NCBI GenBank assembly: GCA_903851195.1
Contig: CAINNJ010000023.1
Location: forward strand, 124,001 to 188,000
Length of the DNA stretch: 64,000 nucleotides
Direction: 5' to 3'
Origin: an uncultured Acidobacteriia bacterium
Lineage (GTDB): Bacteria; Acidobacteriota; Terriglobia; Bryobacterales; Bryobacteraceae
Part shown: positions 1-64,000 of the stretch, piece by piece
Position numbering within the stretch: position 1 is the first letter of the stretch
How the letters are laid out: each line of letters begins with the position of its first letter
Translations under genes and position numbers: made by a program
Notes under the pieces: generated by a model
Told to the model about the DNA's origin: nothing
Seen by the model: the letters and a program-made list of their open reading frames with translations, nothing else
The model's database searches: none

Positions 1-444
1 GACAACCGCGCCGTACACGCCGGCCATCATATCGTCCAGCACGATTCCCGCCCCGCCCGGAATTCGCTCCAGCGAACGCACGGGCTGCGGCTTCAGAATA
101 TCGAAAATACGGAACAGGACCAGCCCGATCAGCAGCGAGCGCCAGTTCAGTCTCGTCGCGCCCCCCAGCGTCAGCCATTGCCCCAGCACCTCATCCACCA
201 CCACGATCTGCGGATCTTTCCGGCCGGACTCTCTCGCCACCACGTCCGCCGCCCAGATTGCCGGAGCCAGAGCCGCCACCGACAGCACTGCAAATCCCAA
301 CGGCGTCAGTCCCGCAATCATCAGAGGCCACGCAATCAGAATCGCCGCGACCGATCCCGCCGTGCCAGGGCCTTTCGGAAAGTAACCCGCCCCGAAAAAC
401 GTCCCCAGCGCCCAGGCCGCCCGCGTCCGTCCGGCCTTACTCAC
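1..444 (-). CDS. pgpA: Phosphatidylglycerophosphatase A (partial, 3' end off the window)
   Basis: Removes the phosphate from phosphatidylglycerol phosphate in phosphatidylglycerol synthesis, at the inner membrane. The 148 visible codons begin SKAGRTRAAWALGTFFGAGY and contain the family hallmarks GPGTAGS near residue 25, VVDEVLGQW near residue 85, and FRIFDILKPQPV followed by GAGIVLDDMMAGVY near the edge, which are the acidic metal/substrate segments of PgpA. The GTG start at 444 lies inside the last codons of yacG (stop 437), so the two genes overlap by 8 bp and are probably translationally coupled. It is the third gene of a rimO-yacG-pgpA operon. Only a few C-terminal residues should be missing, since the family is about 150-170 residues long. 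The identity is secure. Confidence 0.93.
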   Translation of the reverse strand, partial: MSKAGRTRAAWALGTFFGAGYFPKGPGTAGSVAAILIAWPLMIAGLTPLGFAVLSVAALAPAIWAADVVARESGRKDPQIVVVDEVLGQWLTLGGATRLNWRSLLIGLVLFRIFDILKPQPVRSLERIPGGAGIVLDDMMAGVYGAVV

Positions 445-604
445 CGTCGTCTTCTTCACCCTCCATCGGCTGATGGATCGGTGTTGAAATCACGTACTTG
501 CCGGACGCCCAGTTCCCCAGGTCGATCGTTCGGCATCGTTCGCTGCAAAAGGGCGCTTCCGGATCCGTGAGCCGGACAGATTTATGGCAGATCGGGCACT
601 TCAT
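437..604 (-). CDS. yacG: YacG-like zinc-binding protein (DNA gyrase inhibitor family)
   Basis: A 55-residue protein with the YacG zinc knuckle: C3-x2-C6, then C20-x3-C24, followed by the conserved DLGNWASGKYVI segment and an acidic tail (GEEDDGE). In E. coli YacG binds GyrB and blocks DNA binding by gyrase; that role is inferred here from the family. The ATG at 604 is 13 bp after the rimO stop, and the gene overlaps the pgpA start. A longer reading in the same frame goes back to about 790 but would run through rimO coding sequence and is rejected. Length and motif fit the family exactly. Confidence 0.9.
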   Translation of the reverse strand: MKCPICHKSVRLTDPEAPFCSERCRTIDLGNWASGKYVISTPIHQPMEGEEDDGE

Positions 605-617
605 CAGGCAAATACCA

Positions 618-2021
618 TCAAAGAATTTGGATGAGTTGCGGCGGCGCGGGATTCGAAAGAGGCACTGCGGTACCGTTCCACGGCGTTCCGGTTTCCGGCA
701 GCAATGTCCCGATGATGTCGTAATCGTGCGTTTCCGTGATCCGTAGCTTGCGCATCTGCCCCGGCTGCGGCGCCGCGCCCTCCACGTCATTCACCAGCAC
801 CACGCCGTCGATTTCCGGCGCCTGCGTCGACATGCGCGCCTGCCACAGCAGATCGGTGTCGGGCGAGAGCCCTTCCACAAGAACATCCGCTTCGGAACCC
901 ACCAGCAGCCGGTTCTTCGCCCGCGAAATCTTCCGCTGAATCGCCATCAGCCGCTGTTTACGGTTGTGGATCGTGCGCCCGCCGACCTTGCCATCCAGTT
1001 CATGGCTGCGGCTGGTGTCTTCGTCGGAATAGGAAAACACGCCCAGCCGGTCCAGTTTCGCCGCCTCCACGAACTGGCAAAGCGTCTCGAAATCGGCCTC
1101 GGTCTCGCCCGGAAAGCCCGCGATGAAGCTGCTTCGGATCGCCACGCCCGGAATCGTCGCCCGGATTCGCTCCAGCAGCTTCAGGAAAATATCGCCGCTC
1201 GCGCCGCGCTTCATGCGCTTCAGCACGTTCGCGCTCGCATGCTGCAGCGGCATGTCGATGTATTTCACCAGCGCCGCATGTTCCGCCAGCGTATCGAGCA
1301 GTTTCTGCGTCACCTTATTCGGATACGCATACAGGAACCGCACCCACTTCGGCTGCGGCGTCTCGATCTGCGCCAGTCGCGCCAGCAACTGCGCCAGCCC
1401 GTCTTTCAGCCCCAGATCTTCCCCGTAACACGTGGTGTCCTGCCCAATCAGGTTGATCTCGCGAACGCCCTGGCTGAACAGCCTCGTCGCTTCCGACACC
1501 ACCGATTCAAACCGCCGGCTGCGAAACTTGCCCCGGTACTGCGGAATTACGCAGAACGTGCACGGGTGATCGCAGCCCTCCGCGATCTTGATGTACGCGA
1601 AATGGCGAGGGGTCGCCAAAACCCGCGGCGTCAGTTCGTTATAAAGGTAAAGCCCCGGCTCCGCCGCGTCCGGCTCCATCCCTTCGCACGCCGCCACCAC
1701 TTTATCCAGTTCATTGGTGCCGATCAGCGCGTCCACTTCCGGCATGTCTTTCTGGATATCGCCGCGATAGCGCTCTACCAGACAGCCCGCCACGATCAGC
1801 TTCTTCGCGCGGCCAACCCGTTTGTATTCCGCCATTTCCAGAATCGTGTCGATCGATTCTTTCTTGGCCGGGTCGATGAAACTGCACGTGTTGACCACCA
1901 GCACTTCCGCCTGGTCCGGATGTGTGGTGAGCTCGTGACCGCGGGCCGTCAACTGGCCCATCATGACTTCACTGTCGACGAGATTTTTGGGGCAGCCGAG
2001 GCTGATGAAACCGACTTTCAA
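618..2021 (-). CDS. rimO: Ribosomal protein S12 methylthiotransferase RimO
   Basis: Radical SAM methylthiotransferase that adds a methylthio group to an Asp of ribosomal protein S12, using two 4Fe-4S clusters. The 467-residue product shows the N-terminal UPF0004 cysteines C10 (SLGCPKN), C46 and C80, and the radical SAM triad C150-x3-C154-x2-C157 in EGCDHPCTFCVIPQYRG. A TRAM-type RNA-binding domain follows and ends near ETHDYDIIGTLLPE. About 20 extra residues trail the usual family end. The opening MKVGFISLGCPKN is the canonical start. It is the first gene of an operon with yacG and pgpA. MiaB is the closest alternative, but the N-terminal wording and the YDIIG ending favour RimO. Confidence 0.93.
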   Translation of the reverse strand: MKVGFISLGCPKNLVDSEVMMGQLTARGHELTTHPDQAEVLVVNTCSFIDPAKKESIDTILEMAEYKRVGRAKKLIVAGCLVERYRGDIQKDMPEVDALIGTNELDKVVAACEGMEPDAAEPGLYLYNELTPRVLATPRHFAYIKIAEGCDHPCTFCVIPQYRGKFRSRRFESVVSEATRLFSQGVREINLIGQDTTCYGEDLGLKDGLAQLLARLAQIETPQPKWVRFLYAYPNKVTQKLLDTLAEHAALVKYIDMPLQHASANVLKRMKRGASGDIFLKLLERIRATIPGVAIRSSFIAGFPGETEADFETLCQFVEAAKLDRLGVFSYSDEDTSRSHELDGKVGGRTIHNRKQRLMAIQRKISRAKNRLLVGSEADVLVEGLSPDTDLLWQARMSTQAPEIDGVVLVNDVEGAAPQPGQMRKLRITETHDYDIIGTLLPETGTPWNGTAVPLSNPAPPQLIQIL

Positions 2022-2197
2022 TGGGTGAGGACTCTCTTCAGAGTAACAAATCCGGCGGAAGTACGTTCCCGTGGGGCTCCGTGGCGTCGGTGCAGCCTGG
2101 CACGGATATCCAGCCCACCCCCCAAAATGCGGGATTGACCGGCTTCAATATCCACCTTAATCTGCTCATGAACCCGTGGGTTCCAGAAAGGAGCTTT

Positions 2198-3004
2198 ATG
2201 AAAATCCGAGCCGCTTTTCTCTTCCAGGGCGTAATCGCAGCACTACTGATTGCGCCGAACGCTCGCGCCGCCTGTACCGCACAGCCGCTGACCGCGCTGT
2301 CCGGAACCTGGGTGTTTTCCACCGAAGGTTTCAGCATCCCGTATTTCCAGTTTCTGGGCAGCGCCGGCAGCTTTACCGCCACCACCGGCGTGGACAATAA
2401 CGGCCTGCCAGTCGGCAATCTGACAATCGTCGAAACCGAGGGCCTCAACGGCTCGATCGCCCGTGTCGAGCCCGACAAAGGTCATTACCAGTTGAATGAC
2501 GCCTGTACCGGAGGCACCCTGAATCTCTTCGTCGGCAGCCGGCCTGAGCAATTCGATTTCTTTTTCATCAATTCCACGGAAATGGTACTTGTCGGAAGCC
2601 AGAACGGGGACGCCATCTCCGGATCTGCACGCCTCCGCTCACCCTTGACCTGCACCGCTTCCCCCCTCGCCGCGATCGCCGGAACCTGGGTATTCAGATT
2701 TGACGGATTCGATCTCACCCGCGGCTTCCCCGAAGTGGCCTCGGCGGGTCGCTTCACCGCCACCGGCAGCGTTCTGGACGTGGTCCAGACCGGCGGCGTT
2801 TTTGGCGGGAATGTCCGGTATGAACCAAGTCGTGGCACCATCCAGGTCACCAGCGACTGCTCCGGCGGAAGCATGACATTCGCACTCAGCGGCCGCCCGA
2901 TGCTGTTCGACTACTACTTCGCAGACCCGAACCGCATTGTCCTGGTGGGCTCCATCGGCGGGGATATCATCACCGGAACAGCGCGTCGTTTTGGGACTCA
3001 ATAA
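2198..3004 (+). CDS. Secreted protein with two tandem copies of a ~110-residue domain
   Basis: A 268-residue protein of unknown function. The ATG at 2198 has a good AAAGGAG ribosome site seven bases upstream and starts a classical signal peptide (MKIRAAFLFQGVIAALLIA, cleavage likely near ARA-A). The mature part is two copies of one domain. Each begins with Cys, then PLTALSGTWVF or PLAAIAGTWVF, has a SAGxFTAT motif, a D-[AC]-[TS]-GG segment containing the second Cys, an FDYYF/FDFFF segment, and ends in VLVGS-x2-GD-x-I-x-G-x-AR. The two Cys per copy probably form a disulfide in the periplasm or outside. The repeated GTWVF opening suggests a small beta-barrel-like unit, but I do not recognise the family. 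It converges on the gene ending at 3046 across a terminator-like hairpin. Confidence 0.8.
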   Translation: MKIRAAFLFQGVIAALLIAPNARAACTAQPLTALSGTWVFSTEGFSIPYFQFLGSAGSFTATTGVDNNGLPVGNLTIVETEGLNGSIARVEPDKGHYQLNDACTGGTLNLFVGSRPEQFDFFFINSTEMVLVGSQNGDAISGSARLRSPLTCTASPLAAIAGTWVFRFDGFDLTRGFPEVASAGRFTATGSVLDVVQTGGVFGGNVRYEPSRGTIQVTSDCSGGSMTFALSGRPMLFDYYFADPNRIVLVGSIGGDIITGTARRFGTQ

Positions 3005-3015
3005 CCACGGACTCG

Positions 3016-3044
3016 GCCGGAGCGCCCGTCGTGGACGCTCCGGC
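3016..3044. terminator. Hairpin between convergent genes
   Basis: Nine-base perfect arms GCCGGAGCG (3016-3024) and CGCTCCGGC (3036-3044) with an 11-base loop, between the stop codons of two converging genes at 3004 and 3046. The flanking T-tract is weak on both strands, so this is a probable bidirectional terminator rather than a textbook one. Confidence 0.55.
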
Positions 3045-3045
3045 T

Positions 3046-3360
3046 TCAATCTTCGTCCGTGTCGAGTCCCGAATCCCGAGCCGGGTACTCCAGTGGCACG
3101 TCATCCTCGGGAACCTCGTGAGTGCGCACTTCGCCCTCGTCGGGATACGGCCGTTCCAGACCGCTTACGGCTTCGGCTTCGAAATACTGTCCCTCTTCCA
3201 CCAGTTCCGCCACGCTCTCGGAGCCTGCATCCTCATCGTTCGAAAGGCCCATATCGTCACCGGACTGGCCCGCCGAACCCGGATTCGGATGCGCTGTCGT
3301 CCCGCTGTCGCCACGCGGAGGCGAGTAAGTCCGCAGAGTAATATCGTCTGGCTGCTTCAT
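3046..3360 (-). CDS. Conserved hypothetical acidic protein
   Basis: A 104-residue acidic soluble protein of unknown function, beginning MKQPDDITLRTYSPPRG. The N-terminal half is Gly/Ser/Asp-rich and looks disordered. The C-terminal half carries the segment VAELVEEGQYFEAEAVSGLE followed by HEVPEDDVPLEY, which I remember as a recurring motif in small acidobacterial and other soil-bacterial proteins without an assigned role. The ATG at 3360 is preferred because an upstream extension runs into low-complexity translation that opposes the mscS gene. Its start lies 79 bp from the divergent mscS start, so the two probably share a promoter region. Confidence 0.6.
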   Translation of the reverse strand: MKQPDDITLRTYSPPRGDSGTTAHPNPGSAGQSGDDMGLSNDEDAGSESVAELVEEGQYFEAEAVSGLERPYPDEGEVRTHEVPEDDVPLEYPARDSGLDTDED

Positions 3361-3439
3361 GTCGTCCGAGACACCGCATGTCGCGTGCCATAACCCACCG
3401 CTGCTGCTTTGGCATGCCGTGTGCCCCTCTCGTATCTTT

Positions 3440-4990
3440 ATGAATTTCCGAAAGCTCGCACTTTGCATCGCCCTCGCCGCCGTTCTGTTTCGCACCGCCG
3501 CCGCGGCCCCCGCGCCCGCGCCCGACCCATTGAACCGGACCAACCCCCGCGCCGCCATCACCGGCTTTCTCGTCGCCTGCCATCAGGACGATTTCAGCAA
3601 AGCCGCCGAATATCTGGATCTCAGCCGCCTTCCCGCCAGGCAACGGGAGCAGGAAGGCCCCATCCTTGCCCGCAACCTGGAAGCCCTCCTCAACTCCGCG
3701 ACGCACTTCGACATCCTCCGTCTCAGCCGCGATTCGCAGGGCAATCCCGAAGACGATACCGACCCGGACATCGAACACATCACCACGCTCGACAACCCCG
3801 AGCGCGCGGAGCCCCTGAACATCACGCTGCGGCGCAGCCAGCCAGCGAACGGTCCCGCCATCTGGCTCTTCTCACCGGCCACGGTGGCCGCGATTCCGCG
3901 CACTCTTCCGGCCCTGGCCACGGCTTCCGCCTTCGAAAAGCGCCTTCCGCGTTTTCTCGTCGCCACGCAACTGCTCGAAACCCCGCTGTGGAAATGGATC
4001 GCGCTCGTCTCCGCCGCGCTCGCCCTTTTCCTGTTATTCCGCCTGTCCCTCCGCCTCCTTCACAGGCTGGAAGCCTCGCTCAGTGCACACTTCCATAAAG
4101 CGCGAGAAACCGGCGCGAAGACCCTCGCCTGGCTGCCCGCGATCCTTGCGCCGATTCTCGTCCTGCTCATTCTCACGTTTTTCCGTATCTTCGAAGCTCT
4201 GGTGGCCCCCGCCGCCCTCACCCGGCTTTACATTGGCCGCGCCCTGCTGCTTCTCGTCATCGGCTCCATTGCCTGGGGAGTCGTCAACCTGCTCGACTAC
4301 CTCATCGTCCGGCTCGAAGCCGGCCTGACCCCGCACCGCCGCGCCGTTTCCCACTCGGTGATCGATCTTGGCCGCCGCACTCTCAAAGCGATGATCTCCA
4401 TCTTCGCCGCCATTACGATTCTCGATAATTGGGGCCTCGACATGACCACTATCATTGCCGGCCTTGGCGTGGGCGGGATCGCCGTTGCCCTCGCCGCCCA
4501 GCAGACACTGGCCAACCTGTTCGGGGGCGTTTCCGTGATCGGCGACGGACCGGTTATGGTCGGCGACTACGGCAACTTCGGCGGCGTCCTCGGCACCATC
4601 GAAAACATCGGCCTTCGTTCCGCCCGCGTCCGCACCCTCAACCGCACGGTCATGAGCATCCCCAACTCCGCCTTCGCCGCGATGAACATCGAAAACTACA
4701 CCGTGCGCGACAAGATTCTCTTCAACCCGAAGTTCACCATCAGCCGCGCCACTCCGAAGGAGCAGATCCACCACCTCATCGCAGCCCTCGAACAACTGCT
4801 GAAAACCCGCCCGCAAATCGAAACCGGCCCCTCCCCGGTCCGCATCAGCGCCTTCGCCGCGCCCGCGTTCACTCTCGAAATTTTCGCCTATGTGTTGACG
4901 AAGGACGTGGACGAGTATTACCGGCACGAAGCCGACCTGTATCTTGCGATCAATGAGGTGATCGATGCCGGGAGTGTGACGCTGGTGTAA
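3440..4990 (+). CDS. MscS-family mechanosensitive ion channel with N-terminal periplasmic domain
   Basis: A 516-residue inner-membrane channel expected to open on membrane tension. It has a signal peptide (MNFRKLALCIALAAVLF, then AAAAP), a periplasmic domain to about residue 170, then membrane segments near residues 183-205, 225-248, 260-285 and the pore helix. The pore region reads MTTIIAGLGVGGIAVALAAQ and is followed by LANLFGGVSVI, the MscS TM3 signature, then the beta domain (GTIENIGLRSARVRTLNRT, PNSAF) and the cytoplasmic alpha/beta domain. The ATG at 3440 is chosen because the signal peptide begins there. The longer N-terminus distinguishes it from E. coli MscS (286 residues); it is closer in layout to mid-sized YbdG/YnaI-like channels. 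Confidence 0.88.
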   Translation: MNFRKLALCIALAAVLFRTAAAAPAPAPDPLNRTNPRAAITGFLVACHQDDFSKAAEYLDLSRLPARQREQEGPILARNLEALLNSATHFDILRLSRDSQGNPEDDTDPDIEHITTLDNPERAEPLNITLRRSQPANGPAIWLFSPATVAAIPRTLPALATASAFEKRLPRFLVATQLLETPLWKWIALVSAALALFLLFRLSLRLLHRLEASLSAHFHKARETGAKTLAWLPAILAPILVLLILTFFRIFEALVAPAALTRLYIGRALLLLVIGSIAWGVVNLLDYLIVRLEAGLTPHRRAVSHSVIDLGRRTLKAMISIFAAITILDNWGLDMTTIIAGLGVGGIAVALAAQQTLANLFGGVSVIGDGPVMVGDYGNFGGVLGTIENIGLRSARVRTLNRTVMSIPNSAFAAMNIENYTVRDKILFNPKFTISRATPKEQIHHLIAALEQLLKTRPQIETGPSPVRISAFAAPAFTLEIFAYVLTKDVDEYYRHEADLYLAINEVIDAGSVTLV

Positions 4991-5241
4991 AAGTCTCAAA
5001 CACAATTAGCTCGATGGCCCCAGTACCGTCGATATCGTACCGCGCCCGGAAATACTCCAGCCCAACTGATGAACCCGACGCCGTTCCGTCGCAACGATAC
5101 CCGCAACCCTATATGGCCGCTGAACTTACCCAATCCGAAGCCGCGAAGAGCGCCCGGTTTTCATACCCCGAAGCCCCGACCGGAGTTCCACCCGTATCGG
5201 CATCGGCCCGAACGAGGACTCTTCATACTGAACTTCCGGAA

Positions 5242-5496
5242 TCACCGCCTCTCGACTGTACGAGAGCCCCCGACCGGTGCCTGCTCTCCCTCGTCGCACT
5301 CAAGCTCCGCCTCAGCCGCCAAATCGGCCAGCAACTCCGCCGCGGCCTCGGCATCCCGAACAGTCAGCCGATATACTGCCCCATCGCCACCTTCCGCGCA
5401 TCGAGCGGTGCCTCCGGTCTGCGCGCCTGCGCCATCTCAGTGCAACTCCGTGCCCGCAACCGCTACGTTTGCCGGAATCGAGCCAAAACCATTCAC
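5242..5496 (-). pseudogene. Possible decayed gene with in-frame UGA (minus strand)
   Basis: The 738 bp between the MscS gene and the XRE regulator hold no intact recognisable gene. On the minus strand one frame from GTG 5496 (preceded by GAGGG) reads 19 plausible residues, NGFGSIPANVAVAGTELH, then UGA at 5437-5439, then 64 residues including VYRLTVRDAEAAAELLADL with strong G/C third-base bias, ending at 5242. Protein-like translation continues in other minus-strand frames down to about 5080 (for example AVIPEVQYEESSFGPMPIRV), which suggests frameshifts in a dead gene. No family is recognised. The plus strand has an open frame over 5014-5655, but its composition does not look like protein. Confidence 0.3.
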
Positions 5497-5537
5497 GTGA
5501 AAATGCCCTCGCTTGAAAATCCTGTCAAGTGGTTCTC

Positions 5538-5600
5538 ACACGTTTTAAGGAACCGGCTTGACCTCGGCTTACCGTCTCTGAAAATATACGTAATACGGAA
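5538..5600. repeat. 63-bp direct repeat, copy A (upstream of XRE operon)
   Basis: First of two near-identical 63-bp copies 94 bp apart (the second is at 5632-5694), differing at about nine positions. Each opens ACACGTTTTAAGGAACC, contains a TTGACC that could serve as a -35 box, and ends in an AT-rich TATACGTnATACG block. Position directly upstream of the XRE gene suggests a promoter/operator duplication. Confidence 0.7.
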
Positions 5601-5631
5601 ATTTAACAAAAAATCAATTCAGGCTCATTCT

Positions 5632-5694
5632 ACACGTTTTAAGGAACCTGCTTGACCTCGGATTACTGTATCTGAGAGTATACGTTATACGTAA
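5632..5694. promoter_or_regulatory. 63-bp direct repeat, copy B, with palindromic operator candidate
   Basis: Second copy of the repeat at 5538-5600. Here the AT-rich end forms a perfect inverted repeat GTATA-CGT-TATAC, 35-47 bp upstream of the XRE gene start at 5729; copy A keeps a weaker version of it. This is a likely binding site for the XRE regulator (autoregulation inferred). The TTGACC box near 5651 is a plausible -35 element. Confidence 0.5.
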
Positions 5695-5728
5695 GTTACG
5701 TCGAAAGCAGAAAGGAAGGGCTCTGGAA

Positions 5729-6151
5729 ATGGCTTTTACAATCGCGGTTGCGATGCCCAGAAAAAAGTATGGGGAGACGAGCTTTGGGGAGCGTCTTCAA
5801 AATATCCGCAAAGCCCGCGGACTGACCCAGGTTCAGTTGGCCGAAGCCGCTGAAACTACCCAGCGCGCGGTTTCCTATTACGAAACCGAAGCCGGTTTCC
5901 CTCCGGCCCCCGCCGTGATCGCGCTTGCAAAAGCGCTCGGCGTCACTACCGACGAACTGCTCGGCGTGAAGCCGCCGAAGGTCGAACGTGTGAACGACGA
6001 TTCCGAGGCTCGCCGGCAATGGAAGCGATTTCAGATGATCTCAACGCTTCCGGAACGCGATCAGAAGGCCGTGGTTCGGCTGATTAACTCTTTAGTCGCC
6101 GCAGGCCCCGCTCACCGGAACGGCTCACGGGGAGAACGCGATGCCCGTTAA
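5729..6151 (+). CDS. XRE-family transcriptional regulator
   Basis: A 140-residue Cro/CI-type DNA-binding protein. The helix-turn-helix spans roughly residues 15-72: FGERLQNIRKARGLTQVQLA, then AAETTQRAVSYYETEAGFPP and LAKALGVTTDELLG. A short C-terminal helical part (SEARRQWKRFQMISTLPERD and onward) probably dimerises. The ATG at 5729 has an AGGAAGGG ribosome site eight bases upstream; an internal ATG at 5753 is a weaker choice. The gene overlaps the next one by 11 bp, and its upstream region carries two 63-bp repeats with a palindrome. The context implies that it represses its own operon, which ends in a RelE-type toxin. Confidence 0.85.
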   Translation: MAFTIAVAMPRKKYGETSFGERLQNIRKARGLTQVQLAEAAETTQRAVSYYETEAGFPPAPAVIALAKALGVTTDELLGVKPPKVERVNDDSEARRQWKRFQMISTLPERDQKAVVRLINSLVAAGPAHRNGSRGERDAR

Positions 6152-6401
6152 TGCGTCCGAAGCCAGACAACACGTCCATGAACTCATCGAGCAGCTCGGC
6201 CCCGATCAGGTTGCAGCCGTTCTCCAGTTGCTGGAAGTGATGGTGGACCCAGCTGACGAGCCGCTCAGTGAAAATGACCGCCGCGCCGTCGCCGCGTCAC
6301 GCGCACACTTCCGGCAGCATCCGGAAGAGGGCGTTACGTTCGGCGAGTTCGCCGCCGAATGCGGCTTCACCATGGATCAGGTCCTCGGTCATAAGGACTG
6401 A
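6141..6401 (+). CDS. Putative antitoxin of the RelE toxin
   Basis: An 86-residue protein whose start overlaps the XRE gene by 11 bp and whose stop is 4 bp before the RelE-like gene. It is predicted to be helical (ASEARQHVHELIEQLGPDQV, AAVLQLLEVM), then has a middle segment PLSENDRRAVAASRAHFRQH and a C-terminal amphipathic piece GVTFGEFAAECGFTMDQVLG. That C-terminal part is the kind of segment that wraps a RelE toxin. The antitoxin role is inferred from order, size and coupling; no DNA-binding fold is obvious, consistent with the XRE protein supplying repression. Confidence 0.65.
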   Translation: MPVNASEARQHVHELIEQLGPDQVAAVLQLLEVMVDPADEPLSENDRRAVAASRAHFRQHPEEGVTFGEFAAECGFTMDQVLGHKD

Positions 6402-6405
6402 ACCG

Positions 6406-6654
6406 GTGAAGAAAATCCGGTTTCTTTCGCATGTGCCGGCTGAGGTGCGCGCGATCCCGCAGCCGCTCGCCCTCGGCATTCTGAAGGCGCTGCACCGATA
6501 TATCGAAACGGGGCAGGGCAGGGTGAAACCGCTCTCCGGCGAGTTCGAGGGACTGCTGCGGCTGCGCGTCGGCAATTACCGCGTGCTCTTCGATGAAACA
6601 GAAGACTCAATCACTGTGCATCGCGTGCGGGATCGTAAAGACGCTTATCAGTAA
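6406..6654 (+). CDS. RelE/ParE-family toxin
   Basis: An 82-residue protein with the RelE/ParE core: IPQPLALGILKALHRYIETG, then KPLSGEFEGLLRLRVGNYRV and LFDETEDSITVHRVRDRKDAY. The L-x-G-x-x-G-x-x-R-x-R-x-G-x-Y-R-V pattern and the terminal R-x-R-x-D-A-Y are diagnostic. RelE toxins cut mRNA in the ribosomal A site and ParE toxins poison gyrase; which applies cannot be told from sequence alone. The GTG at 6406 is chosen because it follows the antitoxin stop by 4 bp and gives the family length. It is the last gene of the XRE-antitoxin-toxin operon. Confidence 0.82.
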   Translation: MKKIRFLSHVPAEVRAIPQPLALGILKALHRYIETGQGRVKPLSGEFEGLLRLRVGNYRVLFDETEDSITVHRVRDRKDAYQ

Positions 6655-7050
6655 AGAGAAGGAAAGACGAGGAACGCGCCCGTCCACTCCGTCGTTGACG
6701 CTCCTCCCGCTGCCCCACGCCGCCGAATCGCTTTATAGCCTTCCGGCAGGTGCTGCGGGTTCAAAAACGCCGTGAACGGGCAGTGCCGCGGCTGTTTGGC
6801 GGGGTGCCTGGAGTAGGGGCGTGGCACTTAAGCCACCACCACGGCGGCCAGCGATTGATATGCGGATGATATGCGGATTCTGCTTTACAGCCCCGACTGC
6901 AGTTCCACCGATTCGGAAAACGTACTGGCCCGTTGATCTGATGTAACTCCAACTGAAAAAAACTCTCGCTTCTGATCGCGGACGTCCGGCATCGCCACAC
7001 TCTACCACTTCGCGGATCGCTTTGCCCTGGCTTCATTTCCGGCTCAACCC
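6655..7050. other. Intergenic stretch without a recognisable gene
   Basis: About 400 bp between the RelE gene and the end of the racemase gene. Short open frames on both strands lack coding bias and family resemblance. I see no clear terminator with a T-tract and no tRNA-like fold. It may be decayed sequence. Confidence 0.5.
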
Positions 7051-7722
7051 TCACCCCAACCCCGCCTTCGCCACCGCATCCACATGGATCCCCGCGCAAT
7101 CCACCACCGGGAACTCCCCGCTCGCCCCATCAAAAGCCAACGCCAGATCCGTGCCTCCCAGCAGAATCGCTTCCACCCCCTCCTCCCGAATCAACCTCCG
7201 CCCAGCCTCATAAAACACCGAACGCTGCCCCGCCGTCACCACCCCGGCCGCCGCCATCGCCACATACGCATCGTGTACCCGGTCTAAATCCTCTCCCCCC
7301 GGCGGAACCACGCGCGCGCTCCCGATCGCCCCATAAAACCGCGTCTCCATCACCGTCCGCGTCCCCAGAATCCCGACCCTTTTCAGCCCCCGCAATTCCA
7401 CCGCCCGACTGACCTCCGCCAGCAGATTCACAACCGGCAGCGGCGATTTCCGCTCGAAATCCTCAATACAAAAATGCCCGGCAATCGACGTCACCACAAC
7501 ACACCCGGCCCCCGCCGCCACCAAGCGCCCGGTAAGCCGCATATAAATCTCCACCTGCGCCGCCACATCGTTCGCGGCCAGATTCCCCAGCAGCGTCGGC
7601 GTGTCGGCATGAACCATCGTCAGTTCCAGCGCCCGCTTCTCCCGCGCAAAAATCGAAATCAATCGCCGGTAATAAAAATCCGTAGCCGCCGGGCCAATCC
7701 CGCCAATCAGGCCGATGTGCAT
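7051..7722 (-). CDS. Aspartate/glutamate racemase family protein
   Basis: A 223-residue member of the Asp/Glu/hydantoin racemase family, whose members racemise acidic amino acids through two cysteines. It begins MHIGLIGGIGPAATDFYYRR, as in the YgeA/aspartate racemase branch. The segment MVHADTPTLLGNLAAND follows, and the second half has EEGVEAILLGGTDLALAF and a Cys at VVDCAGIH. In the first half, the position where the family usually has VVTSNTAH with a nearby Cys reads GCVVVTSIAGH, so the first catalytic Cys may be displaced or lost. The ATG at 7722 lies inside the dabA gene, overlapping its end by 16 bp, so it is translated with dabA. A link to carbon transport is not obvious. Confidence 0.8.
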   Translation of the reverse strand: MHIGLIGGIGPAATDFYYRRLISIFAREKRALELTMVHADTPTLLGNLAANDVAAQVEIYMRLTGRLVAAGAGCVVVTSIAGHFCIEDFERKSPLPVVNLLAEVSRAVELRGLKRVGILGTRTVMETRFYGAIGSARVVPPGGEDLDRVHDAYVAMAAAGVVTAGQRSVFYEAGRRLIREEGVEAILLGGTDLALAFDGASGEFPVVDCAGIHVDAVAKAGLG

Positions 7723-9974
7723 TCCACCATCTTGCGCCACCGCCCCTCGGCCCTCCGGTCGTAAAAATCTCCCCCCTCCATCGCAATCAGCCGGATCCAC
7801 TCGTTCTCCACCAGCTCCCGAACCTGCGCATGCGCCTCCAGCACCCCGTCGATCCGCGCCCGCGGAGCCTCCACGAAAACCTGCAGCCGCAGTGGCTCAT
7901 GTACCCAATCCGTGCCGTCATGCAGCGACTGCATCGGCAGCCCCGTCCGCAAATCGCCCGCATTCCCTTCCCAAACTCCAAACCTCCCCACCACGTTATG
8001 CAGCGCCTTATTCCCGCTGCCGAACAGCTCGTTATTCACGGTCGACCCGTAATACTGCAGATTGATCCAGCTCGCCACCACCACCGGAGCGGTCAGAATC
8101 AGACTCAGCACGGACCCGTCCGCGTCCGCCGCCGCGTCGTAATCGTGCAGGAACGCGCGCCCACCCAGGTCCAGCGAACGTGTCCTCGAACGCGGCGCCG
8201 CAATAAACGCGGCATTCCCCGCCAAACCCCACTCCGGACGCACCTCCGACCAGTCCCGGCTGCGTTGCAAGCCGTCGCTTCCTAACCTCTCCGATGCTCC
8301 CTGCAACCAGCCCTGCAACTCGGTGCGCTGCCCTGCCGTCAATCCATCGGCGTCGAGGAGCACCACCTGATTCGTCGTGGTCACATGCAGCCCCGCCACG
8401 AAAACCGTATCCTCGGGAATCGCCAGGTTCCTGCGCCGCAGCTCTTCACGAACCTCCGGATCGTTCATCAGCGCCGCCGCAAGACGCGCGTTCACGTCGC
8501 CCTTGTGCCCGCCGCACGCGCCGCAATCCAGGCTCGACCCGTAAGGGTTATTCTCCGTGCGGCTCCCATGTCCGCAGATCAGCACCACGGGAGCCAGCTT
8601 GCCCGGATCCAGACTCATGTTGCGCAGCGCATCCGCAACCAATTGCACCCGCGCCTCCAGCGGAATCTGCCAGCTCAGCGCGGGCTTCTCAACGGGCTTC
8701 TCCGCCCACCCCAACAGCCGTTTCACAATCGCGATTCCATAGCCGAGACCCGCGCTTTCCACGTAAGGAAAACAGGCTGTCGCGGAACCGCGCAGCTTGC
8801 TCCAGGCCCCGGCAAGCCACTTCGTTTCGGGCTCTGTCTTCTCGCCCGCAACCGTGTATCGCGGCGAGATCAGCACCGGGCAGCGTGCCGTTTCCCCGAA
8901 CGCCACCGCCATGCCGAAAAAGCCCGCGAAGCCGATGGTCTCGATCCCCTCATCCTGTGCTTCGAGCGCTCTTCGGTATCCCTCCGACCGCACATCGATG
9001 CAGAACACCGCCTGCAGGCGCTTCCGCGTGGCACGGGTCTCTCCCGCCGTTTTCCCGGCGAGACGGGCCGCCAGATCCGAACGAAAACTCCCTTCCGCCG
9101 CCAGTTGAGCCACATAGCGCGCCGACGTGAACGTGGAAGGCGCGGAGACCCTCCGGCTCGCGCGATATCCCGCGCCAATCGCGAGCAACCCCGCGTCATA
9201 CGCCAGCCGGATCGCCAGCACCTGACGGACCAGGTTTTCTCCCGCGCCCTGGCGCTCCTGATACGCGGCCCATGCGCTCCAGCCGAAGATGCTCATCAGC
9301 TGCCGATGGAGATAATCCTCCACCTCTTCGCCCGGCACGTCCAGCAGAAAAAGCAAAAGTGCGATTGCGGCGTCCTCGGTCTCCGGCAGCGCGCGCATGA
9401 GGGAACGGAAACCGCGCAGGCCATAAATCTCCGGATTCAGATCGATGGAGGCCGCGTGTTTCCACGCCAGATAAAGCGATTCATCCCGCCTCGGCATCGC
9501 CCACACGCTCTGCCCGTGATCGAAATAAGATGAGCACCACTTCGAAATTTCATCGGTCACCAGCCCCGCCCAATCGGTCCCTCTGGTTTGATCAAACCTG
9601 GTGTGATCGATCCAGTCGGCGACCGTCAGGATCCTGGACGACTCCGCCGTTCGGGCGAGATCCGCTTCCAGCCACCGCTTGGGGTCGACCGGCGCCTCCA
9701 TGCCCGTGTATTCCGCATAGGCCTCCGCGATCTGTTCCTCCCGAATCGCACCGGCATCGAGCCTCTTCCGGTAGTACTCCGCCGGCATCAGCATCGCGCC
9801 GCGGCCCACTTGATCATGCAAGCGGGCGGCATCCGGAAACCGCCGTTCCGTCAACCCGAGAAACGGATTCACCGCCACGAAATTCTGCAGCGGCCAAAGC
9901 GGCGGAATCCGTTTACACGCGGCTTCAATGGCCCGGGCGGGCGCTTCGGTCGCGAACTCCGGCATGGACTTCAT
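7707..9974 (-). CDS. dabA: Inorganic carbon transporter subunit DabA (UPF0753/DUF2309)
   Basis: A zinc protein with a beta-carbonic-anhydrase-like site that works with DabB to accumulate dissolved inorganic carbon. It has WPLQNFVAVNPFLGL near the N-terminus and the expected zinc/catalytic set: C325 and D327 in FCIDVRSEG, H469 in ICGHGSRTENNPYGSSLDCG and C484 in that same stretch. The spacing matches the family (2 residues, about 140, then 15). The start at 9974 (MKSMPEF) leaves 5 bp after dabB and follows GAGGAG; an ATG at 10013 would overlap dabB by 34 bp and is the alternative. The usual length is about 800 residues; this is 755. It ends inside the racemase gene start. Confidence 0.9.
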   Translation of the reverse strand: MKSMPEFATEAPARAIEAACKRIPPLWPLQNFVAVNPFLGLTERRFPDAARLHDQVGRGAMLMPAEYYRKRLDAGAIREEQIAEAYAEYTGMEAPVDPKRWLEADLARTAESSRILTVADWIDHTRFDQTRGTDWAGLVTDEISKWCSSYFDHGQSVWAMPRRDESLYLAWKHAASIDLNPEIYGLRGFRSLMRALPETEDAAIALLLFLLDVPGEEVEDYLHRQLMSIFGWSAWAAYQERQGAGENLVRQVLAIRLAYDAGLLAIGAGYRASRRVSAPSTFTSARYVAQLAAEGSFRSDLAARLAGKTAGETRATRKRLQAVFCIDVRSEGYRRALEAQDEGIETIGFAGFFGMAVAFGETARCPVLISPRYTVAGEKTEPETKWLAGAWSKLRGSATACFPYVESAGLGYGIAIVKRLLGWAEKPVEKPALSWQIPLEARVQLVADALRNMSLDPGKLAPVVLICGHGSRTENNPYGSSLDCGACGGHKGDVNARLAAALMNDPEVREELRRRNLAIPEDTVFVAGLHVTTTNQVVLLDADGLTAGQRTELQGWLQGASERLGSDGLQRSRDWSEVRPEWGLAGNAAFIAAPRSRTRSLDLGGRAFLHDYDAAADADGSVLSLILTAPVVVASWINLQYYGSTVNNELFGSGNKALHNVVGRFGVWEGNAGDLRTGLPMQSLHDGTDWVHEPLRLQVFVEAPRARIDGVLEAHAQVRELVENEWIRLIAMEGGDFYDRRAEGRWRKMVECTSA

Positions 9975-9979
9975 CGCGG

Positions 9980-11365
9980 TCAGAGACTCCTCTCGTTCTG
10001 TCGCACCGGCCATAGCGCCATCGTCAGACGATTGGCCAGCGCATTAAAATAAAATCCGTTTCGGGCGTGGATATAGAAGGTGCTCACGGTACGGTTCCGC
10101 CAGATACTTGGCAATTGACTCTGCGCCAGCGCCGTCGTTAAGAAGGCCAGCAGGATCGCGCCGGAAAGCGCCTTGTTATTCGGATGGTGTGCGGCCGGCG
10201 CAACAATTATGGAAGCGACCGCCTCCAGTCCGAAGTACACCGCAGCCAGGCCGACCCCGGCCAGCACGCCCGCGAACGCATACCAGACTCCTCTGGATGC
10301 CCACAGCAGTTGCGCAAGCCCAAGGAAAAAGATCCCGCTGAGCACAGGTTCGTCGAACAGTGTGAAGCTCGCCAGCCATCCCGCCGATGCCGCCAGCAAG
10401 CCCGCAGCCAGCGCCGCCCATCCCACAGCCCGACCCCTTCGCACCGGCGGATTCGAAACCACGCTGCCCGACGCCAGGAACGCGTAGGCTTTGTAAAGCG
10501 AGTGCGCCACCAGATGCAGCAGCGCCAGATGAAAGGCGCCTAGTCCGCATTCCAGCATCATGAAACCCATCTGCGCCACGGTCGAGAACGCCAGACATCG
10601 CTTCACGCTCGCCTGCGTCAGCGCCACCACGGATCCGAACAACGCGGTGAAACTTCCCACCACGGTCAGCGCCGTCATCGCCGGCGGAGACAGCGAAATC
10701 AGCGGACTCAGCCGGATCACGAGGATCCCTCCCGCATTGATAATCCCCGCGTGCATCAGTGCGGAGACCGGCGTCGGCGCTTCCATCGTGTCCGGCAGCC
10801 AGCTGTGAAACGGGAACTGCGCCGACTTCAGCATCGCCGCAAACACCAGCAAACAGGCTATGGCACCGACGGATGCGGGGATTTGATGCAACCTGTCAGC
10901 AGCGGCGAACAGCTTCCCGAAATCCCACGTGCCAAAGACCCGGTAAGTCAGAACCAGCGCGCCCGCCAGAGCGCAGTCCCCCAGTCTGCTGATCAGAAAT
11001 TTTTTCCGCGCCGCCAGCACGGCCCCGGGACGGTCCGGATAAAACTGCAACAGTTGATGAAGACTGAGACTCGTCGCCAGCCATGCGAGCGCGAACCACA
11101 ACAGGTTCTGCGCCAGAATCAGCCCGAACACGCAAGCGCCCGTGCAGCATAGCCAAAGATAGAATCTGGCCTGCTCCGGATCTCCGTCGAGGTAGCGCCG
11201 CGAGTACTGGCAGATCACCGCGAAGAGAAAGGTGCTGAGAACCAGCAGCACACTGGTAAGCCGGTCGGCAAAGGGAACCGCGGCCACCGCGCCCGCCACG
11301 CAAACCAGGGAAAAGATCTCTGCCGCTGCCGCCGTTCGCTCTCGCTGTATGCCTGTTCGATACAT
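9980..11365 (-). CDS. dabB: DabB, NuoL/MrpA-like membrane subunit of the inorganic carbon transporter
   Basis: A 461-residue polytopic membrane protein of the proton-conducting antiporter family. The signature spans roughly residues 140-330: LISRLGDCALAGALVLTYRV, LKSAQFPFHSWLPDTMEAPT, PVSALMHAGIINAGGILVIR and LVAHSLYKAYAFLASG. Lys and His residues in the membrane, typical of NuoL half-channels, are present. It is encoded directly before dabA, the arrangement of known DAB operons, where DabB is thought to couple ion flow to DabA-catalysed bicarbonate formation. No Nuo or Mrp genes are nearby, which supports the DabB call over a complex I subunit. About 12 membrane segments are expected. Confidence 0.88.
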   Translation of the reverse strand: MYRTGIQRERTAAAAEIFSLVCVAGAVAAVPFADRLTSVLLVLSTFLFAVICQYSRRYLDGDPEQARFYLWLCCTGACVFGLILAQNLLWFALAWLATSLSLHQLLQFYPDRPGAVLAARKKFLISRLGDCALAGALVLTYRVFGTWDFGKLFAAADRLHQIPASVGAIACLLVFAAMLKSAQFPFHSWLPDTMEAPTPVSALMHAGIINAGGILVIRLSPLISLSPPAMTALTVVGSFTALFGSVVALTQASVKRCLAFSTVAQMGFMMLECGLGAFHLALLHLVAHSLYKAYAFLASGSVVSNPPVRRGRAVGWAALAAGLLAASAGWLASFTLFDEPVLSGIFFLGLAQLLWASRGVWYAFAGVLAGVGLAAVYFGLEAVASIIVAPAAHHPNNKALSGAILLAFLTTALAQSQLPSIWRNRTVSTFYIHARNGFYFNALANRLTMALWPVRQNERSL

Positions 11366-11393
11366 TCTCCAGCCAGATTAGCCAGTTCTCCAT

Positions 11394-11421
11394 GCATACT
11401 TCAAATAGAAGATTCGTATGC
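11394..11421. promoter_or_regulatory. Candidate LysR operator between dabB and its regulator gene
   Basis: Perfect inverted repeat GCATAC-N16-GTATGC in the 74-bp gap between the divergent dabB (start 11365) and LysR (start 11440) genes. Its place and symmetry fit a LysR-type binding site of the ATAC-GTAT kind that could control both directions. Confidence 0.5.
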
Positions 11422-11439
11422 TAACGTTCTGTTAAACAG

Positions 11440-12339
11440 ATGCTTCCCGCCGGCTCCATTCTCAACTATCACCACCTGCGTTACTTCCGGGCCATCGCCC
11501 ACGAAGGCGGATTAACAAAAGCCGCCGCTCACCTGAACGTTGCCCAGTCCGCTCTCAGCGTGCAGCTCCGTCAACTCGAAGAGAGCCTCGGTCATCCCCT
11601 CTTTGTTCGCAGGAACCGTAAACTCGAATTGACCGAAGCCGGACAACTGGCGCTGCGATACGCCGACTCCATCTTTCACACCGGCGATGAACTGATGGAC
11701 ACTCTGCGGCACCAGTCCCCCCGCGCGCGCCAGGTTCTTCGAATCGGCACCGTCGCCACGCTCTCAAGGAACTTCCAGTGGGAGTTTCTGAAGCCGCTCC
11801 GCGCCCGGCGCGACGTGCAGTTCGTCCTGCGCTCCGGCACGGTCCGCGATCTCATCGCGCAACTCCGCAACCACGAAGTGGACGTGGTCCTTTCCAATCA
11901 GGCCATGCGCAGAGACGCCGATACCGGCCATCACAGCCACCTGCTCGCCGAACAGGAGATCAGTCTGGTTGGTCGTCCCGTGGCCGGTCAGCCTGCGTTT
12001 CGCTTCCCCGAAGACCTGCGAAAAACGCGTGTGCTTCTCCCGAGCCTCGAAAGCGAAGTGCGCGCGTCGTTCGACCTCATTCTCGACCAGGCGGGACTTC
12101 GCCCGGTCATCGCGGCCGAGGTCGATGACATGGCCATGCTTCGCGTTCTCGCCCTGCGCCTCCGGGCCGTCGCCCTGGTGCCCAAAGTCGTAGTGCAGGA
12201 TGAACTCCGTTCCGGCCTGCTGGTGGAACGCTACCGCTTCTCATCGGTCAAAGAACGCTTCTACGCAATCACGCCCAGCCGGACCTTTCCCAATCCGGTG
12301 GTCAAAACCCTGATTGCGCACGCCACGAAGAATCGGTAA
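11440..12339 (+). CDS. LysR-family regulator divergent from dabBA
   Basis: A 299-residue LysR regulator. The winged helix covers residues 8-68 (NYHHLRYFRAIAHEGGLTKA, AHLNVAQSALSVQLRQLEES), followed by a linker helix and a periplasmic-binding-protein-like effector domain (LRIGTVATLSRNFQWEFLKP onward). The opening NYHHLRYF resembles the NhaR branch, members of which are found next to DUF2309/NuoL-like gene pairs. Divergent orientation and the inverted repeat at 11394-11421 suggest that it controls dabBA, perhaps in response to low CO2 or bicarbonate (inference). The ATG at 11440 is used; the conserved HTH starts within ten residues of it. Confidence 0.88.
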   Translation: MLPAGSILNYHHLRYFRAIAHEGGLTKAAAHLNVAQSALSVQLRQLEESLGHPLFVRRNRKLELTEAGQLALRYADSIFHTGDELMDTLRHQSPRARQVLRIGTVATLSRNFQWEFLKPLRARRDVQFVLRSGTVRDLIAQLRNHEVDVVLSNQAMRRDADTGHHSHLLAEQEISLVGRPVAGQPAFRFPEDLRKTRVLLPSLESEVRASFDLILDQAGLRPVIAAEVDDMAMLRVLALRLRAVALVPKVVVQDELRSGLLVERYRFSSVKERFYAITPSRTFPNPVVKTLIAHATKNR

Positions 12340-12356
12340 AGCTCGGGAGCGGCTCC

Positions 12357-12415
12357 GTAAAGCCCGCCCCAGTAAAGCCCGCCCCAGTAAAGCCCGCCCC
12401 AGTAAAGCCCGCCCC
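12357..12415. repeat. 15-bp tandem repeat (about 4 copies)
   Basis: Four successive copies of GTAAAGCCCGCCCCA, the last lacking its final base, starting 17 bp after the LysR stop; a degenerate unit (GTAAAGCTCGGGAGC) precedes at 12336. The array lies between the converging LysR and EAL genes. If read with the LysR strand it would encode repeated S-K-A-R-P, but no gene supports that. Confidence 0.9.
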
Positions 12416-12437
12416 GCAGCGAACGGGACGCCTGCAA

Positions 12438-13556
12438 TCAGGCGGACACTGCGCGTGCGTCCGAAGTCCCTCGGCTCTCCGAATTCTCGCGTCGTTTCCC
12501 GGGACCGGTCTCCGCCGAAGCGGCGCGAAACGTGTCGGGAGATGTCATCTCCGGAGCCGGTTTCGCGAAATAATATCCCTGCATCAGACGGATGCCGCTG
12601 GACTGCAGTACTTCCAGCGTGGCGGCCGTCTCCACGCCTTCCGCAATCACGTGCAGCCCGTACTCGCCCGCGAACTCCGCCAGCTTTTCCACCACCGTTC
12701 GGTACATCGGCTCGGACACCCGCGAAATAATCGACTTGTCGAGCTTGACGTAGTCCGGTTTCAGATCGCAGACCATCTGCAGCGAGTTCGACCCTGAGCC
12801 GACATCGTCCAGCGCGAAACCAAACCCTTCATTCCGGTAGTACTCGCAAATCCGCCGCAGGTGCCGAACGTCGTGTGTCTTCTCGGATTCGACCACCTCG
12901 AACACGACATCCGACGGCTTCAAAGGGGTTTCCGCCATGGCCTGCAGCGTGGAAGCCATGCAGAAGACCGGGTCGTAAATCGACGAAGGCATGAAGTTGA
13001 TGAACACTTTCGTCCCCGGAATGAACTGTTGTCCGGATTTCCTTACAGACAGCTGCCGCGCATACGAATCGAACAGATGCACGCTTCCGCGGGACATCGC
13101 CGTGTCCAGAATCTCGCCTCCCGAATACATGCGGTCGGCGATCAGGCGGATAAGGCACTCATGCGCGAACACGCTCTGCGCGGCGGCATCCACAATCGGC
13201 TGAAAATAGATGGTAAAGGCGTCGTTTTGCAACGAAGTATCGAACCATTCGGTGTCCAGCCGCCGCGCGTATTCTTCGAGTGAACCTGCCCCCATGATGC
13301 GCGGGCCGCGCTCCCGGCTCACGCGCAGATCCTGGCGCTCGGGCTCGGAAAGGCGCTGCCGCAACCCTTTCAGCGCCTGTACATAGCCGGATTCAACCCG
13401 AAACAGGTCGCCTTCCGCCTGAAAGGAAACCTGCATCTCCGCCAGGTGCGACTTCACGATCCGCCGGAGTATCGGCGTTTGCGCGAACAGGAGAATAGAA
13501 TCGTCGTGACAGTCCTGATAACGGCTGCACAGCAGACAATTTTGTTTGTCGTCCAT
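12438..13556 (-). CDS. EAL-domain cyclic di-GMP phosphodiesterase with Cys-rich N-terminus
   Basis: A 372-residue cytoplasmic protein predicted to hydrolyse c-di-GMP. The EAL domain starts near residue 110 (FTIYFQPIV) and keeps the metal/substrate residues: E133 in the ECLIR version of EAL-x-R, Asn in FINFMPSSI, the E-x-x-E of FEVVESEK, DD in FALDDVGSGSNSL, Lys in YVKLDKSII, AEGVET and QGYYF. It should therefore be active. The N-terminus carries C7-x2-C10-x5-C16 (NCLLCSRYQDC), which could bind zinc or an iron-sulfur cluster, followed by a short helical region. The ATG at 13556 follows AGAGG. The gene stands alone, with about 480 bp of upstream sequence. Confidence 0.87.
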   Translation of the reverse strand: MDDKQNCLLCSRYQDCHDDSILLFAQTPILRRIVKSHLAEMQVSFQAEGDLFRVESGYVQALKGLRQRLSEPERQDLRVSRERGPRIMGAGSLEEYARRLDTEWFDTSLQNDAFTIYFQPIVDAAAQSVFAHECLIRLIADRMYSGGEILDTAMSRGSVHLFDSYARQLSVRKSGQQFIPGTKVFINFMPSSIYDPVFCMASTLQAMAETPLKPSDVVFEVVESEKTHDVRHLRRICEYYRNEGFGFALDDVGSGSNSLQMVCDLKPDYVKLDKSIISRVSEPMYRTVVEKLAEFAGEYGLHVIAEGVETAATLEVLQSSGIRLMQGYYFAKPAPEMTSPDTFRAASAETGPGKRRENSESRGTSDARAVSA

Positions 13557-14039
13557 TTTCCTCTGTGTGTCGATCCTCTGTTCGAAAGACTTTGCCTTGT
13601 TGCCGGCCGGACCGTATGGTATCAAAAGATCTCCGTGGAATAAACACAAAATTCACAAAGAACAGGGGCGTTTCCCTGGCCATAACGGTTTCTTACTTTT
13701 AAAGATGCGATTTCAGCCCGGAATCGTCGTAAAATTATTTTATCAGCCCGGACCCGACCTCCCTTGGCACGTTTCATGATCGCGAAGCCGCCCCTGTTCG
13801 TCGCAGCCGGAAAAAACCGGGCCGACGGCGGATTCGGATAGTTCCGCGGCTTTCCGCGTAGTATGCCGTCGGCCTTCGCGGCGCGCACGGGGCCGCTGAA
13901 GGTCAATCCCTGGACGTTTGAAACAATCCCGCGTCTTTGCCTGATAATTTTTGCCTGATTTTTATTGAAGAAATTGTTGGCGGTGAATCCCTGGTGAGCG
14001 GTCCGTTGCCGCGGTCATTAACTCCTCGGACGGCGAATT
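13557..14039. other. Leader/intergenic region upstream of the EAL gene, with nested inverted repeat 13821-13873
   Basis: No gene is seen in these 483 bp. An AT-rich part near 13620-13760 is a likely promoter zone for the EAL gene on the minus strand. At 13821-13873 a nested structure occurs: GCCGACGGC pairs with GCCGTCGGC across 35 bases, and inside it CGCGG pairs with CCGCG across a four-base loop. This lies just beyond the end of the PLP enzyme gene and may be its terminator or a structured RNA. Confidence 0.45.
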
Positions 14040-15182
14040 TTAACCCGCCGCCCGCAGCGCCCGGTCGAGATCCCGCCAGAGATCTTCCGCGTTCTCGATC
14101 CCGACACTCAGCCGCAACAGCGAGGGTGGCAGGTGCTCCTGTCCGGGAATGCCCGCCCGCCGTTCCATTGTCGATTCCACGGCACCCAGACTGGTGGCAT
14201 GCTGGATCAGTCGCAGCGCGGAACAGACCGATTCGGCCGCCTCCGCATCGCCGCGAACGTCGAACGAAATAATCGTGCCGAATCCGCCCAGTTGTTCGCG
14301 CGCCACCGCGTGTGTCGCGTGGCCGGGCAAGCCCGGATACCGCGTGATGGATACCGAGGCGTGCCCGTTCAGTCGTTCCGCCAGCACGGCGGCGCTCTCC
14401 TGCGCGCGCGCCAGGCGCAACCCCAGCGTGCGCACGCCCCGAACCGCCAGGAAGCATTCCAGCGTCCCGGGTGTTGCCCCCGTGAGTTCGCGGGTGTGCC
14501 GGAGCGCGGCGTACAGGCGGGGATCGTTCACCGTCACAATCCCGCCCAGCAGATCGGAATGGCCTCCGATGAACTTGGTCGCGGAAAGCATCGAAATGTT
14601 CGCGCCCAGTTGGAGTGGCCGCTGGTTCAGCGGCGTGGCGAAAGTATTGTCGACAGCGAGGATCGCCCCCTCTTTGCGCGGCGCCGCGCAGATGGCGCGA
14701 AGGTCGGCCACCGCCAAAAGCGGATTGGACGGTGATTCCAGCCAGATCAGGTCGGCGTCTCGGCAGCCCTCAATCCAGGCCGCCGTATCGGCAACGGCGA
14801 TCCGGCGGACCCGCCAGCGGCCCCGGGCCTCTCCGGCCGCGGCCAGCCCGGCAACCCCCTGGTAGCAGTCGTCGGGCAGCAGAATCGTTGCGCTGCCCGG
14901 CAACTGCTCAAACACCGCGGCAATCGCGGCCATTCCGGAAGCGAAAGCAAGGGCGTCCCCGCCCTCCATGCCGCCGACAATCTCTTCCAGTGCTTCCCAC
15001 GTCGGAGTCCCATCGTCTCTGGAATACGCCCGCCGCTCCCCCAGCACGAAATTGGAAGCCGGCACCAGAGGCACGTTCAGCGGAGCCCCCGGACTCCGGT
15101 CCCGGCCGCCGGCTACCAGCCACGACTCGATCGACCACGATTCGGTAGACAATTCGTCGGCCCGGTTCCGCTTACTTTCCAT
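14040..15182 (-). CDS. Cystathionine gamma-synthase-like PLP enzyme (Cys/Met metabolism family)
   Basis: A 380-residue fold-type I PLP enzyme of trans-sulfuration. Visible features are D178 in AVDNTFATPLNQRP (cofactor ring), K203 in the Schiff-base motif LSATKFIGGHSD, and the family segments WLESPSNPLLAVADL, GATPGTLECFLAVRGVRTL and LRLSVGIENAEDLWRDLDRA at the C-terminus. These suit cystathionine gamma-synthase, a gamma- or beta-lyase, or an O-acylhomoserine sulfhydrylase; the substrate cannot be fixed from sequence. The N-terminal Tyr segment of the cofactor phosphate site is poorly conserved (AYSRDDGTPTWEALE). The gene stands alone, with the NTF2-like gene upstream on the same strand. Confidence 0.85.
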   Translation of the reverse strand: MESKRNRADELSTESWSIESWLVAGGRDRSPGAPLNVPLVPASNFVLGERRAYSRDDGTPTWEALEEIVGGMEGGDALAFASGMAAIAAVFEQLPGSATILLPDDCYQGVAGLAAAGEARGRWRVRRIAVADTAAWIEGCRDADLIWLESPSNPLLAVADLRAICAAPRKEGAILAVDNTFATPLNQRPLQLGANISMLSATKFIGGHSDLLGGIVTVNDPRLYAALRHTRELTGATPGTLECFLAVRGVRTLGLRLARAQESAAVLAERLNGHASVSITRYPGLPGHATHAVAREQLGGFGTIISFDVRGDAEAAESVCSALRLIQHATSLGAVESTMERRAGIPGQEHLPPSLLRLSVGIENAEDLWRDLDRALRAAG

Positions 15183-15232
15183 CCCTTCAGTTTAGTTCCC
15201 GGAAAGAGCGGAACCGGCAAACCGGACCCGCC

Positions 15233-15622
15233 TCAGGCGCGCGGTTGATTCGTCGCGAACAGATAGCGGTGGATCTTCCAGATTCCGTCTTCTCGGCGCA
15301 AAATGAAGATCTCGTTATTGCCCTCTTCCACTTCGATATCCGCGGCGAGAATGCGCGTGCGGCCGGCGGAACTCGTGCGGGCCCATGCCCAATCGCCCGC
15401 CTCTTCGATTTCATGAACCGTAAAGCGGATCGCGAGCTGAATGGTGGCGAAGACCTGCTCGTAGCCCGCGCGCACGGCATCGCGCCCGATGAGTGCGGGC
15501 GCATGCTGCGGCATAAACACAGGGTCGCTGCCATACAGATGGAGGATCGTCTCGATGTCATTGCCGTTCAGCGCGGTTTCATAACCCTGCAAAACCGCGT
15601 GAATTGTGTTGTCTGATTTCAT
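15233..15622 (-). CDS. SnoaL/NTF2-like (DUF4440-type) protein
   Basis: A 129-residue cone-shaped NTF2-fold protein. The family pattern is clear: IHAVLQGYETALNGNDIETI, the pocket segment LYGSDPVFMPQHAPALIGRD, GYEQVFATIQLAIRFTVHEI, and the strand pair WAWARTSSAG and IWKIHRYLFATN. Members act as small isomerases, hydrolases or ligand binders, so no reaction can be given. It is divergent from a LysR gene (start 15719) and probably its target. The ATG at 15622 has AAGGAG about 11 bases upstream, embedded in an inverted repeat, so regulator binding could also hide the ribosome site region. Confidence 0.82.
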   Translation of the reverse strand: MKSDNTIHAVLQGYETALNGNDIETILHLYGSDPVFMPQHAPALIGRDAVRAGYEQVFATIQLAIRFTVHEIEEAGDWAWARTSSAGRTRILAADIEVEEGNNEIFILRREDGIWKIHRYLFATNQPRA

Positions 15623-15627
15623 GTTGT

Positions 15628-15652
15628 TGAGTTCTCCTTGACTCTGAACTCA
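15628..15652. promoter_or_regulatory. Candidate LysR operator (inverted repeat with N11 spacer)
   Basis: TGAGTTC-N11-GAACTCA, a perfect seven-base inverted repeat with the 11-base spacing typical of LysR sites, between the divergent NTF2-like and LysR genes. It overlaps the ribosome-binding region of the NTF2-like gene. Confidence 0.5.
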
Positions 15653-15718
15653 GTCTTTCATCATTCCGAATATGAGACAATAAACAAAAATGCAAAATCT
15701 TATTCCATAATTGAGAAG

Positions 15719-16639
15719 ATGGAAAACACACCCGATCTCAACGCGATGGCCCTGTTCGCCCGTGTGCTGCAATACGGCAGCTTCTCGGAAGCGGCGCGCA
15801 GGGTGGGCATTCCCGTTTCCACCCTGAGCCGCAAGATCGGCGAACTTGAGGACGCCCTGGGCGTGCGCCTGATCGAGCGCACCACCCGCGCCCTGCATCC
15901 AACCGATGCCGGTCGTGAATATCTGCCGCATTGCCGCCAGATCGTCGAGGCGCTGGACGCGGCCCAGGCCTCGCTTCAGGCGCGGCACGCCGAAGTCGGC
16001 GGCACACTGCGTCTGGCGACGCCGCCCAACCTGTCTCATTTCCTCCTCGTCCCTCTCATCCGGACTTTTACCGAACGTTATCCGCGGGTTTCCGTGAAGG
16101 TGCTGGTTACCGATCGTCACCTGGACATGGTGGAAGACGAGGTGGATCTCTCTCTCCGCGTCGGCCGTCAGCCCGAAAGCAGTCTGATCTTCAAGCGCCT
16201 GATCCGGTACCGGCATATTCTCGTTGCGGCGCCGGCGTACCTCTCTGCCGCAGGCCAGCCCGACCATCCCCAGGACCTTCGCCACCACCGGCTGCTCGGC
16301 TTCAGCAAGTGGTTCGGCGATGTCGTCTGGAAGCTCTCCAACGGCTCCGAAACCGAGCAGGCGTCCCTTCAGCTCTCTCTCGGAATCAACGACTACGCAG
16401 GCGTCATGGAGGCGGCGGTCTCCGGCATGGGGATCGCCGAGATCCCGTCCATTCTTTGCCGGCGAGAGTTGCACGACGGTCGTCTGGCGCCTGTCATGCC
16501 CGCCTGGCAATTCGAGGAAGTGGATCTTGGAGCCTACTACCTGACCCGACGCCATCCGTCGCGCGTCGTGGAACTGTTTCTCAGTCACTGCGTTGCCGGA
16601 ACCGAAGACCTCTTGCGGCGTCCGGGTTCCTCTCTCTGA
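15719..16639 (+). CDS. LysR-family transcriptional regulator
   Basis: A 306-residue LysR regulator with an N-terminal winged helix (LNAMALFARVLQYGSFSEAA, RRVGIPVSTLSRKIGELEDA, LGVRLIERTTR) and an effector-binding domain beginning LRLATPPNLSHFLLVPLIRT. It belongs to the DmlR/AaeR-like group by its HTH wording. The ATG at 15719 follows GAGAAG and starts just before the HTH; an upstream in-frame ATG at 15638 would run into the operator region. Divergent placement from the NTF2-like gene and the symmetrical site between them suggest that it regulates that gene and itself. Confidence 0.87.
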   Translation: MENTPDLNAMALFARVLQYGSFSEAARRVGIPVSTLSRKIGELEDALGVRLIERTTRALHPTDAGREYLPHCRQIVEALDAAQASLQARHAEVGGTLRLATPPNLSHFLLVPLIRTFTERYPRVSVKVLVTDRHLDMVEDEVDLSLRVGRQPESSLIFKRLIRYRHILVAAPAYLSAAGQPDHPQDLRHHRLLGFSKWFGDVVWKLSNGSETEQASLQLSLGINDYAGVMEAAVSGMGIAEIPSILCRRELHDGRLAPVMPAWQFEEVDLGAYYLTRRHPSRVVELFLSHCVAGTEDLLRRPGSSL

Positions 16640-16642
16640 TCA

Positions 16643-16689
16643 GCGCGCCCATTGCTAACCGGCGCTGTCCGCGGACTTCCAACCCGCCG
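16643..16689. repeat. Dispersed hairpin-rich element, partial copy
   Basis: The segment TTGCTAACCGGCGCTGTCCG followed by a CTTCCAACC motif matches the middle of the element at 20139-20231 (TTGGTAACCGGCGCTGCCGG, CTTCCAACC). The outer ends are missing here. Confidence 0.55.
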
Positions 16690-16769
16690 GCAATCTGCCC
16701 AACGCCAAATCCTCAAAGTGAATCGGTGACCTGAGCGCAACCGGGCGGAGTGATAAACTTTGCGTGGAC

Positions 16770-18773
16770 ATGTCTTCGCTCGTGCCCGTTGCCGCCGCGA
16801 TCCGTCGTCTTCTGAAGACGCCTGCAGGGGGCCTCTGGCTGATGCTGTCCCTGACCTGCCCTTTCGCCTCGCAGGCGGGGAATCACGACGCCCTCAAAGC
16901 CGACGCCGCGCAATACTTTCGTGACCGCGTCACGCCGTTCGTCAAAACTTACTGCCTTCCCTGCCACCGCAGTGAGCGCCCCACAAGAGCCGGCGTGAAC
17001 TTCACGCCCGCTCTCAAGACGCCCGAACACGCCGCGTTCACCGAACAATGGAAGAAGGCCGACGCCCGGGTGATGGCGCACGACATGCCGCCGAAAGGCG
17101 CGGCGCAGCCATCCGACGACGATCGCCGCATGTTCGCGGAGTGGTTGCCGAAGCTGAAGTACCTCAGCGACAAGGATCCGGGCCCGTTCGTCATCCGGCG
17201 CCTCACCAAACCCGAGTACGCCAACACGCTGCACGATCTCTTCGGCGTGCCCACGTCCGTCGCCGATGGACTACCCGATGAAGTCGCCGGCCAGGGATAC
17301 CTCAATTCGCTCTCGCCGCTCCAGCTCGAACAATATCTTGCGATCGCCGAAAATGTCCTGCGCCAGGTTGTCGCGCCGCCCGGCCATAAGCGCACCGACA
17401 TCGAGAAGCGGCTCTTCGGCCCCTCGGCCCGTCCCACTGGCGACGCCCGGAGGGCAGCGCGGGAAATCGCCCGGTCTCTGGCCCGCAAAGCCTACCGCCG
17501 GCCACCCACGGACGCGGAACTGGACACCCTGGTCGCCACCTTCGACCTCGGCACGCGCAACAAACTCCCCTACCAGCAGGCGCTCGGCCTGATGCTCAAG
17601 GGCGTCCTGGTTTCGCCGCAGTTCCTGTTCATAACGCCCGCAATCAACCCCGTGGGAGAAGCCGGGCCGAACACCGGTATCGTTCCGCTCGACGACTACC
17701 AACTCGCCTCCCGTCTGTCTTATTTCTTATGGGCCACCATGCCGGACCAGGAACTGATGACTCTGGCCGGCCGCGGAGAACTGCACCTGCCCGCGGTTCT
17801 CCAGGCGCAGACGAAACGCCTCCTCGACGATCCCCGTTCGCGGGCGCTGTTCGATGGCTTCGGCGCCCAGTGGCTGAACGTCGGCGGCCTGCAGCGCCAG
17901 GTCTTCGACCCCGCTCTGTTTCCGCAGATGACCCCCGCCCTGCGGCAGGGGATGTACGACGAAGTCCGCCTGTTCTTCCAGAGTATCGTCCGGGACAACG
18001 AACCCGCCATCCGTTTCGTCGACAGCGATTACACTTACCTCAACGGCACCGTGGCGGCGATTTACGGCCTCGAAAACACCGTGCAGGGAGCTGAGATGCG
18101 CAAGGTCCGGCTGAGCGACAGCCAGCGCGGCGGCGTGCTCGGCATGCCGGGCATTCTGGCGGCCACATCTTTGCCCAACCGCACCAGCCCGGTGAAGCGC
18201 GGCGTCTGGGTGCTGGAACAGGTGCTCGGCGAACACGTGCCGGCCCCCCCTCCGGACGTCCCGGCCCTCGATAAGCAGGATCCCGCGGCCGTCGCCCATC
18301 TCACGCTCCGCCAGCGGACCGAACTCCATCGCACCAATCCCGTCTGCGCCAACTGCCATCGGATTCTCGATCCCATCGGGTTCGGTCTCGAAAAGTTCGA
18401 TGCCATCGGACGCTGGCGGGACCGCGACACCAACGGCCAAGCCATCGATTCTTCCGGTGAACTGCCCGGCGGTAAGCGATTTTCGGGCCCGGCGGATCTG
18501 AAAACCATCCTCGCCCAACGCAACGCCGACGTGGCCCGCAATCTGGTCGAAAAGATGCTGGCCTACGCTCTGGGCCGCAAGCTCGAAGGCTACGACGAAA
18601 TTGTCGTGGATGACCTGATGGCCGATCTCGCCGGGGGTGAGGGGAAGAACGCCGGCGGTGGCGGGAAGAATGAAGCGTACCGTATGCGGGATATCATCAA
18701 CGGCGTTGTGACCAGTTATCCTTTTACGTATCGGCGCATTGAAGCGCAAAGGAGTCTCCATGAGCAGAATTGA
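16770..18773 (+). CDS. DUF1592/DUF1588/DUF1585 c-type cytochrome protein (planctomycete/acidobacterial type)
   Basis: A 667-residue exported protein. An N-terminal segment ([17 protein letters not shown]) serves as signal peptide, followed by a cytochrome domain with CLPCH near residue 65. Then come the DUF1587-like [16 protein letters not shown]1595 and DUF1592 regions ([20 protein letters not shown]), DUF1588 with a second heme-like CANCH in [20 protein letters not shown], and DUF1585 at the C-terminus ([20 protein letters not shown]). The biochemical role of this family is not established. The ATG at 16770 is used; a GTG lies six bases upstream. It overlaps the DUF1552 gene by 14 bp, the standard pairing. 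Confidence 0.85.
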
Positions 18774-20136
18774 CCGGCGGGCTTGTCTGAAAGGGTTAGG
18801 CGTTTCCCTCTCCCTGCCGTTGATGGATTCCCTGGGTTGGGCGGGCGTCCCGGCCGGCAAAGCCGACAAGCCGCCCGTGCGCCTCGGCTTCATGTATATG
18901 CCGCACGGCGTGATCATGGATCAGTTCTGGCCGTCCAGTCCGGAGAGCTTCCTTTCGTCGCCGCCGCCGGCTCTGGAATCGCTGCGCCCGGTGCTGGATC
19001 AGTGCGTCGTCATGAAGGGGATTTCGGGCGTGCCCATCGCGCCCTTCAACGGGGCGCCGCACGCGCTCGAGCTGTCTACCTGGTTGACCGCGACGTTGCC
19101 GGCGCCCGAAAAGCGCAACGAGATCAATATCGCCATCTCCGCCGATCAGATCGCCGCCAACCACGTGGGCGCGTTCACCGCTCTGCCCTCGCTGGAACTG
19201 GCCACCATGCCGCAAACATGGAAAGAGAACCAGGAAGGCCTGAACGAGGGCTATTACTCGCATTGCAGCTTCAGTTCCCCCACGCAGGCCGTGCCCGCGG
19301 AGGTCAATCCGCGCAACGTGCTCAATCGCCTCTTCAACAAACAGGGAGGCAATACCGTTGCGTCGACCCCCCTGAGCGAACTCGATCGCGGCCTGCTCGA
19401 CATCGTGCTGGGCGGTGCCCGGGACCTCCGCAGAACCCTGCCCGTCTCGGACCAGCGCAAGCTCGATGAATACCTCGACAGCGTGCGCTCCGTCGAGCGG
19501 CGCATCGCCGCCATCGAGGCCCGGCAGAAGGAGGCCGCTCTGGAGAAGGCCGGCGTCCGGGCGAGCAATCGTCGCGCCTCGGATTCGCCGCCCATCGAGA
19601 TCCGCATTCCCGAAGGCGAAAAGCGCAGCGAGTACATGCAGGTGATGTGCGACCTGAACATCCTCGCGTTTCAGACCGATATGACGCGCGTCAGCACCTA
19701 CATCGGATCCACCCCCAACGGCGCTTCGTATCCGGAACTCGGATTCAACGACCAGCATCACTCCAACACCCATCACAACAACGATCCGGAGAAGGTTCGC
19801 AAAATCGCCCTGATCACCGAATTCAACATCCGCCAATTCGCCTACATGGTAAAGAAGATGGCGAGCCTTCGGGAGGCCGACGGCACCTTGCTCGACAACT
19901 GCATCATGATGTGGGGCTCGGGACTTGAGGATGGCAACGTGCACACGCGCGAAAACCTGCCCTTTATAATCGCCGGAAAGGGCGGCGGTTCCATCCGGAC
20001 CGGACGCTACTTCGCGAATACCAGGGGAAATCAGGGCGACCTGCTCACCACCCTGCTCGCCTGCGCCGGCGTTCCGAACGACCGGCCCGTTGGCATCGCC
20101 ACGAAGCAGATCGCCGAACTCAAAGCTCAGGCCTGA
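18760..20136 (+). CDS. DUF1552 Tat-exported protein, partner of the DUF1592 cytochrome
   Basis: A 458-residue protein of the DUF1552 family. The N-terminus [20 protein letters not shown] is a twin-arginine signal, so it is folded in the cytoplasm before export. The body has the family wording [29 protein letters not shown] and [17 protein letters not shown]-like helices, and ends with [20 protein letters not shown] and [13 protein letters not shown], which resemble sulfatase/DUF1501-type metal-binding proteins. The start at 18760 has a strong AAAGGAG seven bases upstream, inside the DUF1592 gene, so the pair is co-translated. Its function is unknown; co-occurrence with DUF1592 suggests a periplasmic redox or polymer-degrading complex (inference). 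Confidence 0.87.
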
Positions 20137-20138
20137 CA

Positions 20139-20231
20139 ATGTGGGGCAGATAGTTTATCTGCGCGCCGGTTGGTAACCGGCGCTGCCGGGCTTCCAACCG
20201 ACCAGCAGGACGACAGTCCCGCCCCCCACAT
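20139..20231. repeat. Hairpin-rich element bounded by ATGTGGGG/CCCCACAT
   Basis: A 93-bp element starting ATGTGGGGC and ending in its inverse CCCCACAT. It contains two strong hairpins: GCAGATA-GTT-TATCTGC (20146-20162) and GCGCCGGTT-GGT-AACCGGCGC (20163-20183). It lies 2 bp after the DUF1552 stop, between converging genes. Partial relatives occur at 16643 and 59425, so it is a dispersed REP-like family that may also stop transcription. Confidence 0.75.
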
Positions 20232-20309
20232 CAGAAGCTTTGGGGAGCCCGGTTATTTGACCACGAATTTTTCGGCCATAGCCGGAACGCACGCCCCCGC
20301 ACCAACCCA

Positions 20310-20666
20310 CTACCGCAGCTTCTGACAACCCCAAATCGCCCCGCGCCGAACCCACTCCCGCAGCACCCGAACCTCCTTCGCGGGCAACGCCGGCCCCGGC
20401 GGCATCTGCAACTCACCCTCATGCCGCAGCGCCTGAATCAAAACGCTCTCCTCCGGCTTACCCGGCTCCACCGCCGGACCGCGTCCCCCACCCGCCAGCA
20501 GGCTCTCCCGGTCCAGCAATGACAACCCGCCATTCCGCAGCTCCTCGTTGTGGCAACTCACGCAGCGGCGGGTCAGAATCGGCGCAACCCGGTCCTCGAA
20601 AAACTTCTGCTCCGGATTTCTCCTCTCCGGCGCCGCGGCCAGCCACAACAGCAGGAATACCGTCAC
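20310..20666 (-). CDS. Small c-type cytochrome domain protein
   Basis: A 118-residue exported protein with one heme-binding CVSCH (C35, C38, H39) in RVAPILTRRCVSCHNEELRN, the planctomycete-type cytochrome (PSCyt1) pattern, and a likely axial Met in GELQMPPGPALPAKEVRVLR. A short hydrophobic start (VTVFLLLWLAAAPE) acts as signal peptide or anchor. The GTG at 20666 overlaps the TGA of the YVTN gene (GTGA), so translation is coupled to the propeller gene upstream. An upstream extension in the same frame is only the shadow of that gene. It probably passes electrons for, or senses redox together with, the YVTN protein. Confidence 0.78.
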   Translation of the reverse strand: MTVFLLLWLAAAPERRNPEQKFFEDRVAPILTRRCVSCHNEELRNGGLSLLDRESLLAGGGRGPAVEPGKPEESVLIQALRHEGELQMPPGPALPAKEVRVLREWVRRGAIWGCQKLR

Positions 20667-21763
20667 TTCGCCTTCTGGCCCAGCCCGAACTGATTCCCGG
20701 CACGAACCACCTTCCCGTTCGACACCGTCACATCCAGCATCTTTTCGCTCTGCACCTGATGCCCCGCCTCGTCCGTCAGCGTCGCCACCAGCTTCTTCGT
20801 GGCCGAGTCGAAAATCTCCCCGGTCGAGGAATACGCGAACTTGCCATCCATGCTGAAACTCATCCAGCCCACGCAGTCGCGCGCCTTGAGGCTCTTCACC
20901 TGCTTCGGCGGCATCACCGTCGCGTCGAAAATGTGGATCGCGCTGTTCGCGCAGTCCGCCAGCCACAGCTCTTTCTCGTCCGGCGTCAGGGCAATCCCGT
21001 GCGCGGGGCAGCCGTGCCGCTTCACCGGCCCCTGCTTGTAGCCTTCCACTTCCACGTGGTAAAGCTTCTTGCCGGTCCTGATATCGCCCACTTCGAAGCC
21101 CAGCAGACCATTAATATTCACGAATGCCAGCGTATTGCTGCCATTAATCGTGAACGGCCGGATCACGTTATCGAACGGCCCCACCGTGCTCACCACCTTG
21201 TTCGTCTTCGGATCCGCGATCGACAGCACCGGCGACTTCAGCCCAGCCAGATAAACCTTCGTCCCGTCGTTCGACCAGATCGTGTTGTGCGAGCCCGATT
21301 TCGTCTCCACCGTCGCGATCACCTTGCCGTTCGCGGCATCCACCACATGCCAGTTCGGCCCCTCCAGCTGCGGCACATACAGCGTCTTGCCGTCGGGCGA
21401 TATCGCCATCCGGTCGCAGCCGCCTTCATACGTCTGGTCCCAGATCTTTTTCCCGCTGATCATGTCGATTGCGATCATCCGGTTCAGAGACGACACATAA
21501 ATCCGGCCCGTTTTGGCGCTCGCCACCACGCCCTTCACGTTCTCCGGCTCTTTACCAGCCGGCACGTCCCACGTGGGAATGCGCTTCACGAACTTATAAC
21601 CGTTGTCGATGTCGAATACGGAAATCCCGGTCCCGCCGTACTCGGTGTAGTTGCGGGTGCCGGGATTCGCCACATAGAGCAGATGCTGATCGGCCGCGCT
21701 CGCGAACGTGCCGGCGAGGAGGCCAGTAATGCAAAGGCGTAAGAAACAGCGTTGGATGGTCAA
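20663..21763 (-). CDS. YVTN-repeat beta-propeller protein, secreted
   Basis: A 366-residue exported beta-propeller. The signal peptide is MTIQRCFLRLCITGLLAGTF with cleavage near ASA-A. Repeats of about 40 residues follow with the YVTN/NHL look: LLYVANPG, RIYVSSLNRMIAIDMISGKK, MAISPDGKTLYVPQLEG, NWHVVDAANGKVIATVETKS, TIWSNDGTKVYLAG, LSIADPKTNKVVSTV and IALTPDEKELWLADCANSAI. Such propellers bind proteins or small ligands and often accompany c-type cytochromes. The gene is coupled to the cytochrome gene at 20310-20666 and converges on the DUF1592/DUF1552 pair, so the four genes may serve one periplasmic process. Confidence 0.83.
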   Translation of the reverse strand: MTIQRCFLRLCITGLLAGTFASAADQHLLYVANPGTRNYTEYGGTGISVFDIDNGYKFVKRIPTWDVPAGKEPENVKGVVASAKTGRIYVSSLNRMIAIDMISGKKIWDQTYEGGCDRMAISPDGKTLYVPQLEGPNWHVVDAANGKVIATVETKSGSHNTIWSNDGTKVYLAGLKSPVLSIADPKTNKVVSTVGPFDNVIRPFTINGSNTLAFVNINGLLGFEVGDIRTGKKLYHVEVEGYKQGPVKRHGCPAHGIALTPDEKELWLADCANSAIHIFDATVMPPKQVKSLKARDCVGWMSFSMDGKFAYSSTGEIFDSATKKLVATLTDEAGHQVQSEKMLDVTVSNGKVVRAGNQFGLGQKAK

Positions 21764-21773
21764 AGCACCGTCA

Positions 21774-22352
21774 TCATATAACAGCTTTCGCGGCTTCGGC
21801 GCCCACTTCGTAGTGATCCAGAATCTCCTGCCAGAACCCGCGCGCCTGGAAAATCAGCTCCACCGCGTCCCGCACCGCCCCGCTGCCGCCCGGGCAGTTG
21901 GTCACCCAGTGGGCCTCTTTTCGCACCTCGATGCGCGCGTTGTGCGTCGCAATCGCCAGCCCCACCCGGTGGAACACCACCACATCCGTCAGATCGTCGC
22001 CCACGAAAGCGATCTCCTCGCTCGAAATTCCGGAGTCTTTCATGATTTCCTCGATAATCGGGATCTTTTCCGTGAAGCCCTGATACGAGTAATCCATGTG
22101 GGCCTGCAGCGCCCTCTGGTCCGTCGAGAAAGACTTGCGTCCGCTGATGATGCCGGTGCGCACGCCCTTCCTCTTGCACCACTGCAGCGCAATGCCGTCC
22201 GTGGAATCGAAACTCTTCACTTCAATCACGGTGCCTTCCGGCCCGGGGAAGAAATAGAGCTTGCCGTCCGTCAGCACGCCGTCCACATCCATCAGCAGCA
22301 GTTTGATCTTAGACGCCCGCGCCCGCACGTCTTCGCTTACTTCGTGAATCAA
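21774..22352 (-). CDS. kdsC: 3-deoxy-manno-octulosonate-8-phosphatase KdsC
   Basis: A 192-residue HAD phosphatase of the KdsC type, releasing Kdo from Kdo-8-phosphate for lipopolysaccharide synthesis. It shows LLLMDVDGVLTDG with nucleophile D22 and D24, then FDSTDGIALQWCKRKGVRTG, IISGR, and FVGDDLTDVVVFHRVGLAIA; no cap domain is inserted, as expected for tetrameric KdsC. The start is a TTG that follows directly, with no gap and in the same frame, the TAA of the FGGY kinase gene. A very strong AGGAGG lies five bases upstream. The next in-frame ATG would delete the nucleophile motif, so the TTG start is well supported. Known KdsC proteins are about 170-190 residues long. Confidence 0.85.
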   Translation of the reverse strand: MIHEVSEDVRARASKIKLLLMDVDGVLTDGKLYFFPGPEGTVIEVKSFDSTDGIALQWCKRKGVRTGIISGRKSFSTDQRALQAHMDYSYQGFTEKIPIIEEIMKDSGISSEEIAFVGDDLTDVVVFHRVGLAIATHNARIEVRKEAHWVTNCPGGSGAVRDAVELIFQARGFWQEILDHYEVGAEAAKAVI

Positions 22353-23822
22353 TTAATCCTCCTCGAACAAATGTCGGTACAAACGGCGCTGTTTCTCCAG
22401 CGCCGCCAGATACAGTTCCTTCTTGGCCGCGTCGGGTTCCGTGACCCGGCCGTGCTCCGGCTGCAGCGCTGCAATGTCGCGAACCATGCCCAGCCTTTCA
22501 AGCGCCAGCAGCGCCGCCCCGCGCGAGGTCGCCTCGCGTTCCATGCACATGCGCACCGGATGCCCCAGCGTGTCCGCCATCATCTGCGCCCAGACGGGGG
22601 AATGCAGCAGCGCCGCGCCGGAACCCACCACTTCCCGCGGCGTCCCGAAAGCCTTCTGCAGAATCTCGTAAATATTGCCGAAACGCAGCGCCACGGATTC
22701 CAGCGCGGCATGCAGAATCTCCATCGGCGTCGTGGCGGAGGCCAGTCCGGTGATGGCGCCCCGCACATCCATCCGCCACTCCGGCGAGCGTTCGCCCGCG
22801 AACAGCGGCAGCAGCGTCAGCCCGTGCATCCCCGGCGTCATTGCGGCCAGTTGTCTTTCCGTCTCGGCATCGTCCGGCAGTTGCAGCGTCCGCTTCATCC
22901 ATGCGTAAACCGCGCCGCCGTTGCTCAGCGCCCCTCCGGTCACGAAGCGCTTCCGGTCCACCCGATAACAGAACAGTCCCGCCGGAATTTCCACCGCCGC
23001 GGCCTCGATGGTCACCCGCATGGCGCCGCTCGTGCCCACCATCAGCGCCCAGACATCCTGCGTCGTGCAGCCGCTGCCGATGTTGTCGCACGCGCCGTCC
23101 CCCAGAGCCGGATACCAGGGAATGCCGTCGAGTTCCGGCCATCGTTCCCGGAACGGCGAACGCAGCGCGGTGCGGGGCTGGTCGAGCGTCGCCACATCCG
23201 CGAACTGCTCCCGGCGGACCGGCAGCGCGGTCAGCATCTCCTCGTCGTAATCGTTGCCGTTCTGGTTCCACAGCCCGCTCGCCGACACCATCGACGTGGA
23301 CGCCGCCGCCGTTCCGAAGAACTCCAGAAACAGGTACTCGCCGACGCTCATCCAGCGCTGGGCGGCGCGGAAGGCTTCCGGTTGCATCTCGGCCAGCCAG
23401 AGCAGTTTGGGAGGCGGATAGCTCGGATGCAGCACGCAGCCCGTGCGCGCGTGCTGCGCTGCATTATCGACGCGCTGCGCCAGCCGGACCGCCGCTGCGG
23501 CGCTCCTCGAATCGAACGGGTGCAGAATCGCCGTCACGGCTTTGCCGCCACCGTCCACACCCACCAGACTGTGCCAGAACGTATCGACGGCCACCGCCGC
23601 CGGTCGCACGCCCCGGCTTCGCAGCTGTTCACGGATGCCGTCGATCGCCCGCGCGACCGTCGCCGTCAGCGCGTCCGCGTCGATCTCCCAGCCGCCGTCC
23701 TCGGACGTCCGCGCCTGGTACCCGATCTGCGCCCCGAACCCCGCCACTTCTTTTCCCTCCGGCGAAAACAGCAGCGTGCGCGCCGAAGAACTGCCCACGT
23801 CGAGGGTGAGTACGCAATCCAA
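22353..23822 (-). CDS. FGGY-family carbohydrate kinase (gluconokinase-like)
   Basis: A 489-residue sugar kinase of the FGGY family. The N-terminal phosphate loop is VLTLDVGSSSARTLLFSPEG. The first domain continues with AVAVDTFWHSLVGVD, and the C-terminal domain has VTGGALSNGGAVYAWMKRTL, LLPLFAGERSPEWRMDVRGA and REVVGSGAALLHSPVWAQMM, ending in ATSRGAALLALERLG. The wording is closest to gluconate and xylulose kinases; the sugar cannot be fixed. Its stop codon abuts the kdsC start, giving a two-gene operon that could link sugar uptake to envelope sugar synthesis. It is divergent from a ketoacyl synthase gene. Confidence 0.85.
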   Translation of the reverse strand: MDCVLTLDVGSSSARTLLFSPEGKEVAGFGAQIGYQARTSEDGGWEIDADALTATVARAIDGIREQLRSRGVRPAAVAVDTFWHSLVGVDGGGKAVTAILHPFDSRSAAAAVRLAQRVDNAAQHARTGCVLHPSYPPPKLLWLAEMQPEAFRAAQRWMSVGEYLFLEFFGTAAASTSMVSASGLWNQNGNDYDEEMLTALPVRREQFADVATLDQPRTALRSPFRERWPELDGIPWYPALGDGACDNIGSGCTTQDVWALMVGTSGAMRVTIEAAAVEIPAGLFCYRVDRKRFVTGGALSNGGAVYAWMKRTLQLPDDAETERQLAAMTPGMHGLTLLPLFAGERSPEWRMDVRGAITGLASATTPMEILHAALESVALRFGNIYEILQKAFGTPREVVGSGAALLHSPVWAQMMADTLGHPVRMCMEREATSRGAALLALERLGMVRDIAALQPEHGRVTEPDAAKKELYLAALEKQRRLYRHLFEED

Positions 23823-23942
23823 CTGTCATTTGTAGCATGCATTATCGGAACCATGCGGTTCGGTGGAATATCCTCAAAAGATGCGTTGCAATTGGCCTAT
23901 GTTGTGCCAGGGACCGAGCGTTTAGTGGCGACCGGGGGTTTA

Positions 23943-25511
23943 GTGCAAAAAGTAAGGGTCGGAGTCTTCGGCTGGGGTATCGTCGCTCCGAAATCTCCCG
24001 ATATCGCCTCCTTCGAGAGAAATCTGGAGTCCTCCGAAACCTGGCTGACCCCGTTCAACGGCTTCGGGCCCGACAATTTCCTCGCCGGCACGCCGGAATT
24101 CGACTTCTCCGTCTATCGCGACTGGATCAACCAGCGTTTCGCCCCGCGCCACTACCAGAACCTCGCGGAAAAAATGGACATGCCCGCCCTCTACGCCATC
24201 GGAGCCTTCATCCAGGCTCTCGGGCAAAACCCGGGCATCGAAGCGGAACTCAAAGCTCTCGGCACCCAGGCGCAGGTCTTCGTGGGCACGGGTCTCGGCA
24301 GCCTTTCCACGCTTTACGACGCGAGCGTCGCCCATTACGAATCGCAAAAGCGCTGGGATAAGTTCTGGGCCGCCCCGGAGCGTAACGCCGCCGTCCGTGA
24401 GTTTCTGGCGAACCCGTCCGCCCAACCCGACCTGGCTATTCCGCCCACCCCCGATTCAGTCTCCGAGAGCGACCGTCCCGCCGCCGAACAGGCGTGGAAC
24501 CGCTACTGGATGGCGCTTTCCACCGATCTCCGCGACTATCTGCACGCCCTCTCGGCCATCGAGAATCTGAGCCTCGAAGGCGAAGTGGAAGTCGGCAAAC
24601 TCAACGCTATCCGCGAAAAGGAAAAACGCCGCGCGCGCCTGCAGGAAAAGTGGGGAGCCCCGGAGCCGCCGTGGAAGGTCTCCGCGAACGTCATCTGGAA
24701 CATCCACAACACGCCGGCGGCCCAGATCTCCATCCTCGCCAAAACCCGCGGTCTCGCCTTCGCGCCCGTCGCCGCCTGCTCCACGTTCGGCGTGGCGCTC
24801 AAACTCGCCATGAACGCCATCCAGGCCGGCGAAGCGAAACTGGTTGTGGTCGGCGCCACCGACCCGCCCCCGCACGCGCTCACCGTCGGCTCTTTCTTCA
24901 GCGGCCGCGTCCTCTCCGCGGATGGCTCCGTTTCGGTTCCTTTGACCCGTATGCAGGGCACCCACGTGGCCGGCGGCTCCGTCGTCTGGATCGTCGGCGA
25001 CATGGACTATTGCAAATCGAAGGGCTTCACCCCGCTCGGCATGGAGCCTCTCGCCGTGGGCGTCAGTTCGGACGCGCACCACATCATCACGCCCTCTTCC
25101 GAAGGCCCCACAATCGCGATGAAGGAAGCACTGGAACAGGCCGGCGCCGCGCCCGAAGACGTCGGCACCTGGGACCTGCACGCCACCGCCACGCCCGGCG
25201 ACTTCTCCGAAGTCACCACCTTCCGCGCCCTCTTCCCGGAGTCGGTCCTCGTCACCGCCCGCAAAGGCACCTTCGGGCACGGCATGAGCGCCGGCGGCGG
25301 CTGGGAACTCACCGCCCAATACCTCGGCTACCAGCGCGGCCGCCTCTACCCCACACCGCTCGCCGAACACGACCTGAACCGCTCCATCGCCGCCGTGCAT
25401 GACCGGATGGTCTTCAACGTCTCCTGCGAGACGCCCTCGCGCCTCGGAGGCAAGCTGTCCATGGGAATCGGCGGCATCAACGCCTGCGTTATTTCGGGCC
25501 CGCTGAAGTGA
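23943..25511 (+). CDS. Stand-alone beta-ketoacyl synthase-like thiolase-fold protein
   Basis: A 522-residue ketoacyl synthase with the full Cys-His-His set: C279 in FAPVAACSTFGVALKLAM, H413 in WDLHATATPGD, K441 and H446 in RKGTFGHGMSAGGG, and a C-terminal GIGGINACV loop. About 110 extra residues (roughly 135-250) precede the catalytic Cys, including a charged coiled-coil-like stretch (NAIREKEKRRARLQEKW). No acyl carrier protein, ketoreductase or acyltransferase gene is nearby. The GTG at 23943 (VQKVRVGVFGWG) is preferred because it leaves 120 bp for the divergent promoters; an ATG at 23853 would leave only 30 bp. Its 3' end overlaps the convergent VWA gene by 23 bp. Confidence 0.8.
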   Translation: MQKVRVGVFGWGIVAPKSPDIASFERNLESSETWLTPFNGFGPDNFLAGTPEFDFSVYRDWINQRFAPRHYQNLAEKMDMPALYAIGAFIQALGQNPGIEAELKALGTQAQVFVGTGLGSLSTLYDASVAHYESQKRWDKFWAAPERNAAVREFLANPSAQPDLAIPPTPDSVSESDRPAAEQAWNRYWMALSTDLRDYLHALSAIENLSLEGEVEVGKLNAIREKEKRRARLQEKWGAPEPPWKVSANVIWNIHNTPAAQISILAKTRGLAFAPVAACSTFGVALKLAMNAIQAGEAKLVVVGATDPPPHALTVGSFFSGRVLSADGSVSVPLTRMQGTHVAGGSVVWIVGDMDYCKSKGFTPLGMEPLAVGVSSDAHHIITPSSEGPTIAMKEALEQAGAAPEDVGTWDLHATATPGDFSEVTTFRALFPESVLVTARKGTFGHGMSAGGGWELTAQYLGYQRGRLYPTPLAEHDLNRSIAAVHDRMVFNVSCETPSRLGGKLSMGIGGINACVISGPLK

Positions 25512-26487
25512 AGTCGCGGGCGTAGTAGCCGGGCTTGGCGCGCACCGTCATCCCGTCGCGCTTCACCCGGATCAGGACTTTCCGGAATGTCCCGTCGCGG
25601 ACCGGGTTGGAACTCATGTAGCCCACTTCGTAGAGGGCTCGGAGTTCTTCGCCAACCTGCGCGAGCGCCGTCCCGACATCGCGGCGCGACGCGTCGAAGG
25701 CCGCCCCGCCCGTCTCCGCCGCCAGCCGGTCCATCTCCCGGATCCCGTACCGGTTGCGGGCCGTCAGTTGGCCCTTCTTCGACTCCGTGTAGCGCACGGT
25801 ATAGATCAGTGCATCCGCCGCCTGGGCCGCTTCGATGGCATCCGGCAGGTCATGGGCGCTGGAGTTGTCCTCGCCGTCGCTGAAGAGGATCAGGGCCTTC
25901 CGCTCGCCGCCCTGCGGCCGGGGCGCCTCCGCGAACGCGCCCGCCGTCAGATACATGGCATCGAACAGTGCCGTACCTGCCGACCGGGTCTCGTCCGGTT
26001 CCAGTTCCGGGAAGTGCCGGTCGCCCTTCTGGAATCGGTCGAGCGCCTCCATCATGCCGGCGACCGAACCGGTGAAGCCGCTCACCACCCGGACATGGTT
26101 CCCGAAGCACACCAGCATCCCGCAGTCGCGGCCCGTCACGGCCTTCCGGAGGAAGGTCTCAAGGTCGCGCCGGTGCTGCCGGTTGAACTTCTCCTGGCTG
26201 CCGCTGACGTCCATGACGACGCCCAGGCGGAGCGGCAGATCGTCCGACCGGCCGAAGTACCGGACCTCCTGCTTGACGCCGTCTTCGAACACCTCGATGT
26301 CGTCCCGCGTCAGGTCGCGGCTCAGCTTCTCGTCCGCATAACGTACGATGAAGGCAACGTTAATCAGGCTGACATCCACCTTGATCGAGACGGAGGGGAT
26401 CGAGACGGAGGGGCCGGAGGTCGGCGGGCTTTCCTGTCCCGCCAGCAGGCCGGCGGCAAGAGCGATCGGAATCCAGTTCATCGGCAT
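25489..26487 (-). CDS. VWFA-related (acidobacterial) domain protein, secreted
   Basis: A 332-residue exported protein with a von Willebrand factor A domain of the acidobacterial-type family. It has a signal peptide (MPMNWIPIALAAGLLAG), then a family-typical lead-in, VSLINVAFIVRYADEKLSRD, LTRDDIEVFEDGVKQEVRYF. The metal-ion-dependent adhesion site DVSGSQ follows in LGVVMDVSGSQEKFNRQ, with RSAGTALFDAMYLTAGAF and ALILFSDGEDNSSAHD completing the MIDAS. The C-terminus (GYMSSNPVRDGTFRKVLIRV, KPGYYARD) is also characteristic. Such proteins are abundant in Acidobacteria with no fixed role; protein binding outside the cytoplasm is likely. It is divergent from tilS by only 21 bp, and its 3' end overlaps the ketoacyl synthase gene. 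Confidence 0.85.
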   Translation of the reverse strand: MPMNWIPIALAAGLLAGQESPPTSGPSVSIPSVSIKVDVSLINVAFIVRYADEKLSRDLTRDDIEVFEDGVKQEVRYFGRSDDLPLRLGVVMDVSGSQEKFNRQHRRDLETFLRKAVTGRDCGMLVCFGNHVRVVSGFTGSVAGMMEALDRFQKGDRHFPELEPDETRSAGTALFDAMYLTAGAFAEAPRPQGGERKALILFSDGEDNSSAHDLPDAIEAAQAADALIYTVRYTESKKGQLTARNRYGIREMDRLAAETGGAAFDASRRDVGTALAQVGEELRALYEVGYMSSNPVRDGTFRKVLIRVKRDGMTVRAKPGYYARDFTSAGPK

Positions 26488-26508
26488 CAAATACGTCTGA
26501 GAGTGTAC

Positions 26509-27944
26509 ATGAGTTTGCAGGAGACAATCGGGGCCACGATCACCCGCCACGCCATGCTGCGGTTCGGCGGACGGATCGGTGTCGCTGTCTCCGGAGGCGC
26601 CGACTCGCTCTTTCTGCTGCACGCCCTGCGCGACGCGGGCCTGGCCGCCGTCGTCCTGCACGTCAACCATCGGCTGCGGGGCGCCGAATCCGATCGGGAT
26701 GAGGCGTTTGTTCGGACTCTGGCCGCCGAACTGGGCCTTCCCATTGAAGTCGCGACATCGCCCGTGCCCGAAGGCAACATCGAGCAGGAGGCGAGGCGCG
26801 CCCGGTATGCGTTCTTTGAAGCCTGCATCGCCTCCGGAGCCTGCGACGCGGTCGCGACAGGCCACACCCTCGACGACCAGGCGGAGACGCTGGTGTCGCG
26901 TTTCCTGCGCGGCGCGGGCACCGCTGGTCTGAGCGGCATCCGGCCCGTCACCGATCGGGGCATCGTGCGGCCCCTGCTGGCCCTCCGGAGGGACGACATC
27001 CGCGCCTCCCTCGCGAGCCGTAACATCCTCTGGAGAGAGGATGCGTCGAACGCCGACACCGTGTTCCTCCGCAACCGGATCCGCCTCGATCTCATGCCGC
27101 AACTCGTCGCTCTGAATCCGGGACTGCCGGATGTCCTCGCGTCCACGGCCGCCTGGGCGCAGGACGAAGAGGCCTACTGGACCGCCGAACTCGCCCGTCT
27201 GGAGAGTCGCCTGCTCACGCACAACGGCGAGGCGGTACTGCTGCAGGTCGGGCTGTTGAACGAACTGGCGGTGGCGGTCCAGCGAAGGCTGCTGCGCCGC
27301 GCGGTTGAGAACGTGCGAGGCTCGCTGCGCGCCATCGACTTCCGCCACATCGAAGGAATCCGCGCCCTGAGCGCGACCCGCGAAGGCAGCGGCCGCCTGC
27401 AGTTGCCCGACCTCGACGTCTATCGTTCGTTCGACTGGCTGCGCCTCGCCCCCCTCGGTCTCGACTCGCGCTTCGAACGAGATTTCGAAATTCCCCTCGA
27501 AGTCCCCGGATCCCACTCCCTGCCCGAGCGCCGGATAACCATTGAGATGGAACTGGTTGCCGCTCCGGGCGTATATAATAATCAGATGAATGTGCTGGAC
27601 TGGTCCCGGTGTGCCGGTTCGCTGACGTTGCGGAACTGGCGTCCAGGCGACTCGTACCGTCCGGCAGGCCGCTCGGGAAGTAAAGACAGCCCTGAAAAAA
27701 TCAAGTCTTTGTTTCAGGAATTCCGGGTTCCGCTCTGGGAACGGCGAACGTGGCCTGTCATCACCCAGGGATCCTCAATTCTTTGGACGCGCCGGTTCGG
27801 GCCGGCGGCCGAGGTCTCGGCAGGGCCGGATTCGAAACAGTTTCTGTTGATTCGTGACGGCGTGGAATCGAACGCGGCACTTCGGGCGTCCAACCAAGCA
27901 GGTCCCCTTTTGAACGGGGAAGCAGCGGTCTGTGAAGAGGTATT

Positions 27945-27948
<4 letters not shown>
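26509..27948 (+). CDS. tilS: tRNA(Ile)-lysidine synthase TilS
   Basis: A 479-residue ATP-dependent enzyme that converts the wobble C of the CAU-anticodon Ile tRNA to lysidine, making it read AUA. The PP-loop SGGADS is at residues 28-33 ([17 protein letters not shown]), followed by [33 protein letters not shown] and [20 protein letters not shown], and by NTD-linker and C-terminal domains ([40 protein letters not shown]). The ATG at 26509 is the family start. Its stop overlaps the ftsH start (GTGA), the classic tilS-ftsH arrangement of many bacteria. Confidence 0.93.
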
Positions 27949-29861
<1,913 letters not shown>

Positions 29862-29869
29862 GCCGCCGG

Positions 29870-30499
29870 TTGATCTCGTTTCCGGTTTACCTGTTCGATA
29901 TCGATGGAACCCTGCTGGATAGCGCCGCCGACATATGCGGCGCTATCCAGCAGGCGCTTGAGGGGCATGTTGCCGAGCCCCCGCCACTCGAATATCTGAG
30001 GCGTTTTGTCGGTTACCACCTGGACGTCTGCTTTCTGGACGCACTTCCGAATTATTCCCGCCAGCAACTGGATGAATTAATTCAGATTTACCGCACGGCT
30101 TATCCGGCGCGTGGTCATGCGTCCACCCGCTGTTATCCGGGCGTGGCGGAAGCATTGCAATCGCTCGGCGGGCGGAAGGGCACCGCCACCACCAAAGGCA
30201 CGCCGACGACAAGGGTGATCCTCGACCAGTTCGGACTTCTCCCTTACTTCGATCACGTGCAGGGCACCGACGGTTTTCCCTGCAAGCCCGAACCGGATGT
30301 GATTCTTCGGTCGCTGGCCGCACTGGGCGCCACGCCCGGAGAATGTCTGTTCGTGGGGGATTCCGCCGCCGATATGGAGGCAGGACGGCGCGCGGGCGTG
30401 CGGACCTGCGCGGTCCGCTACGGCTACGGCAATTTTGAAGATATGGCGCGCTGGGATCCGGATTACTGGATATCCGACCTTGGCGAACTGTGCCGCTAG
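29870..30499 (+). CDS. HAD-family hydrolase (phosphoglycolate phosphatase-like)
   Basis: A 209-residue HAD phosphatase with a small alpha-helical cap, of the Gph/PGMB type. Motif I is LFDIDGTLLDS (D10 nucleophile, D12 acid/base), motif II is near KGTATTKGTPTTR, and motifs III/IV are FPCKPEPDVILRSLAALG and CLFVGDSAADMEAGRRAGVR. The start is TTG at 29870, 8 bp after ftsH; no ATG exists before motif I, so a non-ATG start is required. Immediately after motif I the coding sequence forms a perfect 18-bp inverted repeat, which should fold strongly in the mRNA and may limit translation. The substrate is not determined; 2-phosphoglycolate is the default guess. Confidence 0.82.
   Translation: MISFPVYLFDIDGTLLDSAADICGAIQQALEGHVAEPPPLEYLRRFVGYHLDVCFLDALPNYSRQQLDELIQIYRTAYPARGHASTRCYPGVAEALQSLGGRKGTATTKGTPTTRVILDQFGLLPYFDHVQGTDGFPCKPEPDVILRSLAALGATPGECLFVGDSAADMEAGRRAGVRTCAVRYGYGNFEDMARWDPDYWISDLGELCR
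29911..29954. repeat. Perfect 18-bp inverted repeat inside the HAD gene
   Basis: Arms CCTGCTGGATAGCGCCGC (29911-29928) and its exact reverse complement (29937-29954), separated by the 8-base loop CGACATAT. It starts 41 bases after the TTG start codon. The encoded residues (TLLDS-AADIC-GAIQQA) are normal for the family, so the symmetry is carried by codon choice on top of protein constraint. Confidence 0.95.
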
Positions 30500-30509
30500 C
30501 CCCCGAAAA

Positions 30510-32222
30510 TCAGTCCTTCGACAGTTTATCGAGGATTTCCGCGCTTTCCTCGATCTTATCTTCGCGATAAAGGACGCTGGCCAGGGCTTTCAGGGCGTCC
30601 GCGTTGCCCGGTTCGGATTTGACGACCTGGCGGTAGAGATCCTCCGCCATCGCGTAGTCCTTCCGGTCGACGCATTCCTGCGCGGCCTGCATTTTCGTTT
30701 TGGCGTCGCCCGAAGGAGCAGGCGGGGCCTTCACCTTTTCCGCCGACACTGTGGCCGGAGCTTCCGGGTTACCCGTATCCGCGCTGGTGTTTTCGAGTTT
30801 GAACGCCGCCCACGCGAGGACGCCAGCCAGCACGCACGCCGGCACCGTTGCCCAGATGATTCTGACGATGCGGTCGTGCCGGGCGCCGGATTTTGCGCGG
30901 GCCTTCGGCGCGGGTTGCTGCGGGACCACCGCCACCTCCGGAACGGGTACGGTTTCCGCCGCAGCCGCCGCGGCCAGGCGTCGCGGCAGTTCGCGCGCCA
31001 GTTTATCGACTCCGACAATCAGACGGTTGAGATTTTCCTCGGTCCTCTGGCTGTCCTGACGAATCTGGCTCATGGTCTCCACCTGCTTCGACATGTCGCT
31101 CTCCAGCGCCGCGATGCGCTGGATGAGCTTGACCTGAACGCTGCGGACGAAGCCCTCGAGGGCGCGGGCGTGAGTCTCTTCGATCTCCTGCCGAAGCTTG
31201 CCGGATACCTGCTGAAAGCGTCTCGCGACGGCCTCCTCGATCAGTTCCGGGAGGCGCGCCTCAAGCGTGTCATAGCTGCCCCGCCCACGCCCCGGCAGAT
31301 CTTTCGGGGGCACATCTTTCGGGGGCACATCTTTCGGGGACAAATCTTTCGATGCCAGACCCGTCGATGCCAGACCCGTCGAAGCCAGACCCGTCGATGC
31401 CAGACCCGTCGATGCCAGATCTTTCGAAGGCAGATCCTTCCTGCCGAGCGATTCCTCCAGCTGCGTATTCAGCCAGCGCCGCGGATCCGACGGGACGGGC
31501 GCGTCTCCGAGCTCCATTTGGGCGACACGCGCGTCGATCTCATCCAGCCGGTCCAGAATGGGCCGGATGTCGTCCGCCAGTCTGCTCATGATTTCGTAAT
31601 CATGCTCATCGAGATCGGCCGCGGGGTCTTGCCGGATTCGCTGGCGAAGGCTCAGAAGGTCGTTCATCGGCGCTGCATACCGCCGCCCGCGCCGCGTCCG
31701 CGCAAAGCGATCGGCGCCGTCGCCGGAGTTTCCGGCCCCGCCCCGGACCGGTTCGTCCTCGGTCAAACCTTCGCCCCGGGGCTGTTCTTCGGGCAGCCGG
31801 CGGAGACTTCCATCCCGCCGCAACTGCGGAGAGAAATACTGGCCGCCGTCATGGACGTACAAAATCGCGTCGACGAGGTGCCTCGACGGGCCATTCTTCA
31901 GCAGGTAGCCATCGCCACCCGCCTGAACAAGTTCGCCGACGATCTCTTCATCCTCAGAGCCTGCGTAGACAATGACCTTGACGGCCGGGAACCCGAGACG
32001 GACACGCCGGACAAACTCGATGCCGTGAATGCGGGGGAGGTTCAGATCCACGAGAGCGATCTGCGGTCGCGTGGTTTCTATCTCGCGAAGCGCGGTTTCG
32101 CCATCGCCGGCGACTCCCGCTACTTCGAATCGTGGATGGGACGAAAGAAACGCTTCGAGCCCGTCGCGGCGCAATGCGTCTCCGTCGGCCAGCAAAACCC
32201 GGATTTTGTCGGCTTGACCCAT
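30510..32222 (-). CDS. Receiver domain fused to pentapeptide-repeat linker, coiled coil, TM helix and TPR
   Basis: One continuous 570-residue frame. Residues 1-125 are a response-regulator receiver (IRVLLADGDALRRDGLEAFL; phospho-Asp in IALVDLNLPRIHG; Lys in GYLLKNG), but the second acidic residue is Gly and the Thr/Ser switch is Ala, so it is degenerate. A charged linker follows, then ten pentapeptide units of the K-D-L-A-S / T-G-L-A-S type (about 262-311), a long coiled coil (ELIEEAVARRFQQVSGKLRQ onward), one membrane helix near residue 465 (IIWATVPACVLAGVLAWAAF), and a C-terminal TPR (DYAMAEDLYRQVVKSEPGNA). The ATG at 32222 follows AGAGGG. An internal ATG at 31667 could start a separate protein without the receiver, but it lacks a ribosome site. 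No HTH output domain is present. Confidence 0.75.
   Translation of the reverse strand: MGQADKIRVLLADGDALRRDGLEAFLSSHPRFEVAGVAGDGETALREIETTRPQIALVDLNLPRIHGIEFVRRVRLGFPAVKVIVYAGSEDEEIVGELVQAGGDGYLLKNGPSRHLVDAILYVHDGGQYFSPQLRRDGSLRRLPEEQPRGEGLTEDEPVRGGAGNSGDGADRFARTRRGRRYAAPMNDLLSLRQRIRQDPAADLDEHDYEIMSRLADDIRPILDRLDEIDARVAQMELGDAPVPSDPRRWLNTQLEESLGRKDLPSKDLASTGLASTGLASTGLASTGLASKDLSPKDVPPKDVPPKDLPGRGRGSYDTLEARLPELIEEAVARRFQQVSGKLRQEIEETHARALEGFVRSVQVKLIQRIAALESDMSKQVETMSQIRQDSQRTEENLNRLIVGVDKLARELPRRLAAAAAAETVPVPEVAVVPQQPAPKARAKSGARHDRIVRIIWATVPACVLAGVLAWAAFKLENTSADTGNPEAPATVSAEKVKAPPAPSGDAKTKMQAAQECVDRKDYAMAEDLYRQVVKSEPGNADALKALASVLYREDKIEESAEILDKLSKD
31290..31439. repeat. Coding 15-bp minisatellite, ten units
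   Basis: Ten 15-bp units in frame with the receiver-TPR gene, encoding (from the N-terminal side) KDLPS, KDLAS, four TGLAS, KDLSP, two KDVPP and KDLPG. The TGLAS units are nearly identical in DNA, indicating recent slippage; the outer ones have diverged. Confidence 0.92.
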
Positions 32223-32292
32223 TTCCCTCTTAATTCGTCAGTATGACCTGAATTGATGCTTCCGTTAATACCAGCCCGGTTTGCCCGGCGTC

Positions 32293-33051
32293 TCAGCACG
32301 GGAGGGAGGCGGATCCCGGATTTCGCCGCAGCGCAAGCCGCACCAGCGCGGCTATCCCTTTCACATTCAGTTTTCGCATGATATTGGCGCGGTACGTATC
32401 CACTGTTTTCGGGCTGATATCGAGACTGCTTGCGATATCTTTGGGCCGCATTCCGTCCACCAGCAGCCGGAATACCTCCCACTCCCGTTTGCTGAGGGCC
32501 GAGAGGACGTCGGACGAGTCTTCCGTCACGGGGGCCGATGGCCGCGCCGTCGCGGGAAGCCCTTCCGCGTCGCCGGCGGCAGCATCTCGTCGCATTTCAC
32601 CTTCCCCGTGTGCTTTTCCCGAAAGGGCGGACGTCGGCGCCGTGGAGGGCCGCAGCACTGGCGTCACGTAGCTGTGTCCCTCGCGGATGCTGTCAATGGC
32701 ATCGAAGAGGCGCCTCGCGGGCTCTTCCTTCAGCAGGTAGCCGTCGGCGCCGGAGGCCAGGAGCTTCTGAACGACTTCATTGTCCCGCTCCGTGGAGAGC
32801 ACGATGATTCTGGTGGGGCACTGCGCGCCCCGCACGGTCTGAATCAGATCCAGTCCGCCCATTCCGCGCATGTTGACGTCGATGACGGCAAAATCGGGCT
32901 GATCGGACAGGATCCTGGCGAGAGTCTGCTCTCCGCCCGAACACTGACCGATCACGGAGATATCCGGACGGGACCTGCAGACGGCGGCTATCCCCTCGCG
33001 AATGATTTCGTGGTCGTCCGCCAGCAGCATCCTCAGTTTCGGCACTGTCAT
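32293..33051 (-). CDS. NarL/FixJ-type response regulator
   Basis: A 252-residue response regulator. The receiver (1-125) keeps all key residues: DD in MLLADDHEIIREGI, the phospho-Asp in FAVIDVNMRGMGG, Ser/Thr in IIVLSTERD and Lys in GYLLKEE. After a Pro/Ala-rich linker comes a LuxR-type HTH (LSKREWEVFRLLVDGMRPKD, IASSLDISPKTVDTYRANIM). It should bind DNA on phosphorylation. The ATG at 33051 has GGGGGAG directly upstream; a longer frame to 33114 lacks support. No histidine kinase is encoded nearby, so the partner is elsewhere. It lies between two related but degenerate regulators, an apparent local duplication. Confidence 0.88.
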   Translation of the reverse strand: MTVPKLRMLLADDHEIIREGIAAVCRSRPDISVIGQCSGGEQTLARILSDQPDFAVIDVNMRGMGGLDLIQTVRGAQCPTRIIVLSTERDNEVVQKLLASGADGYLLKEEPARRLFDAIDSIREGHSYVTPVLRPSTAPTSALSGKAHGEGEMRRDAAAGDAEGLPATARPSAPVTEDSSDVLSALSKREWEVFRLLVDGMRPKDIASSLDISPKTVDTYRANIMRKLNVKGIAALVRLALRRNPGSASLPC

Positions 33052-33144
33052 TGCTCCCCCGGATTCCCGAAGTACTTCACTCACGATTGTACCCCGCTGG
33101 ATCCAAACGCACATTTCAGCGCCGGGAGCGGGCGCGCAACGGCG

Positions 33145-33870
33145 TCAGCGCGAGCGAAAGGAGGCAGGGTTCCGGGAAGATCTCTCCACAAAGAACGAGC
33201 GTGGCGCCTGCCAGCCCGCTCCGGCGGCGCTCTCTCCGGCCGCCGACGATTGTGGTTTCGGCGCGGGGCGGCCCGGCGTGAGATTTTTCAACCCGTAAAG
33301 CGCCAGTTCAAAGCGGTCTTTGACGCCGAGCTTCTGAAAGAGCCGGGACAGATAGACCTTTACCGTGCCTTCGGAGATCATCAGGGCGGAGGCGATTTCC
33401 TTGTTTTTCAGACCCTGGGAAAGCAGCGCGACGAGCTGTCCCTCGCGGCGGGTGAGCGAATAGCGGCGCGCGCCCATGATACTGTCGGTGAGCGCCTTGT
33501 CGAACCAGAGCTCTCCCTCATTGACGCGGGCCAGACATCGCAGCAGCGTATCCACCGGCAGGTTTTTCCGCAGAATTCCGCGGATTCCGAGGCTCATTGC
33601 CTGCAGAGCGAGTTCCGCCGGAATGGCATGGACCCAGAGCACGATTTTCGTCTGGCAGGCGGCTCCGCGCAGTCCGCTCAGGACCGAGAAGGTCACGTCG
33701 CTGGTGAGATCGACCAGGAGCAGATCGGGCCGGTGCGCCTCCAGTTCGGCGGAGAGCCGGTCGACGTCCGCGCACCAGGAGCACATCCCGGCGCCGTCGT
33801 GTTCAGCCAGGATTTTCATGAGCCCTTCGGCCAGAATGGGCTCGTCGCTGCAAAGGAGAATTCCCGCCAC
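33145..33870 (-). CDS. LuxR-family response regulator with degenerate receiver
   Basis: A 241-residue protein with a receiver-like N-terminus (AGILLCSDEPILAEGLMKIL; Asp in LLLVDLTSDVTFSVL; Lys in GILRKNLPV) and a LuxR HTH (YSLTRREGQLVALLSQGLKN, KEIASALMISEGTVKVYLSR). The acidic pair is reduced to SDE and the Thr/Ser position is not conserved (IVLWVHA), so phosphorylation is doubtful. The GTG at 33870 is chosen because upstream codons (to 33981 or beyond) come from AT-rich DNA around 33885-33955 that looks like a promoter rather than coding sequence in this GC-rich genome. It is divergent from the PilZ gene. The C-terminal tail (GRPAPKPQSSAAG onward) is disordered. Confidence 0.78.
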   Translation of the reverse strand: MAGILLCSDEPILAEGLMKILAEHDGAGMCSWCADVDRLSAELEAHRPDLLLVDLTSDVTFSVLSGLRGAACQTKIVLWVHAIPAELALQAMSLGIRGILRKNLPVDTLLRCLARVNEGELWFDKALTDSIMGARRYSLTRREGQLVALLSQGLKNKEIASALMISEGTVKVYLSRLFQKLGVKDRFELALYGLKNLTPGRPAPKPQSSAAGESAAGAGWQAPRSFFVERSSRNPASFRSR

Positions 33871-34028
33871 GTGAGGAAGCTTACCACTTAATTGATATAA
33901 TTCTTCAATATATTTTCCAATTAATTCCGGAAATAAATTCCGGCGGGATCCGGGTCCGGCGGACCGCTTCCGCCCTCCCATAGTCGTACCCACTATGGAT
34001 AACAAAGATTTGTCACCTATTTTCGGTA

Positions 34029-34056
34029 TTGTGCCGGAGACCGAAAGCGCTATAAA
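34029..34056 (+). promoter_or_regulatory. Sigma70-like promoter candidate for the PilZ gene
   Basis: TTGTGC (34029-34034), a 16-base spacer and TATAAA (34051-34056), 20 bp before the PilZ ATG at 34076, in an unusually AT-rich divergent region (33880-34075). Confidence 0.4.
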
Positions 34057-34075
34057 TTCAGATTAACCACTAAAA

Positions 34076-34444
34076 ATGGACCGACGAACGAAAGAGCGAC
34101 ATGAACTCCAGCTGGTCTGCCGGTACAGCGCGGACGCGGTTCTTTCCGCCACCTACGAAGGCGTGACCGAGAACATGAGCCGGGACGGCATTCTGATGCG
34201 CTGGCTCGAAGAGGTTCCTTTACCGGAACCGGGGAATACTCTGACGGTGGAAATCGATCTGCCGGGCGGAGAGGACTTCGGGCCGCGCGTCATGCGCTGT
34301 TCCACGACGGTGGTTCGGGTGGTGCGGGGCAGATCGGGGGCGCCGATGGTCGGCCTGCGGATTAACAAAGTACGGTTTACCCGCTCCGGCAGAAAACGCA
34401 CGGACCTGGCGGCGATGAAGATGCCCAACGACCGGGTTCACTGA
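34076..34444 (+). CDS. PilZ-domain protein (cyclic di-GMP receptor candidate)
   Basis: A 122-residue single-domain PilZ protein. The c-di-GMP binding signature is present: the Arg cluster in DRRTKERHELQLVCRY near the N-terminus and D/N-x-S-x-x-G in GVTENMSRDGILMRW, followed by the beta-barrel strands (GNTLTVEIDLPGGEDFGPRV, TVVRVVRGRSGAPMVGLRIN). It likely binds c-di-GMP and relays it to an unknown target. A sigma70-like promoter lies just upstream. Placement beside a Flp pilin gene and response regulators suggests a role in pili, adhesion or motility. No other domain is attached. Confidence 0.85.
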   Translation: MDRRTKERHELQLVCRYSADAVLSATYEGVTENMSRDGILMRWLEEVPLPEPGNTLTVEIDLPGGEDFGPRVMRCSTTVVRVVRGRSGAPMVGLRINKVRFTRSGRKRTDLAAMKMPNDRVH

Positions 34445-34459
34445 ACACGCCTGCGGTGT

Positions 34460-34562
34460 GGCCGGCGGAATCACGGCGCCGGCCGGGTTAACGGTTTGTC
34501 GCCATAGCCGTCACCCTATTGGCGACCGGGGGCTGCGCAGGGATCGGCTCGCGCGGTCCCTG
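34460..34562 (+). ncRNA. Structured 5' leader of the Flp pilin gene (three hairpins)
   Basis: Three consecutive inverted repeats in the 173 bp between the PilZ and pilin genes: GGCCGGCG/CGCCGGCC (34460-34484), GTCGCCATAG/CTA-T-TGGCGAC with an eight-base loop (34498-34526), and CAGGGA/TCCCTG (34538-34562) followed by TTTTG. The first may end the PilZ transcript and the last looks like an attenuator. The GEMM-type c-di-GMP riboswitch consensus segments are not seen. Confidence 0.4.
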
Positions 34563-34617
34563 TTTTGCAATCCTGGTGACTTTTCGAAGCGCGGCGGTTC
34601 GGCAGGGAAGGGAACCA

Positions 34618-34803
34618 ATGATAAACACGATCGGGAATTTCGCAAAAGAAGAGCGGGGTCAGGATCTGGTTGAATATACGCTGGTGATGGCGCTGGTGGC
34701 GCTGCTGGCGATCGCCCTTTTCGTCAATGGAGACACGGTGCGCGGCTCGGACCTGAAGTCTCCGGGAGACCCGGCGCGCCTCGCCGCGCTGACGGAGCAC
34801 TGA
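34618..34803 (+). CDS. Flp-type pilin (Tad pilus)
   Basis: A 61-residue Flp/Fap pilin precursor. The class III signal is clear: a short basic/acidic leader ending in EERG, cleavage before Q, then DLVEYTLVMALVALLAIALF with Glu at position 5 and Tyr at 6 of the mature protein (the Flp motif). After the hydrophobic helix only about 25 residues remain (GDTVRGSDLKSPGDPARLAA). The ATG at 34618 follows AAGGGA. The peptidase that would process it is encoded convergently at 34821-35381. The remaining Tad machinery (CpaBCEF-like) is not in this window, so the pilin may serve a distant locus. Confidence 0.85.
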   Translation: MINTIGNFAKEERGQDLVEYTLVMALVALLAIALFVNGDTVRGSDLKSPGDPARLAALTEH

Positions 34804-34820
34804 AGCCAAGGGAAGTTCCC

Positions 34821-35381
34821 TCAAAGGCGGATCTTGAACCGCACGACGACGATCAGTGCGGCGGTTCCGAGGGCGAGAAGAGGGGCGTGGGGCAGGCGCA
34901 TGCCTTTTGTCGTGGTGACGTCCAGTTCCGCACTGCTTTTGTAAGGGGCGCGAAAACTCAGCATCTCACGGAGGATCCAGGCCACGTTGAACAACGTCTG
35001 GCGTACTCTGCCGCGAAACAGCAGCAGCGCCAGGGCAACCACGCCGCCCAGAAGGGCCGTCAGCAGAAAGATCCAACAACAGTTGCCAGGGCCGGCGATG
35101 GTGCCCGCCGCGGCAAGCAGCTTGACATCCCCCGCCCCGCGGGCCCGACACAGATACAGCGGAAAATAGAGCAGGAAGCCAACACCCATTCCGGCCGCCG
35201 CGCGCGCCAGCCCGGGTAAACCCGACCCAACCGTATTCCAGAGGAGACCGGCCAGAATTCCCGCCAGCACCAGCCAGTTGGGAATGCGCCGCCAGCGAAG
35301 GTCAAACGCGGCGGCCACCGCCATCAGGAGGGCCAGCAGGATTTGTCCGGTGGTATCGAGAGCCGGCTGCGCGAGCTGCAC
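34821..35381 (-). CDS. A24-family prepilin peptidase (CpaA/TadV-like)
   Basis: A 186-residue inner-membrane aspartic protease that cleaves Flp-type prepilins. The two catalytic Asp motifs are present: D in AAAFDLRWRRIPNWLV and GxGD in RGAGDVKLLAAAG, within about six hydrophobic segments. The short form without the N-terminal methyltransferase region is typical of TadV/CpaA. The start is GTG at 35381, 8 bp after the ROK gene stop, so it may ride on that transcript. The C-terminal extension (SSAELDVTTTKGMRLPHAPL, then one more TM) is a little longer than usual. It is encoded tail-to-tail with its probable substrate, the Flp pilin. Confidence 0.85.
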   Translation of the reverse strand: MQLAQPALDTTGQILLALLMAVAAAFDLRWRRIPNWLVLAGILAGLLWNTVGSGLPGLARAAAGMGVGFLLYFPLYLCRARGAGDVKLLAAAGTIAGPGNCCWIFLLTALLGGVVALALLLFRGRVRQTLFNVAWILREMLSFRAPYKSSAELDVTTTKGMRLPHAPLLALGTAALIVVVRFKIRL

Positions 35382-35389
35382 CCGGAAGG

Positions 35390-36337
35390 TCAGGCCCGCG
35401 CGGCGAGAGCGGCGTTGACGGCTGCCCCCACAATGGAAATCTCGTCGTTGGTGAGCACGACCTCGAAAACACTGCCCTGCAGCGGCGACATGGTCACCAT
35501 CTCATGCAGATACTGGCTGAGCAGGGGAATGCGGACAAACCGGGCGCTGGGACCGGTGAGGAAAAACTTGCCGGGGCCGTCCATATGAATGCTGTTGGCC
35601 GTGGCGGCGGCGAGCGCGCGATGCCAGAGGACCTCGAATTCGCAGCAGCGCTGATCTTTCGGGTGTTGATCCCTGTCCTGGGCGATGGCGAAGATCTCTT
35701 CGGGTTCCAGATCGAGAAAACGGAGGCGCATGGCGCGGTGGCCCATGATGCCTTCGAGGTGTCCGCGCCCGCCGCACCCGCAATAGCTTTCCTTCGGGTC
35801 CAGGCTCACCACCATGTGCCCGCCCTCCCACACGCCTTCGGCGCGGGGATACCGGCCAAAGCCGATGCCGTTGCCAAGCGTCCAGACGCGAATGAAGCGC
35901 TCGAGTTGCCCGCGGGTTGCCGCCATGCCGGCGGCCGTGACATCCGCGTCGTTGAAGATGGAGACCGGCAGCGGGAAGTGCAGGCTGTCGAGCGCCGCGG
36001 TGACCATCTCGGCCAGTTTGGCGCCTTTCGCCTGTTTCAGGTTGGGGGATTCCTCAATGACGCCGTTGCGAATAATGCCCGGAAATCCGATGCCGACGCC
36101 GGCCGGAGTGGCGCCGTGTTCCTGACAGAGATCCCGAATCATGGTCGCGATGGTTTCCGCGATGGATTCCATGGGCATGCCGGCAACGCCGGGTTCTTCA
36201 GGATTGAAGCGGCCGCCTTCGACGGCGGATCCCTCCCGGGCCGGGAAGGTCCGGATGGGCGCGGAAACTTCATGGCCCCGCACCAGGCCCACGGCGATTT
36301 CACCCGCAGCTACAACGCCAATCATTTGGTCTGACAT
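35390..36337 (-). CDS. ROK-family sugar kinase (glucokinase-like)
   Basis: A 315-residue ROK protein, probably an ATP-dependent hexose kinase. The catalytic Asp lies in FNDADVTAAG, the glycine-rich stretch in RVWTLGNGIGFG, and the ROK zinc motif in GHMVVSLDPKESYCGCGGRG, where the usual C-x-C-G-x-x-G-C has His at the last Cys position. The usual N-terminal DxGGT nucleotide loop reads VAAGEIAVGLV, so the phosphate loop is also unusual. There is no N-terminal HTH, so it is not a ROK repressor. It lies 21 bp after sthA and 8 bp before the prepilin peptidase on the same strand. Reduced motif conservation leaves substrate and activity uncertain. Confidence 0.75.
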   Translation of the reverse strand: MSDQMIGVVAAGEIAVGLVRGHEVSAPIRTFPAREGSAVEGGRFNPEEPGVAGMPMESIAETIATMIRDLCQEHGATPAGVGIGFPGIIRNGVIEESPNLKQAKGAKLAEMVTAALDSLHFPLPVSIFNDADVTAAGMAATRGQLERFIRVWTLGNGIGFGRYPRAEGVWEGGHMVVSLDPKESYCGCGGRGHLEGIMGHRAMRLRFLDLEPEEIFAIAQDRDQHPKDQRCCEFEVLWHRALAAATANSIHMDGPGKFFLTGPSARFVRIPLLSQYLHEMVTMSPLQGSVFEVVLTNDEISIVGAAVNAALAARA

Positions 36338-36358
36338 GATCTTGTTCCGACCCCGATT

Positions 36359-37744
36359 CTAGTAGGTTCTGAGCTTGTTCAGTCCATTAAAGGCGGCGGC
36401 CTTGTAACATTCGGCGAGCGTCGGGTAATTAAACACAGTATCGACGAAATATTCCACGGTGCCTCCCAGTGAAAAGACGGCCTGGCCGATATGCAGCAGT
36501 TCGGTGGCGCCCTCCCCAATGATATGCACGCCGAGGATGTGGTGCGTCTCGCGGTGAAAGATCAGCTTCAGGCGGCCCGTGGTATCGCCGCGAATCTGAC
36601 CGCGGGCAATTTCGCGGTAGTAAGCGACGCCCACTTCGTACGGAACGTCCTCATCGGTCAGTTGCTCTTCCGTCTTCCCGATGAACGAGATTTCCGGGAT
36701 GGTGTAAATGCCGTAGGGATAGTTCTCCGGCTTGGAAACGAGCGGGATGCCAAACGCGCGACCGGCGGCCACGCGGCCCTGTTCCATGGACACCGAGGCG
36801 AGGCTCGGAAAGCCGATCACGTCGCCGACCGCGAAGATGTTGGGCTGTTTGGTCCGGAAATCGGAATCGACGGGGATACGACCGCGTCCGTCCGCCTCGA
36901 TTCCGGCGGCGGGCAGGTTCAGATCGTCCACGTTGCCGGAGCGTCCGACAGCGTAGAGCAGCGCATCGCCGGTGATCTTCTTGTTGCTCATCAGCCGCGC
37001 CGTTACGACTCCGCCGGACTCTTCGACGCTGTCCACCTCTTCGTTCATGCGCATGGTGACGCGGCTGTCGCGCAGGTGATAACTGAGGGCTTCGACAATT
37101 TCCGCGTCGGCGAATTCGAGCAGCCGGGGGCGCTTCTCAACGAGGATGACGCGGACGCCCAGAGTCGCGAACATGCAGGTGTATTCGACGCCGATAACGC
37201 CGCCGCCCACCACGATGAGCGTACGCGGCACTTCCGCCATCGAAAGGATCTGATCGCTGTTGATGATGTTGTGGCCGTTAATGGGAACGCGGTTCGAGGC
37301 AGCCGGTTTGGTGCCGGTGCCGATGATGACGAACGGCGCCTCGATCTCGGTTTTGCCGCGCGAGTTTTCGACGACCACGTGGGTGGGGTCGAGAAAGCTG
37401 GCGGTTCCGAAGAGCATCTCGATGTTGTTGCGGGAAAGCTGTGCCTGGGTGACATCGACTTCGGTCTTGATCACATGCTGGACCCGGAAAGAGAGGTCCG
37501 CCATGGTGATCTTTTCCTTGACGCGGTAGTTGATGCCGTAGATGGCCTGGTACTGGTACCCGGACAGATGGAGCACGGCTTCGCGCAGGGTTTTGCTGGG
37601 AATGGTGCCTGTGTTGATGCAGGCGCCGCCAATCACCTCCCGCTTTTCAACGAGGGCGACGTGTTTTCCCGCCTTGGCGGCTTGAATTGCGGCGCGTTGG
37701 CCCGCCGGGCCTGAGCCGATGACGATCAGGTCGTAATGTTGCAT
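36359..37744 (-). CDS. sthA: Soluble pyridine nucleotide transhydrogenase SthA
   Basis: A 461-residue FAD enzyme that equilibrates NADPH with NAD+. FAD-binding: YDLIVIGSGPAGQRAAIQAA at the N-terminus; NAD-binding: TLIVVGGGVIGVEYTCMFAT near residue 180; second FAD segment: NIFAVGDVIGFPSLASVSME. The redox-active disulfide of dihydrolipoamide dehydrogenases is absent: the segment reads GGACINTGTIPSKTLREAVL, with Thr in place of the second Cys, as in SthA. The C-terminal dimerisation domain is complete (HHILGVHIIGEGATELLHIG). An inverted repeat lies directly upstream at 37752-37791. Alternatives among pyridine disulfide reductases are ruled out by the missing Cys. Confidence 0.9.
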   Translation of the reverse strand: MQHYDLIVIGSGPAGQRAAIQAAKAGKHVALVEKREVIGGACINTGTIPSKTLREAVLHLSGYQYQAIYGINYRVKEKITMADLSFRVQHVIKTEVDVTQAQLSRNNIEMLFGTASFLDPTHVVVENSRGKTEIEAPFVIIGTGTKPAASNRVPINGHNIINSDQILSMAEVPRTLIVVGGGVIGVEYTCMFATLGVRVILVEKRPRLLEFADAEIVEALSYHLRDSRVTMRMNEEVDSVEESGGVVTARLMSNKKITGDALLYAVGRSGNVDDLNLPAAGIEADGRGRIPVDSDFRTKQPNIFAVGDVIGFPSLASVSMEQGRVAAGRAFGIPLVSKPENYPYGIYTIPEISFIGKTEEQLTDEDVPYEVGVAYYREIARGQIRGDTTGRLKLIFHRETHHILGVHIIGEGATELLHIGQAVFSLGGTVEYFVDTVFNYPTLAECYKAAAFNGLNKLRTY

Positions 37745-37751
37745 TCGGACT

Positions 37752-37791
37752 CTGTCATTCTCCTACATCGGCTATGTCGGATGTATGACAG
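37752..37791. promoter_or_regulatory. Interrupted inverted repeat upstream of sthA
   Basis: CTGTCAT-TCTCC-TACATC at 37752-37769 pairs with GATGTATGACAG at 37780-37791: both arm segments match, with a short insertion on one side. It begins 8 bp from the sthA start codon and covers its ribosome site (GGAGAATG). Probably an operator or a translational control hairpin. Confidence 0.45.
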
Positions 37792-37800
37792 AAAAGTTTA

Positions 37801-37822
37801 TGGGCTATATGGAAATAGCCCA
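37801..37822 (-). terminator. Rho-independent terminator after the enolase-superfamily gene
   Basis: On the minus strand TGGGCTAT-loop of 6-ATAGCCCA is followed by TAAACTTTTCTG, a hairpin with a T-rich tail, 22 bp beyond the stop of the enolase-superfamily gene and just upstream of the sthA control region. Confidence 0.65.
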
Positions 37823-37843
37823 CATGCGTTTTCGGGAGCGCCT

Positions 37844-39082
37844 CTACCAGTTCGTGATCGAGCCATCCGGCCGGAAATACGTCTGGGCCCGATTCGTGTC
37901 GTACTTCGTGACTTCCAGAAGCGGGGTGAGCTTGCTCATGTCGAGTTCCACGCCCAGGCCCGGACGTTCGTTCGGGTAGAGCTTGCCGTCTTTGAAATCC
38001 ATGCAGACGGGCAGGTGGGGCAAGTCGCGCCCGGCGTAGCTGTATTCCATCAGCAGCGGGCCGGAAAAGGTCCCGAGCGAATTGACCAGCGCGGCGGTGG
38101 CGATGGGCCCGGTGAAATGCGGGACGATGCCGACAAAGTGCGTCTCGCAGATGGCGGCGACCTTCATCATTTCCGTGATGCCGCCGACGTTGGGCAGCGT
38201 GGCGCGGACGAAATCGATGTCGTGGTTCTCCACAAGGCGGTTGAAGTCCCAGCGGTTGCCCCACTCTTCGCCGGCGGCGATCGGGACTTTCACCATTTTC
38301 CGGAGCTTGGGCAGATCGTCGTTAAAAGCTTCGGCGCGGACCGGGTCTTCGACGAAGAACGGCGCGAGGCCTTCGATCAGGTCGCAGCCGCGGACGGCGT
38401 CGATCAGGTCGAAGCGCTGGTGGAAGTCGATGCAGAAATCACCATTCTTGCCGACGCCGTCGCGTACCTGCTGGCAATCCTCGAACAACTGGTTCACCTT
38501 CTGGCGCGTGTTGTACGTCGTGTTGGCGGGGGTGTCGGCGGCGCCCATGCGGAAAGCCCGGTAACCCGCCGCAACCGTGGCGGCGGCGCGGTCCTTCAGA
38601 CTCATGCCCGGCTTGATGCCGGGGACCGTGCCGCCGGTGTTGTAGCACTCGCAGAAGTTGCGCGTCATGCCGCCGAGGATTTCGTGCACCGGCAGCTTCA
38701 GGACTTTTCCGCGGATATCCCAAAGAGCGAGGTCGAGAGCGCCGAGCGCGTCTTCTTTTTCCCGCCCCGGAGGGTAGAAGAACGAGCGGGACATATCCTG
38801 CCAGAGGCGTTCGATGTGCTGTGGATCCTGCCCGATCAGACGTCCGGCGCACTGCTTCAGGGTGTCAGGGAAGCCGCCTTCGCCGACGCCGGTAATGCCG
38901 GCGTCGGTCTCGATGGTGACCACGGTGTCCGCCTGGTTGAAGAGCGGATTGGGGCGTGGAGGCGCGAACGCGCGAACGCGCGTGATCTTCATCTTCGGCA
39001 GGGCTGCCTGGACGAGGGGGAGGTGCGCGAAAGCGGACGCGCCGGCGGCTGCGGCCGATTTCAGAAATAAACGGCGGTTCAT
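37844..39082 (-). CDS. Mandelate racemase/galactonate dehydratase-like enolase-superfamily protein, Tat-exported
   Basis: A 412-residue enolase-superfamily enzyme with a twin-arginine signal (MNRRLFLKSAAAAGASAFAH). The metal triad is visible: D219 in DFCIDFHQRF, E245 in FFVEDPVR and E272 in AAGEEWGNRWDF; H221 and a C-terminal His in GIVPHFTGPIA are likely catalytic. This matches acid sugar dehydratases (D-galactonate, mannonate or related). Export through Tat is unusual for the superfamily in general but common in planctomycete and acidobacterial versions, implying periplasmic sugar-acid metabolism. The serine hydrolase gene lies 68 bp upstream on the same strand, and a terminator follows. 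Confidence 0.85.
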   Translation of the reverse strand: MNRRLFLKSAAAAGASAFAHLPLVQAALPKMKITRVRAFAPPRPNPLFNQADTVVTIETDAGITGVGEGGFPDTLKQCAGRLIGQDPQHIERLWQDMSRSFFYPPGREKEDALGALDLALWDIRGKVLKLPVHEILGGMTRNFCECYNTGGTVPGIKPGMSLKDRAAATVAAGYRAFRMGAADTPANTTYNTRQKVNQLFEDCQQVRDGVGKNGDFCIDFHQRFDLIDAVRGCDLIEGLAPFFVEDPVRAEAFNDDLPKLRKMVKVPIAAGEEWGNRWDFNRLVENHDIDFVRATLPNVGGITEMMKVAAICETHFVGIVPHFTGPIATAALVNSLGTFSGPLLMEYSYAGRDLPHLPVCMDFKDGKLYPNERPGLGVELDMSKLTPLLEVTKYDTNRAQTYFRPDGSITNW

Positions 39083-39150
39083 CAGATCTCCTTCAGCAGC
39101 CGGCGAGTGGCGCTGTGTTGCAGTTGTACGTACGCGGGTTCCATCTTCGC

Positions 39151-40653
39151 TCAGATCCTTCTGCCGGTTACTTTGCCGTTGCGAATCAGGCCGGAGGATT
39201 CGTTAATCGTGGTCTGAATCTGGCCGCCGTCGAAGTGGACGGCGACGGTGTACCGGTTGATGTTCGAGATGAAGTTGAGGTCGAGGAGGAAATCCGTGTC
39301 GGAGGTCCAGTGTCCGGTTGCTCCGGCGAGGAGCTTCAATGGACCATACGGGCCGAGGCGGTAAACGCCGTCGAGACCAACGGGAAAGTTGAGCTCCGTG
39401 CCCAGGTATTTGACCTTGAGCTGGGCCTCGCTGTTGCCTTTGAACGTGAACTGCAGACCTTCCAGGCGGGAGGCGTTGCGCGGGAGTTCCCAGGCCACGC
39501 CGGAAACGGTTTTCGCCATGGCGGGAAGGTCACTCAGAGGTGTGGGCGCGGGGGCTTTAGCGGCCTCGGCGACTTTCGCCTTCATGTCCTGCACGCCAGC
39601 GGGATTCGGCGGCAGGGGCTGGTCCGATTTGATGGCTTTGGCGATCTCCGGGCCGACTTCATTAGCCGGATAGCCGCCGCCGGTGACGATCACGATCATG
39701 TCTTTCTCGGGCCAGACGGCGACCTTCTGGCCGCCGCGTCCGTTGCCGCCGAACTCTTCCAGCCCGCCGACGTTGGCGAGCCACCAGCCAAAGCCGTAGC
39801 CGCCGCCCATGCGTCCGGGATCGGCCTGCTTCGTGATGGATTTGTGGATCCATTCTTTCGAGATAATCTGCTTGCCATCCCAGATGCCGTCGTGCAGGTA
39901 GAGGTAACCGATCTTGCCGAAGTCGCGCGGGTAGAAGTGGCTGTCGCCCCAGCCGTGGGTGCGGCCTTCATCGTCCGGCGGCCAGATCACGTCTTTGATG
40001 CCGAGGGGTTCGAAGAGGTTCTTGCGGCCGAAGTCGGCGAGTTCCTGATGGGCCGCGGCGGTGACCACGGAGGAGAGCACGTGATAGCCGGGGCTGCAGT
40101 AGCCGAACTTCTCGCCGGGCGCGTATTTCATAGGCAGGGCGAGGGTGTAGCGAAGCCACTGGGTGGTCTCCCGCATGTGGCCGAGTTCCTGCTCGCCCGG
40201 GGCGAAGCCGCAATCGAGGCCGGAACTCATGGAGAGCAGATTGGCGACCGTAACGGCCTGCTTTTGCGCGTCCGGGCTGGCGGGAGCTTCTTTCGGAAAG
40301 AAAGACAGCATGGTCTGGTCGGTCTTGACGAGTCCTTTGTCCACGGCAATGCCGACGAGGGCAGCGGTAATGCTCTTCGTGACCGAGGCGACGTCGTGCG
40401 TGGCGGTCGGCTTGTAAGGATAAAAATAGGTATCGAGGACGACGTCGCCGTGACGGATAACCGTGACGCTGTGGACGTTCAGATGCTTGCGGGAGATGTT
40501 ATCGACCATTCCCGCGAGCACCTGGGAATCGAGGCCCTGTTCTTCCGGCGTGGATTCGTGCCAGCCTTTGGTGGGGTAGTAAGAAGGCGTGGCGGCCCAG
40601 GTCTGCGTGCCGAGAAGGGCCAGCAGGGCCGGTAGCGCGGGGCGGAGATTCAT
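39151..40653 (-). CDS. Serine hydrolase, class C beta-lactamase/penicillin-binding fold, secreted
   Basis: A 500-residue exported protein with signal peptide MNLRPALPALLALLGTQTWA. The catalytic domain has S90-x2-K93 (DVASVTKSITAALVG) and a Tyr in FGYCSPGYHVL where the family has Y-x-N (here Y-C-S), then SMSSGLDCGFAPGE and GGYGFGWWLANVGG. The last 110 residues form an extra beta domain (LEGLQFTFKGNSEAQLKVKY onward). Esterase or peptidase activity is more likely than antibiotic resistance. The ATG overlaps the stop of the kinase-fold gene (ATGA), so the two are translated together. The enolase-superfamily gene follows on the same strand. Confidence 0.85.
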   Translation of the reverse strand: MNLRPALPALLALLGTQTWAATPSYYPTKGWHESTPEEQGLDSQVLAGMVDNISRKHLNVHSVTVIRHGDVVLDTYFYPYKPTATHDVASVTKSITAALVGIAVDKGLVKTDQTMLSFFPKEAPASPDAQKQAVTVANLLSMSSGLDCGFAPGEQELGHMRETTQWLRYTLALPMKYAPGEKFGYCSPGYHVLSSVVTAAAHQELADFGRKNLFEPLGIKDVIWPPDDEGRTHGWGDSHFYPRDFGKIGYLYLHDGIWDGKQIISKEWIHKSITKQADPGRMGGGYGFGWWLANVGGLEEFGGNGRGGQKVAVWPEKDMIVIVTGGGYPANEVGPEIAKAIKSDQPLPPNPAGVQDMKAKVAEAAKAPAPTPLSDLPAMAKTVSGVAWELPRNASRLEGLQFTFKGNSEAQLKVKYLGTELNFPVGLDGVYRLGPYGPLKLLAGATGHWTSDTDFLLDLNFISNINRYTVAVHFDGGQIQTTINESSGLIRNGKVTGRRI

Positions 40654-41501
40654 TCGGGACCAAGAATATCAAACACGGTGTCCCTGTTGACGGTGGACTT
40701 CCAGCGGTCGTTGAAGCGCCGCGCGAGTTCGGGTTCGCCCGCGAGAATGCGGCCGAGCCCGAGTTGCACATGTGGCTCTTCCACCTGTTCATCTCTGGAG
40801 AGGCGCTCGGCGATGTCGCTGCGGCGATTGGTGAGACCGCCGGTGTCGAGCAGGACGACGCGTTCGCCGATGATGCCGAAGTTCTTGAGGTGGGCGTCGA
40901 CCGAGAACAGACCCCTTTGCCAGCCGGTCATCCGGGTGTCGAGATAGCGGTTCAGCCAGAGTTCGACACGCTCGAAGTCTCCGGCCGCGGCCAACTGATC
41001 CAGGCGCTTGTCGAGAGTGGCTTCCACGCGTTCGGTGGCTTCGGCGATGGTAAGCCAGCCTGGCCAGCCGCCGACGAGAACCGTGGCGGTGGGAAACGTG
41101 ACGGATTCGGGCAGGATGTCCGAGCCCGCCAGATGCGCGCGGGCGAGTTTGTCGCCGCGGCGGTCGCGCTTCACGTAGGTGCGCAGTACGGTGGAGACGT
41201 GGCGCGTGTACCAAACGCTTTTGGGGACAACCAGCATCATGCCTTCGGTGACCACGCGCATCCAGCGGAGCACGCGCGAGGGGCGCGAGAGGAGGCGGTC
41301 CCCCCAGCCGAACGGCATGCGGTGCGCCCAGCGGCGGAGCCACTTCCAGAGCAGAATCAGGGCGACGACTTCGGTAGGGGTGCGCTCGCGTTTGACCACC
41401 CAGTGCTCGGAGGCGTAGACGACTTTGCCGATCCCCTCACCAAGGCGCGTGAGTCGGTCGCGGGTGAGTTCTTCCGGCGCGTGCGCAAGCATCCGGCCCA
41501 T
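40650..41501 (-). CDS. Putative kinase-fold (phosphotransferase-like) protein
   Basis: A 283-residue soluble protein resembling protein-kinase-like phosphotransferases. The segment GEGIGKVVYASEHWVVKRER near residues 22-41 looks like a glycine-rich loop followed by the ATP-binding Lys, and GLFSVDAHLKNFGIIGERVV near residue 195-215, then LLDTGGLTN, looks like a catalytic loop (D-x-H-x-x-N) followed by a D-T-G metal motif in place of DFG. Its central part is rich in Arg and Trp. No family name is recognised with certainty. Its stop overlaps the serine hydrolase start. Start taken at 41501; the divergent phosphatase-superfamily gene begins 27 bp away. Confidence 0.55.
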   Translation of the reverse strand: MGRMLAHAPEELTRDRLTRLGEGIGKVVYASEHWVVKRERTPTEVVALILLWKWLRRWAHRMPFGWGDRLLSRPSRVLRWMRVVTEGMMLVVPKSVWYTRHVSTVLRTYVKRDRRGDKLARAHLAGSDILPESVTFPTATVLVGGWPGWLTIAEATERVEATLDKRLDQLAAAGDFERVELWLNRYLDTRMTGWQRGLFSVDAHLKNFGIIGERVVLLDTGGLTNRRSDIAERLSRDEQVEEPHVQLGLGRILAGEPELARRFNDRWKSTVNRDTVFDILGPE

Positions 41502-41528
41502 CTCCTCTATTCTGAACCTTAAGAGACT

Positions 41529-43346
41529 GTGGCGAACTGGCTCATGACTCCCGCGTATATCGGCCCTGGCGCGGGGTTCGCATTTTTCGGCTCCTTTCTG
41601 ACGCTGGTGTTGGCGGTGCTGGCCGGCCTGGCATCGCTGCTGATCTGGCCGTTGCGGGTTCTGCGGGGCCTGTTCCGGCGGCGGCGCGGGCAGGTGAAAA
41701 GGGCGATCTTTCTGGGGTTCGACGGGCTGGATCCGGGCGTGACGGAACGGCTAATCGCGGCCGGCAAGCTGCCCCACTTCGCGCGGCTGCAAGCGATGGG
41801 CGGCTATCGAAGGCTGCGGACGACATTCCCTGCGCTTTCGCCGGTGGCATGGTCCACGTTCGCGACCGGGGTGAATCCGGCGAAGCACAATATTTTCGAT
41901 TTTCTGAACCGCGATCTGCGCACGTATGCGCCGGAACTTTCCTCGGCGAAAGTGACGCGCTCGGCGGTGGAGATGCGGCGCAAAAGCGAACCGTTCTGGA
42001 AAATTCTGGGCCGGCACAACGTGAGCAGCACGATTCTGCGCGTGCCCATTACGTTCCCGCCGGAGGAGTTCAACGGGCGCCTGCTTTCGGCCATGTGCAC
42101 GCCGGATCTGCGGGGCACGCAGGGGAGTTTTTCGCAGTTCTTCGCGCCCGCCGGGGATCTGGAGGGGCCGGAAGGCGAGGCGATTCCGTTTCGCGTGCAG
42201 GACGGGCAACTACGGATTCAGGGGCAGACACTCCGGTTGACGAAGGGCGAATACACGCCGTGGATCCGGCTGCGATACGGCTCGGCGCGGGGCATTGTGC
42301 GGTTCCTGTTGACCGGCGAAGCGCCATCGTTTCGGTTGTACGCGACGCCGGTACAGATTGACCCGGAGAGCCCGGCGCTGCCGATCAGCCATCCGCGGTA
42401 TTACGCGATGTATCTGGCGAAACTGCTGGGGTCGTTCTCCACGCTGGGAATGGCCGAAGACACGTGGGCGCTCAATGAGGGCGCGATCGATCAGGCGGCA
42501 TTTCTGGCGCAGGCGCGGGAGATTCAGCGGGAGCGCGAAGCGATGTTCTTCAGCGCGCTGGACCATACGCGACGCGGCGTAGTGGCGTGCGTGTTCGATA
42601 CGACGGACCGGGTGCAGCATATGTGCTTCGGGCAGGCCGATGTGATCGAGACATTGTACGTGGAGATGGACCGGATTCTGGGGCAGACGCTGCCGTATGT
42701 GGATGCGGGGACGGCGCTGTTCGTGCTGTCCGATCACGGGTTTTGTTCCTTCCGGCGCGGCGTGAATCTGAATGCCTGGCTGCGCCGTGAGGGCTATCTG
42801 ACACTGCTGGATAATGCTGCGGAATCGGGTGAGTATTTCGAGGGCGTGGACTGGTCGCGAACGCGAGCTTATACGTTCGGGTTGAGTGGCGTTTATCTGA
42901 ATCTGCAGGGTCGTGAGGCGCAGGGCGTGGTGGCTCCGGAAGACGCGGCGGCGCTGCGCCGGGAGTTGGTGGCGAGGCTGTCGGGCCTGGTGGATGAACA
43001 GACAGGCGAGATGGCCGTGCAGGCCGTGTATCCGGCCGCGGAGATCTATCACGGGCCTTATCTGGGCGCCGCGCCGGACCTGATTATCGGGTACGCGGAG
43101 GGGTATCGGGCGTCCTGGGGCGCGGCGGTCGGGAAAACGTCGGCGCTCGTGTTTGAGGACAACACGAAAGCGTGGTGCGGGGACCACTGTGTGGATCCGC
43201 ATCTGGTGCCAGGGGTGTTGTTTTCGAATCTGCCGCTGGACGCCGCGGATCCGGGAATCGAGGATCTGGCGCCCACGGCGCTGCAGTTGTTCGGGGTTCC
43301 GGTCCCCGGGTGGATGGAAGGGCGTTCGGTGATTCCGGTTGCGTAA
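41529..43346 (+). CDS. Alkaline phosphatase-superfamily phosphodiesterase, membrane-anchored (paralog 1)
   Basis: A 605-residue protein of the type I phosphodiesterase/nucleotide pyrophosphatase family. An N-terminal membrane helix (FAFFGSFLTLVLAVLAGLAS) is followed by a basic stretch and the catalytic domain: metal Asp in FLGFDGLDPGV (D65), nucleophile region SPVAWSTFATG (Thr near 110), metal Asp/His in FVLSDHGFCSFRRGVNLNAW, and the late HCVDPHLVPGVLF. The first metal site and nucleophile are intact, so hydrolysis of a phosphodiester or pyrophosphate is likely. The start may be GTG 41529 or ATG 41544. The following gene is a paralog with the same order of motifs, overlapping by 8 bp. Confidence 0.82.
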   Translation: MANWLMTPAYIGPGAGFAFFGSFLTLVLAVLAGLASLLIWPLRVLRGLFRRRRGQVKRAIFLGFDGLDPGVTERLIAAGKLPHFARLQAMGGYRRLRTTFPALSPVAWSTFATGVNPAKHNIFDFLNRDLRTYAPELSSAKVTRSAVEMRRKSEPFWKILGRHNVSSTILRVPITFPPEEFNGRLLSAMCTPDLRGTQGSFSQFFAPAGDLEGPEGEAIPFRVQDGQLRIQGQTLRLTKGEYTPWIRLRYGSARGIVRFLLTGEAPSFRLYATPVQIDPESPALPISHPRYYAMYLAKLLGSFSTLGMAEDTWALNEGAIDQAAFLAQAREIQREREAMFFSALDHTRRGVVACVFDTTDRVQHMCFGQADVIETLYVEMDRILGQTLPYVDAGTALFVLSDHGFCSFRRGVNLNAWLRREGYLTLLDNAAESGEYFEGVDWSRTRAYTFGLSGVYLNLQGREAQGVVAPEDAAALRRELVARLSGLVDEQTGEMAVQAVYPAAEIYHGPYLGAAPDLIIGYAEGYRASWGAAVGKTSALVFEDNTKAWCGDHCVDPHLVPGVLFSNLPLDAADPGIEDLAPTALQLFGVPVPGWMEGRSVIPVA

Positions 43347-45060
43347 GTTTTGGCCGCTGCTCGGGGCCTTGTCGATGATGACGGGTTGCGGCGGCGGGGC
43401 GCACCGGAAGGTGATCGTGATCGGGGTGGACGGGATGGATCCGGGCTTCGTGGAGCGGCACTGGAATGCGTTGCCGAATCTGGCGCGCCTCCGGGACGAC
43501 GGGAGCTTTCAAAGGCTGCGGACCACCACCCCTCCGCAGAGTCCGGTCGCCTGGTCGACCTTCATTACGGGGCTCGATCCGGGTGAGCACGGGATCTTCG
43601 ATTTCGTGCATCGGGATCCGGTCACGAAGGATCTGTTCCTTTCAACGGATCGCACCATGGCGCCGCGGTGGGTGCTTTCGCTGGGGGAGTACCAACTGCC
43701 GCTCTCGGGTCCGCGCGTGGAATCGCTGCGCAAAGGGAAAGCTTTCTGGCAGACGCTGGCCGAGCGCGGGGTGCCGGTGACCATTGTGCGGATGCCGGCG
43801 AACTATCCGCCGCTGCCTTATGGGAACGAACTGTCGGGGATGGGAACGCCGGATCTGCGGGGCACCCAAGGCACCTTCAGTTTCTACACGGACGCGGCGG
43901 GGGAAGAGTCGAGAGCGGTCTCGGGCGGGTTGATTCGCCGGGTGCAGATTGTGCGGAATCATGTCGCGCTGCGGGTCGAGGGTCCGCCGAATACGCTGCG
44001 GAAGGATCGGGCCTTTGCTGCGGTAACGCTCGATGTGGATGTGGATCCGGAGCGTGCGGTCGCGCGGTTCGCGGTGGGCGAGGAGATGGCGGTGCTGCGG
44101 CAGGGCGAGTGGTCGGACTGGCTGGCCGCGGACTTTCCATTAGTTCCGCATGTGGCCTCGGTCCGGGGCATGTTCCGGGTTTATGCGAAACAGCTGAAGC
44201 CGGGCTTCGAGGTGTACGTTTCACCCGTGAATATCGATCCGGAAAAGCCCGCGCTGCCCATCTCGCAGCCGCCTTCGTATGCGGGCGAGGCCGGGCGATT
44301 TTATACGCAGGGCATTGGCGAGGACACCGCCGCGCTCCGTCAGGGCGTATTCGATCTGCCGGAGTTTCTCGCGCAGAGCCGGCTGGTACTGAAGGACGAA
44401 CAGATGCTGCTGGACCATGCCTTGCGCCGGTACCGCGACGGGTTTCTGTTCTTCTACTTTTCCTCGGTGGATCAGAATTCCCATGTGCTTTGGGGCCGGC
44501 ACGACGACGAGTTGCTGACGTTTTATCAGGCGGTGGATCGGGCGATCGGCGAGGTGCGAAGGCGCGAGCCGGAGGCGGCGCTGCTGGTGATGTCCGACCA
44601 TGGATTTTCCACCTTCAATCGCGCGGTGAATCTGAATGCCTGGTTCGTCGCGCAGGGTTTGATTACGGGGGATCGGCGCAAAGCCTGGGCGGCGGGACTG
44701 AACGCGGTCTATCTGGATGGCGCGGACCGGGAAGACGTCCGGCAGCGGCTGCTGGCGTTGCGGGATCCGGAAAACGGTCGCGTGGTGGTGGAGCGGGTGA
44801 GTGACGTGCAGGCGACGGCGGAGAATCGTGCACTGGCTCCGGATCTGGTGGTCGGCTATGCGCCGGGATATCGGGCGTCCTGGGCGACCGGCTTGGGGGA
44901 GTCCGCCGACACGGTGTTCGAAACCAATACCGATGCCTGGATTGCGGATCACTGCATCAACGCCGACGACGTGTCAGGCGTGTTGTTCCTGAGCCGCGGA
45001 CTGCGGGCGCCCGAGCCTTCGCTGAAGAGTTTATCGGGTGTGATTCTGAGGTTGTTCTGA
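43339..45060 (+). CDS. Alkaline phosphatase-superfamily phosphodiesterase, lipoprotein (paralog 2)
   Basis: A 573-residue paralog of the preceding protein with the same landmarks: VIGVDGMDPGFVERHWNALP, SPVAWSTFITGLDPGEHGIF, LLVMSDHGFSTFNRAVNLNA and HCINADDVSGVLFLSRGL. Instead of a TM helix it has a lipoprotein signal: starting at TTG 43339 the sequence LRKFWPLLGALSMMTGCGGG ends in a lipobox with Cys, so it is probably anchored to a membrane by lipid. That signal supports the TTG start, which overlaps the previous gene; ATG codons near 43375 would destroy the signal. It is followed with 1-bp overlap by a small RHH-like gene. Confidence 0.82.
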   Translation: MRKFWPLLGALSMMTGCGGGAHRKVIVIGVDGMDPGFVERHWNALPNLARLRDDGSFQRLRTTTPPQSPVAWSTFITGLDPGEHGIFDFVHRDPVTKDLFLSTDRTMAPRWVLSLGEYQLPLSGPRVESLRKGKAFWQTLAERGVPVTIVRMPANYPPLPYGNELSGMGTPDLRGTQGTFSFYTDAAGEESRAVSGGLIRRVQIVRNHVALRVEGPPNTLRKDRAFAAVTLDVDVDPERAVARFAVGEEMAVLRQGEWSDWLAADFPLVPHVASVRGMFRVYAKQLKPGFEVYVSPVNIDPEKPALPISQPPSYAGEAGRFYTQGIGEDTAALRQGVFDLPEFLAQSRLVLKDEQMLLDHALRRYRDGFLFFYFSSVDQNSHVLWGRHDDELLTFYQAVDRAIGEVRRREPEAALLVMSDHGFSTFNRAVNLNAWFVAQGLITGDRRKAWAAGLNAVYLDGADREDVRQRLLALRDPENGRVVVERVSDVQATAENRALAPDLVVGYAPGYRASWATGLGESADTVFETNTDAWIADHCINADDVSGVLFLSRGLRAPEPSLKSLSGVILRLF

Positions 45061-45254
45061 TGTTTTCACGACATACCGTCAAGCTGGATAAAGCGCTGCG
45101 CGACCGGGCGCGCGAGGCGGCCGAAAAGGCCGGTTACAGTTCGCTCGAAGAGTTCGTCGCGCACGCCATCGAAAAAGAACTGGCGCGCCTGGAAGAGGCC
45201 GAAGCGAAGGACGCCGTGGTGAAGCAGTTGAAGGGACTGGGGTATCTGGAGTGA
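45060..45254 (+). CDS. Small ribbon-helix-helix-like protein
   Basis: A 64-residue protein: MFSRHTVKLDKALRDRAREA, then AEKAGYSSLEEFVAHAIEKE and a charged helical tail ending LKGLGYLE. The pattern of a short strand (HTVKLD), a helix, a turn (GYSS) and a second helix (LEEFVAHAIEKEL) is that of CopG/MetJ-type DNA-binding proteins. It overlaps both neighbours by a few bases (TGATG at the start, GTGA at the end), so it is tightly coupled to the phosphodiesterase and membrane-protein genes. A DNA-binding or scaffold role is possible; no toxin partner is evident. Confidence 0.7.
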   Translation: MFSRHTVKLDKALRDRAREAAEKAGYSSLEEFVAHAIEKELARLEEAEAKDAVVKQLKGLGYLE

Positions 45255-45850
45255 GGTTCCTGCTGCTGGCGCTGGCGGGCGCGGTGTACGGGTTCCTGGG
45301 CGGCGCACTGTTCCGGCGCGTGCACCTTCGCGGCGAGATCAACCGGATTCTCGCTCACGTGCTGAGCTTCCGGTTGTTCATCGATGAGCCGGTACTGGTA
45401 TTCCGGGCGCAGGTGGAATTGCTCCGGGAGAATCTGCGGGTGCTGCGGAAAGTGGCGCTGCCAGGCGTTGTCATGGCAATCGTTTTCGTGCTTTCGTTCG
45501 GGACGCTGGACCGGTATTTCGGGCGTGGCGAGTTGCCGGCGGGGCGGCCGATGGTGATCACCGCTCCGGACGAAATCGCGCTGCCGGCGGAGATAGTCGC
45601 GGAGAGTCCCGCCGTCCGGATTCCCCGGTTACACGAGGTGTCCTGGCGGGTCCATGTGGCGCCGGGTTTCTCCGGTGGGCTTCCCGCGGGATTGCAGGCT
45701 CGGTATCCGCGAGCACGGATTTTCGGGGCGGAGTGGTGGCTTTGGTTTTTCGCGTTCAGTGGCGCGGGCGCGACGGCACTATACTCAGTCAGGTATGAGC
45801 GCTCCGCTGTGTTTTGTCCTGATGCCGTTCGGCGTGAAGAAAGGCGGTGA
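45251..45850 (+). CDS. Conserved membrane protein, function unknown
   Basis: A 199-residue protein with an N-terminal membrane helix (FLLLALAGAVYGFLGGALF), a juxtamembrane helical segment RILAHVLSFRLFIDEPVLVF, a second TM (VALPGVVMAIVFVLSFGTL), a beta-rich extracytoplasmic part (GRPMVITAPDEIALPAEIVA) and a third TM (WWLWFFAFSGAGATALYSV). The cytoplasmic helix/TM layout vaguely recalls EMC3/YidC-like proteins, but I cannot assign a family. The GTG at 45251 overlaps the RHH gene. Its last 56 bp overlap the start of the TIR-like/TPR gene. It closes the two-phosphodiesterase operon and could be their membrane partner. Confidence 0.65.
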   Translation: MRFLLLALAGAVYGFLGGALFRRVHLRGEINRILAHVLSFRLFIDEPVLVFRAQVELLRENLRVLRKVALPGVVMAIVFVLSFGTLDRYFGRGELPAGRPMVITAPDEIALPAEIVAESPAVRIPRLHEVSWRVHVAPGFSGGLPAGLQARYPRARIFGAEWWLWFFAFSGAGATALYSVRYERSAVFCPDAVRREERR

Positions 45851-47129
45851 CGGCACAATCGTCGATTTCGACCGCGTATACGCCGACCTGATTGCGCCGG
45901 CGGTGGCCGATGCGAATCTGGCGCCGTTGCGCGCCGACCAGGAAACCAACAGCGGCATCATCCATAAGCCCATGTTCGAGCGGCTGATCCTCTGCCCGTT
46001 CGCCGTGGCGGATCTCACGCAGGCCAATGCGAACGTCTACTACGAACTCGGCGTGCGGCACGCGTTCCGCCCGGCGAGCACGATCCAGATCATGTCCGAA
46101 GGCACGCGGCTGCCGTTCGACATCCAGATGTTGCGCACCATCCCTTATAAGCTTCTGCCCGATGGCACACCGGATCCGGCGAGGTTGGCAGCGGCTCGCG
46201 AGGGGATCGCGAAATTCCTGAGCGAAGCCCGTAAGGGCGCGAAGGACAGCCCGATCTTCCAGTTGCTGGACGGCGTGCGCGAACCCGTGCTGGAGCATAT
46301 GAGGACGGACGTGTTCCGCGATCAGGCGGAGTACTCAGTGCGCTGGAAGGACGCTCTGGCTGTCGCCCGGAAAGACAGCAAAGCTGCCGTTGGCGCTGTG
46401 GAGGCTCAACTGGGCGACATCGCGAACGTGGAATCCGGTGTTGTGATCGATTTATTCCTTTCTTATCGGGCAAGGTCGGCGTGGGCCGAGATGGTGGCGC
46501 TGGTAAGCAAGATGGCGCCTCCGCTGGCGCAAAGCGTCATGGTGCGGGAGCAACTTGGTCTGGCGCTGAACCGTTTGAAACGCCGTGACGAGGCGGAGCG
46601 GGTGTTAAACAGCCTCATTGAAGAGCGCGGGCCGAGCAGCGAGACGCTGGGCATTCTGGGACGGGTTTACAAAGACCGTTGGGAAGAAGAGCTCAAGGCG
46701 GGGAACGCAATCGAGGCGGAGGGCTTCCTCGAAAAGGCCATAGACACTTATCTGCAAGGCTTTGAGGCGGACTGGCGCGACGCCTACCCCGGCGTGAACG
46801 CGGTGACCCTGATGGAACTCCAGGAACCGCCGGATGAGCGCCGCGCCGGCCTGATCCCGGTGGTCCGTTACGCCGTGGATCGGAAGATCGCGCGCGGGAA
46901 GGCCGATTACTGGGATCACGCCACGCTGCTGGAACTGGCGGTCCTGGCGATGGACCAGAAAGAGTCGTCGCGTCATCTGTCGCGCGCGCTCGCCTGTATC
47001 CGGGAGAAGTGGGAACCCGAGACAACCGTCCGGAACCTGCGGCTGATTCGGGAAGCGCGCGAGAGGCGAGGTTCCGCGCCGGCGTGGAGTCAGCTGATTG
47101 AGGACACGCTCGCGAAGAAGGCCCTGTAG
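45795..47129 (+). CDS. TIR-like/deoxyribohydrolase domain plus TPR protein (ASK-type MAP3K N-terminus-like)
   Basis: A 444-residue soluble protein. Residues 1-125 form a nucleoside 2-deoxyribosyltransferase/TIR-like domain: CFVLMPFG at the N-terminus, D26 in IVDFDRVYADLIAPAV, FAVADLTQANANVYYELGVR with the likely catalytic E84, and IMSEGTRLPFDIQMLRTIPY. Residues about 130-440 are helical TPR-like repeats (MVREQLGLALNRLKRRDEAE, SETLGILGRVYKDRWEEEL) with the wording of the TRAFs-binding region of animal MAP3Ks, including EADWRDAYPGVNAVTLMEL. The same two-part layout occurs in ASK1-type kinases and in bacterial conflict-system proteins. The ATG at 45795 follows AGG and lies inside the upstream gene. 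A role in NAD+- or nucleotide-based defence or signalling is inferred. Confidence 0.72.
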   Translation: MSAPLCFVLMPFGVKKGGDGTIVDFDRVYADLIAPAVADANLAPLRADQETNSGIIHKPMFERLILCPFAVADLTQANANVYYELGVRHAFRPASTIQIMSEGTRLPFDIQMLRTIPYKLLPDGTPDPARLAAAREGIAKFLSEARKGAKDSPIFQLLDGVREPVLEHMRTDVFRDQAEYSVRWKDALAVARKDSKAAVGAVEAQLGDIANVESGVVIDLFLSYRARSAWAEMVALVSKMAPPLAQSVMVREQLGLALNRLKRRDEAERVLNSLIEERGPSSETLGILGRVYKDRWEEELKAGNAIEAEGFLEKAIDTYLQGFEADWRDAYPGVNAVTLMELQEPPDERRAGLIPVVRYAVDRKIARGKADYWDHATLLELAVLAMDQKESSRHLSRALACIREKWEPETTVRNLRLIREARERRGSAPAWSQLIEDTLAKKAL

Positions 47130-47132
47130 GCG

Positions 47133-47270
47133 TCAGCGTTTCTTCGGTTTCTGCGCTTTGGGATCCGAAAACGTCTTGCATTTCGGATGGCTGGCGCAAA
47201 CCGGTGTGTGTTCACGCCGGGCGCAGCCGCAGCGTCCGCATTTGTCGCCCGCGTTATAGTCTTCGTCCAC
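47133..47270 (-). CDS. 45-residue Cys-rich (zinc-ribbon-like) protein downstream of the selenoprotein gene
   Basis: A mini-protein that automated callers easily miss. Its GTG start at 47270 has CAGGAG six bases upstream. The product reads DEDYNAGDKCGRCGCARREH, then TPVCASHPKCKTF and a basic tail (SDPKAQKPKKR). C-x2-C-x-C, then Cys and His and a last Cys, could bind one zinc. Strong codon bias and the ribosome site support translation. It lies 51 bp after the readthrough stop of the radical SAM selenoprotein on the same strand and could be its partner or a substrate; that link is inference. It converges on the TIR-like/TPR gene 3 bp away. Confidence 0.6.
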   Translation of the reverse strand: MDEDYNAGDKCGRCGCARREHTPVCASHPKCKTFSDPKAQKPKKR

Positions 47271-47321
47271 GTTGAACTCCTGCTTCGATCTTCGCAGTTC
47301 CGGAACGAAGCCGTCGGTATT

Positions 47322-48668
47322 TCAGAGAAGAGCCAACTGCTCCTCGTCGGGCTCGGCTCAACAATACCAGGGTTCATTGAGATAAGGGACCGTGGCGCGC
47401 GCGGCGAGGTGGAAGTCCGGGGGAGTGCCGAACGCCCGGTTCCAGATCCGGCCGAAGGTGGCGGCGCGCGAGGCGCCTGCTTTGTCGCCTTCGCGGACGA
47501 TCTTCTGCAGGTCCGCGCAAAGCAGATCCATCGCGGGGTCGGGGTGTTTCCAGCGGTACTGCAGGGCGGCGGCGTCGAATTCCACGGGGCCGAGATCGTC
47601 GAGTTCCAGCATTTTCGAACCCGCCGGGATCAGCAGACGGATGGCGAACTGGATGGGCGCAACGTTTTCGATCAGGTCCAGATCGCGAATCGCCGTGAGG
47701 AAGTCCAGATACGCTTCGCGGGTTGTCCACGGCGTGAAGGTCACGAAGGTCGGCAGCATGGTGAGGCCGTGCCGGCGCGTGCTTTCGAGTGCCCGCACGA
47801 ATCCGACCCGCGTGTGGCCCTTGGCGAGGCGGGCAAGAACGGCGTCGTCGAGCGATTCCACGGCGCTGATCAGAAAGAGGCAGCCGGTGCGCGCGAGCAC
47901 CTGCAGGGCTGCTTCCTGCTGCAGCAGGTGTTCGACTTTGACGGTGACATCGTAAGTCAGGGAGGGGAATTCTTCATGCAGGGCCTCGACCAGCGGGAGG
48001 GCATGGCCGGGCCCGTTGAGGAAATCGGGATCCCCGAACGTGATGTGTTCCGCGCCCGCGGCGACCTGCTGGCGGATGTCGGCCAGCACGACTTCGCGGG
48101 GCACGATTCGAAACCGTCCTTCGTAAACGGGAACGATCGGGCAATGGCGGCAGAGGTGTTTGCAACCCCGGCTGGCTTCGGTATAGCCGGCCACTTTGCG
48201 CTGGCCGTTGTGCAGAAGACTCGCGTACCGGTGCAGCGGTGGCAAGCCGGTGCGATCCGGCGTCCGGAACGGCAGACGGTCGAGGATAACCGGAAGCGAG
48301 GAAGTCGCCCGTCCGCCGATGAGATCGGCCAGAGCCCGTTCGAATTCCCCGCCGACGATGTGGTGCACGCCGAGGCTGCGAAGCAGTCCCTCATTGACGG
48401 GGGCGTAAAGGCCGTAGCAGCAAACGCGCGCGGCCGGATTCAGGCGGCGGACCCGCTCGATCAGCGGCAGCGCCATCCGGGTCGCGGTGTGCATGGGCAG
48501 GTGGAACGCGATCCAGTCGGCGGCCGCGATCGCCTCGGGGGGCAACTCGTCGCGCGAAAGATCGAGCGCGACGACGTCGTGGCCTTCGGCGCGAAGCCAG
48601 GCGGCAGGCGAGGCGAGGCCGAAGGGCTGGTGCCCGAGATCGTAGGTGGAGAGCAGGAGAACTCGCAA
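47322..48668 (-). CDS. CUAEP-tail radical SAM selenoprotein (in-frame UGA = Sec)
   Basis: A 448-residue radical SAM protein if UGA at 47358-47360 is read as selenocysteine. An N-terminal B12-binding-like domain (RVLLLSTYDLGHQPFGLASP) precedes the cluster motif C169-x3-C173-x2-C176 (ASRGCKHLCRHCPIVPVYEG) and a TIM-barrel core (EHITFGDPDFLNGPGHALPL, CLFLISAVESLDDAVLARLA). Conventional reading ends at NEPWYC after 436 residues; continuing through UGA gives C-U-A-E-P-DEEQLALL and a UGA stop at 47322. A C-terminal C-[UC]-A-E-P tail is, as I recall, the hallmark of a named radical SAM (seleno)protein family found in Acidobacteria and others. A hairpin follows the UGA. The reaction is unknown. Confidence 0.82.
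47330..47359 (-). promoter_or_regulatory. Candidate bacterial SECIS hairpin at the Sec UGA
   Basis: On the mRNA, GAGCC beginning at the G of the UGA pairs with GGCUC 20 bases later, within coding sequence directly after the Sec codon, as bacterial SECIS elements require. The apical loop is GC-rich and its exact fold is uncertain. Confidence 0.45.
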
Positions 48669-48856
48669 GCCAACCTTATTATCATGGGTAGGGCTCTCCG
48701 ATTCGCAGCTCGGGCATAAGGTTATATAAAGTACCTCGGGAATCGGGTGCTGGTACGAGTAACCCTGTCCCTGATTCGTTATCCTCTGGTATTAGTTATG
48801 TATTGATTGCTATACTCAGCCGGACCGGAGTAAAGAGAGCGGAGGATGAAAGCTTT

Positions 48857-49621
48857 ATGAAGTTTGCCTTTCAGGCGTTGTTTGCGGGGGTGTTGATCTG
48901 GAATACGGCGGGTTCTTTGCAGGCGGGAACGGCCAATGAACTGGCCCCGTCGTGCGTCGGTCGGGGACTGCAGACCCTACAGGACTATCTGAGTCTTGAC
49001 GGGGAGTGTTCCGTGGGGATTCTGAACTTTTCCAACTTCAGTTTCAACGCTACAGGAACAGGGGATCTCTATTCGGCGTCTGATATTGCGGTGACGCCGG
49101 TTTTCAACGGCAGCGATACCGGTTTCGGGTTCAGTCATTATGGTGGCGGACAGTTTCAGGTGGCGGCAGGCCTGACGGCGACATATGTAATCGACTACAC
49201 ATACGTGATCGACGCCGGTCCCGTGGGCTCAGGTGCCGATCTCGGGATGGATCCCCCCTTCGGCAGCATCTCGATCGCGGAGGATATCTGCGTGGATTCC
49301 CATCTGACGTTTTCGTTGGGGGGAGCGCCGCAATGTTCCGTATTCAGTGATTTCAGTTCGGCTTCCGCCCCGCAGAGCCTTTCGGTGGATAACACAAATC
49401 CGCCGCAGTCGTGGACGGCGCATCTGAATCTCAGTCCGCGGGTACAGTCTTTCGCTACGGTGCAGGACACGATCAGTCTTACGGGGGGCATGAGTGGCGC
49501 GGGTTTTGACAACGTGACAAGCAGTGGGGCGATTATCAACAGCACACCCGAACCTTTTGCGTCCGTTCTGTGTTTGACCGGTTTGCTGGCCGTGATGGCG
49601 GGTAGACGGCTGGCTGGATAA
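48857..49621 (+). CDS. PEP-CTERM sorting-domain protein
   Basis: A 254-residue exported protein. The signal peptide is MKFAFQALFAGVLIWNTAGS with cleavage near LQA-G. The body is Ser/Gly/Thr-rich beta-type sequence with four Cys. The C-terminus is a PEP-CTERM tail: S-T-PEP, then FASVLCLTGLLAVMA and basic GRRLAG, which an exosortase would recognise and remove during export to the surface or matrix. The ATG at 48857 follows GGAGG by 11 bases. A TATACT -10-like box lies at 48811. The adenylate-cyclase sensor gene starts 8 bp after its stop, so the two are probably co-transcribed. No exosortase gene is in the window. Confidence 0.78.
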   Translation: MKFAFQALFAGVLIWNTAGSLQAGTANELAPSCVGRGLQTLQDYLSLDGECSVGILNFSNFSFNATGTGDLYSASDIAVTPVFNGSDTGFGFSHYGGGQFQVAAGLTATYVIDYTYVIDAGPVGSGADLGMDPPFGSISIAEDICVDSHLTFSLGGAPQCSVFSDFSSASAPQSLSVDNTNPPQSWTAHLNLSPRVQSFATVQDTISLTGGMSGAGFDNVTSSGAIINSTPEPFASVLCLTGLLAVMAGRRLAG

Positions 49622-49629
49622 TAATCTGC

Positions 49630-52600
49630 ATGCGGCTTGCCGGTTCGGTTGCAGTTCGCTTTCTGGTTTTCGCTTTTGCCCTGACACTACTGCAGGCCGG
49701 CTTCAATCCGGAAACCGGCACTTTCGCATTTCAGCATTATTCCCCCAGGGATTACGGGGCCTCGCCGCAGAACTGGTCGCTGGCCCAGGATCCCCGGGGA
49801 GTGATGTACTTTGGCAATACCGACGGGCTCCTGGAGTTCGACGGCATCAACTGGCGAACTTTGCGGCTCCCGAACCGCTCGATCGTTCGTTCGGTCAGCG
49901 TGGGCAGCGCGGGTGGTGACGGGAAGTGGACTGTTTACGTGGGCGGCCAGCGGGACTTTGGCTATCTGCAGCCGGATTCCGCGGGCGTCATGCAGTTCGT
50001 TTCCCTGCTGGGCAGGGTGGCGGAATCGGATAAGCAGTTCGCCGACGTCTGGAAAATCCTGCCCACGCCGCAAGGCGTTTATTTCAGCACGTACAGCCGC
50101 CTCTTCCGTCTGGAGAAGGACGGTACCGTCCGAGCTTGGCCTGCCGAAAAGAAGTTCGGGCGTGCCTTTTATGTGTTCGACACGGTTTACGTCCAGACCG
50201 CGGGCAAGGGACTGCTTCGTGTCTCCGGAGACGAACTGGTCCCCGTTCCGGGAGGGCAACGTTTCTCCTCGGAGGTGATCAACGCCGCGGTCGAGTTTGA
50301 CGGCGGGGCGTTGATCGGATCCACCACTCATCTTTATCGGTTGTCGCGCGAAGGTGTGGAGCCTTTCTCGTCCGCGGCGGATGCGGAACTCGCGAAGGGC
50401 AGCATCTATTCCATGCAGGTGCTCCCCGGCGGTGAGATCGCCGTTGGCACGCGTACTGCCGGCCTTTTCCTGCTGGACCGCACGGGGGAAATCCAGCGTG
50501 TCATTTCCAAAGCTTCCGACGGCCTGAGTGATGACTGGGTCAGCGCCATCTACGCGGATCGGCAGGGTGGCGTTTGGCTGGCGCAATTGTCCGGCCTGAC
50601 ACGATTCAATCCCGGTTTATCGCGGTTCAGTGCAAAGAGCAATCTGGACACGGACGTAGAGTGTATCTCCCGTTTTGCCGGTTCGGTCTACGCGGGTACT
50701 TCCGCGGGCCTCTTCAGGATGACGACTTCGCCCCGTACCGGCCCAAAGTTCGAGCAGGTGGAGGGTTTCACCAACGCGGTCTGGGCTCTTACGCCACACG
50801 GCAATATGCTGATGGCGGCCACCGACGCGGGCATCTTTGGGATTTCCGGGCTGAAGTCGAACAGGATTTTCGAAAGCACCCGAACCGTTTGGGATCTGGT
50901 CTCTTCCAGGCTGGACGAGAGTGTGATTTATGCAGCGCGCCGGACCTCGGTCGTCAAACTGCGCGCGCTGGGCTCCGGATGGGAGACAGCCGTCGACTTC
51001 GAGCAACCCGGCGAAGAATTCCGCAGTGTTCTGGAAGATAAGGACGGAGCGGTCTGGGCGGCATCGAAAGGGAAGATCTGGCGGCTGCGCTTTCGGGCTT
51101 CGACGGTGGATGCCGAGCAGTGGGATGCGGCGCGGGGAGTTCCCGCGGGCTGGATCAATATCCATCGCCTGGATGGACACGTCGTCTTCGCGACCACCAA
51201 AGGTCTGAAGCAGTTCGACGCCAAAACCAATCAGTTCGTCCGGGACGACACCCTGGGGAGCCGGTATGCCGATGGCAGCCGCGACGTGTTCAATCTCTAC
51301 GACGACCCCTCCGGAAATCTTTGGGTCACCGGCGAAGGCTATCACGATCTGCTGATTTATCATGGCGGCAGCTATAAGAGACTTCCCGCTCCCCTGCTGC
51401 GCTCCGGCATTCAGGAAATCTACGGCATGTCCATCGATGAGGACGGCACTGCCTGGGCGGTCGGCTCCGATTACATTCTGCACCGCTGGGACCGCCGTCT
51501 GGCCGGTGACCCGGACCGCGATTTCAACGTGCTGACCCGTCGCGTCCAGGTGATCGGCTCGAAAAGCAGCCTCTACGGCGGGAACGGGTCGCTGGACGAA
51601 CTCCGCCTTCCCTGGCGTGACAACAAGCTGACCTTCGAGTTCGCCGCTCCGTTTTACGAAGAGCCCAAGGCGGTGGAGTACCAGGTCAAGGTCGACGGGA
51701 CCGACACGGACTGGTCGGCCTGGAGCCACGACACCAAGAAAGACTACAACTACTTCCCGGAAGGCTCTTACCAGTTGCGCGTCCGGGCCCGCAGCCCGCA
51801 CGGGACTATCACGGAGAAGGCGGCTATGGCCTTCCATGTCCTGCCGCCCTGGTACCGCACCTGGTGGGCTTACTCCTTCTACCTGGTGCTCGGCGGGCTG
51901 TTCGTTTGGGGCGTCGTGGGGCTGCGTACCCGTCAGCTTCAGGAAGAAAAGAAACAACTCGAAATCATCGTGGAAGAGCGGACCGTGGAAATCCGCCACC
52001 AGCGCGACGAAATCCAGGTGCAGGAGCGCAAGAGCCACTCCCTGCTGCTCAACATTTTGCCGGGCAGCGTGGCCGATGAACTGAAGTCCACGGGCGCCGT
52101 GCAGCCGGTCGGATTCGACGATGTCACGGTGTGTTTCACCGATTTTGTCGGCTTCACGCTGTCCAGCGAAACGCTGGCGCCGGCGGCACTGGTCGATGCC
52201 CTGAACGAATACTTCACGGCTTTCGATGAGATTATTTCCCGCTACGGACTGGAAAAGCTCAAAACCATCGGCGATTCGTACATGTTCGCGAGTGGTCTGC
52301 CGACGCGGCGCAACTCGCACGCGGTAGACGCCGTTCTCGCCGCGCTCGAGATGGTGGATGTCGTGAAGCGTCTCGCGGCCAGGCCCGGCGGCATGGCGTG
52401 GAACATCCGGATCGGCCTGCACAGTGGTCCGGTCGTCGCCGGCGTGGTGGGAATCCGGAAATTCGCGTTCGATATCTGGGGCAATACCGTAAATTTCGCG
52501 GCGCGCATGGAATCGAGCGGCGTGCCCGGTTCGGTCAACATGTCCGAGCGCACCTGCCAGCTACAGCACGAACTGATCGACTGCGAGTTCCGGGGCAAGG

Positions 52601-52818
52601 TGCGAATCAAGGAAGGGCGCGAACTGCCCATGTTCCTGGCGAGAGGCCCGGCCCACGAACTGATGGACGGACCCGTAATCAACGGCGTTCCGGAGGCGTT
52701 TGCCCGCAAGTACCGCGAGACGTTCGGGGAAGAGCCCAAGTCGTTCCCGCTGCGCGTGCAGTCTCCGGAACTGGCCGAAACCGCTGCGGTCGGGGGGCGA
52801 ACCGGCGGTACGGATTAG
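49630..52818 (+). CDS. Propeller-sensor transmembrane adenylate cyclase (class III)
   Basis: A 1062-residue receptor cyclase. A signal peptide (VAVRFLVFAFALTLLQAG) leads into a large periplasmic beta-propeller of the two-component-regulator-propeller type (NWSLAQDPRGVMYFGNTDGL, VSAIYADRQGGVWLAQLSGL), a Y_Y_Y domain near residues 640-735 (LRLPWRDNKLTFEFAAPFYE, YQLRVRARSPHGTI), one TM near 741-765, a coiled coil (LQEEKKQLEIIVEERTVEI), and a C-terminal class III cyclase. The cyclase has metal Asp in VCFTDFVGFT and TIGDSYM, adenine-selecting Lys in EKLKTIGD and Asp in FAFDIWGNTVNFAARM, so cAMP is the likely product. The propeller normally sits on histidine kinases, so coupling it to a cyclase is notable. 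It ends overlapping uvrC by 4 bp. Confidence 0.88.
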   Translation: MRLAGSVAVRFLVFAFALTLLQAGFNPETGTFAFQHYSPRDYGASPQNWSLAQDPRGVMYFGNTDGLLEFDGINWRTLRLPNRSIVRSVSVGSAGGDGKWTVYVGGQRDFGYLQPDSAGVMQFVSLLGRVAESDKQFADVWKILPTPQGVYFSTYSRLFRLEKDGTVRAWPAEKKFGRAFYVFDTVYVQTAGKGLLRVSGDELVPVPGGQRFSSEVINAAVEFDGGALIGSTTHLYRLSREGVEPFSSAADAELAKGSIYSMQVLPGGEIAVGTRTAGLFLLDRTGEIQRVISKASDGLSDDWVSAIYADRQGGVWLAQLSGLTRFNPGLSRFSAKSNLDTDVECISRFAGSVYAGTSAGLFRMTTSPRTGPKFEQVEGFTNAVWALTPHGNMLMAATDAGIFGISGLKSNRIFESTRTVWDLVSSRLDESVIYAARRTSVVKLRALGSGWETAVDFEQPGEEFRSVLEDKDGAVWAASKGKIWRLRFRASTVDAEQWDAARGVPAGWINIHRLDGHVVFATTKGLKQFDAKTNQFVRDDTLGSRYADGSRDVFNLYDDPSGNLWVTGEGYHDLLIYHGGSYKRLPAPLLRSGIQEIYGMSIDEDGTAWAVGSDYILHRWDRRLAGDPDRDFNVLTRRVQVIGSKSSLYGGNGSLDELRLPWRDNKLTFEFAAPFYEEPKAVEYQVKVDGTDTDWSAWSHDTKKDYNYFPEGSYQLRVRARSPHGTITEKAAMAFHVLPPWYRTWWAYSFYLVLGGLFVWGVVGLRTRQLQEEKKQLEIIVEERTVEIRHQRDEIQVQERKSHSLLLNILPGSVADELKSTGAVQPVGFDDVTVCFTDFVGFTLSSETLAPAALVDALNEYFTAFDEIISRYGLEKLKTIGDSYMFASGLPTRRNSHAVDAVLAALEMVDVVKRLAARPGGMAWNIRIGLHSGPVVAGVVGIRKFAFDIWGNTVNFAARMESSGVPGSVNMSERTCQLQHELIDCEFRGKVRIKEGRELPMFLARGPAHELMDGPVINGVPEAFARKYRETFGEEPKSFPLRVQSPELAETAAVGGRTGGTD

Positions 52819-54638
52819 ACCGGCGCGGACTGCTGGTCGTAGTGGGCGCGAACCTTACGCGCCGCTGCGCGGCCGACGCGCTTCGCCAGTTCTTCTTCCG
52901 TCGCCTGCCGGACCAGCGCGGAACTGCCGAATTCCTTCAGCAGTTTCCGCACGGTGATCTCGCCAATTCCGGGAATCTCATCCAGTTCTGAAGTCAGCGT
53001 ACGGGCGTTGCGGCGGGTCCGGTGGAAGGTGACGGCGAAACGGTGGGCCTCGTCGCGGATGGTCTGCACCAGGTGCAGGATCGGCGAGAAGCGGTCCAGA
53101 ATCACAGGCTCATTTTCCTGACCAAGCACGTAAATGATCTCTTCGCGCTTTGCAATGGAGGCCACCGGCTGGTTGATGATCCCGATCCATTCGAGCGCAT
53201 CCGCGGCGGCGTGCAGTTGCCCCAGGCCGCCGTCGATCAGGATCAGGCCCGGCATGGGCGCTTTCTCTTCCTGCAAACGCCCGTAGCGCCGCCCCACCAC
53301 CTCCCGCATGCTGGCAAAATCGTCGTTGCCAACTACCGTGCGGATAATGAATTTGCGGTAGTCGGCCTTCTTCATGCGGCCTTCTTCCCACACCACCATG
53401 CTGGCGACTTTGTCGGTGCCCTGCACGTGCGAGATATCGAAACACTCGATTCGTTTGGGCGCCTCAGGCAGGTTCAGCGCCTCCTGAACCGCTTCCTGAA
53501 TCGCGAGCGAGGAAGGCTTCAGCACCCGGAAGCGCGCGTCGAAACTGTGTTTCGCGTTCGTCTGCGCCAGATTCAGCATGGCCTTCTTCTGGCCCCGCTG
53601 CGGCGTGTGGATTTCCACCTTGCGGTTCTTCTTTTCCGCCAGCAGTTCTTCCATCACCTCGCGGTCTTCGAATTCCACGGGCACGTGGATAATGGACGGC
53701 ACGTACTGCTGCTCCAGATAGATCTGCAGCAGAAGCGAGGAGAAGAACTCGGGGGCGTCGAACTCCTCCTGATCTTCCCAGAAAAATTCCCGGCGATCCA
53801 CGATTTGGCCGTTTCGCAGATGGAACAGGTTCACCGCGACCATCGGCGGTTCGGCGTAGAAGCCGAAGATGTCCACATCGTCGCCGGAGGCCGCGGCCAT
53901 CTTCTGGCGCTGGTCGAGCTCCTCGATCGTGTTGAGCAGATCGCGCAGTCCGGCGGCTTCCTCGAAGCGCATGTCGAGCGACGCGGCTTCCATGCGGCCG
54001 CGCAGGTCGTTCGCCAGGGCGCTGTGCCGGCCCTCCAAAAAGAGGCGCACCTGCCGCACGGCCTGTGCATAAATATCCGGCGTGGTCAGGGCTTCCACGC
54101 AGGGGCCGAGGCAGCGGTGGATGTGGTACTGCAGGCAGGGCTTCGGATGATACCGGTTGAGATCCACCTTGCAGGAGGGCACCAGAAAGTGCCGGTGGAT
54201 GAAGTGGACCAGGCGGTGCGCTAGATTGCCCGGAAAGTAGGGGCCGAAGTAGGTGGCGCCGTCTTTCTTCAGGCGGCGGGTGACGTAGACACGCGGGTGC
54301 CGCTCATTGGTGAGTTTGATATACGGGTAGGTCTTGTCATCGCGCAGCAGCACGTTGTAGCGCGGCTGGTACTGCTTAATGAGGTTGTTTTCGAGGGCGA
54401 GCGCTTCCTTCTCGTTATCGACCAGAATGTAGTCGATGTCCCGGGCCTCGCCGATGAGGGTGCCGGTTTTGGCCTCGGCCAGGCGATCCTCGTTAAAGTA
54501 GCTGCGAACCCGCGCGCGCAGGCTTTTGGCCTTGCCGACGTAGATCACCTTCTGCGTGCCGTCTTTATAGAGATAGACTCCAGGCCCGAGCGGCAGTTGC
54601 GCGACTTTTTCCCGGAGCAGAGTCGGAATCAGGAGCAT
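52815..54638 (-). CDS. uvrC: Excinuclease ABC subunit C (UvrC)
   Basis: A 607-residue nucleotide excision repair nuclease. It has the GIY-YIG domain for the 3' cut (GPGVYLYKDGTQKVIYVGKA), a Cys cluster segment (PSCKVDLNRYHPKPCLQYHI, HRCLGPC), the UVR motif that binds UvrB (ANDLRGRMEAASLDMRFEEA), the RNase H-like domain for the 5' cut (CFDISHVQGTDKVASMVV, LILIDGGLGQL), and two C-terminal helix-hairpin-helix motifs (LDEIPGIGEITVRKLLKEFG). All domains are present at usual length. The ATG at 54638 is the first in frame before the GIY-YIG core. The gene converges on the cyclase gene with a 4-bp overlap of stop codons. Confidence 0.94.
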   Translation of the reverse strand: MLLIPTLLREKVAQLPLGPGVYLYKDGTQKVIYVGKAKSLRARVRSYFNEDRLAEAKTGTLIGEARDIDYILVDNEKEALALENNLIKQYQPRYNVLLRDDKTYPYIKLTNERHPRVYVTRRLKKDGATYFGPYFPGNLAHRLVHFIHRHFLVPSCKVDLNRYHPKPCLQYHIHRCLGPCVEALTTPDIYAQAVRQVRLFLEGRHSALANDLRGRMEAASLDMRFEEAAGLRDLLNTIEELDQRQKMAAASGDDVDIFGFYAEPPMVAVNLFHLRNGQIVDRREFFWEDQEEFDAPEFFSSLLLQIYLEQQYVPSIIHVPVEFEDREVMEELLAEKKNRKVEIHTPQRGQKKAMLNLAQTNAKHSFDARFRVLKPSSLAIQEAVQEALNLPEAPKRIECFDISHVQGTDKVASMVVWEEGRMKKADYRKFIIRTVVGNDDFASMREVVGRRYGRLQEEKAPMPGLILIDGGLGQLHAAADALEWIGIINQPVASIAKREEIIYVLGQENEPVILDRFSPILHLVQTIRDEAHRFAVTFHRTRRNARTLTSELDEIPGIGEITVRKLLKEFGSSALVRQATEEELAKRVGRAAARKVRAHYDQQSAPV

Positions 54639-54721
54639 GGGCGGGGTAGCCGGACCGTCCGGTCGGGCGGACAGGGCAATACACTTAAATTATGTCACGA
54701 TGTTCGTGTACGACGTTCTTT

Positions 54722-55165
54722 ATGCGAAGACTGTTTGTCGCTGTCCTGCTGAGCGGAGCCGCCCTCGCCGGCGCGCAGCAGACGCCCGCGCCCAAACCTC
54801 AGGAGAAGCCGGAAGCGCAGGCCCCGGACCCCTCCCAGTTGCCCCCCTCCCAGCTGCCCCCCGAAGAGGACAACGAAGCAAAGCCCGAAGAGTACAGCTT
54901 CAATCCGGTGAAATCGAAGCGTGACGTGGAAGTCGGCAAGCAGCAGCTCAAAAAGGGCAATCTCAAAGGCGCGGCGAGCCGGTTCACGACGGCGACGAAG
55001 TGGAATGAGGGCAATGCCGAGGCATGGCTGTTGTTGGGCGAGGTCGCGGAAAAGCGCGACGACCCCAAAACGGCCCGCGCTGCGTATCAAAAGTATCTGG
55101 AACTGGCCCCGACGGCGAAGAACGCGGGCGACGTCCGCAAGCGTCTGGAGAAGCTGAAGGGCTGA
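54722..55165 (+). CDS. Secreted tetratricopeptide-repeat protein
   Basis: A 147-residue exported protein. Starting at ATG 54722 it has a signal peptide (MRRLFVAVLLSGAALAGAQ), a Pro/Glu-rich disordered linker (KPQEKPEAQAPDPSQLPPSQ), then TPR-like helices: DVEVGKQQLKKGNLKGAASR, FTTATKWNEGNAEAWLLLGE and KTARAAYQKYLELAPTAKNA. It probably holds a small periplasmic complex together. An upstream ATG at 54692 adds ten residues before the signal peptide and is less likely. It is transcribed in the same direction as the metallo-beta-lactamase gene, 50 bp upstream of it. Confidence 0.78.
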   Translation: MRRLFVAVLLSGAALAGAQQTPAPKPQEKPEAQAPDPSQLPPSQLPPEEDNEAKPEEYSFNPVKSKRDVEVGKQQLKKGNLKGAASRFTTATKWNEGNAEAWLLLGEVAEKRDDPKTARAAYQKYLELAPTAKNAGDVRKRLEKLKG

Positions 55166-55215
55166 GGGTTGTAGGCTGAAATTGACTGCCCTCCGTCAGC
55201 GCAGAGAAGGAAGTT

Positions 55216-56103
55216 ATGCGTCTCTTCGCCGGCTTTTTGTTCCTCCTTTCCCTCGCTTCCGGTCAGACGCCGGAAAGCGGCACGCTGCCGGAGCACTGGC
55301 CTACCGGCGGCCCGAACTGCATGGAAATGCAGGAGTTTTACGTCCACCAGTACAATCCGAATTTCTACGTGCTGCGGCAATCAGGTTGCACGGACTACGA
55401 GAAGCCTTTCCTTTACCTGATCTTCGGTTCGGATAAAGCTCTGCTGTGGGACACCGGGTCCCGCAATGCGCGGGTGCGCGAGGCAGTCGACCGGCTGCTG
55501 GAGCGCTGGCTCAAGGCGAATTCGCGCGCTGGAATCCCTCTTGTGGTGATGCATTCGCACAAACATGGCGACCACATCGCCGGCGATGCGCAGTTCGCCG
55601 GTCGAGCCGACACAACTCTGGTGAAACCGGATCTGGCGAGCGTGCAGGCCTTCTTCGGCTTCCGGCAATGGCCGGAGCAGAACTCCACTTTCGACCTGGG
55701 CGGACGCGTACTCGAACTGATTCCGATCCCCGGCCACACCGACGATTCCCTCGCTCTCTACGACCGCCGGACCGGCATTCTGTTGACCGGCGACACCGTG
55801 TATCCAGGGCGGCTTTACGTCAACGCGGCTGAATTTGCCACGTTTCGGCAGAGCATCCACCGATTGGCGGCATTTGCGGACACCCACCCGATAGCGCACG
55901 TCCTGGGGAACCACATCGAGCAGACGCGGACACCGTTTACGGATTATCCGACCGGGACGAAGTACCAGCCTGAAGAGCACGAACTGGCGCTGGGCGCGGC
56001 TCATATTTTCGAACTGGACCGGGTGCTGCAGGCCATGGAAAAGCCGGCGCGGGTGCCATTGCGGGACCTCACGATCGCGGTCCGTTTACCAACACCCCGC
56101 TAA
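55216..56103 (+). CDS. Metallo-beta-lactamase-fold hydrolase, secreted
   Basis: A 295-residue exported zinc hydrolase. Signal peptide MRLFAGFLFLLSLASGQ. The zinc site is H-x-H-x-D-H in VVMHSHKHGDHIAGDAQF (H115, H117, D119, H120), with the later His in LIPIPGHTDDSLALYDRRTG, Asp in ILLTGDTVYPGRLYV and the last His in VLGNHIEQTRTPF, so both metals should bind. The early part contains two Cys and an MEMQEFYVHQYN segment. It may act on lactones, phosphoesters or thioesters; antibiotic resistance is not implied. ATG 55216 is the only sensible start. The M1 aminopeptidase gene follows after 26 bp. Confidence 0.85.
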   Translation: MRLFAGFLFLLSLASGQTPESGTLPEHWPTGGPNCMEMQEFYVHQYNPNFYVLRQSGCTDYEKPFLYLIFGSDKALLWDTGSRNARVREAVDRLLERWLKANSRAGIPLVVMHSHKHGDHIAGDAQFAGRADTTLVKPDLASVQAFFGFRQWPEQNSTFDLGGRVLELIPIPGHTDDSLALYDRRTGILLTGDTVYPGRLYVNAAEFATFRQSIHRLAAFADTHPIAHVLGNHIEQTRTPFTDYPTGTKYQPEEHELALGAAHIFELDRVLQAMEKPARVPLRDLTIAVRLPTPR

Positions 56104-56129
56104 ATCGCGTTTAGACTGAAAGAGAACTT

Positions 56130-58781
56130 ATGAAGCGAATCGCTTTCGTGTGCAGCCTTGCCGTGTGTGCAACCCTTGGTGCGGCCGAGGGTCCGCCGAA
56201 AACCCGGCTGGCCGAGGTCGAAAATGTCGAGGCGAAGGCTTACTTCGCGGATCTGACGCTCGACCCGGAAAAGACTACGTTTTCCGGCGAGATCAATATC
56301 CGGATGGAGATCATGGAGCCGCTGCAGACGCTCTGGCTCAACCAGGAGCAGTTGCAGATTCAAAGCGCCGTCCTGAAAGCCGGCGGCGTGGATCTCAAGG
56401 CGCAGGTTGTGGCCGGAGGAGACGATTTCGTCGGGCTCCGCTTCGAGTCCGTGGTGCCGAAGGGCAGCGCTGTCGTGACCATCCGGTACACCGGCGAGGT
56501 GCAGCAGAAGAACAGCAGCGGCATTTTCCGCCAACAGGAAGGCGGCAACTGGTACCTCTATACGCAGTTTGAGCCGACAGACGCGCGGGCGGCGTTCCCC
56601 TGTTTCGATGAGCCTTCGTACAAGACCCCGTGGCAACTGACTCTCCACATCCCGGAACAGGACAGCGCCATCAGCAATACGGCGGTTTCTTCCGAAATTG
56701 TCGGCGGCGGCAGGAAAAATCTGATTTTCGGCGCCACGAAGCCCTTGCCCAGTTATCTGGTCGCCTTCGCCGTGGGCCCGTTCGAGTACGTGAACGCGGG
56801 CACCGTGGGGAAGAACAAAGTCCCGGTGCGGATCGTCGTCCCGAGAGGCAAAGCGGCGGAAGCGAAGTATGCCGCGGAGGTCACCGCGCCGATTCTGAGC
56901 TGGCTGGAGGAATATTTCGGAATTCCTTACCCTTACGACAAAGCCGATCAGGTTGCGATTCCCAACACGGCCGGTTTCGGCGCCATGGAAAACGTCGGCA
57001 TGGTGACCTACGACCAGTCGCTGATCCTGGCGGATCCGAAGGTCGATCAGATCGGCCGGCAGCGCACCTACGCGAGCGTTGCCGCGCACGAACTCGCGCA
57101 CCAGTGGTTCGGCGATCTGGTAACCACATCCTGGTGGAACGATATCTGGCTCAACGAAGCGTTCGCCACCTGGATGGAGCGCAAGATGATCGCGGAGTGG
57201 AAGCCGGAATGGCAGACACGCGTCGCGGATGTCGGCTCGAACATGGGCGCCGAGCACGACGACAGCCTGGTGTCGGCGCGGAAAATCCGACAGGAAATTC
57301 TCAGCAAAGACGATATCAACAACGCCTTTGACAGCATTACGTACGAAAAGGGCGCCTCCGTGATCGGCATGTTCGAGAACTGGATGGGCGCCGAAGAGTT
57401 CCGCAAGGGCGTGCAGGGTTATCTGAAGCAGTATGCGTTCCGCGCCACCTCCGCCGGTGACTTTCTGGACTCTCTGAGCACGTCAAGCAAACGCGACGTG
57501 ACGAAACCGTTCTCCACGTTTCTGAATCAGGCCGGGGTGCCCATCGTTTCCGTTGCCCTGGAGTGCAAAGGCGGAGCCGCCTCGCTGCAACTGGAGCAGT
57601 CGCGCTTCCTGCCGACCGGTTCGAAGGGCGATACGAAGCAGGTCTGGAGCATTCCGCTGTGCCTCCGCTACGGCACGGGAACCACCGGCCAGAGCCAGTG
57701 CATGCTGATGACGCAGGCCACGGAGACCGTAGCGTTGAAGGGCGCGAAGGGCTGCCCGGCGTGGGTGGAGGCGAACGACAAGGCGGTCGGGTATTACCGG
57801 GTGCAGTACAAAGGCGGTCTGCTCGCGGCGCTGACCAGCGGCGATGTCGTGTCTCGCCTGAGCGGTCCGGAGCGCGCGGAACTGATGGGCAACGCGCAGG
57901 CGCTTTCCGGGGCCGGGAAACTGACCGCCGCCGAGGCCCTCGGGCTGGTGGAAACGTTCCATGCGGATCCGGAGCGCTATGTGTCGCAGATGGCCGTTGG
58001 CATGGCTCTGGGGCCGCGGGCGCAACTGGTGCCGGACAATCTGCTGCCGAACTATCGGCGCTTTCTGCAAAGGAACTTCCAGGCTCGCGCGCTGGAACTG
58101 GGCTGGACGCCGAAGCCTGGCGATACGGAAGACACCCGCTTGTTGCGGGCGGCCGTGGTGCGGCCCGTCGCGACCTGGGGCGGCAATGAGCAACTGGCCG
58201 CGCAGGCGAAGGCGTTAACCGAAAAGTGGTTTGCGGACCACGCAGTCATTGACGCCAATATGCTGAGCCCGGTGCTCGGCACGGCAGCGTTCTACGGTGA
58301 CAAAGCGCTGTTCGACCGGTTCCTTGCGGAGTTCGCGAAGACCAAAGACAAGCAGGTGCGTCGCGCGCTGCTGGGGGCGATGAACTCGTTCCGGGACAGC
58401 GCGTCCATTGAGGCCGGCATGCAGGCGCTTCTCAACGGTACGGTGCCGTTCATCGAAGGTCAGGGACTCCTGTTCGGCGGGCAGCAGGAGCAGGCGACAC
58501 GGATGCAGTCGCTGCGCTTCGTGGAGTCGAACTGGGATCAGGTGGTCGCGAAGATGCCGACGGGCGGCGGCTTCGATTTCGGCTCGGTGCTGCCGAGCGT
58601 CGGGGCGTCGTTCTGCGATGCGTCGTCGCGGGACGAACTGAAGAAGTTCTTCCAGCCGCGCGTGGAGAAGTTCGTCGGGGCGCCGCGGGCTCTGGATCAG
58701 GTGCTCGAAAGCATCGACCTGTGCATCGCCAACAAGGCCGCGCAGAGCCCGAGCGTAAGCGCGTTTCTGAGCAAATACTGA
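56130..58781 (+). CDS. M1-family zinc aminopeptidase, secreted
   Basis: An 883-residue aminopeptidase of the M1 (gluzincin) family. Signal peptide MKRIAFVCSLAVCATLGAA. The N-terminal beta-saddle domain ends with FEPTDARAAFPCFDEPSYKT. The exopeptidase motif GAMEN is near residue 285 and the zinc site HELAHQWFGDLVTTSWWNDI, then WLNEAFATW, follows near residue 320. A long helical ERAP1-like C-terminal domain (NAQALSGAGKLTAAEALGLV onward) completes it. All catalytic residues are present. It is predicted to trim peptides in the periplasm or outside. It follows the metallo-beta-lactamase gene in the same direction, and the TMEM175-like gene starts 7 bp downstream. Confidence 0.92.
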   Translation: MKRIAFVCSLAVCATLGAAEGPPKTRLAEVENVEAKAYFADLTLDPEKTTFSGEINIRMEIMEPLQTLWLNQEQLQIQSAVLKAGGVDLKAQVVAGGDDFVGLRFESVVPKGSAVVTIRYTGEVQQKNSSGIFRQQEGGNWYLYTQFEPTDARAAFPCFDEPSYKTPWQLTLHIPEQDSAISNTAVSSEIVGGGRKNLIFGATKPLPSYLVAFAVGPFEYVNAGTVGKNKVPVRIVVPRGKAAEAKYAAEVTAPILSWLEEYFGIPYPYDKADQVAIPNTAGFGAMENVGMVTYDQSLILADPKVDQIGRQRTYASVAAHELAHQWFGDLVTTSWWNDIWLNEAFATWMERKMIAEWKPEWQTRVADVGSNMGAEHDDSLVSARKIRQEILSKDDINNAFDSITYEKGASVIGMFENWMGAEEFRKGVQGYLKQYAFRATSAGDFLDSLSTSSKRDVTKPFSTFLNQAGVPIVSVALECKGGAASLQLEQSRFLPTGSKGDTKQVWSIPLCLRYGTGTTGQSQCMLMTQATETVALKGAKGCPAWVEANDKAVGYYRVQYKGGLLAALTSGDVVSRLSGPERAELMGNAQALSGAGKLTAAEALGLVETFHADPERYVSQMAVGMALGPRAQLVPDNLLPNYRRFLQRNFQARALELGWTPKPGDTEDTRLLRAAVVRPVATWGGNEQLAAQAKALTEKWFADHAVIDANMLSPVLGTAAFYGDKALFDRFLAEFAKTKDKQVRRALLGAMNSFRDSASIEAGMQALLNGTVPFIEGQGLLFGGQQEQATRMQSLRFVESNWDQVVAKMPTGGGFDFGSVLPSVGASFCDASSRDELKKFFQPRVEKFVGAPRALDQVLESIDLCIANKAAQSPSVSAFLSKY

Positions 58782-58788
58782 TTCCCGT

Positions 58789-59418
58789 TTGAGCACGATT
58801 TACAATCGCATCGCGGGTGAGAGCGTGGAGCGTCTGGCCGCGCTCAGCGACGGTATCTTTGCCGTCGCGATGACGCTGCTTGTCCTCGATCTGCACGGAC
58901 CCGTGCGGGACAAGGTGCATTCCGAGCAGGATCTCTGGCTCGCGCTCGGCGGCATGTTTCCGCAACTCGTCGCGTATCTGATGAGCTTTCTTACGCTGTC
59001 GATCTTCTGGAACGGCCAGCAGGTGCAGCTGAATCGGTTCGCGAGGAATGACCGGCACCTCACGTGGATTCACTTGGCATTCCTCTTCGCGGTCTCAATC
59101 ATGCCGTTCTCCACGCGGCTGCTGGCGGAGTTTATCCGCTATCGCGTTGCGCTGCTGTGTTACTGGGGGAACATCCTGTTGCTGGGGCTGATCCTCTTTG
59201 CGGGCTGGCGATACGCGAGGCGTGCGCGGTTGCTGAAGCCGGAAACCACCGAGGCCGTTTCAAAGGCGGTGGAACGGCGCATCATAGTCGCCCAGGGGCT
59301 GTACGCGGCGGGCGCTCTGTTGTGCGTTTACGATACGTACGCGAGCATCGCGTTTATCGTGCTGGTGCAGTTGTTGTTCGCATTCGGGCCGCGGACAGGG
59401 CTGCTCTCGCGGATCTAG
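58789..59418 (+). CDS. TMEM175-family (DUF1211) potassium channel-like protein
   Basis: A 209-residue membrane protein with six expected TM segments. The family filter-lining motif is clear: RLAALSDGIFAVAMTLLVLD at residues 15-34 (R-x3-FSDG-type motif, with LSDG here). It continues through AYLMSFLTLSIFWNGQQVQL, TWIHLAFLFAVSIMPFSTRL and LCYWGNILLLGLILFAGWRY. Bacterial TMEM175 homologues form tetrameric potassium-selective leak channels. The start is TTG at 58789, 7 bp after the aminopeptidase stop; there is no ATG before the conserved first helix, so the non-ATG start is needed. Confidence 0.85.
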   Translation: MSTIYNRIAGESVERLAALSDGIFAVAMTLLVLDLHGPVRDKVHSEQDLWLALGGMFPQLVAYLMSFLTLSIFWNGQQVQLNRFARNDRHLTWIHLAFLFAVSIMPFSTRLLAEFIRYRVALLCYWGNILLLGLILFAGWRYARRARLLKPETTEAVSKAVERRIIVAQGLYAAGALLCVYDTYASIAFIVLVQLLFAFGPRTGLLSRI

Positions 59419-59424
59419 TTCCCG

Positions 59425-59467
59425 ATGTGGGGCGGGATGTTATCCCGGTGCGGGCTGGAAACCCGCC
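59425..59467. repeat. Hairpin-rich dispersed element, short copy
   Basis: Starts ATGTGGGGC like the element at 20139 and contains analogous hairpins with different arm sequences: CGGGAT-GTT-ATCCCG and GCGGG-N7-CCCGC. The GTT loop is shared. It lies between the converging TMEM175 and M48-like genes, as the 20139 copy lies between converging genes. Confidence 0.55.
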
Positions 59468-59480
59468 AATGATCGCGGAT

Positions 59481-60131
59481 CTACGGCGCTGGCAGCCGCG
59501 CAAGCCGGTTTTCGCGAGGGGGCAGGGGAGAGAAAGTCGTGTCGTCAGGCAGCGTCCGTTCGAGGTAGCGGCGCAGTGCCCGCGGGTCGAAGCCGGCGCG
59601 CCCCGTGAGATTCAGAGCGAACCGATCGGCTTCCAGCTCGTTGGTCCGCTGTTGGGAAAGGTAGCCCGGCGGAACCGCGAGGCCCGTTTCCGCCGGGCCG
59701 GCATGCAGGCTGAATCCGATGGTGAGAAACACAACGGGCTTACCCGGCGCCGGACCCGGCATGCGAAGCCCGTGCCGCAGGGCGATGTGACCCATGGAAT
59801 GCGCGAGCATGGCGGCGAACTCGTCGTCGTTGCGGGCGGCCCCGAAAAAGGCGTCCGGAACAAGAATGATGCCGCCGGGGAACGGCATGGGCTCGGCGGA
59901 ATCGGCGATGACGGCCTGAAACGTCCAGACGGTTCCGGGCAGTTGCGAGGCCAGGCGGTCTCCCGTCCGCCGCAGGTATTCGATCTGTTCGGCCGATTCG
60001 ACCGGCCGCCCGCGTTTCAGCACGTCGGCGGCGAGTTGCTTCCCGAGCGCGCGCTCCTTATCCGGAAAAGCGGGATCCGGAGTCTGCTGCGCAACGCATG
60101 GCAGAATAAACAAAAAAAGAACCGCTTTCAC
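59481..60131 (-). CDS. M48-like protein lacking the catalytic Glu (probable pseudo-protease)
   Basis: A 216-residue exported M48 (HtpX/BepA-like) protein. The hydrophobic start KAVLFLFILPCVAQQ is a signal peptide. The zinc helix reads FAAMLAHSMGHIALRHGLR: the two His ligands (H111, H115) are kept, but the catalytic Glu of HExxH is Ser (codon TCC). The third ligand region is intact (TNELEADRFALNLTGRAGFD). FPGGIILVPDAFFG and DDEFAAMLAH are normal family wording, so this is a recent or functional loss rather than decay. Start: GTG 60131 with GAGGTGG six bases upstream; a longer frame to 60230 has no support. It may act as a chaperone or be inactive. Confidence 0.75.
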   Translation of the reverse strand: MKAVLFLFILPCVAQQTPDPAFPDKERALGKQLAADVLKRGRPVESAEQIEYLRRTGDRLASQLPGTVWTFQAVIADSAEPMPFPGGIILVPDAFFGAARNDDEFAAMLAHSMGHIALRHGLRMPGPAPGKPVVFLTIGFSLHAGPAETGLAVPPGYLSQQRTNELEADRFALNLTGRAGFDPRALRRYLERTLPDDTTFSPLPPRENRLARLPAP

Positions 60132-60256
60132 GGAAATCCACCTCGTGTAAGCGGGACGCGCCGCGGATTCGATCTGTTTCGCCCTGGGGTACTTTGTATT
60201 TCGCCAGAGCTTTGCGCCACGGTGTACCATGAATTGAAGCTACGAATTGAACGCTG

Positions 60257-61111
60257 ATGAAGCTCCTCGAAGCGCTGCCTCCGGACGGTAAAGACCGCGG
60301 GTTAGCGCTGTCTCTTGACCCACAAAGGATTCCGGCCCACATCGCCATCATCATGGACGGCAATGGGCGCTGGGCAAAGCGGCGCGGTCTGCCGCGTTTT
60401 GCCGGCCACCGCGCCGGAGTGCAGATGGTGCGTTCCGTAGTGGAAGATTGTTCTCGTTTAGGCGTCCATGCGCTGACGCTTTACGCGTTTTCGGCGGAAA
60501 ACTGGAAGCGGCCCCGTCCCGAAGTCGACATGCTGTGGCGTCTGCTGCGTTTTTACCTGCGTCATGAACTGGAAGATCTGCAGCGCAACAACATCCGGCT
60601 GCAATCGAGCGGACGCGTGGAAGCTCTCCCGCAGCGCGTTTACGAAGAACTGCGGGCGGTGGAGCGGGCCACGGCGCGCAACACGGGCATGTGCCTGAAT
60701 CTGGCCATCAACTACAGTTCGCGCAACGAACTGGTGGACGCCGTCAACGCGCTGGTGGACCAGGCCCGGATCGAAGGTCGGCTGGACAGCCTGGTGGTGG
60801 ACGAGGAAATGATTTCGAAGCGCCTCTACACGGCCGGTTTGCCGGAACCGGACCTTTTGATCCGCACCTCCGGGGAGATGCGCATTTCGAACTTTCTGCT
60901 CTGGCAGATTGCGTACGCCGAACTTTACGTAACCGATACCTTGTGGCCCGACTTCAACAGGGAAGAATTGTTACGCGCGATTCTCGAATTTCAGCGCCGC
61001 GAGAGACGTTTTGGCGGCATCGCCGAAACCGTCACGGAGCCCGCGGACCTTACCGTCGCCGCCGATTTTCCCGATGAGGAAACAGAGGAAATCGCCGTCT
61101 CTTCGCAATGA
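60257..61111 (+). CDS. uppS: Isoprenyl transferase (undecaprenyl diphosphate synthase, UppS)
   Basis: A 284-residue cis-prenyltransferase making the C55 lipid carrier for peptidoglycan and LPS. The catalytic Asp is D34 in IAIIMDGNGRWAKRRGLPRF; GHRAGVQMVRSVVEDCSRLG, LTLYAFSAENWKRP, and the C-terminal PDLLIRTSGEMRISNFLLWQ and TLWPDFNREELLRAILEFQR are all family marks. The N-terminal 25 residues and the acidic C-terminal tail extend beyond the typical 250-residue length. The ATG at 60257 is taken. Its stop overlaps the cdsA ATG (ATGA), the usual uppS-cdsA order. Confidence 0.94.
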   Translation: MKLLEALPPDGKDRGLALSLDPQRIPAHIAIIMDGNGRWAKRRGLPRFAGHRAGVQMVRSVVEDCSRLGVHALTLYAFSAENWKRPRPEVDMLWRLLRFYLRHELEDLQRNNIRLQSSGRVEALPQRVYEELRAVERATARNTGMCLNLAINYSSRNELVDAVNALVDQARIEGRLDSLVVDEEMISKRLYTAGLPEPDLLIRTSGEMRISNFLLWQIAYAELYVTDTLWPDFNREELLRAILEFQRRERRFGGIAETVTEPADLTVAADFPDEETEEIAVSSQ

Positions 61112-61887
61112 AGCGCATTCTTACGGCGTTGGTTCTGGTTCCGGTCACCCTTTACACCGTCCTTCTCGCTCCCTGGCCGATATTTCTGCTGATGGTCGCC
61201 CTCGTGGCGTCGCTCTGTTTTATCGAGTACGCGGCGATTACGCAGGCGTTCGCGCCGCTGGGCGTGGTGGCGGGGTTACTGATCCTGATCGCCCCGCCAC
61301 CCGAAACCACCCTGATTCTGTTTCTCAGCGCCCTGGCGGCCATGTGCCTGCCTCTCGCGGCGGAGTCGCTGGAGAAATCCGTCGCGCGGGCGGGCGCGCT
61401 GATGCTGGGCATCGTGTACGTTTTCGGCGCGTGGAAAACCGCCGTATTGCTGCACGATCTGAATACTCCGCGTCCGGAATCCGGCCGTTACTGGCTGCTT
61501 TTCGGGCTGGTGGTGAACTGGGTGGGAGATACCGGCGCCTACTATGTGGGCCGGAAGTTCGGACGGCGCAAGCTGGCGCCGCTGGTGAGCCCGGGCAAGA
61601 CGTGGGAAGGCGCCATTGCATCCATCGTTACGGCCATGATCTTCGGCCTGATTTATTTGCCGATCGCCATTCGCGGAATCTCGTGGCCCATAGCGGGCGG
61701 AATCGCGCTGCTGGCAAATATTGCCGGGCAGCTGGGCGATCTGGCCGAATCCGCGATCAAGCGAAGCGCGGGAGTGAAAGACAGCGGCAAGCTCCTGCCC
61801 GGCCACGGCGGCATGCTGGACCGCGTGGACAGCTCCCTTTTCAGCCTGCCGGTCATCTACACCGTCGTCAGCCTGCTGCATTTTTGA
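61108..61887 (+). CDS. cdsA: Phosphatidate cytidylyltransferase CdsA
   Basis: A 259-residue polytopic membrane enzyme making CDP-diacylglycerol from CTP and phosphatidate, upstream of PgpA in phospholipid synthesis. The family signature lies near the C-terminus: DSGKLLPGHGGMLDRVDSSL; earlier it has VNWVGDTGAYYVGRKFGRRK and LAPLVSPGKTWEGAIASIVT, and ANIAGQLGDLAESAIKRSAG. About eight TM helices. The start overlaps uppS by 4 bp, so translation is coupled. In many bacteria dxr and rseP follow; here a short His/Lys-rich gene and an MFS gene follow instead. Confidence 0.93.
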   Translation: MKRILTALVLVPVTLYTVLLAPWPIFLLMVALVASLCFIEYAAITQAFAPLGVVAGLLILIAPPPETTLILFLSALAAMCLPLAAESLEKSVARAGALMLGIVYVFGAWKTAVLLHDLNTPRPESGRYWLLFGLVVNWVGDTGAYYVGRKFGRRKLAPLVSPGKTWEGAIASIVTAMIFGLIYLPIAIRGISWPIAGGIALLANIAGQLGDLAESAIKRSAGVKDSGKLLPGHGGMLDRVDSSLFSLPVIYTVVSLLHF

Positions 61888-61975
61888 GAGCTCCCCCGGG
61901 CCGGATCAAAAATCCCACTGGCTTCCGAAGTGCAAAACGGCTCTGGTCGAGACCATCGACCAAGAGGATATTCGT

Positions 61976-62170
61976 ATGGCCAAAGAAGCGCACAGCAAAG
62001 CAGCCGAGCACCACGAGAAAGCCGCCAAGTCGCACCGCACCGCCGCCGAGAAGCACGGGGCCGGGGACCACGCGGAAGGAAAGAAGCATTCCGCCGAAGC
62101 CCACGAACATTCCGGCAAGGCGCACGAATCGTCCAAAACGGCTCACGAGAAATCGGGCCAGCAGAAATAA
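61976..62170 (+). CDS. Small His/Lys/Ala-rich low-complexity protein
   Basis: A 64-residue hydrophilic protein made almost entirely of A, H, K, E, S and G: MAKEAHSKAAEHHEKAAKSH and on to KTAHEKSGQQK, with ten His. Recurrent A-x-E-H-H/K-x-K-A units suggest a single long amphipathic helix, similar to small stress-related low-complexity proteins (from memory, none assigned). The ATG at 61976 has AGAGGA nine bases upstream, which supports translation. It might bind metals or nucleic acid, or protect against desiccation; nothing in the context decides. It lies 88 bp after cdsA. Confidence 0.65.
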   Translation: MAKEAHSKAAEHHEKAAKSHRTAAEKHGAGDHAEGKKHSAEAHEHSGKAHESSKTAHEKSGQQK

Positions 62171-62206
62171 CTTCCGAGGTCTTTTTAGCGACGGCCGGTT
62201 CCGCTG

Positions 62207-63481
62207 TCAGGCGCCGGCTGTCGCGACCTGAATCTCTCTCCTCTTCATGTCCCGGACAATCGTTCGGGAGCCCCCGAACAGCACCAGCGCGAGCAGCAGC
62301 GAGAAGACCGGCATCAGGAGCATCGCCTGTTGCAGTCCTGTCGCGCGATGCGCCTCCGTAACCACGACCGAGTTTGCCAGGTCCGCGGCGTGGCGCGCCA
62401 TCAGGTCGCTCACTTTGCCGGTGAGAAGCGGACCGAACGAAGCGCCGCACAGGTACATGCACATGAAGTAGATCGCCATCGCGATACCGCGCATGGCGGG
62501 CGCCACGATGTCCTGAATCGAAGAGTAGACGAAGCCGTAATACGAGCAGAGCGAGCCGTAGAAAAACGTGATCAGCGCGATGGACGCCGTGACATTCCCC
62601 GCCAGGATACCGAACCAGGCGCAGGGCGCGCCGCAGAACGCCAACAGGGAGGCGAGCACCATGCGCCCCTGCGGTTTCCAGTGAATCACCCGATCGCCCA
62701 GCCAGCCCGCGAGCAGGCTGCCGGCAACTCCTCCCACCGCGTAAGTGATTCCGGTTCCGATGCCCGCGTGCGCCAGGCTCACGTGGTGAATGCGACTCAG
62801 GAAGGCCGGCATGAACTGCCCCAGAGCGTACATGTTGAAGTTGAGCAGGGCGCCGGACAGAATAATCCACCATAGGGTGGGGATTCGCAGCACGGTGATG
62901 GCGGAGCCACCCTGCGTCCCGGCCGGTTCGGCGGCACCTCTTGCCGGTTCCCGCAAGCGGAGCAGGAAAGGGATGAGAATCATCGCTGGCACCGCGGCCA
63001 CCACCATCGCGGTTCGCCAGCCCCAGGCCTGCGCGATCGGTCCGCTGAGAAAATAGCTCAGCGCGCCGCCCACCGGCACGCCAAGCATGAAGAGGGCAAG
63101 CGGTCTGGCTCGCCGGTGAGCGGGATAGAGGTCGCCGATCCAGCTGGTGGCCGTCGGCGCCACCACCGCTTCGCCCACCGCAAAGCCGAGCCGCGACAGC
63201 AGCAGCATCCCGTAGCTGCCGGCGAGCGCGGTGAGAGCCGTCAGAACGCTCCAGACCGTGATGCCTCCGGCCAGCAGCTTTTTGCGGCTGCGCCGGTCGG
63301 CCAGGCGGCCCAGCGGCACGCCCACCAGCGCATACAGCCAGATGAACGCGCTGCCGATCAGGCCCACCTGCGTGTCGTTCAGGTGAAATTCCCGTCGAAC
63401 CGGCTCCGTGAGGGCGCCCATCACGTTCCGGTCGTAAAAATTCAGGATGTTGATGGCGATTAAAACCAGAAGTGGTGGCAT
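62207..63481 (-). CDS. MFS transporter (Spns/sugar-phosphate-exporter-like)
   Basis: A 424-residue major facilitator with twelve TM segments. The early motif NILNFYDRNVMGALTEPVRR and the loop motif A GVPLGRLADRRSRKKLLAGG mark the spinster-like/ACS branch (for example SPNS and ExuT-type proteins). It continues with GFAVGEAVVAPTATSWIGDL, and a second-half loop WLGDRVIHWKPQGR. The substrate is unknown. The ATG at 63481 follows GGAG; a GTG at 63517 would add twelve polar residues. It is divergent from ptsP with 113 bp between the starts. Confidence 0.86.
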   Translation of the reverse strand: MPPLLVLIAINILNFYDRNVMGALTEPVRREFHLNDTQVGLIGSAFIWLYALVGVPLGRLADRRSRKKLLAGGITVWSVLTALTALAGSYGMLLLSRLGFAVGEAVVAPTATSWIGDLYPAHRRARPLALFMLGVPVGGALSYFLSGPIAQAWGWRTAMVVAAVPAMILIPFLLRLREPARGAAEPAGTQGGSAITVLRIPTLWWIILSGALLNFNMYALGQFMPAFLSRIHHVSLAHAGIGTGITYAVGGVAGSLLAGWLGDRVIHWKPQGRMVLASLLAFCGAPCAWFGILAGNVTASIALITFFYGSLCSYYGFVYSSIQDIVAPAMRGIAMAIYFMCMYLCGASFGPLLTGKVSDLMARHAADLANSVVVTEAHRATGLQQAMLLMPVFSLLLALVLFGGSRTIVRDMKRREIQVATAGA

Positions 63482-63594
63482 TTTTCGACTCCGTGGGCGC
63501 GGGAGGAATGCTATCACAAAGCGATCGGTTAAAATGATTACTCCCGCCCCGTCAGCGTGTCAGACCTCGCCGATCAACCAACTGGAGACTAAAC

Positions 63595-64000
63595 ATGAGT
63601 GCTATCAACACGAACGAGGAACATCACGTCCTGACGCTGGAGGAAATCGGCAACCTCACGCAGGAAGGCGGCCAGCCCGCTGAAACGCTGATGAACGTTG
63701 TTGCGCTCATCGCAAGACGCTTTCAGACCGAAGTCTGCTCCGCTTACCTGCTGGAACCCGACCGCGCCAATCTGGTGCTGGCGGCGTCCGTCGGCCTTCG
63801 CAAAGAATGCATCGGAACGCTTCGGCTGGGTCTGCACGAAGGGCTGACCGGTCTGGTGGCGGAAGAGGTGCGCCCCGTCGCGGTGAGCCAGGTCAATCTG
63901 CATCCGCGGTTCAAGTATTTCGGCGAAGCGGGCGAAGAGAATTACCAGTCGTTCGTTGGCGTGCCCGTCATCGAGCGCGGCATCCTGCAGGGCGTTCTGG
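63595..64000 (+). CDS. ptsP: PtsP/EI-Ntr GAF domain (partial, 5' part of phosphoenolpyruvate-protein phosphotransferase)
   Basis: The first 135 residues of a protein running off the right edge. The GAF domain matches that of PtsP, the enzyme I of the nitrogen PTS: FQTEVCSAYLLEPDRANLVL, HEGLTGLVAEEVRPVAVSQV, HPRFKYFGEAGEENYQSFVG and VPVIERGILQGVL. The E. coli protein has closely similar wording at the same positions. PtsP passes phosphate from PEP to NPr and EIIA-Ntr in a regulatory chain; the GAF domain senses nitrogen status. The ATG at 63595 has GGAG at proper distance. The PEP-utilising domains should lie beyond the window. Confidence 0.82.
   Translation, partial: MSAINTNEEHHVLTLEEIGNLTQEGGQPAETLMNVVALIARRFQTEVCSAYLLEPDRANLVLAASVGLRKECIGTLRLGLHEGLTGLVAEEVRPVAVSQVNLHPRFKYFGEAGEENYQSFVGVPVIERGILQGVL

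Follow-up and report, generated by a model that had tools for sequence, protein, structure and literature searches.

A radical SAM protein of the CUAEP family with a probable Cys-Sec tail, and an ATP-grasp ligase that accompanies it across genomes

The gene, its tail and its surroundings

The window analyzed here, a 64,000-nucleotide stretch of DNA, carries on its minus strand an rSAM_CUAEP selenoprotein gene (47322..48668) of 448 residues, which runs from a TTG start to a UGA stop at 47324-47322. The TTG at 48668 is the first start codon downstream of the preceding in-frame stop, and AAGG was spotted by eye a few bases upstream of it. At its C-terminal end the frame reads N-E-P-W-Y-C, a first UGA (47360-47358), and then A-E-P-D-E-E-Q-L-A-L-L before the terminal UGA. 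The original prediction, made from the sequence alone, had described this end as C-U-A-E-P followed by eight more residues and a UGA stop, and our re-reading of the sequence agrees with it in both content and coordinates.

The protein matches the NCBIfam model NF040546 (CUAEP/CCAEP-tail radical SAM (seleno)protein) at 611.1 bits against a cut-off of 500, and the family name given in the original prediction was therefore correct. The score is 611 bits when the first UGA is read through and 591 when it is not, and within its own genome the window gene is the sole strong match (604 bits, with the next at 45). All features that define membership are present, namely the score, the C-(U/C)-A-E-P tail and the CxxxCxxC motif, and the likeness to NF040546 extends over the whole length of the protein, including the alternation of Sec and Cys. 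Since NF040546 exists as a Sec/Cys family model, the family and its selenocysteine form had already been curated before this work; its description gives no function, and the genome partners of CUAEP are described in the present analysis. Neither CUAEP nor NF040546 was found in the literature searched, in which the main text of the 2026 review PMC13188914 does not contain NF040546, although an earlier description is possible in the Haft papers cited by that review.

An N-terminal B12-binding-like domain spans residues 5-116 (48321..48656, minus strand) and scores just above its Pfam cut-off (PF02310, 32.9 bits against 32.1). The radical SAM motif CxxxCxxC (Cys169, Cys173 and Cys176; 48141..48164, minus strand; Pfam Radical_SAM, 39.9 bits) is intact, as originally stated, and invariant in both alignments. 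Two further cysteines deserve mention. Cys436 (47361..47363, minus strand) adjoins residue 437, encoded by the first UGA, and is itself Sec in two Anaerolineae, while Cys263 (47880..47882, minus strand) is invariant among 55 aligned CUAEP sequences (54 of 80 loci kept from a genome scan, plus the window protein) and is replaced by V or L in three ArsL/RCCLKC sequences. When Sec is counted as Cys, positions 436-440 are invariant in the same 55 sequences. The AlphaFold model of the window protein has a mean pLDDT of 92.8 and is weaker in the tail, where blocks 421-430 and 431-440 average 71 and 73 and residues 443-448 fall below 50.

Around this gene, the window contains two adjoining genes of the type I phosphodiesterase/nucleotide pyrophosphatase family (41529-45060, plus strand), a TPR-S / MAP3K TRAFs-binding domain protein gene that is convergent with the selenoprotein gene (45654-47129, plus strand), and a gene in which an adenylate/guanylate cyclase domain is joined to a two-component-type propeller sensor (49630-52818, plus strand). 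A small Cys-rich ORF directly after the selenoprotein gene (approximately 47270-47133, minus strand) was considered as a peptide partner and dropped because a tblastn search of loci L001-L187, including the 80%-identical L055, gave no convincing relative outside its own genome.

Decoding of the in-frame UGA

The tail was compared among 126 sequences, comprising the window protein and 125 relatives, and the pattern [CU][CU]A[ED]P was found in every one of them, which exceeds what chance would give. The relatives were all 80 loci retained after a genome scan in which 557 relatives were confirmed, 30 of the best matches in the phylum to which the Anaerolineae genome G201 belongs (taken to be Chloroflexota), and 15 further records, of which 14 were hand-picked for spread and one was Thermomicrobium roseum. 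Three tails were too short and were left out (L069, L115 and L179), leaving 123, of which 118 were distinct, the repeats being mostly genes that had been fetched twice. With the window included, the distinct tails divide into 82 CU, 2 UU and 34 CC forms, such that position 437 (47358..47360, minus strand) is UGA in 84 and Cys in 34, which is the alternation that the original prediction had anticipated. The two Sec-Sec-A-E-P tails, each with two consecutive in-frame UGA codons, come from two Anaerolineae genomes (L096:10001-11392 and L116:10001-11407). On a FastTree tree of the 118 members, computed without the tail, at least 18 changes between Sec and Cys are required, with 38 of 118 inner branches poorly supported.

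The pattern is that by which bacterial selenoproteins are recognized: the UGA aligns with Cys of homologues, and conserved coding sequence continues beyond it. A complete set of decoding genes, which it had been proposed to look for, is also at hand in the window genome. The tRNA-Sec lies on the same contig as the window gene (69 bits, cut-off 47), selB, selA and selD all score over their cut-offs (347, 491 and 356 bits, respectively), and selD itself has an in-frame UGA, according to both the search report and a reading of its sequence. The in-frame stop codon is most likely read as the selenium amino acid, and the true Cys-Sec tail of the window enzyme is therefore most likely lost in ordinary gene calling. 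Such truncation, expected from the outset, is also found in the public record of T. roseum DSM 5159, where the CUAEP gene is annotated to stop at Cys and the actual sequence continues as TGA-GCG-GAG-CCG (U-A-E-P).

A hairpin that resembles a bacterial SECIS element (bSECIS) follows the UGA at 47327..47345 (minus strand), with a 7-bp stem (47345-47339 paired with 47333-47327) and the loop AGUUG (47338-47334). The hairpin had been thought to begin at the UGA, which is not the case, as the stem starts 12 nt and the loop 19 nt past it. The bSECIS constraints quoted in passages of PMC13188914 are a loop of 3-9 nt, a stem of 4-16 bp, a G in the first two loop positions, a distance of 16-37 nt from the UGA and an energy of at most -7.5 kcal/mol. 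With a loop of 5 nt, 7 bp, 19 nt and -10.8 kcal/mol (the energy of the 42 nt after the UGA), the window hairpin lies within every one of the constraints quoted there.

Because a plain fold of the 63 nt around the UGA gives a z of only -2.0 (8 of 200 shuffles fold as well) and no Rfam family matches the window at gathering scores, the case for the hairpin is a comparative one and does not depend on a single sequence. Among relatives, the hairpin loops are mostly AGUUN or AGGUN, and a loop G is present in 84/84 Sec forms vs 14/34 Cys forms. Stems of at least 5 bp occur in 72/82 CU forms, in contrast to 7/34 CC forms. Relative to synonymous-codon shuffles (spanning 60 nt, bases past the stop included), CU forms have a mean stem of 5.84 rather than 3.61 bp and an energy under the shuffle mean in 73/82, whereas in CC forms the means are 3.65 and 3.39 bp and the energy is under the shuffle mean in 15/34. 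The stem also covaries: across 69 Sec forms in the main register, pair 20-28 is GC in 53, CG in 11, UA in 3 and GU in 2, and pair 19-29 is AU in 58, GC in 5, CG in 4 and GU in 2, the register having been assigned per sequence by the best stem, which favors the paired percentages. In most Sec forms, then, a covarying hairpin of bacterial SECIS type has been retained, and in most Cys forms it is missing. The last residues of Sec forms seem to exist in order to code the hairpin, since Cys forms can stop earlier (3 to 5 residues past AEP in 4 of 34) and none of the 84 Sec forms ends fewer than seven residues past it.

The distribution of the machinery in other genomes bears on the decoding to differing degrees. 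SelA is so common in the phylum of G201 (244 of 301 genomes) that it does not discriminate Sec from Cys forms there. In the Acidobacteriota order of the window genome, SelB (taken as present at a best E below 1e-70, which holds for 164 genomes, with 165 over the cut-off by the tool's count) accompanies 66 of 76 UGA forms and 9 of 14 Cys forms, four of the 94 genomes that had either a match to CUAEP or a fragment of it having been excluded for a missing or broken tail. This link is only suggestive (Fisher p 0.05, uncorrected for relatedness), and 10 of the 76 UGA-form genomes have no full-strength SelB match. Within one genus of the order (code g2, 20 genomes), full-strength SelB occurs in six genomes, all with UGA-form CUAEP, and is absent from five Cys-form genomes, eight without CUAEP and one UGA-form genome that is 82% complete. 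As the only six genomes with full-strength SelB all carry the UGA form, CUAEP is possibly a main reason for keeping selenocysteine in this genus. Considered together, the machinery, the conserved [CU][CU]A[ED]P tail and the covarying hairpin uphold the selenoprotein status that was originally proposed. As judged from sequence, the product of the window gene is almost certainly a radical SAM enzyme of the CUAEP family with Cys-Sec-Ala-Glu-Pro near its end, in which UGA would be read as Sec by means of a SECIS hairpin placed within the last codons.

An ATP-grasp ligase and other genes that accompany CUAEP

Downstream of the CUAEP gene and in the same orientation, 34 of 81 loci have an ATP-grasp gene whose start is no more than 600 bases away; among the 67 fetched loci that extend at least 1 kb downstream, the number is 33. 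The copy scanned (from L107) has ATP-grasp and LAL_C2 domains, the latter at 42.9 bits against a cut-off of 29.4, and its best solved relative is the L-amino acid ligase BL00235 (E 1.4e-34). BL00235 (PDB 3vot) and BacD are, like the partner, ATP-grasp enzymes with a LAL C-terminal domain; the partner differs from them in belonging to an orthologue group that tracks CUAEP. In the window genome the ligase gene (G000:C32:17089-18348) was identified by similarity (422 bits with the next best at 33; 55% identity), and the two genes are not adjacent.

Across 200 genomes of the order, 92 have both genes, one has CUAEP only (G126), three have the ligase only (G001, G169 and G174) and 104 have neither. 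These counts take CUAEP as present in 93 genomes (89 over the family cut-off and 4 partial) and the ligase, at more than 200 bits, in 95, with 97 genomes positive at E 1e-40. In one of the ligase-only genomes, G001, the contig with the ligase also bears a C-terminal fragment of CUAEP. In the phylum of G201 (301 genomes), 73 have both, 2 CUAEP only, 23 the ligase only and 203 neither. The Fisher p values for joint presence are below 1e-45 and ignore relatedness, and for this reason the concordance within genera is the better argument for a partnership: the window's genus has both genes in 6 of 15 genomes and neither in 9, and the one other genus examined likewise has both in 12 of 20 and neither in 8. 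A close ligase orthologue is absent from the Nonomuraea genome and from a Pyrinomonadaceae genome (L078). From this distribution among genomes, it is highly probable that CUAEP and the ligase act together, a conclusion that, like the decoding, rests on comparisons. Such near-perfect joint presence makes of the family a two-gene pathway that can be tested and whose genes have known coordinates in the window genome.

Other genes recur near CUAEP as well. In 41 of 102 loci, spread over Acidobacteriota, the phylum of G201 and a Tectomicrobia genome, a homologue of YggX (Iron_traffic; one copy was checked against Pfam) stands no more than 5 kb from CUAEP. A YggX homologue also lies near the ligase in five of the eight fetched regions in which the ligase is away from CUAEP, including that of the window genome, where the YggX homologue (L147:13679-13924, on G000:C32) is about 4 kb from the ligase. 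In a set of 27 loci, made up of 20 regions from the phylum of G201 and 7 other records, 14 have a gene of the formyl transferase family (one copy Pfam-checked) no more than 4 kb away from CUAEP, and a DUF169 homologue lies equally close in 7 of 102 loci. The associations with the ligase and with YggX, and the Sec-Sec forms, were found in this study and are new within the searches made, none of which was aimed at them.

The Nonomuraea candida locus carries, behind a Cys-form CUAEP (L125:11448-17385), genes for a methyltransferase, an aminotransferase, a WelO5-like protein, two MerB-like proteins, DUF169 and LysE. The WelO5-like protein scores below the Pfam cut-off, and the best NCBIfam match of the methyltransferase is 2-ketoarginine methyltransferase at 126 bits, with a cut-off of 425. 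The aminotransferase, methyltransferase and LysE exporter of this cluster, together with the ligase, may point to an alpha-amino acid product. A search for more such clusters in Actinomycetes returned only Nonomuraea itself (1/394). MerB-like proteins were rejected as a family trait because they matched only in the Nonomuraea cluster, in 1 of 102 loci.

Kinship to ArsL and the possible chemistry

The second-best family of the window protein is ArsL (NF040542, arsinothricin biosynthesis radical SAM protein), at 257 bits with a cut-off of 450, and the third family scores only 41. ArsL is described in passages of PMC8552651 as a noncanonical ACP-transferring radical SAM enzyme. Three ArsL/RCCLKC sequences aligned with the window protein are 31-35% identical to it and share with it the segment W-x-H-x-D-x3-D-x-L and vicinal C-terminal cysteines. 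They differ in having the tail RCCLKC in place of C-(U/C)-A-E-P (YCUAEP in the window protein) and no Cys at position 263. Relatives were present in 17 plasmid records, 16 of them being ArsL or RCCLKC-tail proteins, and the three that were opened sit among arsenic genes, unlike CUAEP. Two of these three clusters, from Alicyclobacillus and Priestia and annotated as RCCLKC-tail, also contain an ATP-grasp gene (L189:436-1668 and L190:1483-2706), whereas none is present in the 9 kb seen of the arsL-annotated cluster of Pseudomonas amygdali (L191). The Alicyclobacillus ATP-grasp protein is 25% identical to the CUAEP partner and belongs to the same ATP-grasp family, with LAL_C2 just under the cut-off. 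When one RCCLKC protein was searched by sequence against solved structures, none was found.

Score, tail and neighbors all speak against CUAEP being ArsL itself: the score is below the cut-off, the RCCLKC tail is lacking and no ars operon was seen alongside. With one query each, ArsR, ArsI, ArsN and ArsQ were found in 0/102 CUAEP loci, whose flanks reached about 10 kb at most and were often shorter; weak ArsM-like matches occur in 3/102 loci and ArsB-like matches in 3/102. As no such operon was seen, arsenic was rejected as the element, and the chemistry of ArsL is kept only as an analogy. Since CUAEP is not ArsL and yet has it as nearest kin, we propose an ArsL-like action on another atom or acceptor. 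Most likely the radical enzyme would, like ArsL, combine SAM with a small substrate, perhaps a soft heteroatom, into an unusual amino acid, the substrate being handled by the Cys-Sec tail, and the ATP-grasp ligase would then couple this amino acid to another, such that the two genes would form a short biosynthetic pathway. Cys263, Cys436 and Cys/Sec437 could form a three-ligand site for a soft element.

What the enzyme makes, by which chemistry, and what its tail contributes are inferred, with differing confidence. That the product of CUAEP is an amino acid is, by analogy, somewhat to be favored, while transfer of a 3-amino-3-carboxypropyl group in the manner of ArsL is a tentative suggestion that may well prove wrong. 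The whole best explanation, in which a Sec enzyme, a ligase pathway and ArsL-like amino acid synthesis are combined, stands at slightly less than an even chance.

Other explanations need to be weighed against it, and several draw on the fold. The top Foldseek match to the model is the radical SAM diol dehydratase AprD4 (PDB 6fd2; E 2e-17, TM about 0.71), although identity is only 17-18% and the window protein scores 37 bits against the AprD4 family. One of them makes CUAEP a methylase, a cobalamin-dependent radical SAM enzyme with a small molecule as its target, in which the Cys-Sec tail would serve redox chemistry or the handling of cobalt. Dependence on cobalamin had been suggested in the original prediction and is the weak part of it. 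The B12-binding match just above its cut-off and the presence of MgmA, TsrM, OxsB, CysS and TokK among the Foldseek matches are consistent with such an enzyme; however, AprD4, the nearest fold, is not known to need cobalamin, and the nearest family is ArsL, described as ACP-transferring (passages of PMC8552651), leaving a methylase somewhat improbable. Slightly less probable still is another small-molecule reaction, for instance a dehydration or rearrangement of the AprD4 kind, with electrons supplied or relayed by the vicinal thiol-selenol pair, as happens in other enzymes with a C-terminal Cys-Sec. Both the AprD4 match and the existence of CC, CU and UU forms, as a redox pair would predict, agree with this, but kinship to ArsL in sequence (257 bits) is far above that to the AprD4 family. 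Two other radical SAM selenoproteins, TIGR04167 and TrsS (NF045646), named in passages of PMC13188914, share with CUAEP the possession of Sec and represent different families, neither being among the 20 families matched by the window protein.

The tail itself could be the substrate, with the ATP-grasp enzyme modifying or extending C-U-A-E-P. The extreme conservation of positions 436-440 would suit such a role, but the ligase resembles ligases of free amino acids and is often encoded away from CUAEP, and we regard this as very improbable. Least credible of all is a UGA that is a true stop, with a protein ending at Cys436. Automatic annotation does end there, as in T. roseum; against it stand the conservation of AEP past the UGA, the Cys homologues that run through the site, the covarying hairpin and the Sec machinery.

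The proposal of an ArsL-like enzyme with a ligase partner can be carried one step further, to a natural-product pathway that has not been described, in which the selenoenzyme would form a carbon-heteroatom bond in an amino acid, its Cys-Sec or Sec-Sec tail would hold the element and a dipeptide would be released. We consider this extended version unlikely as it stands. Versions of one tail with Cys-Cys, Cys-Sec and Sec-Sec exist in nature and can be compared. If the pathway is real, arsinothricin biosynthesis would have in it a selenium-dependent cousin that works without arsenic and is common both in Chloroflexota and in one Acidobacteriota order.
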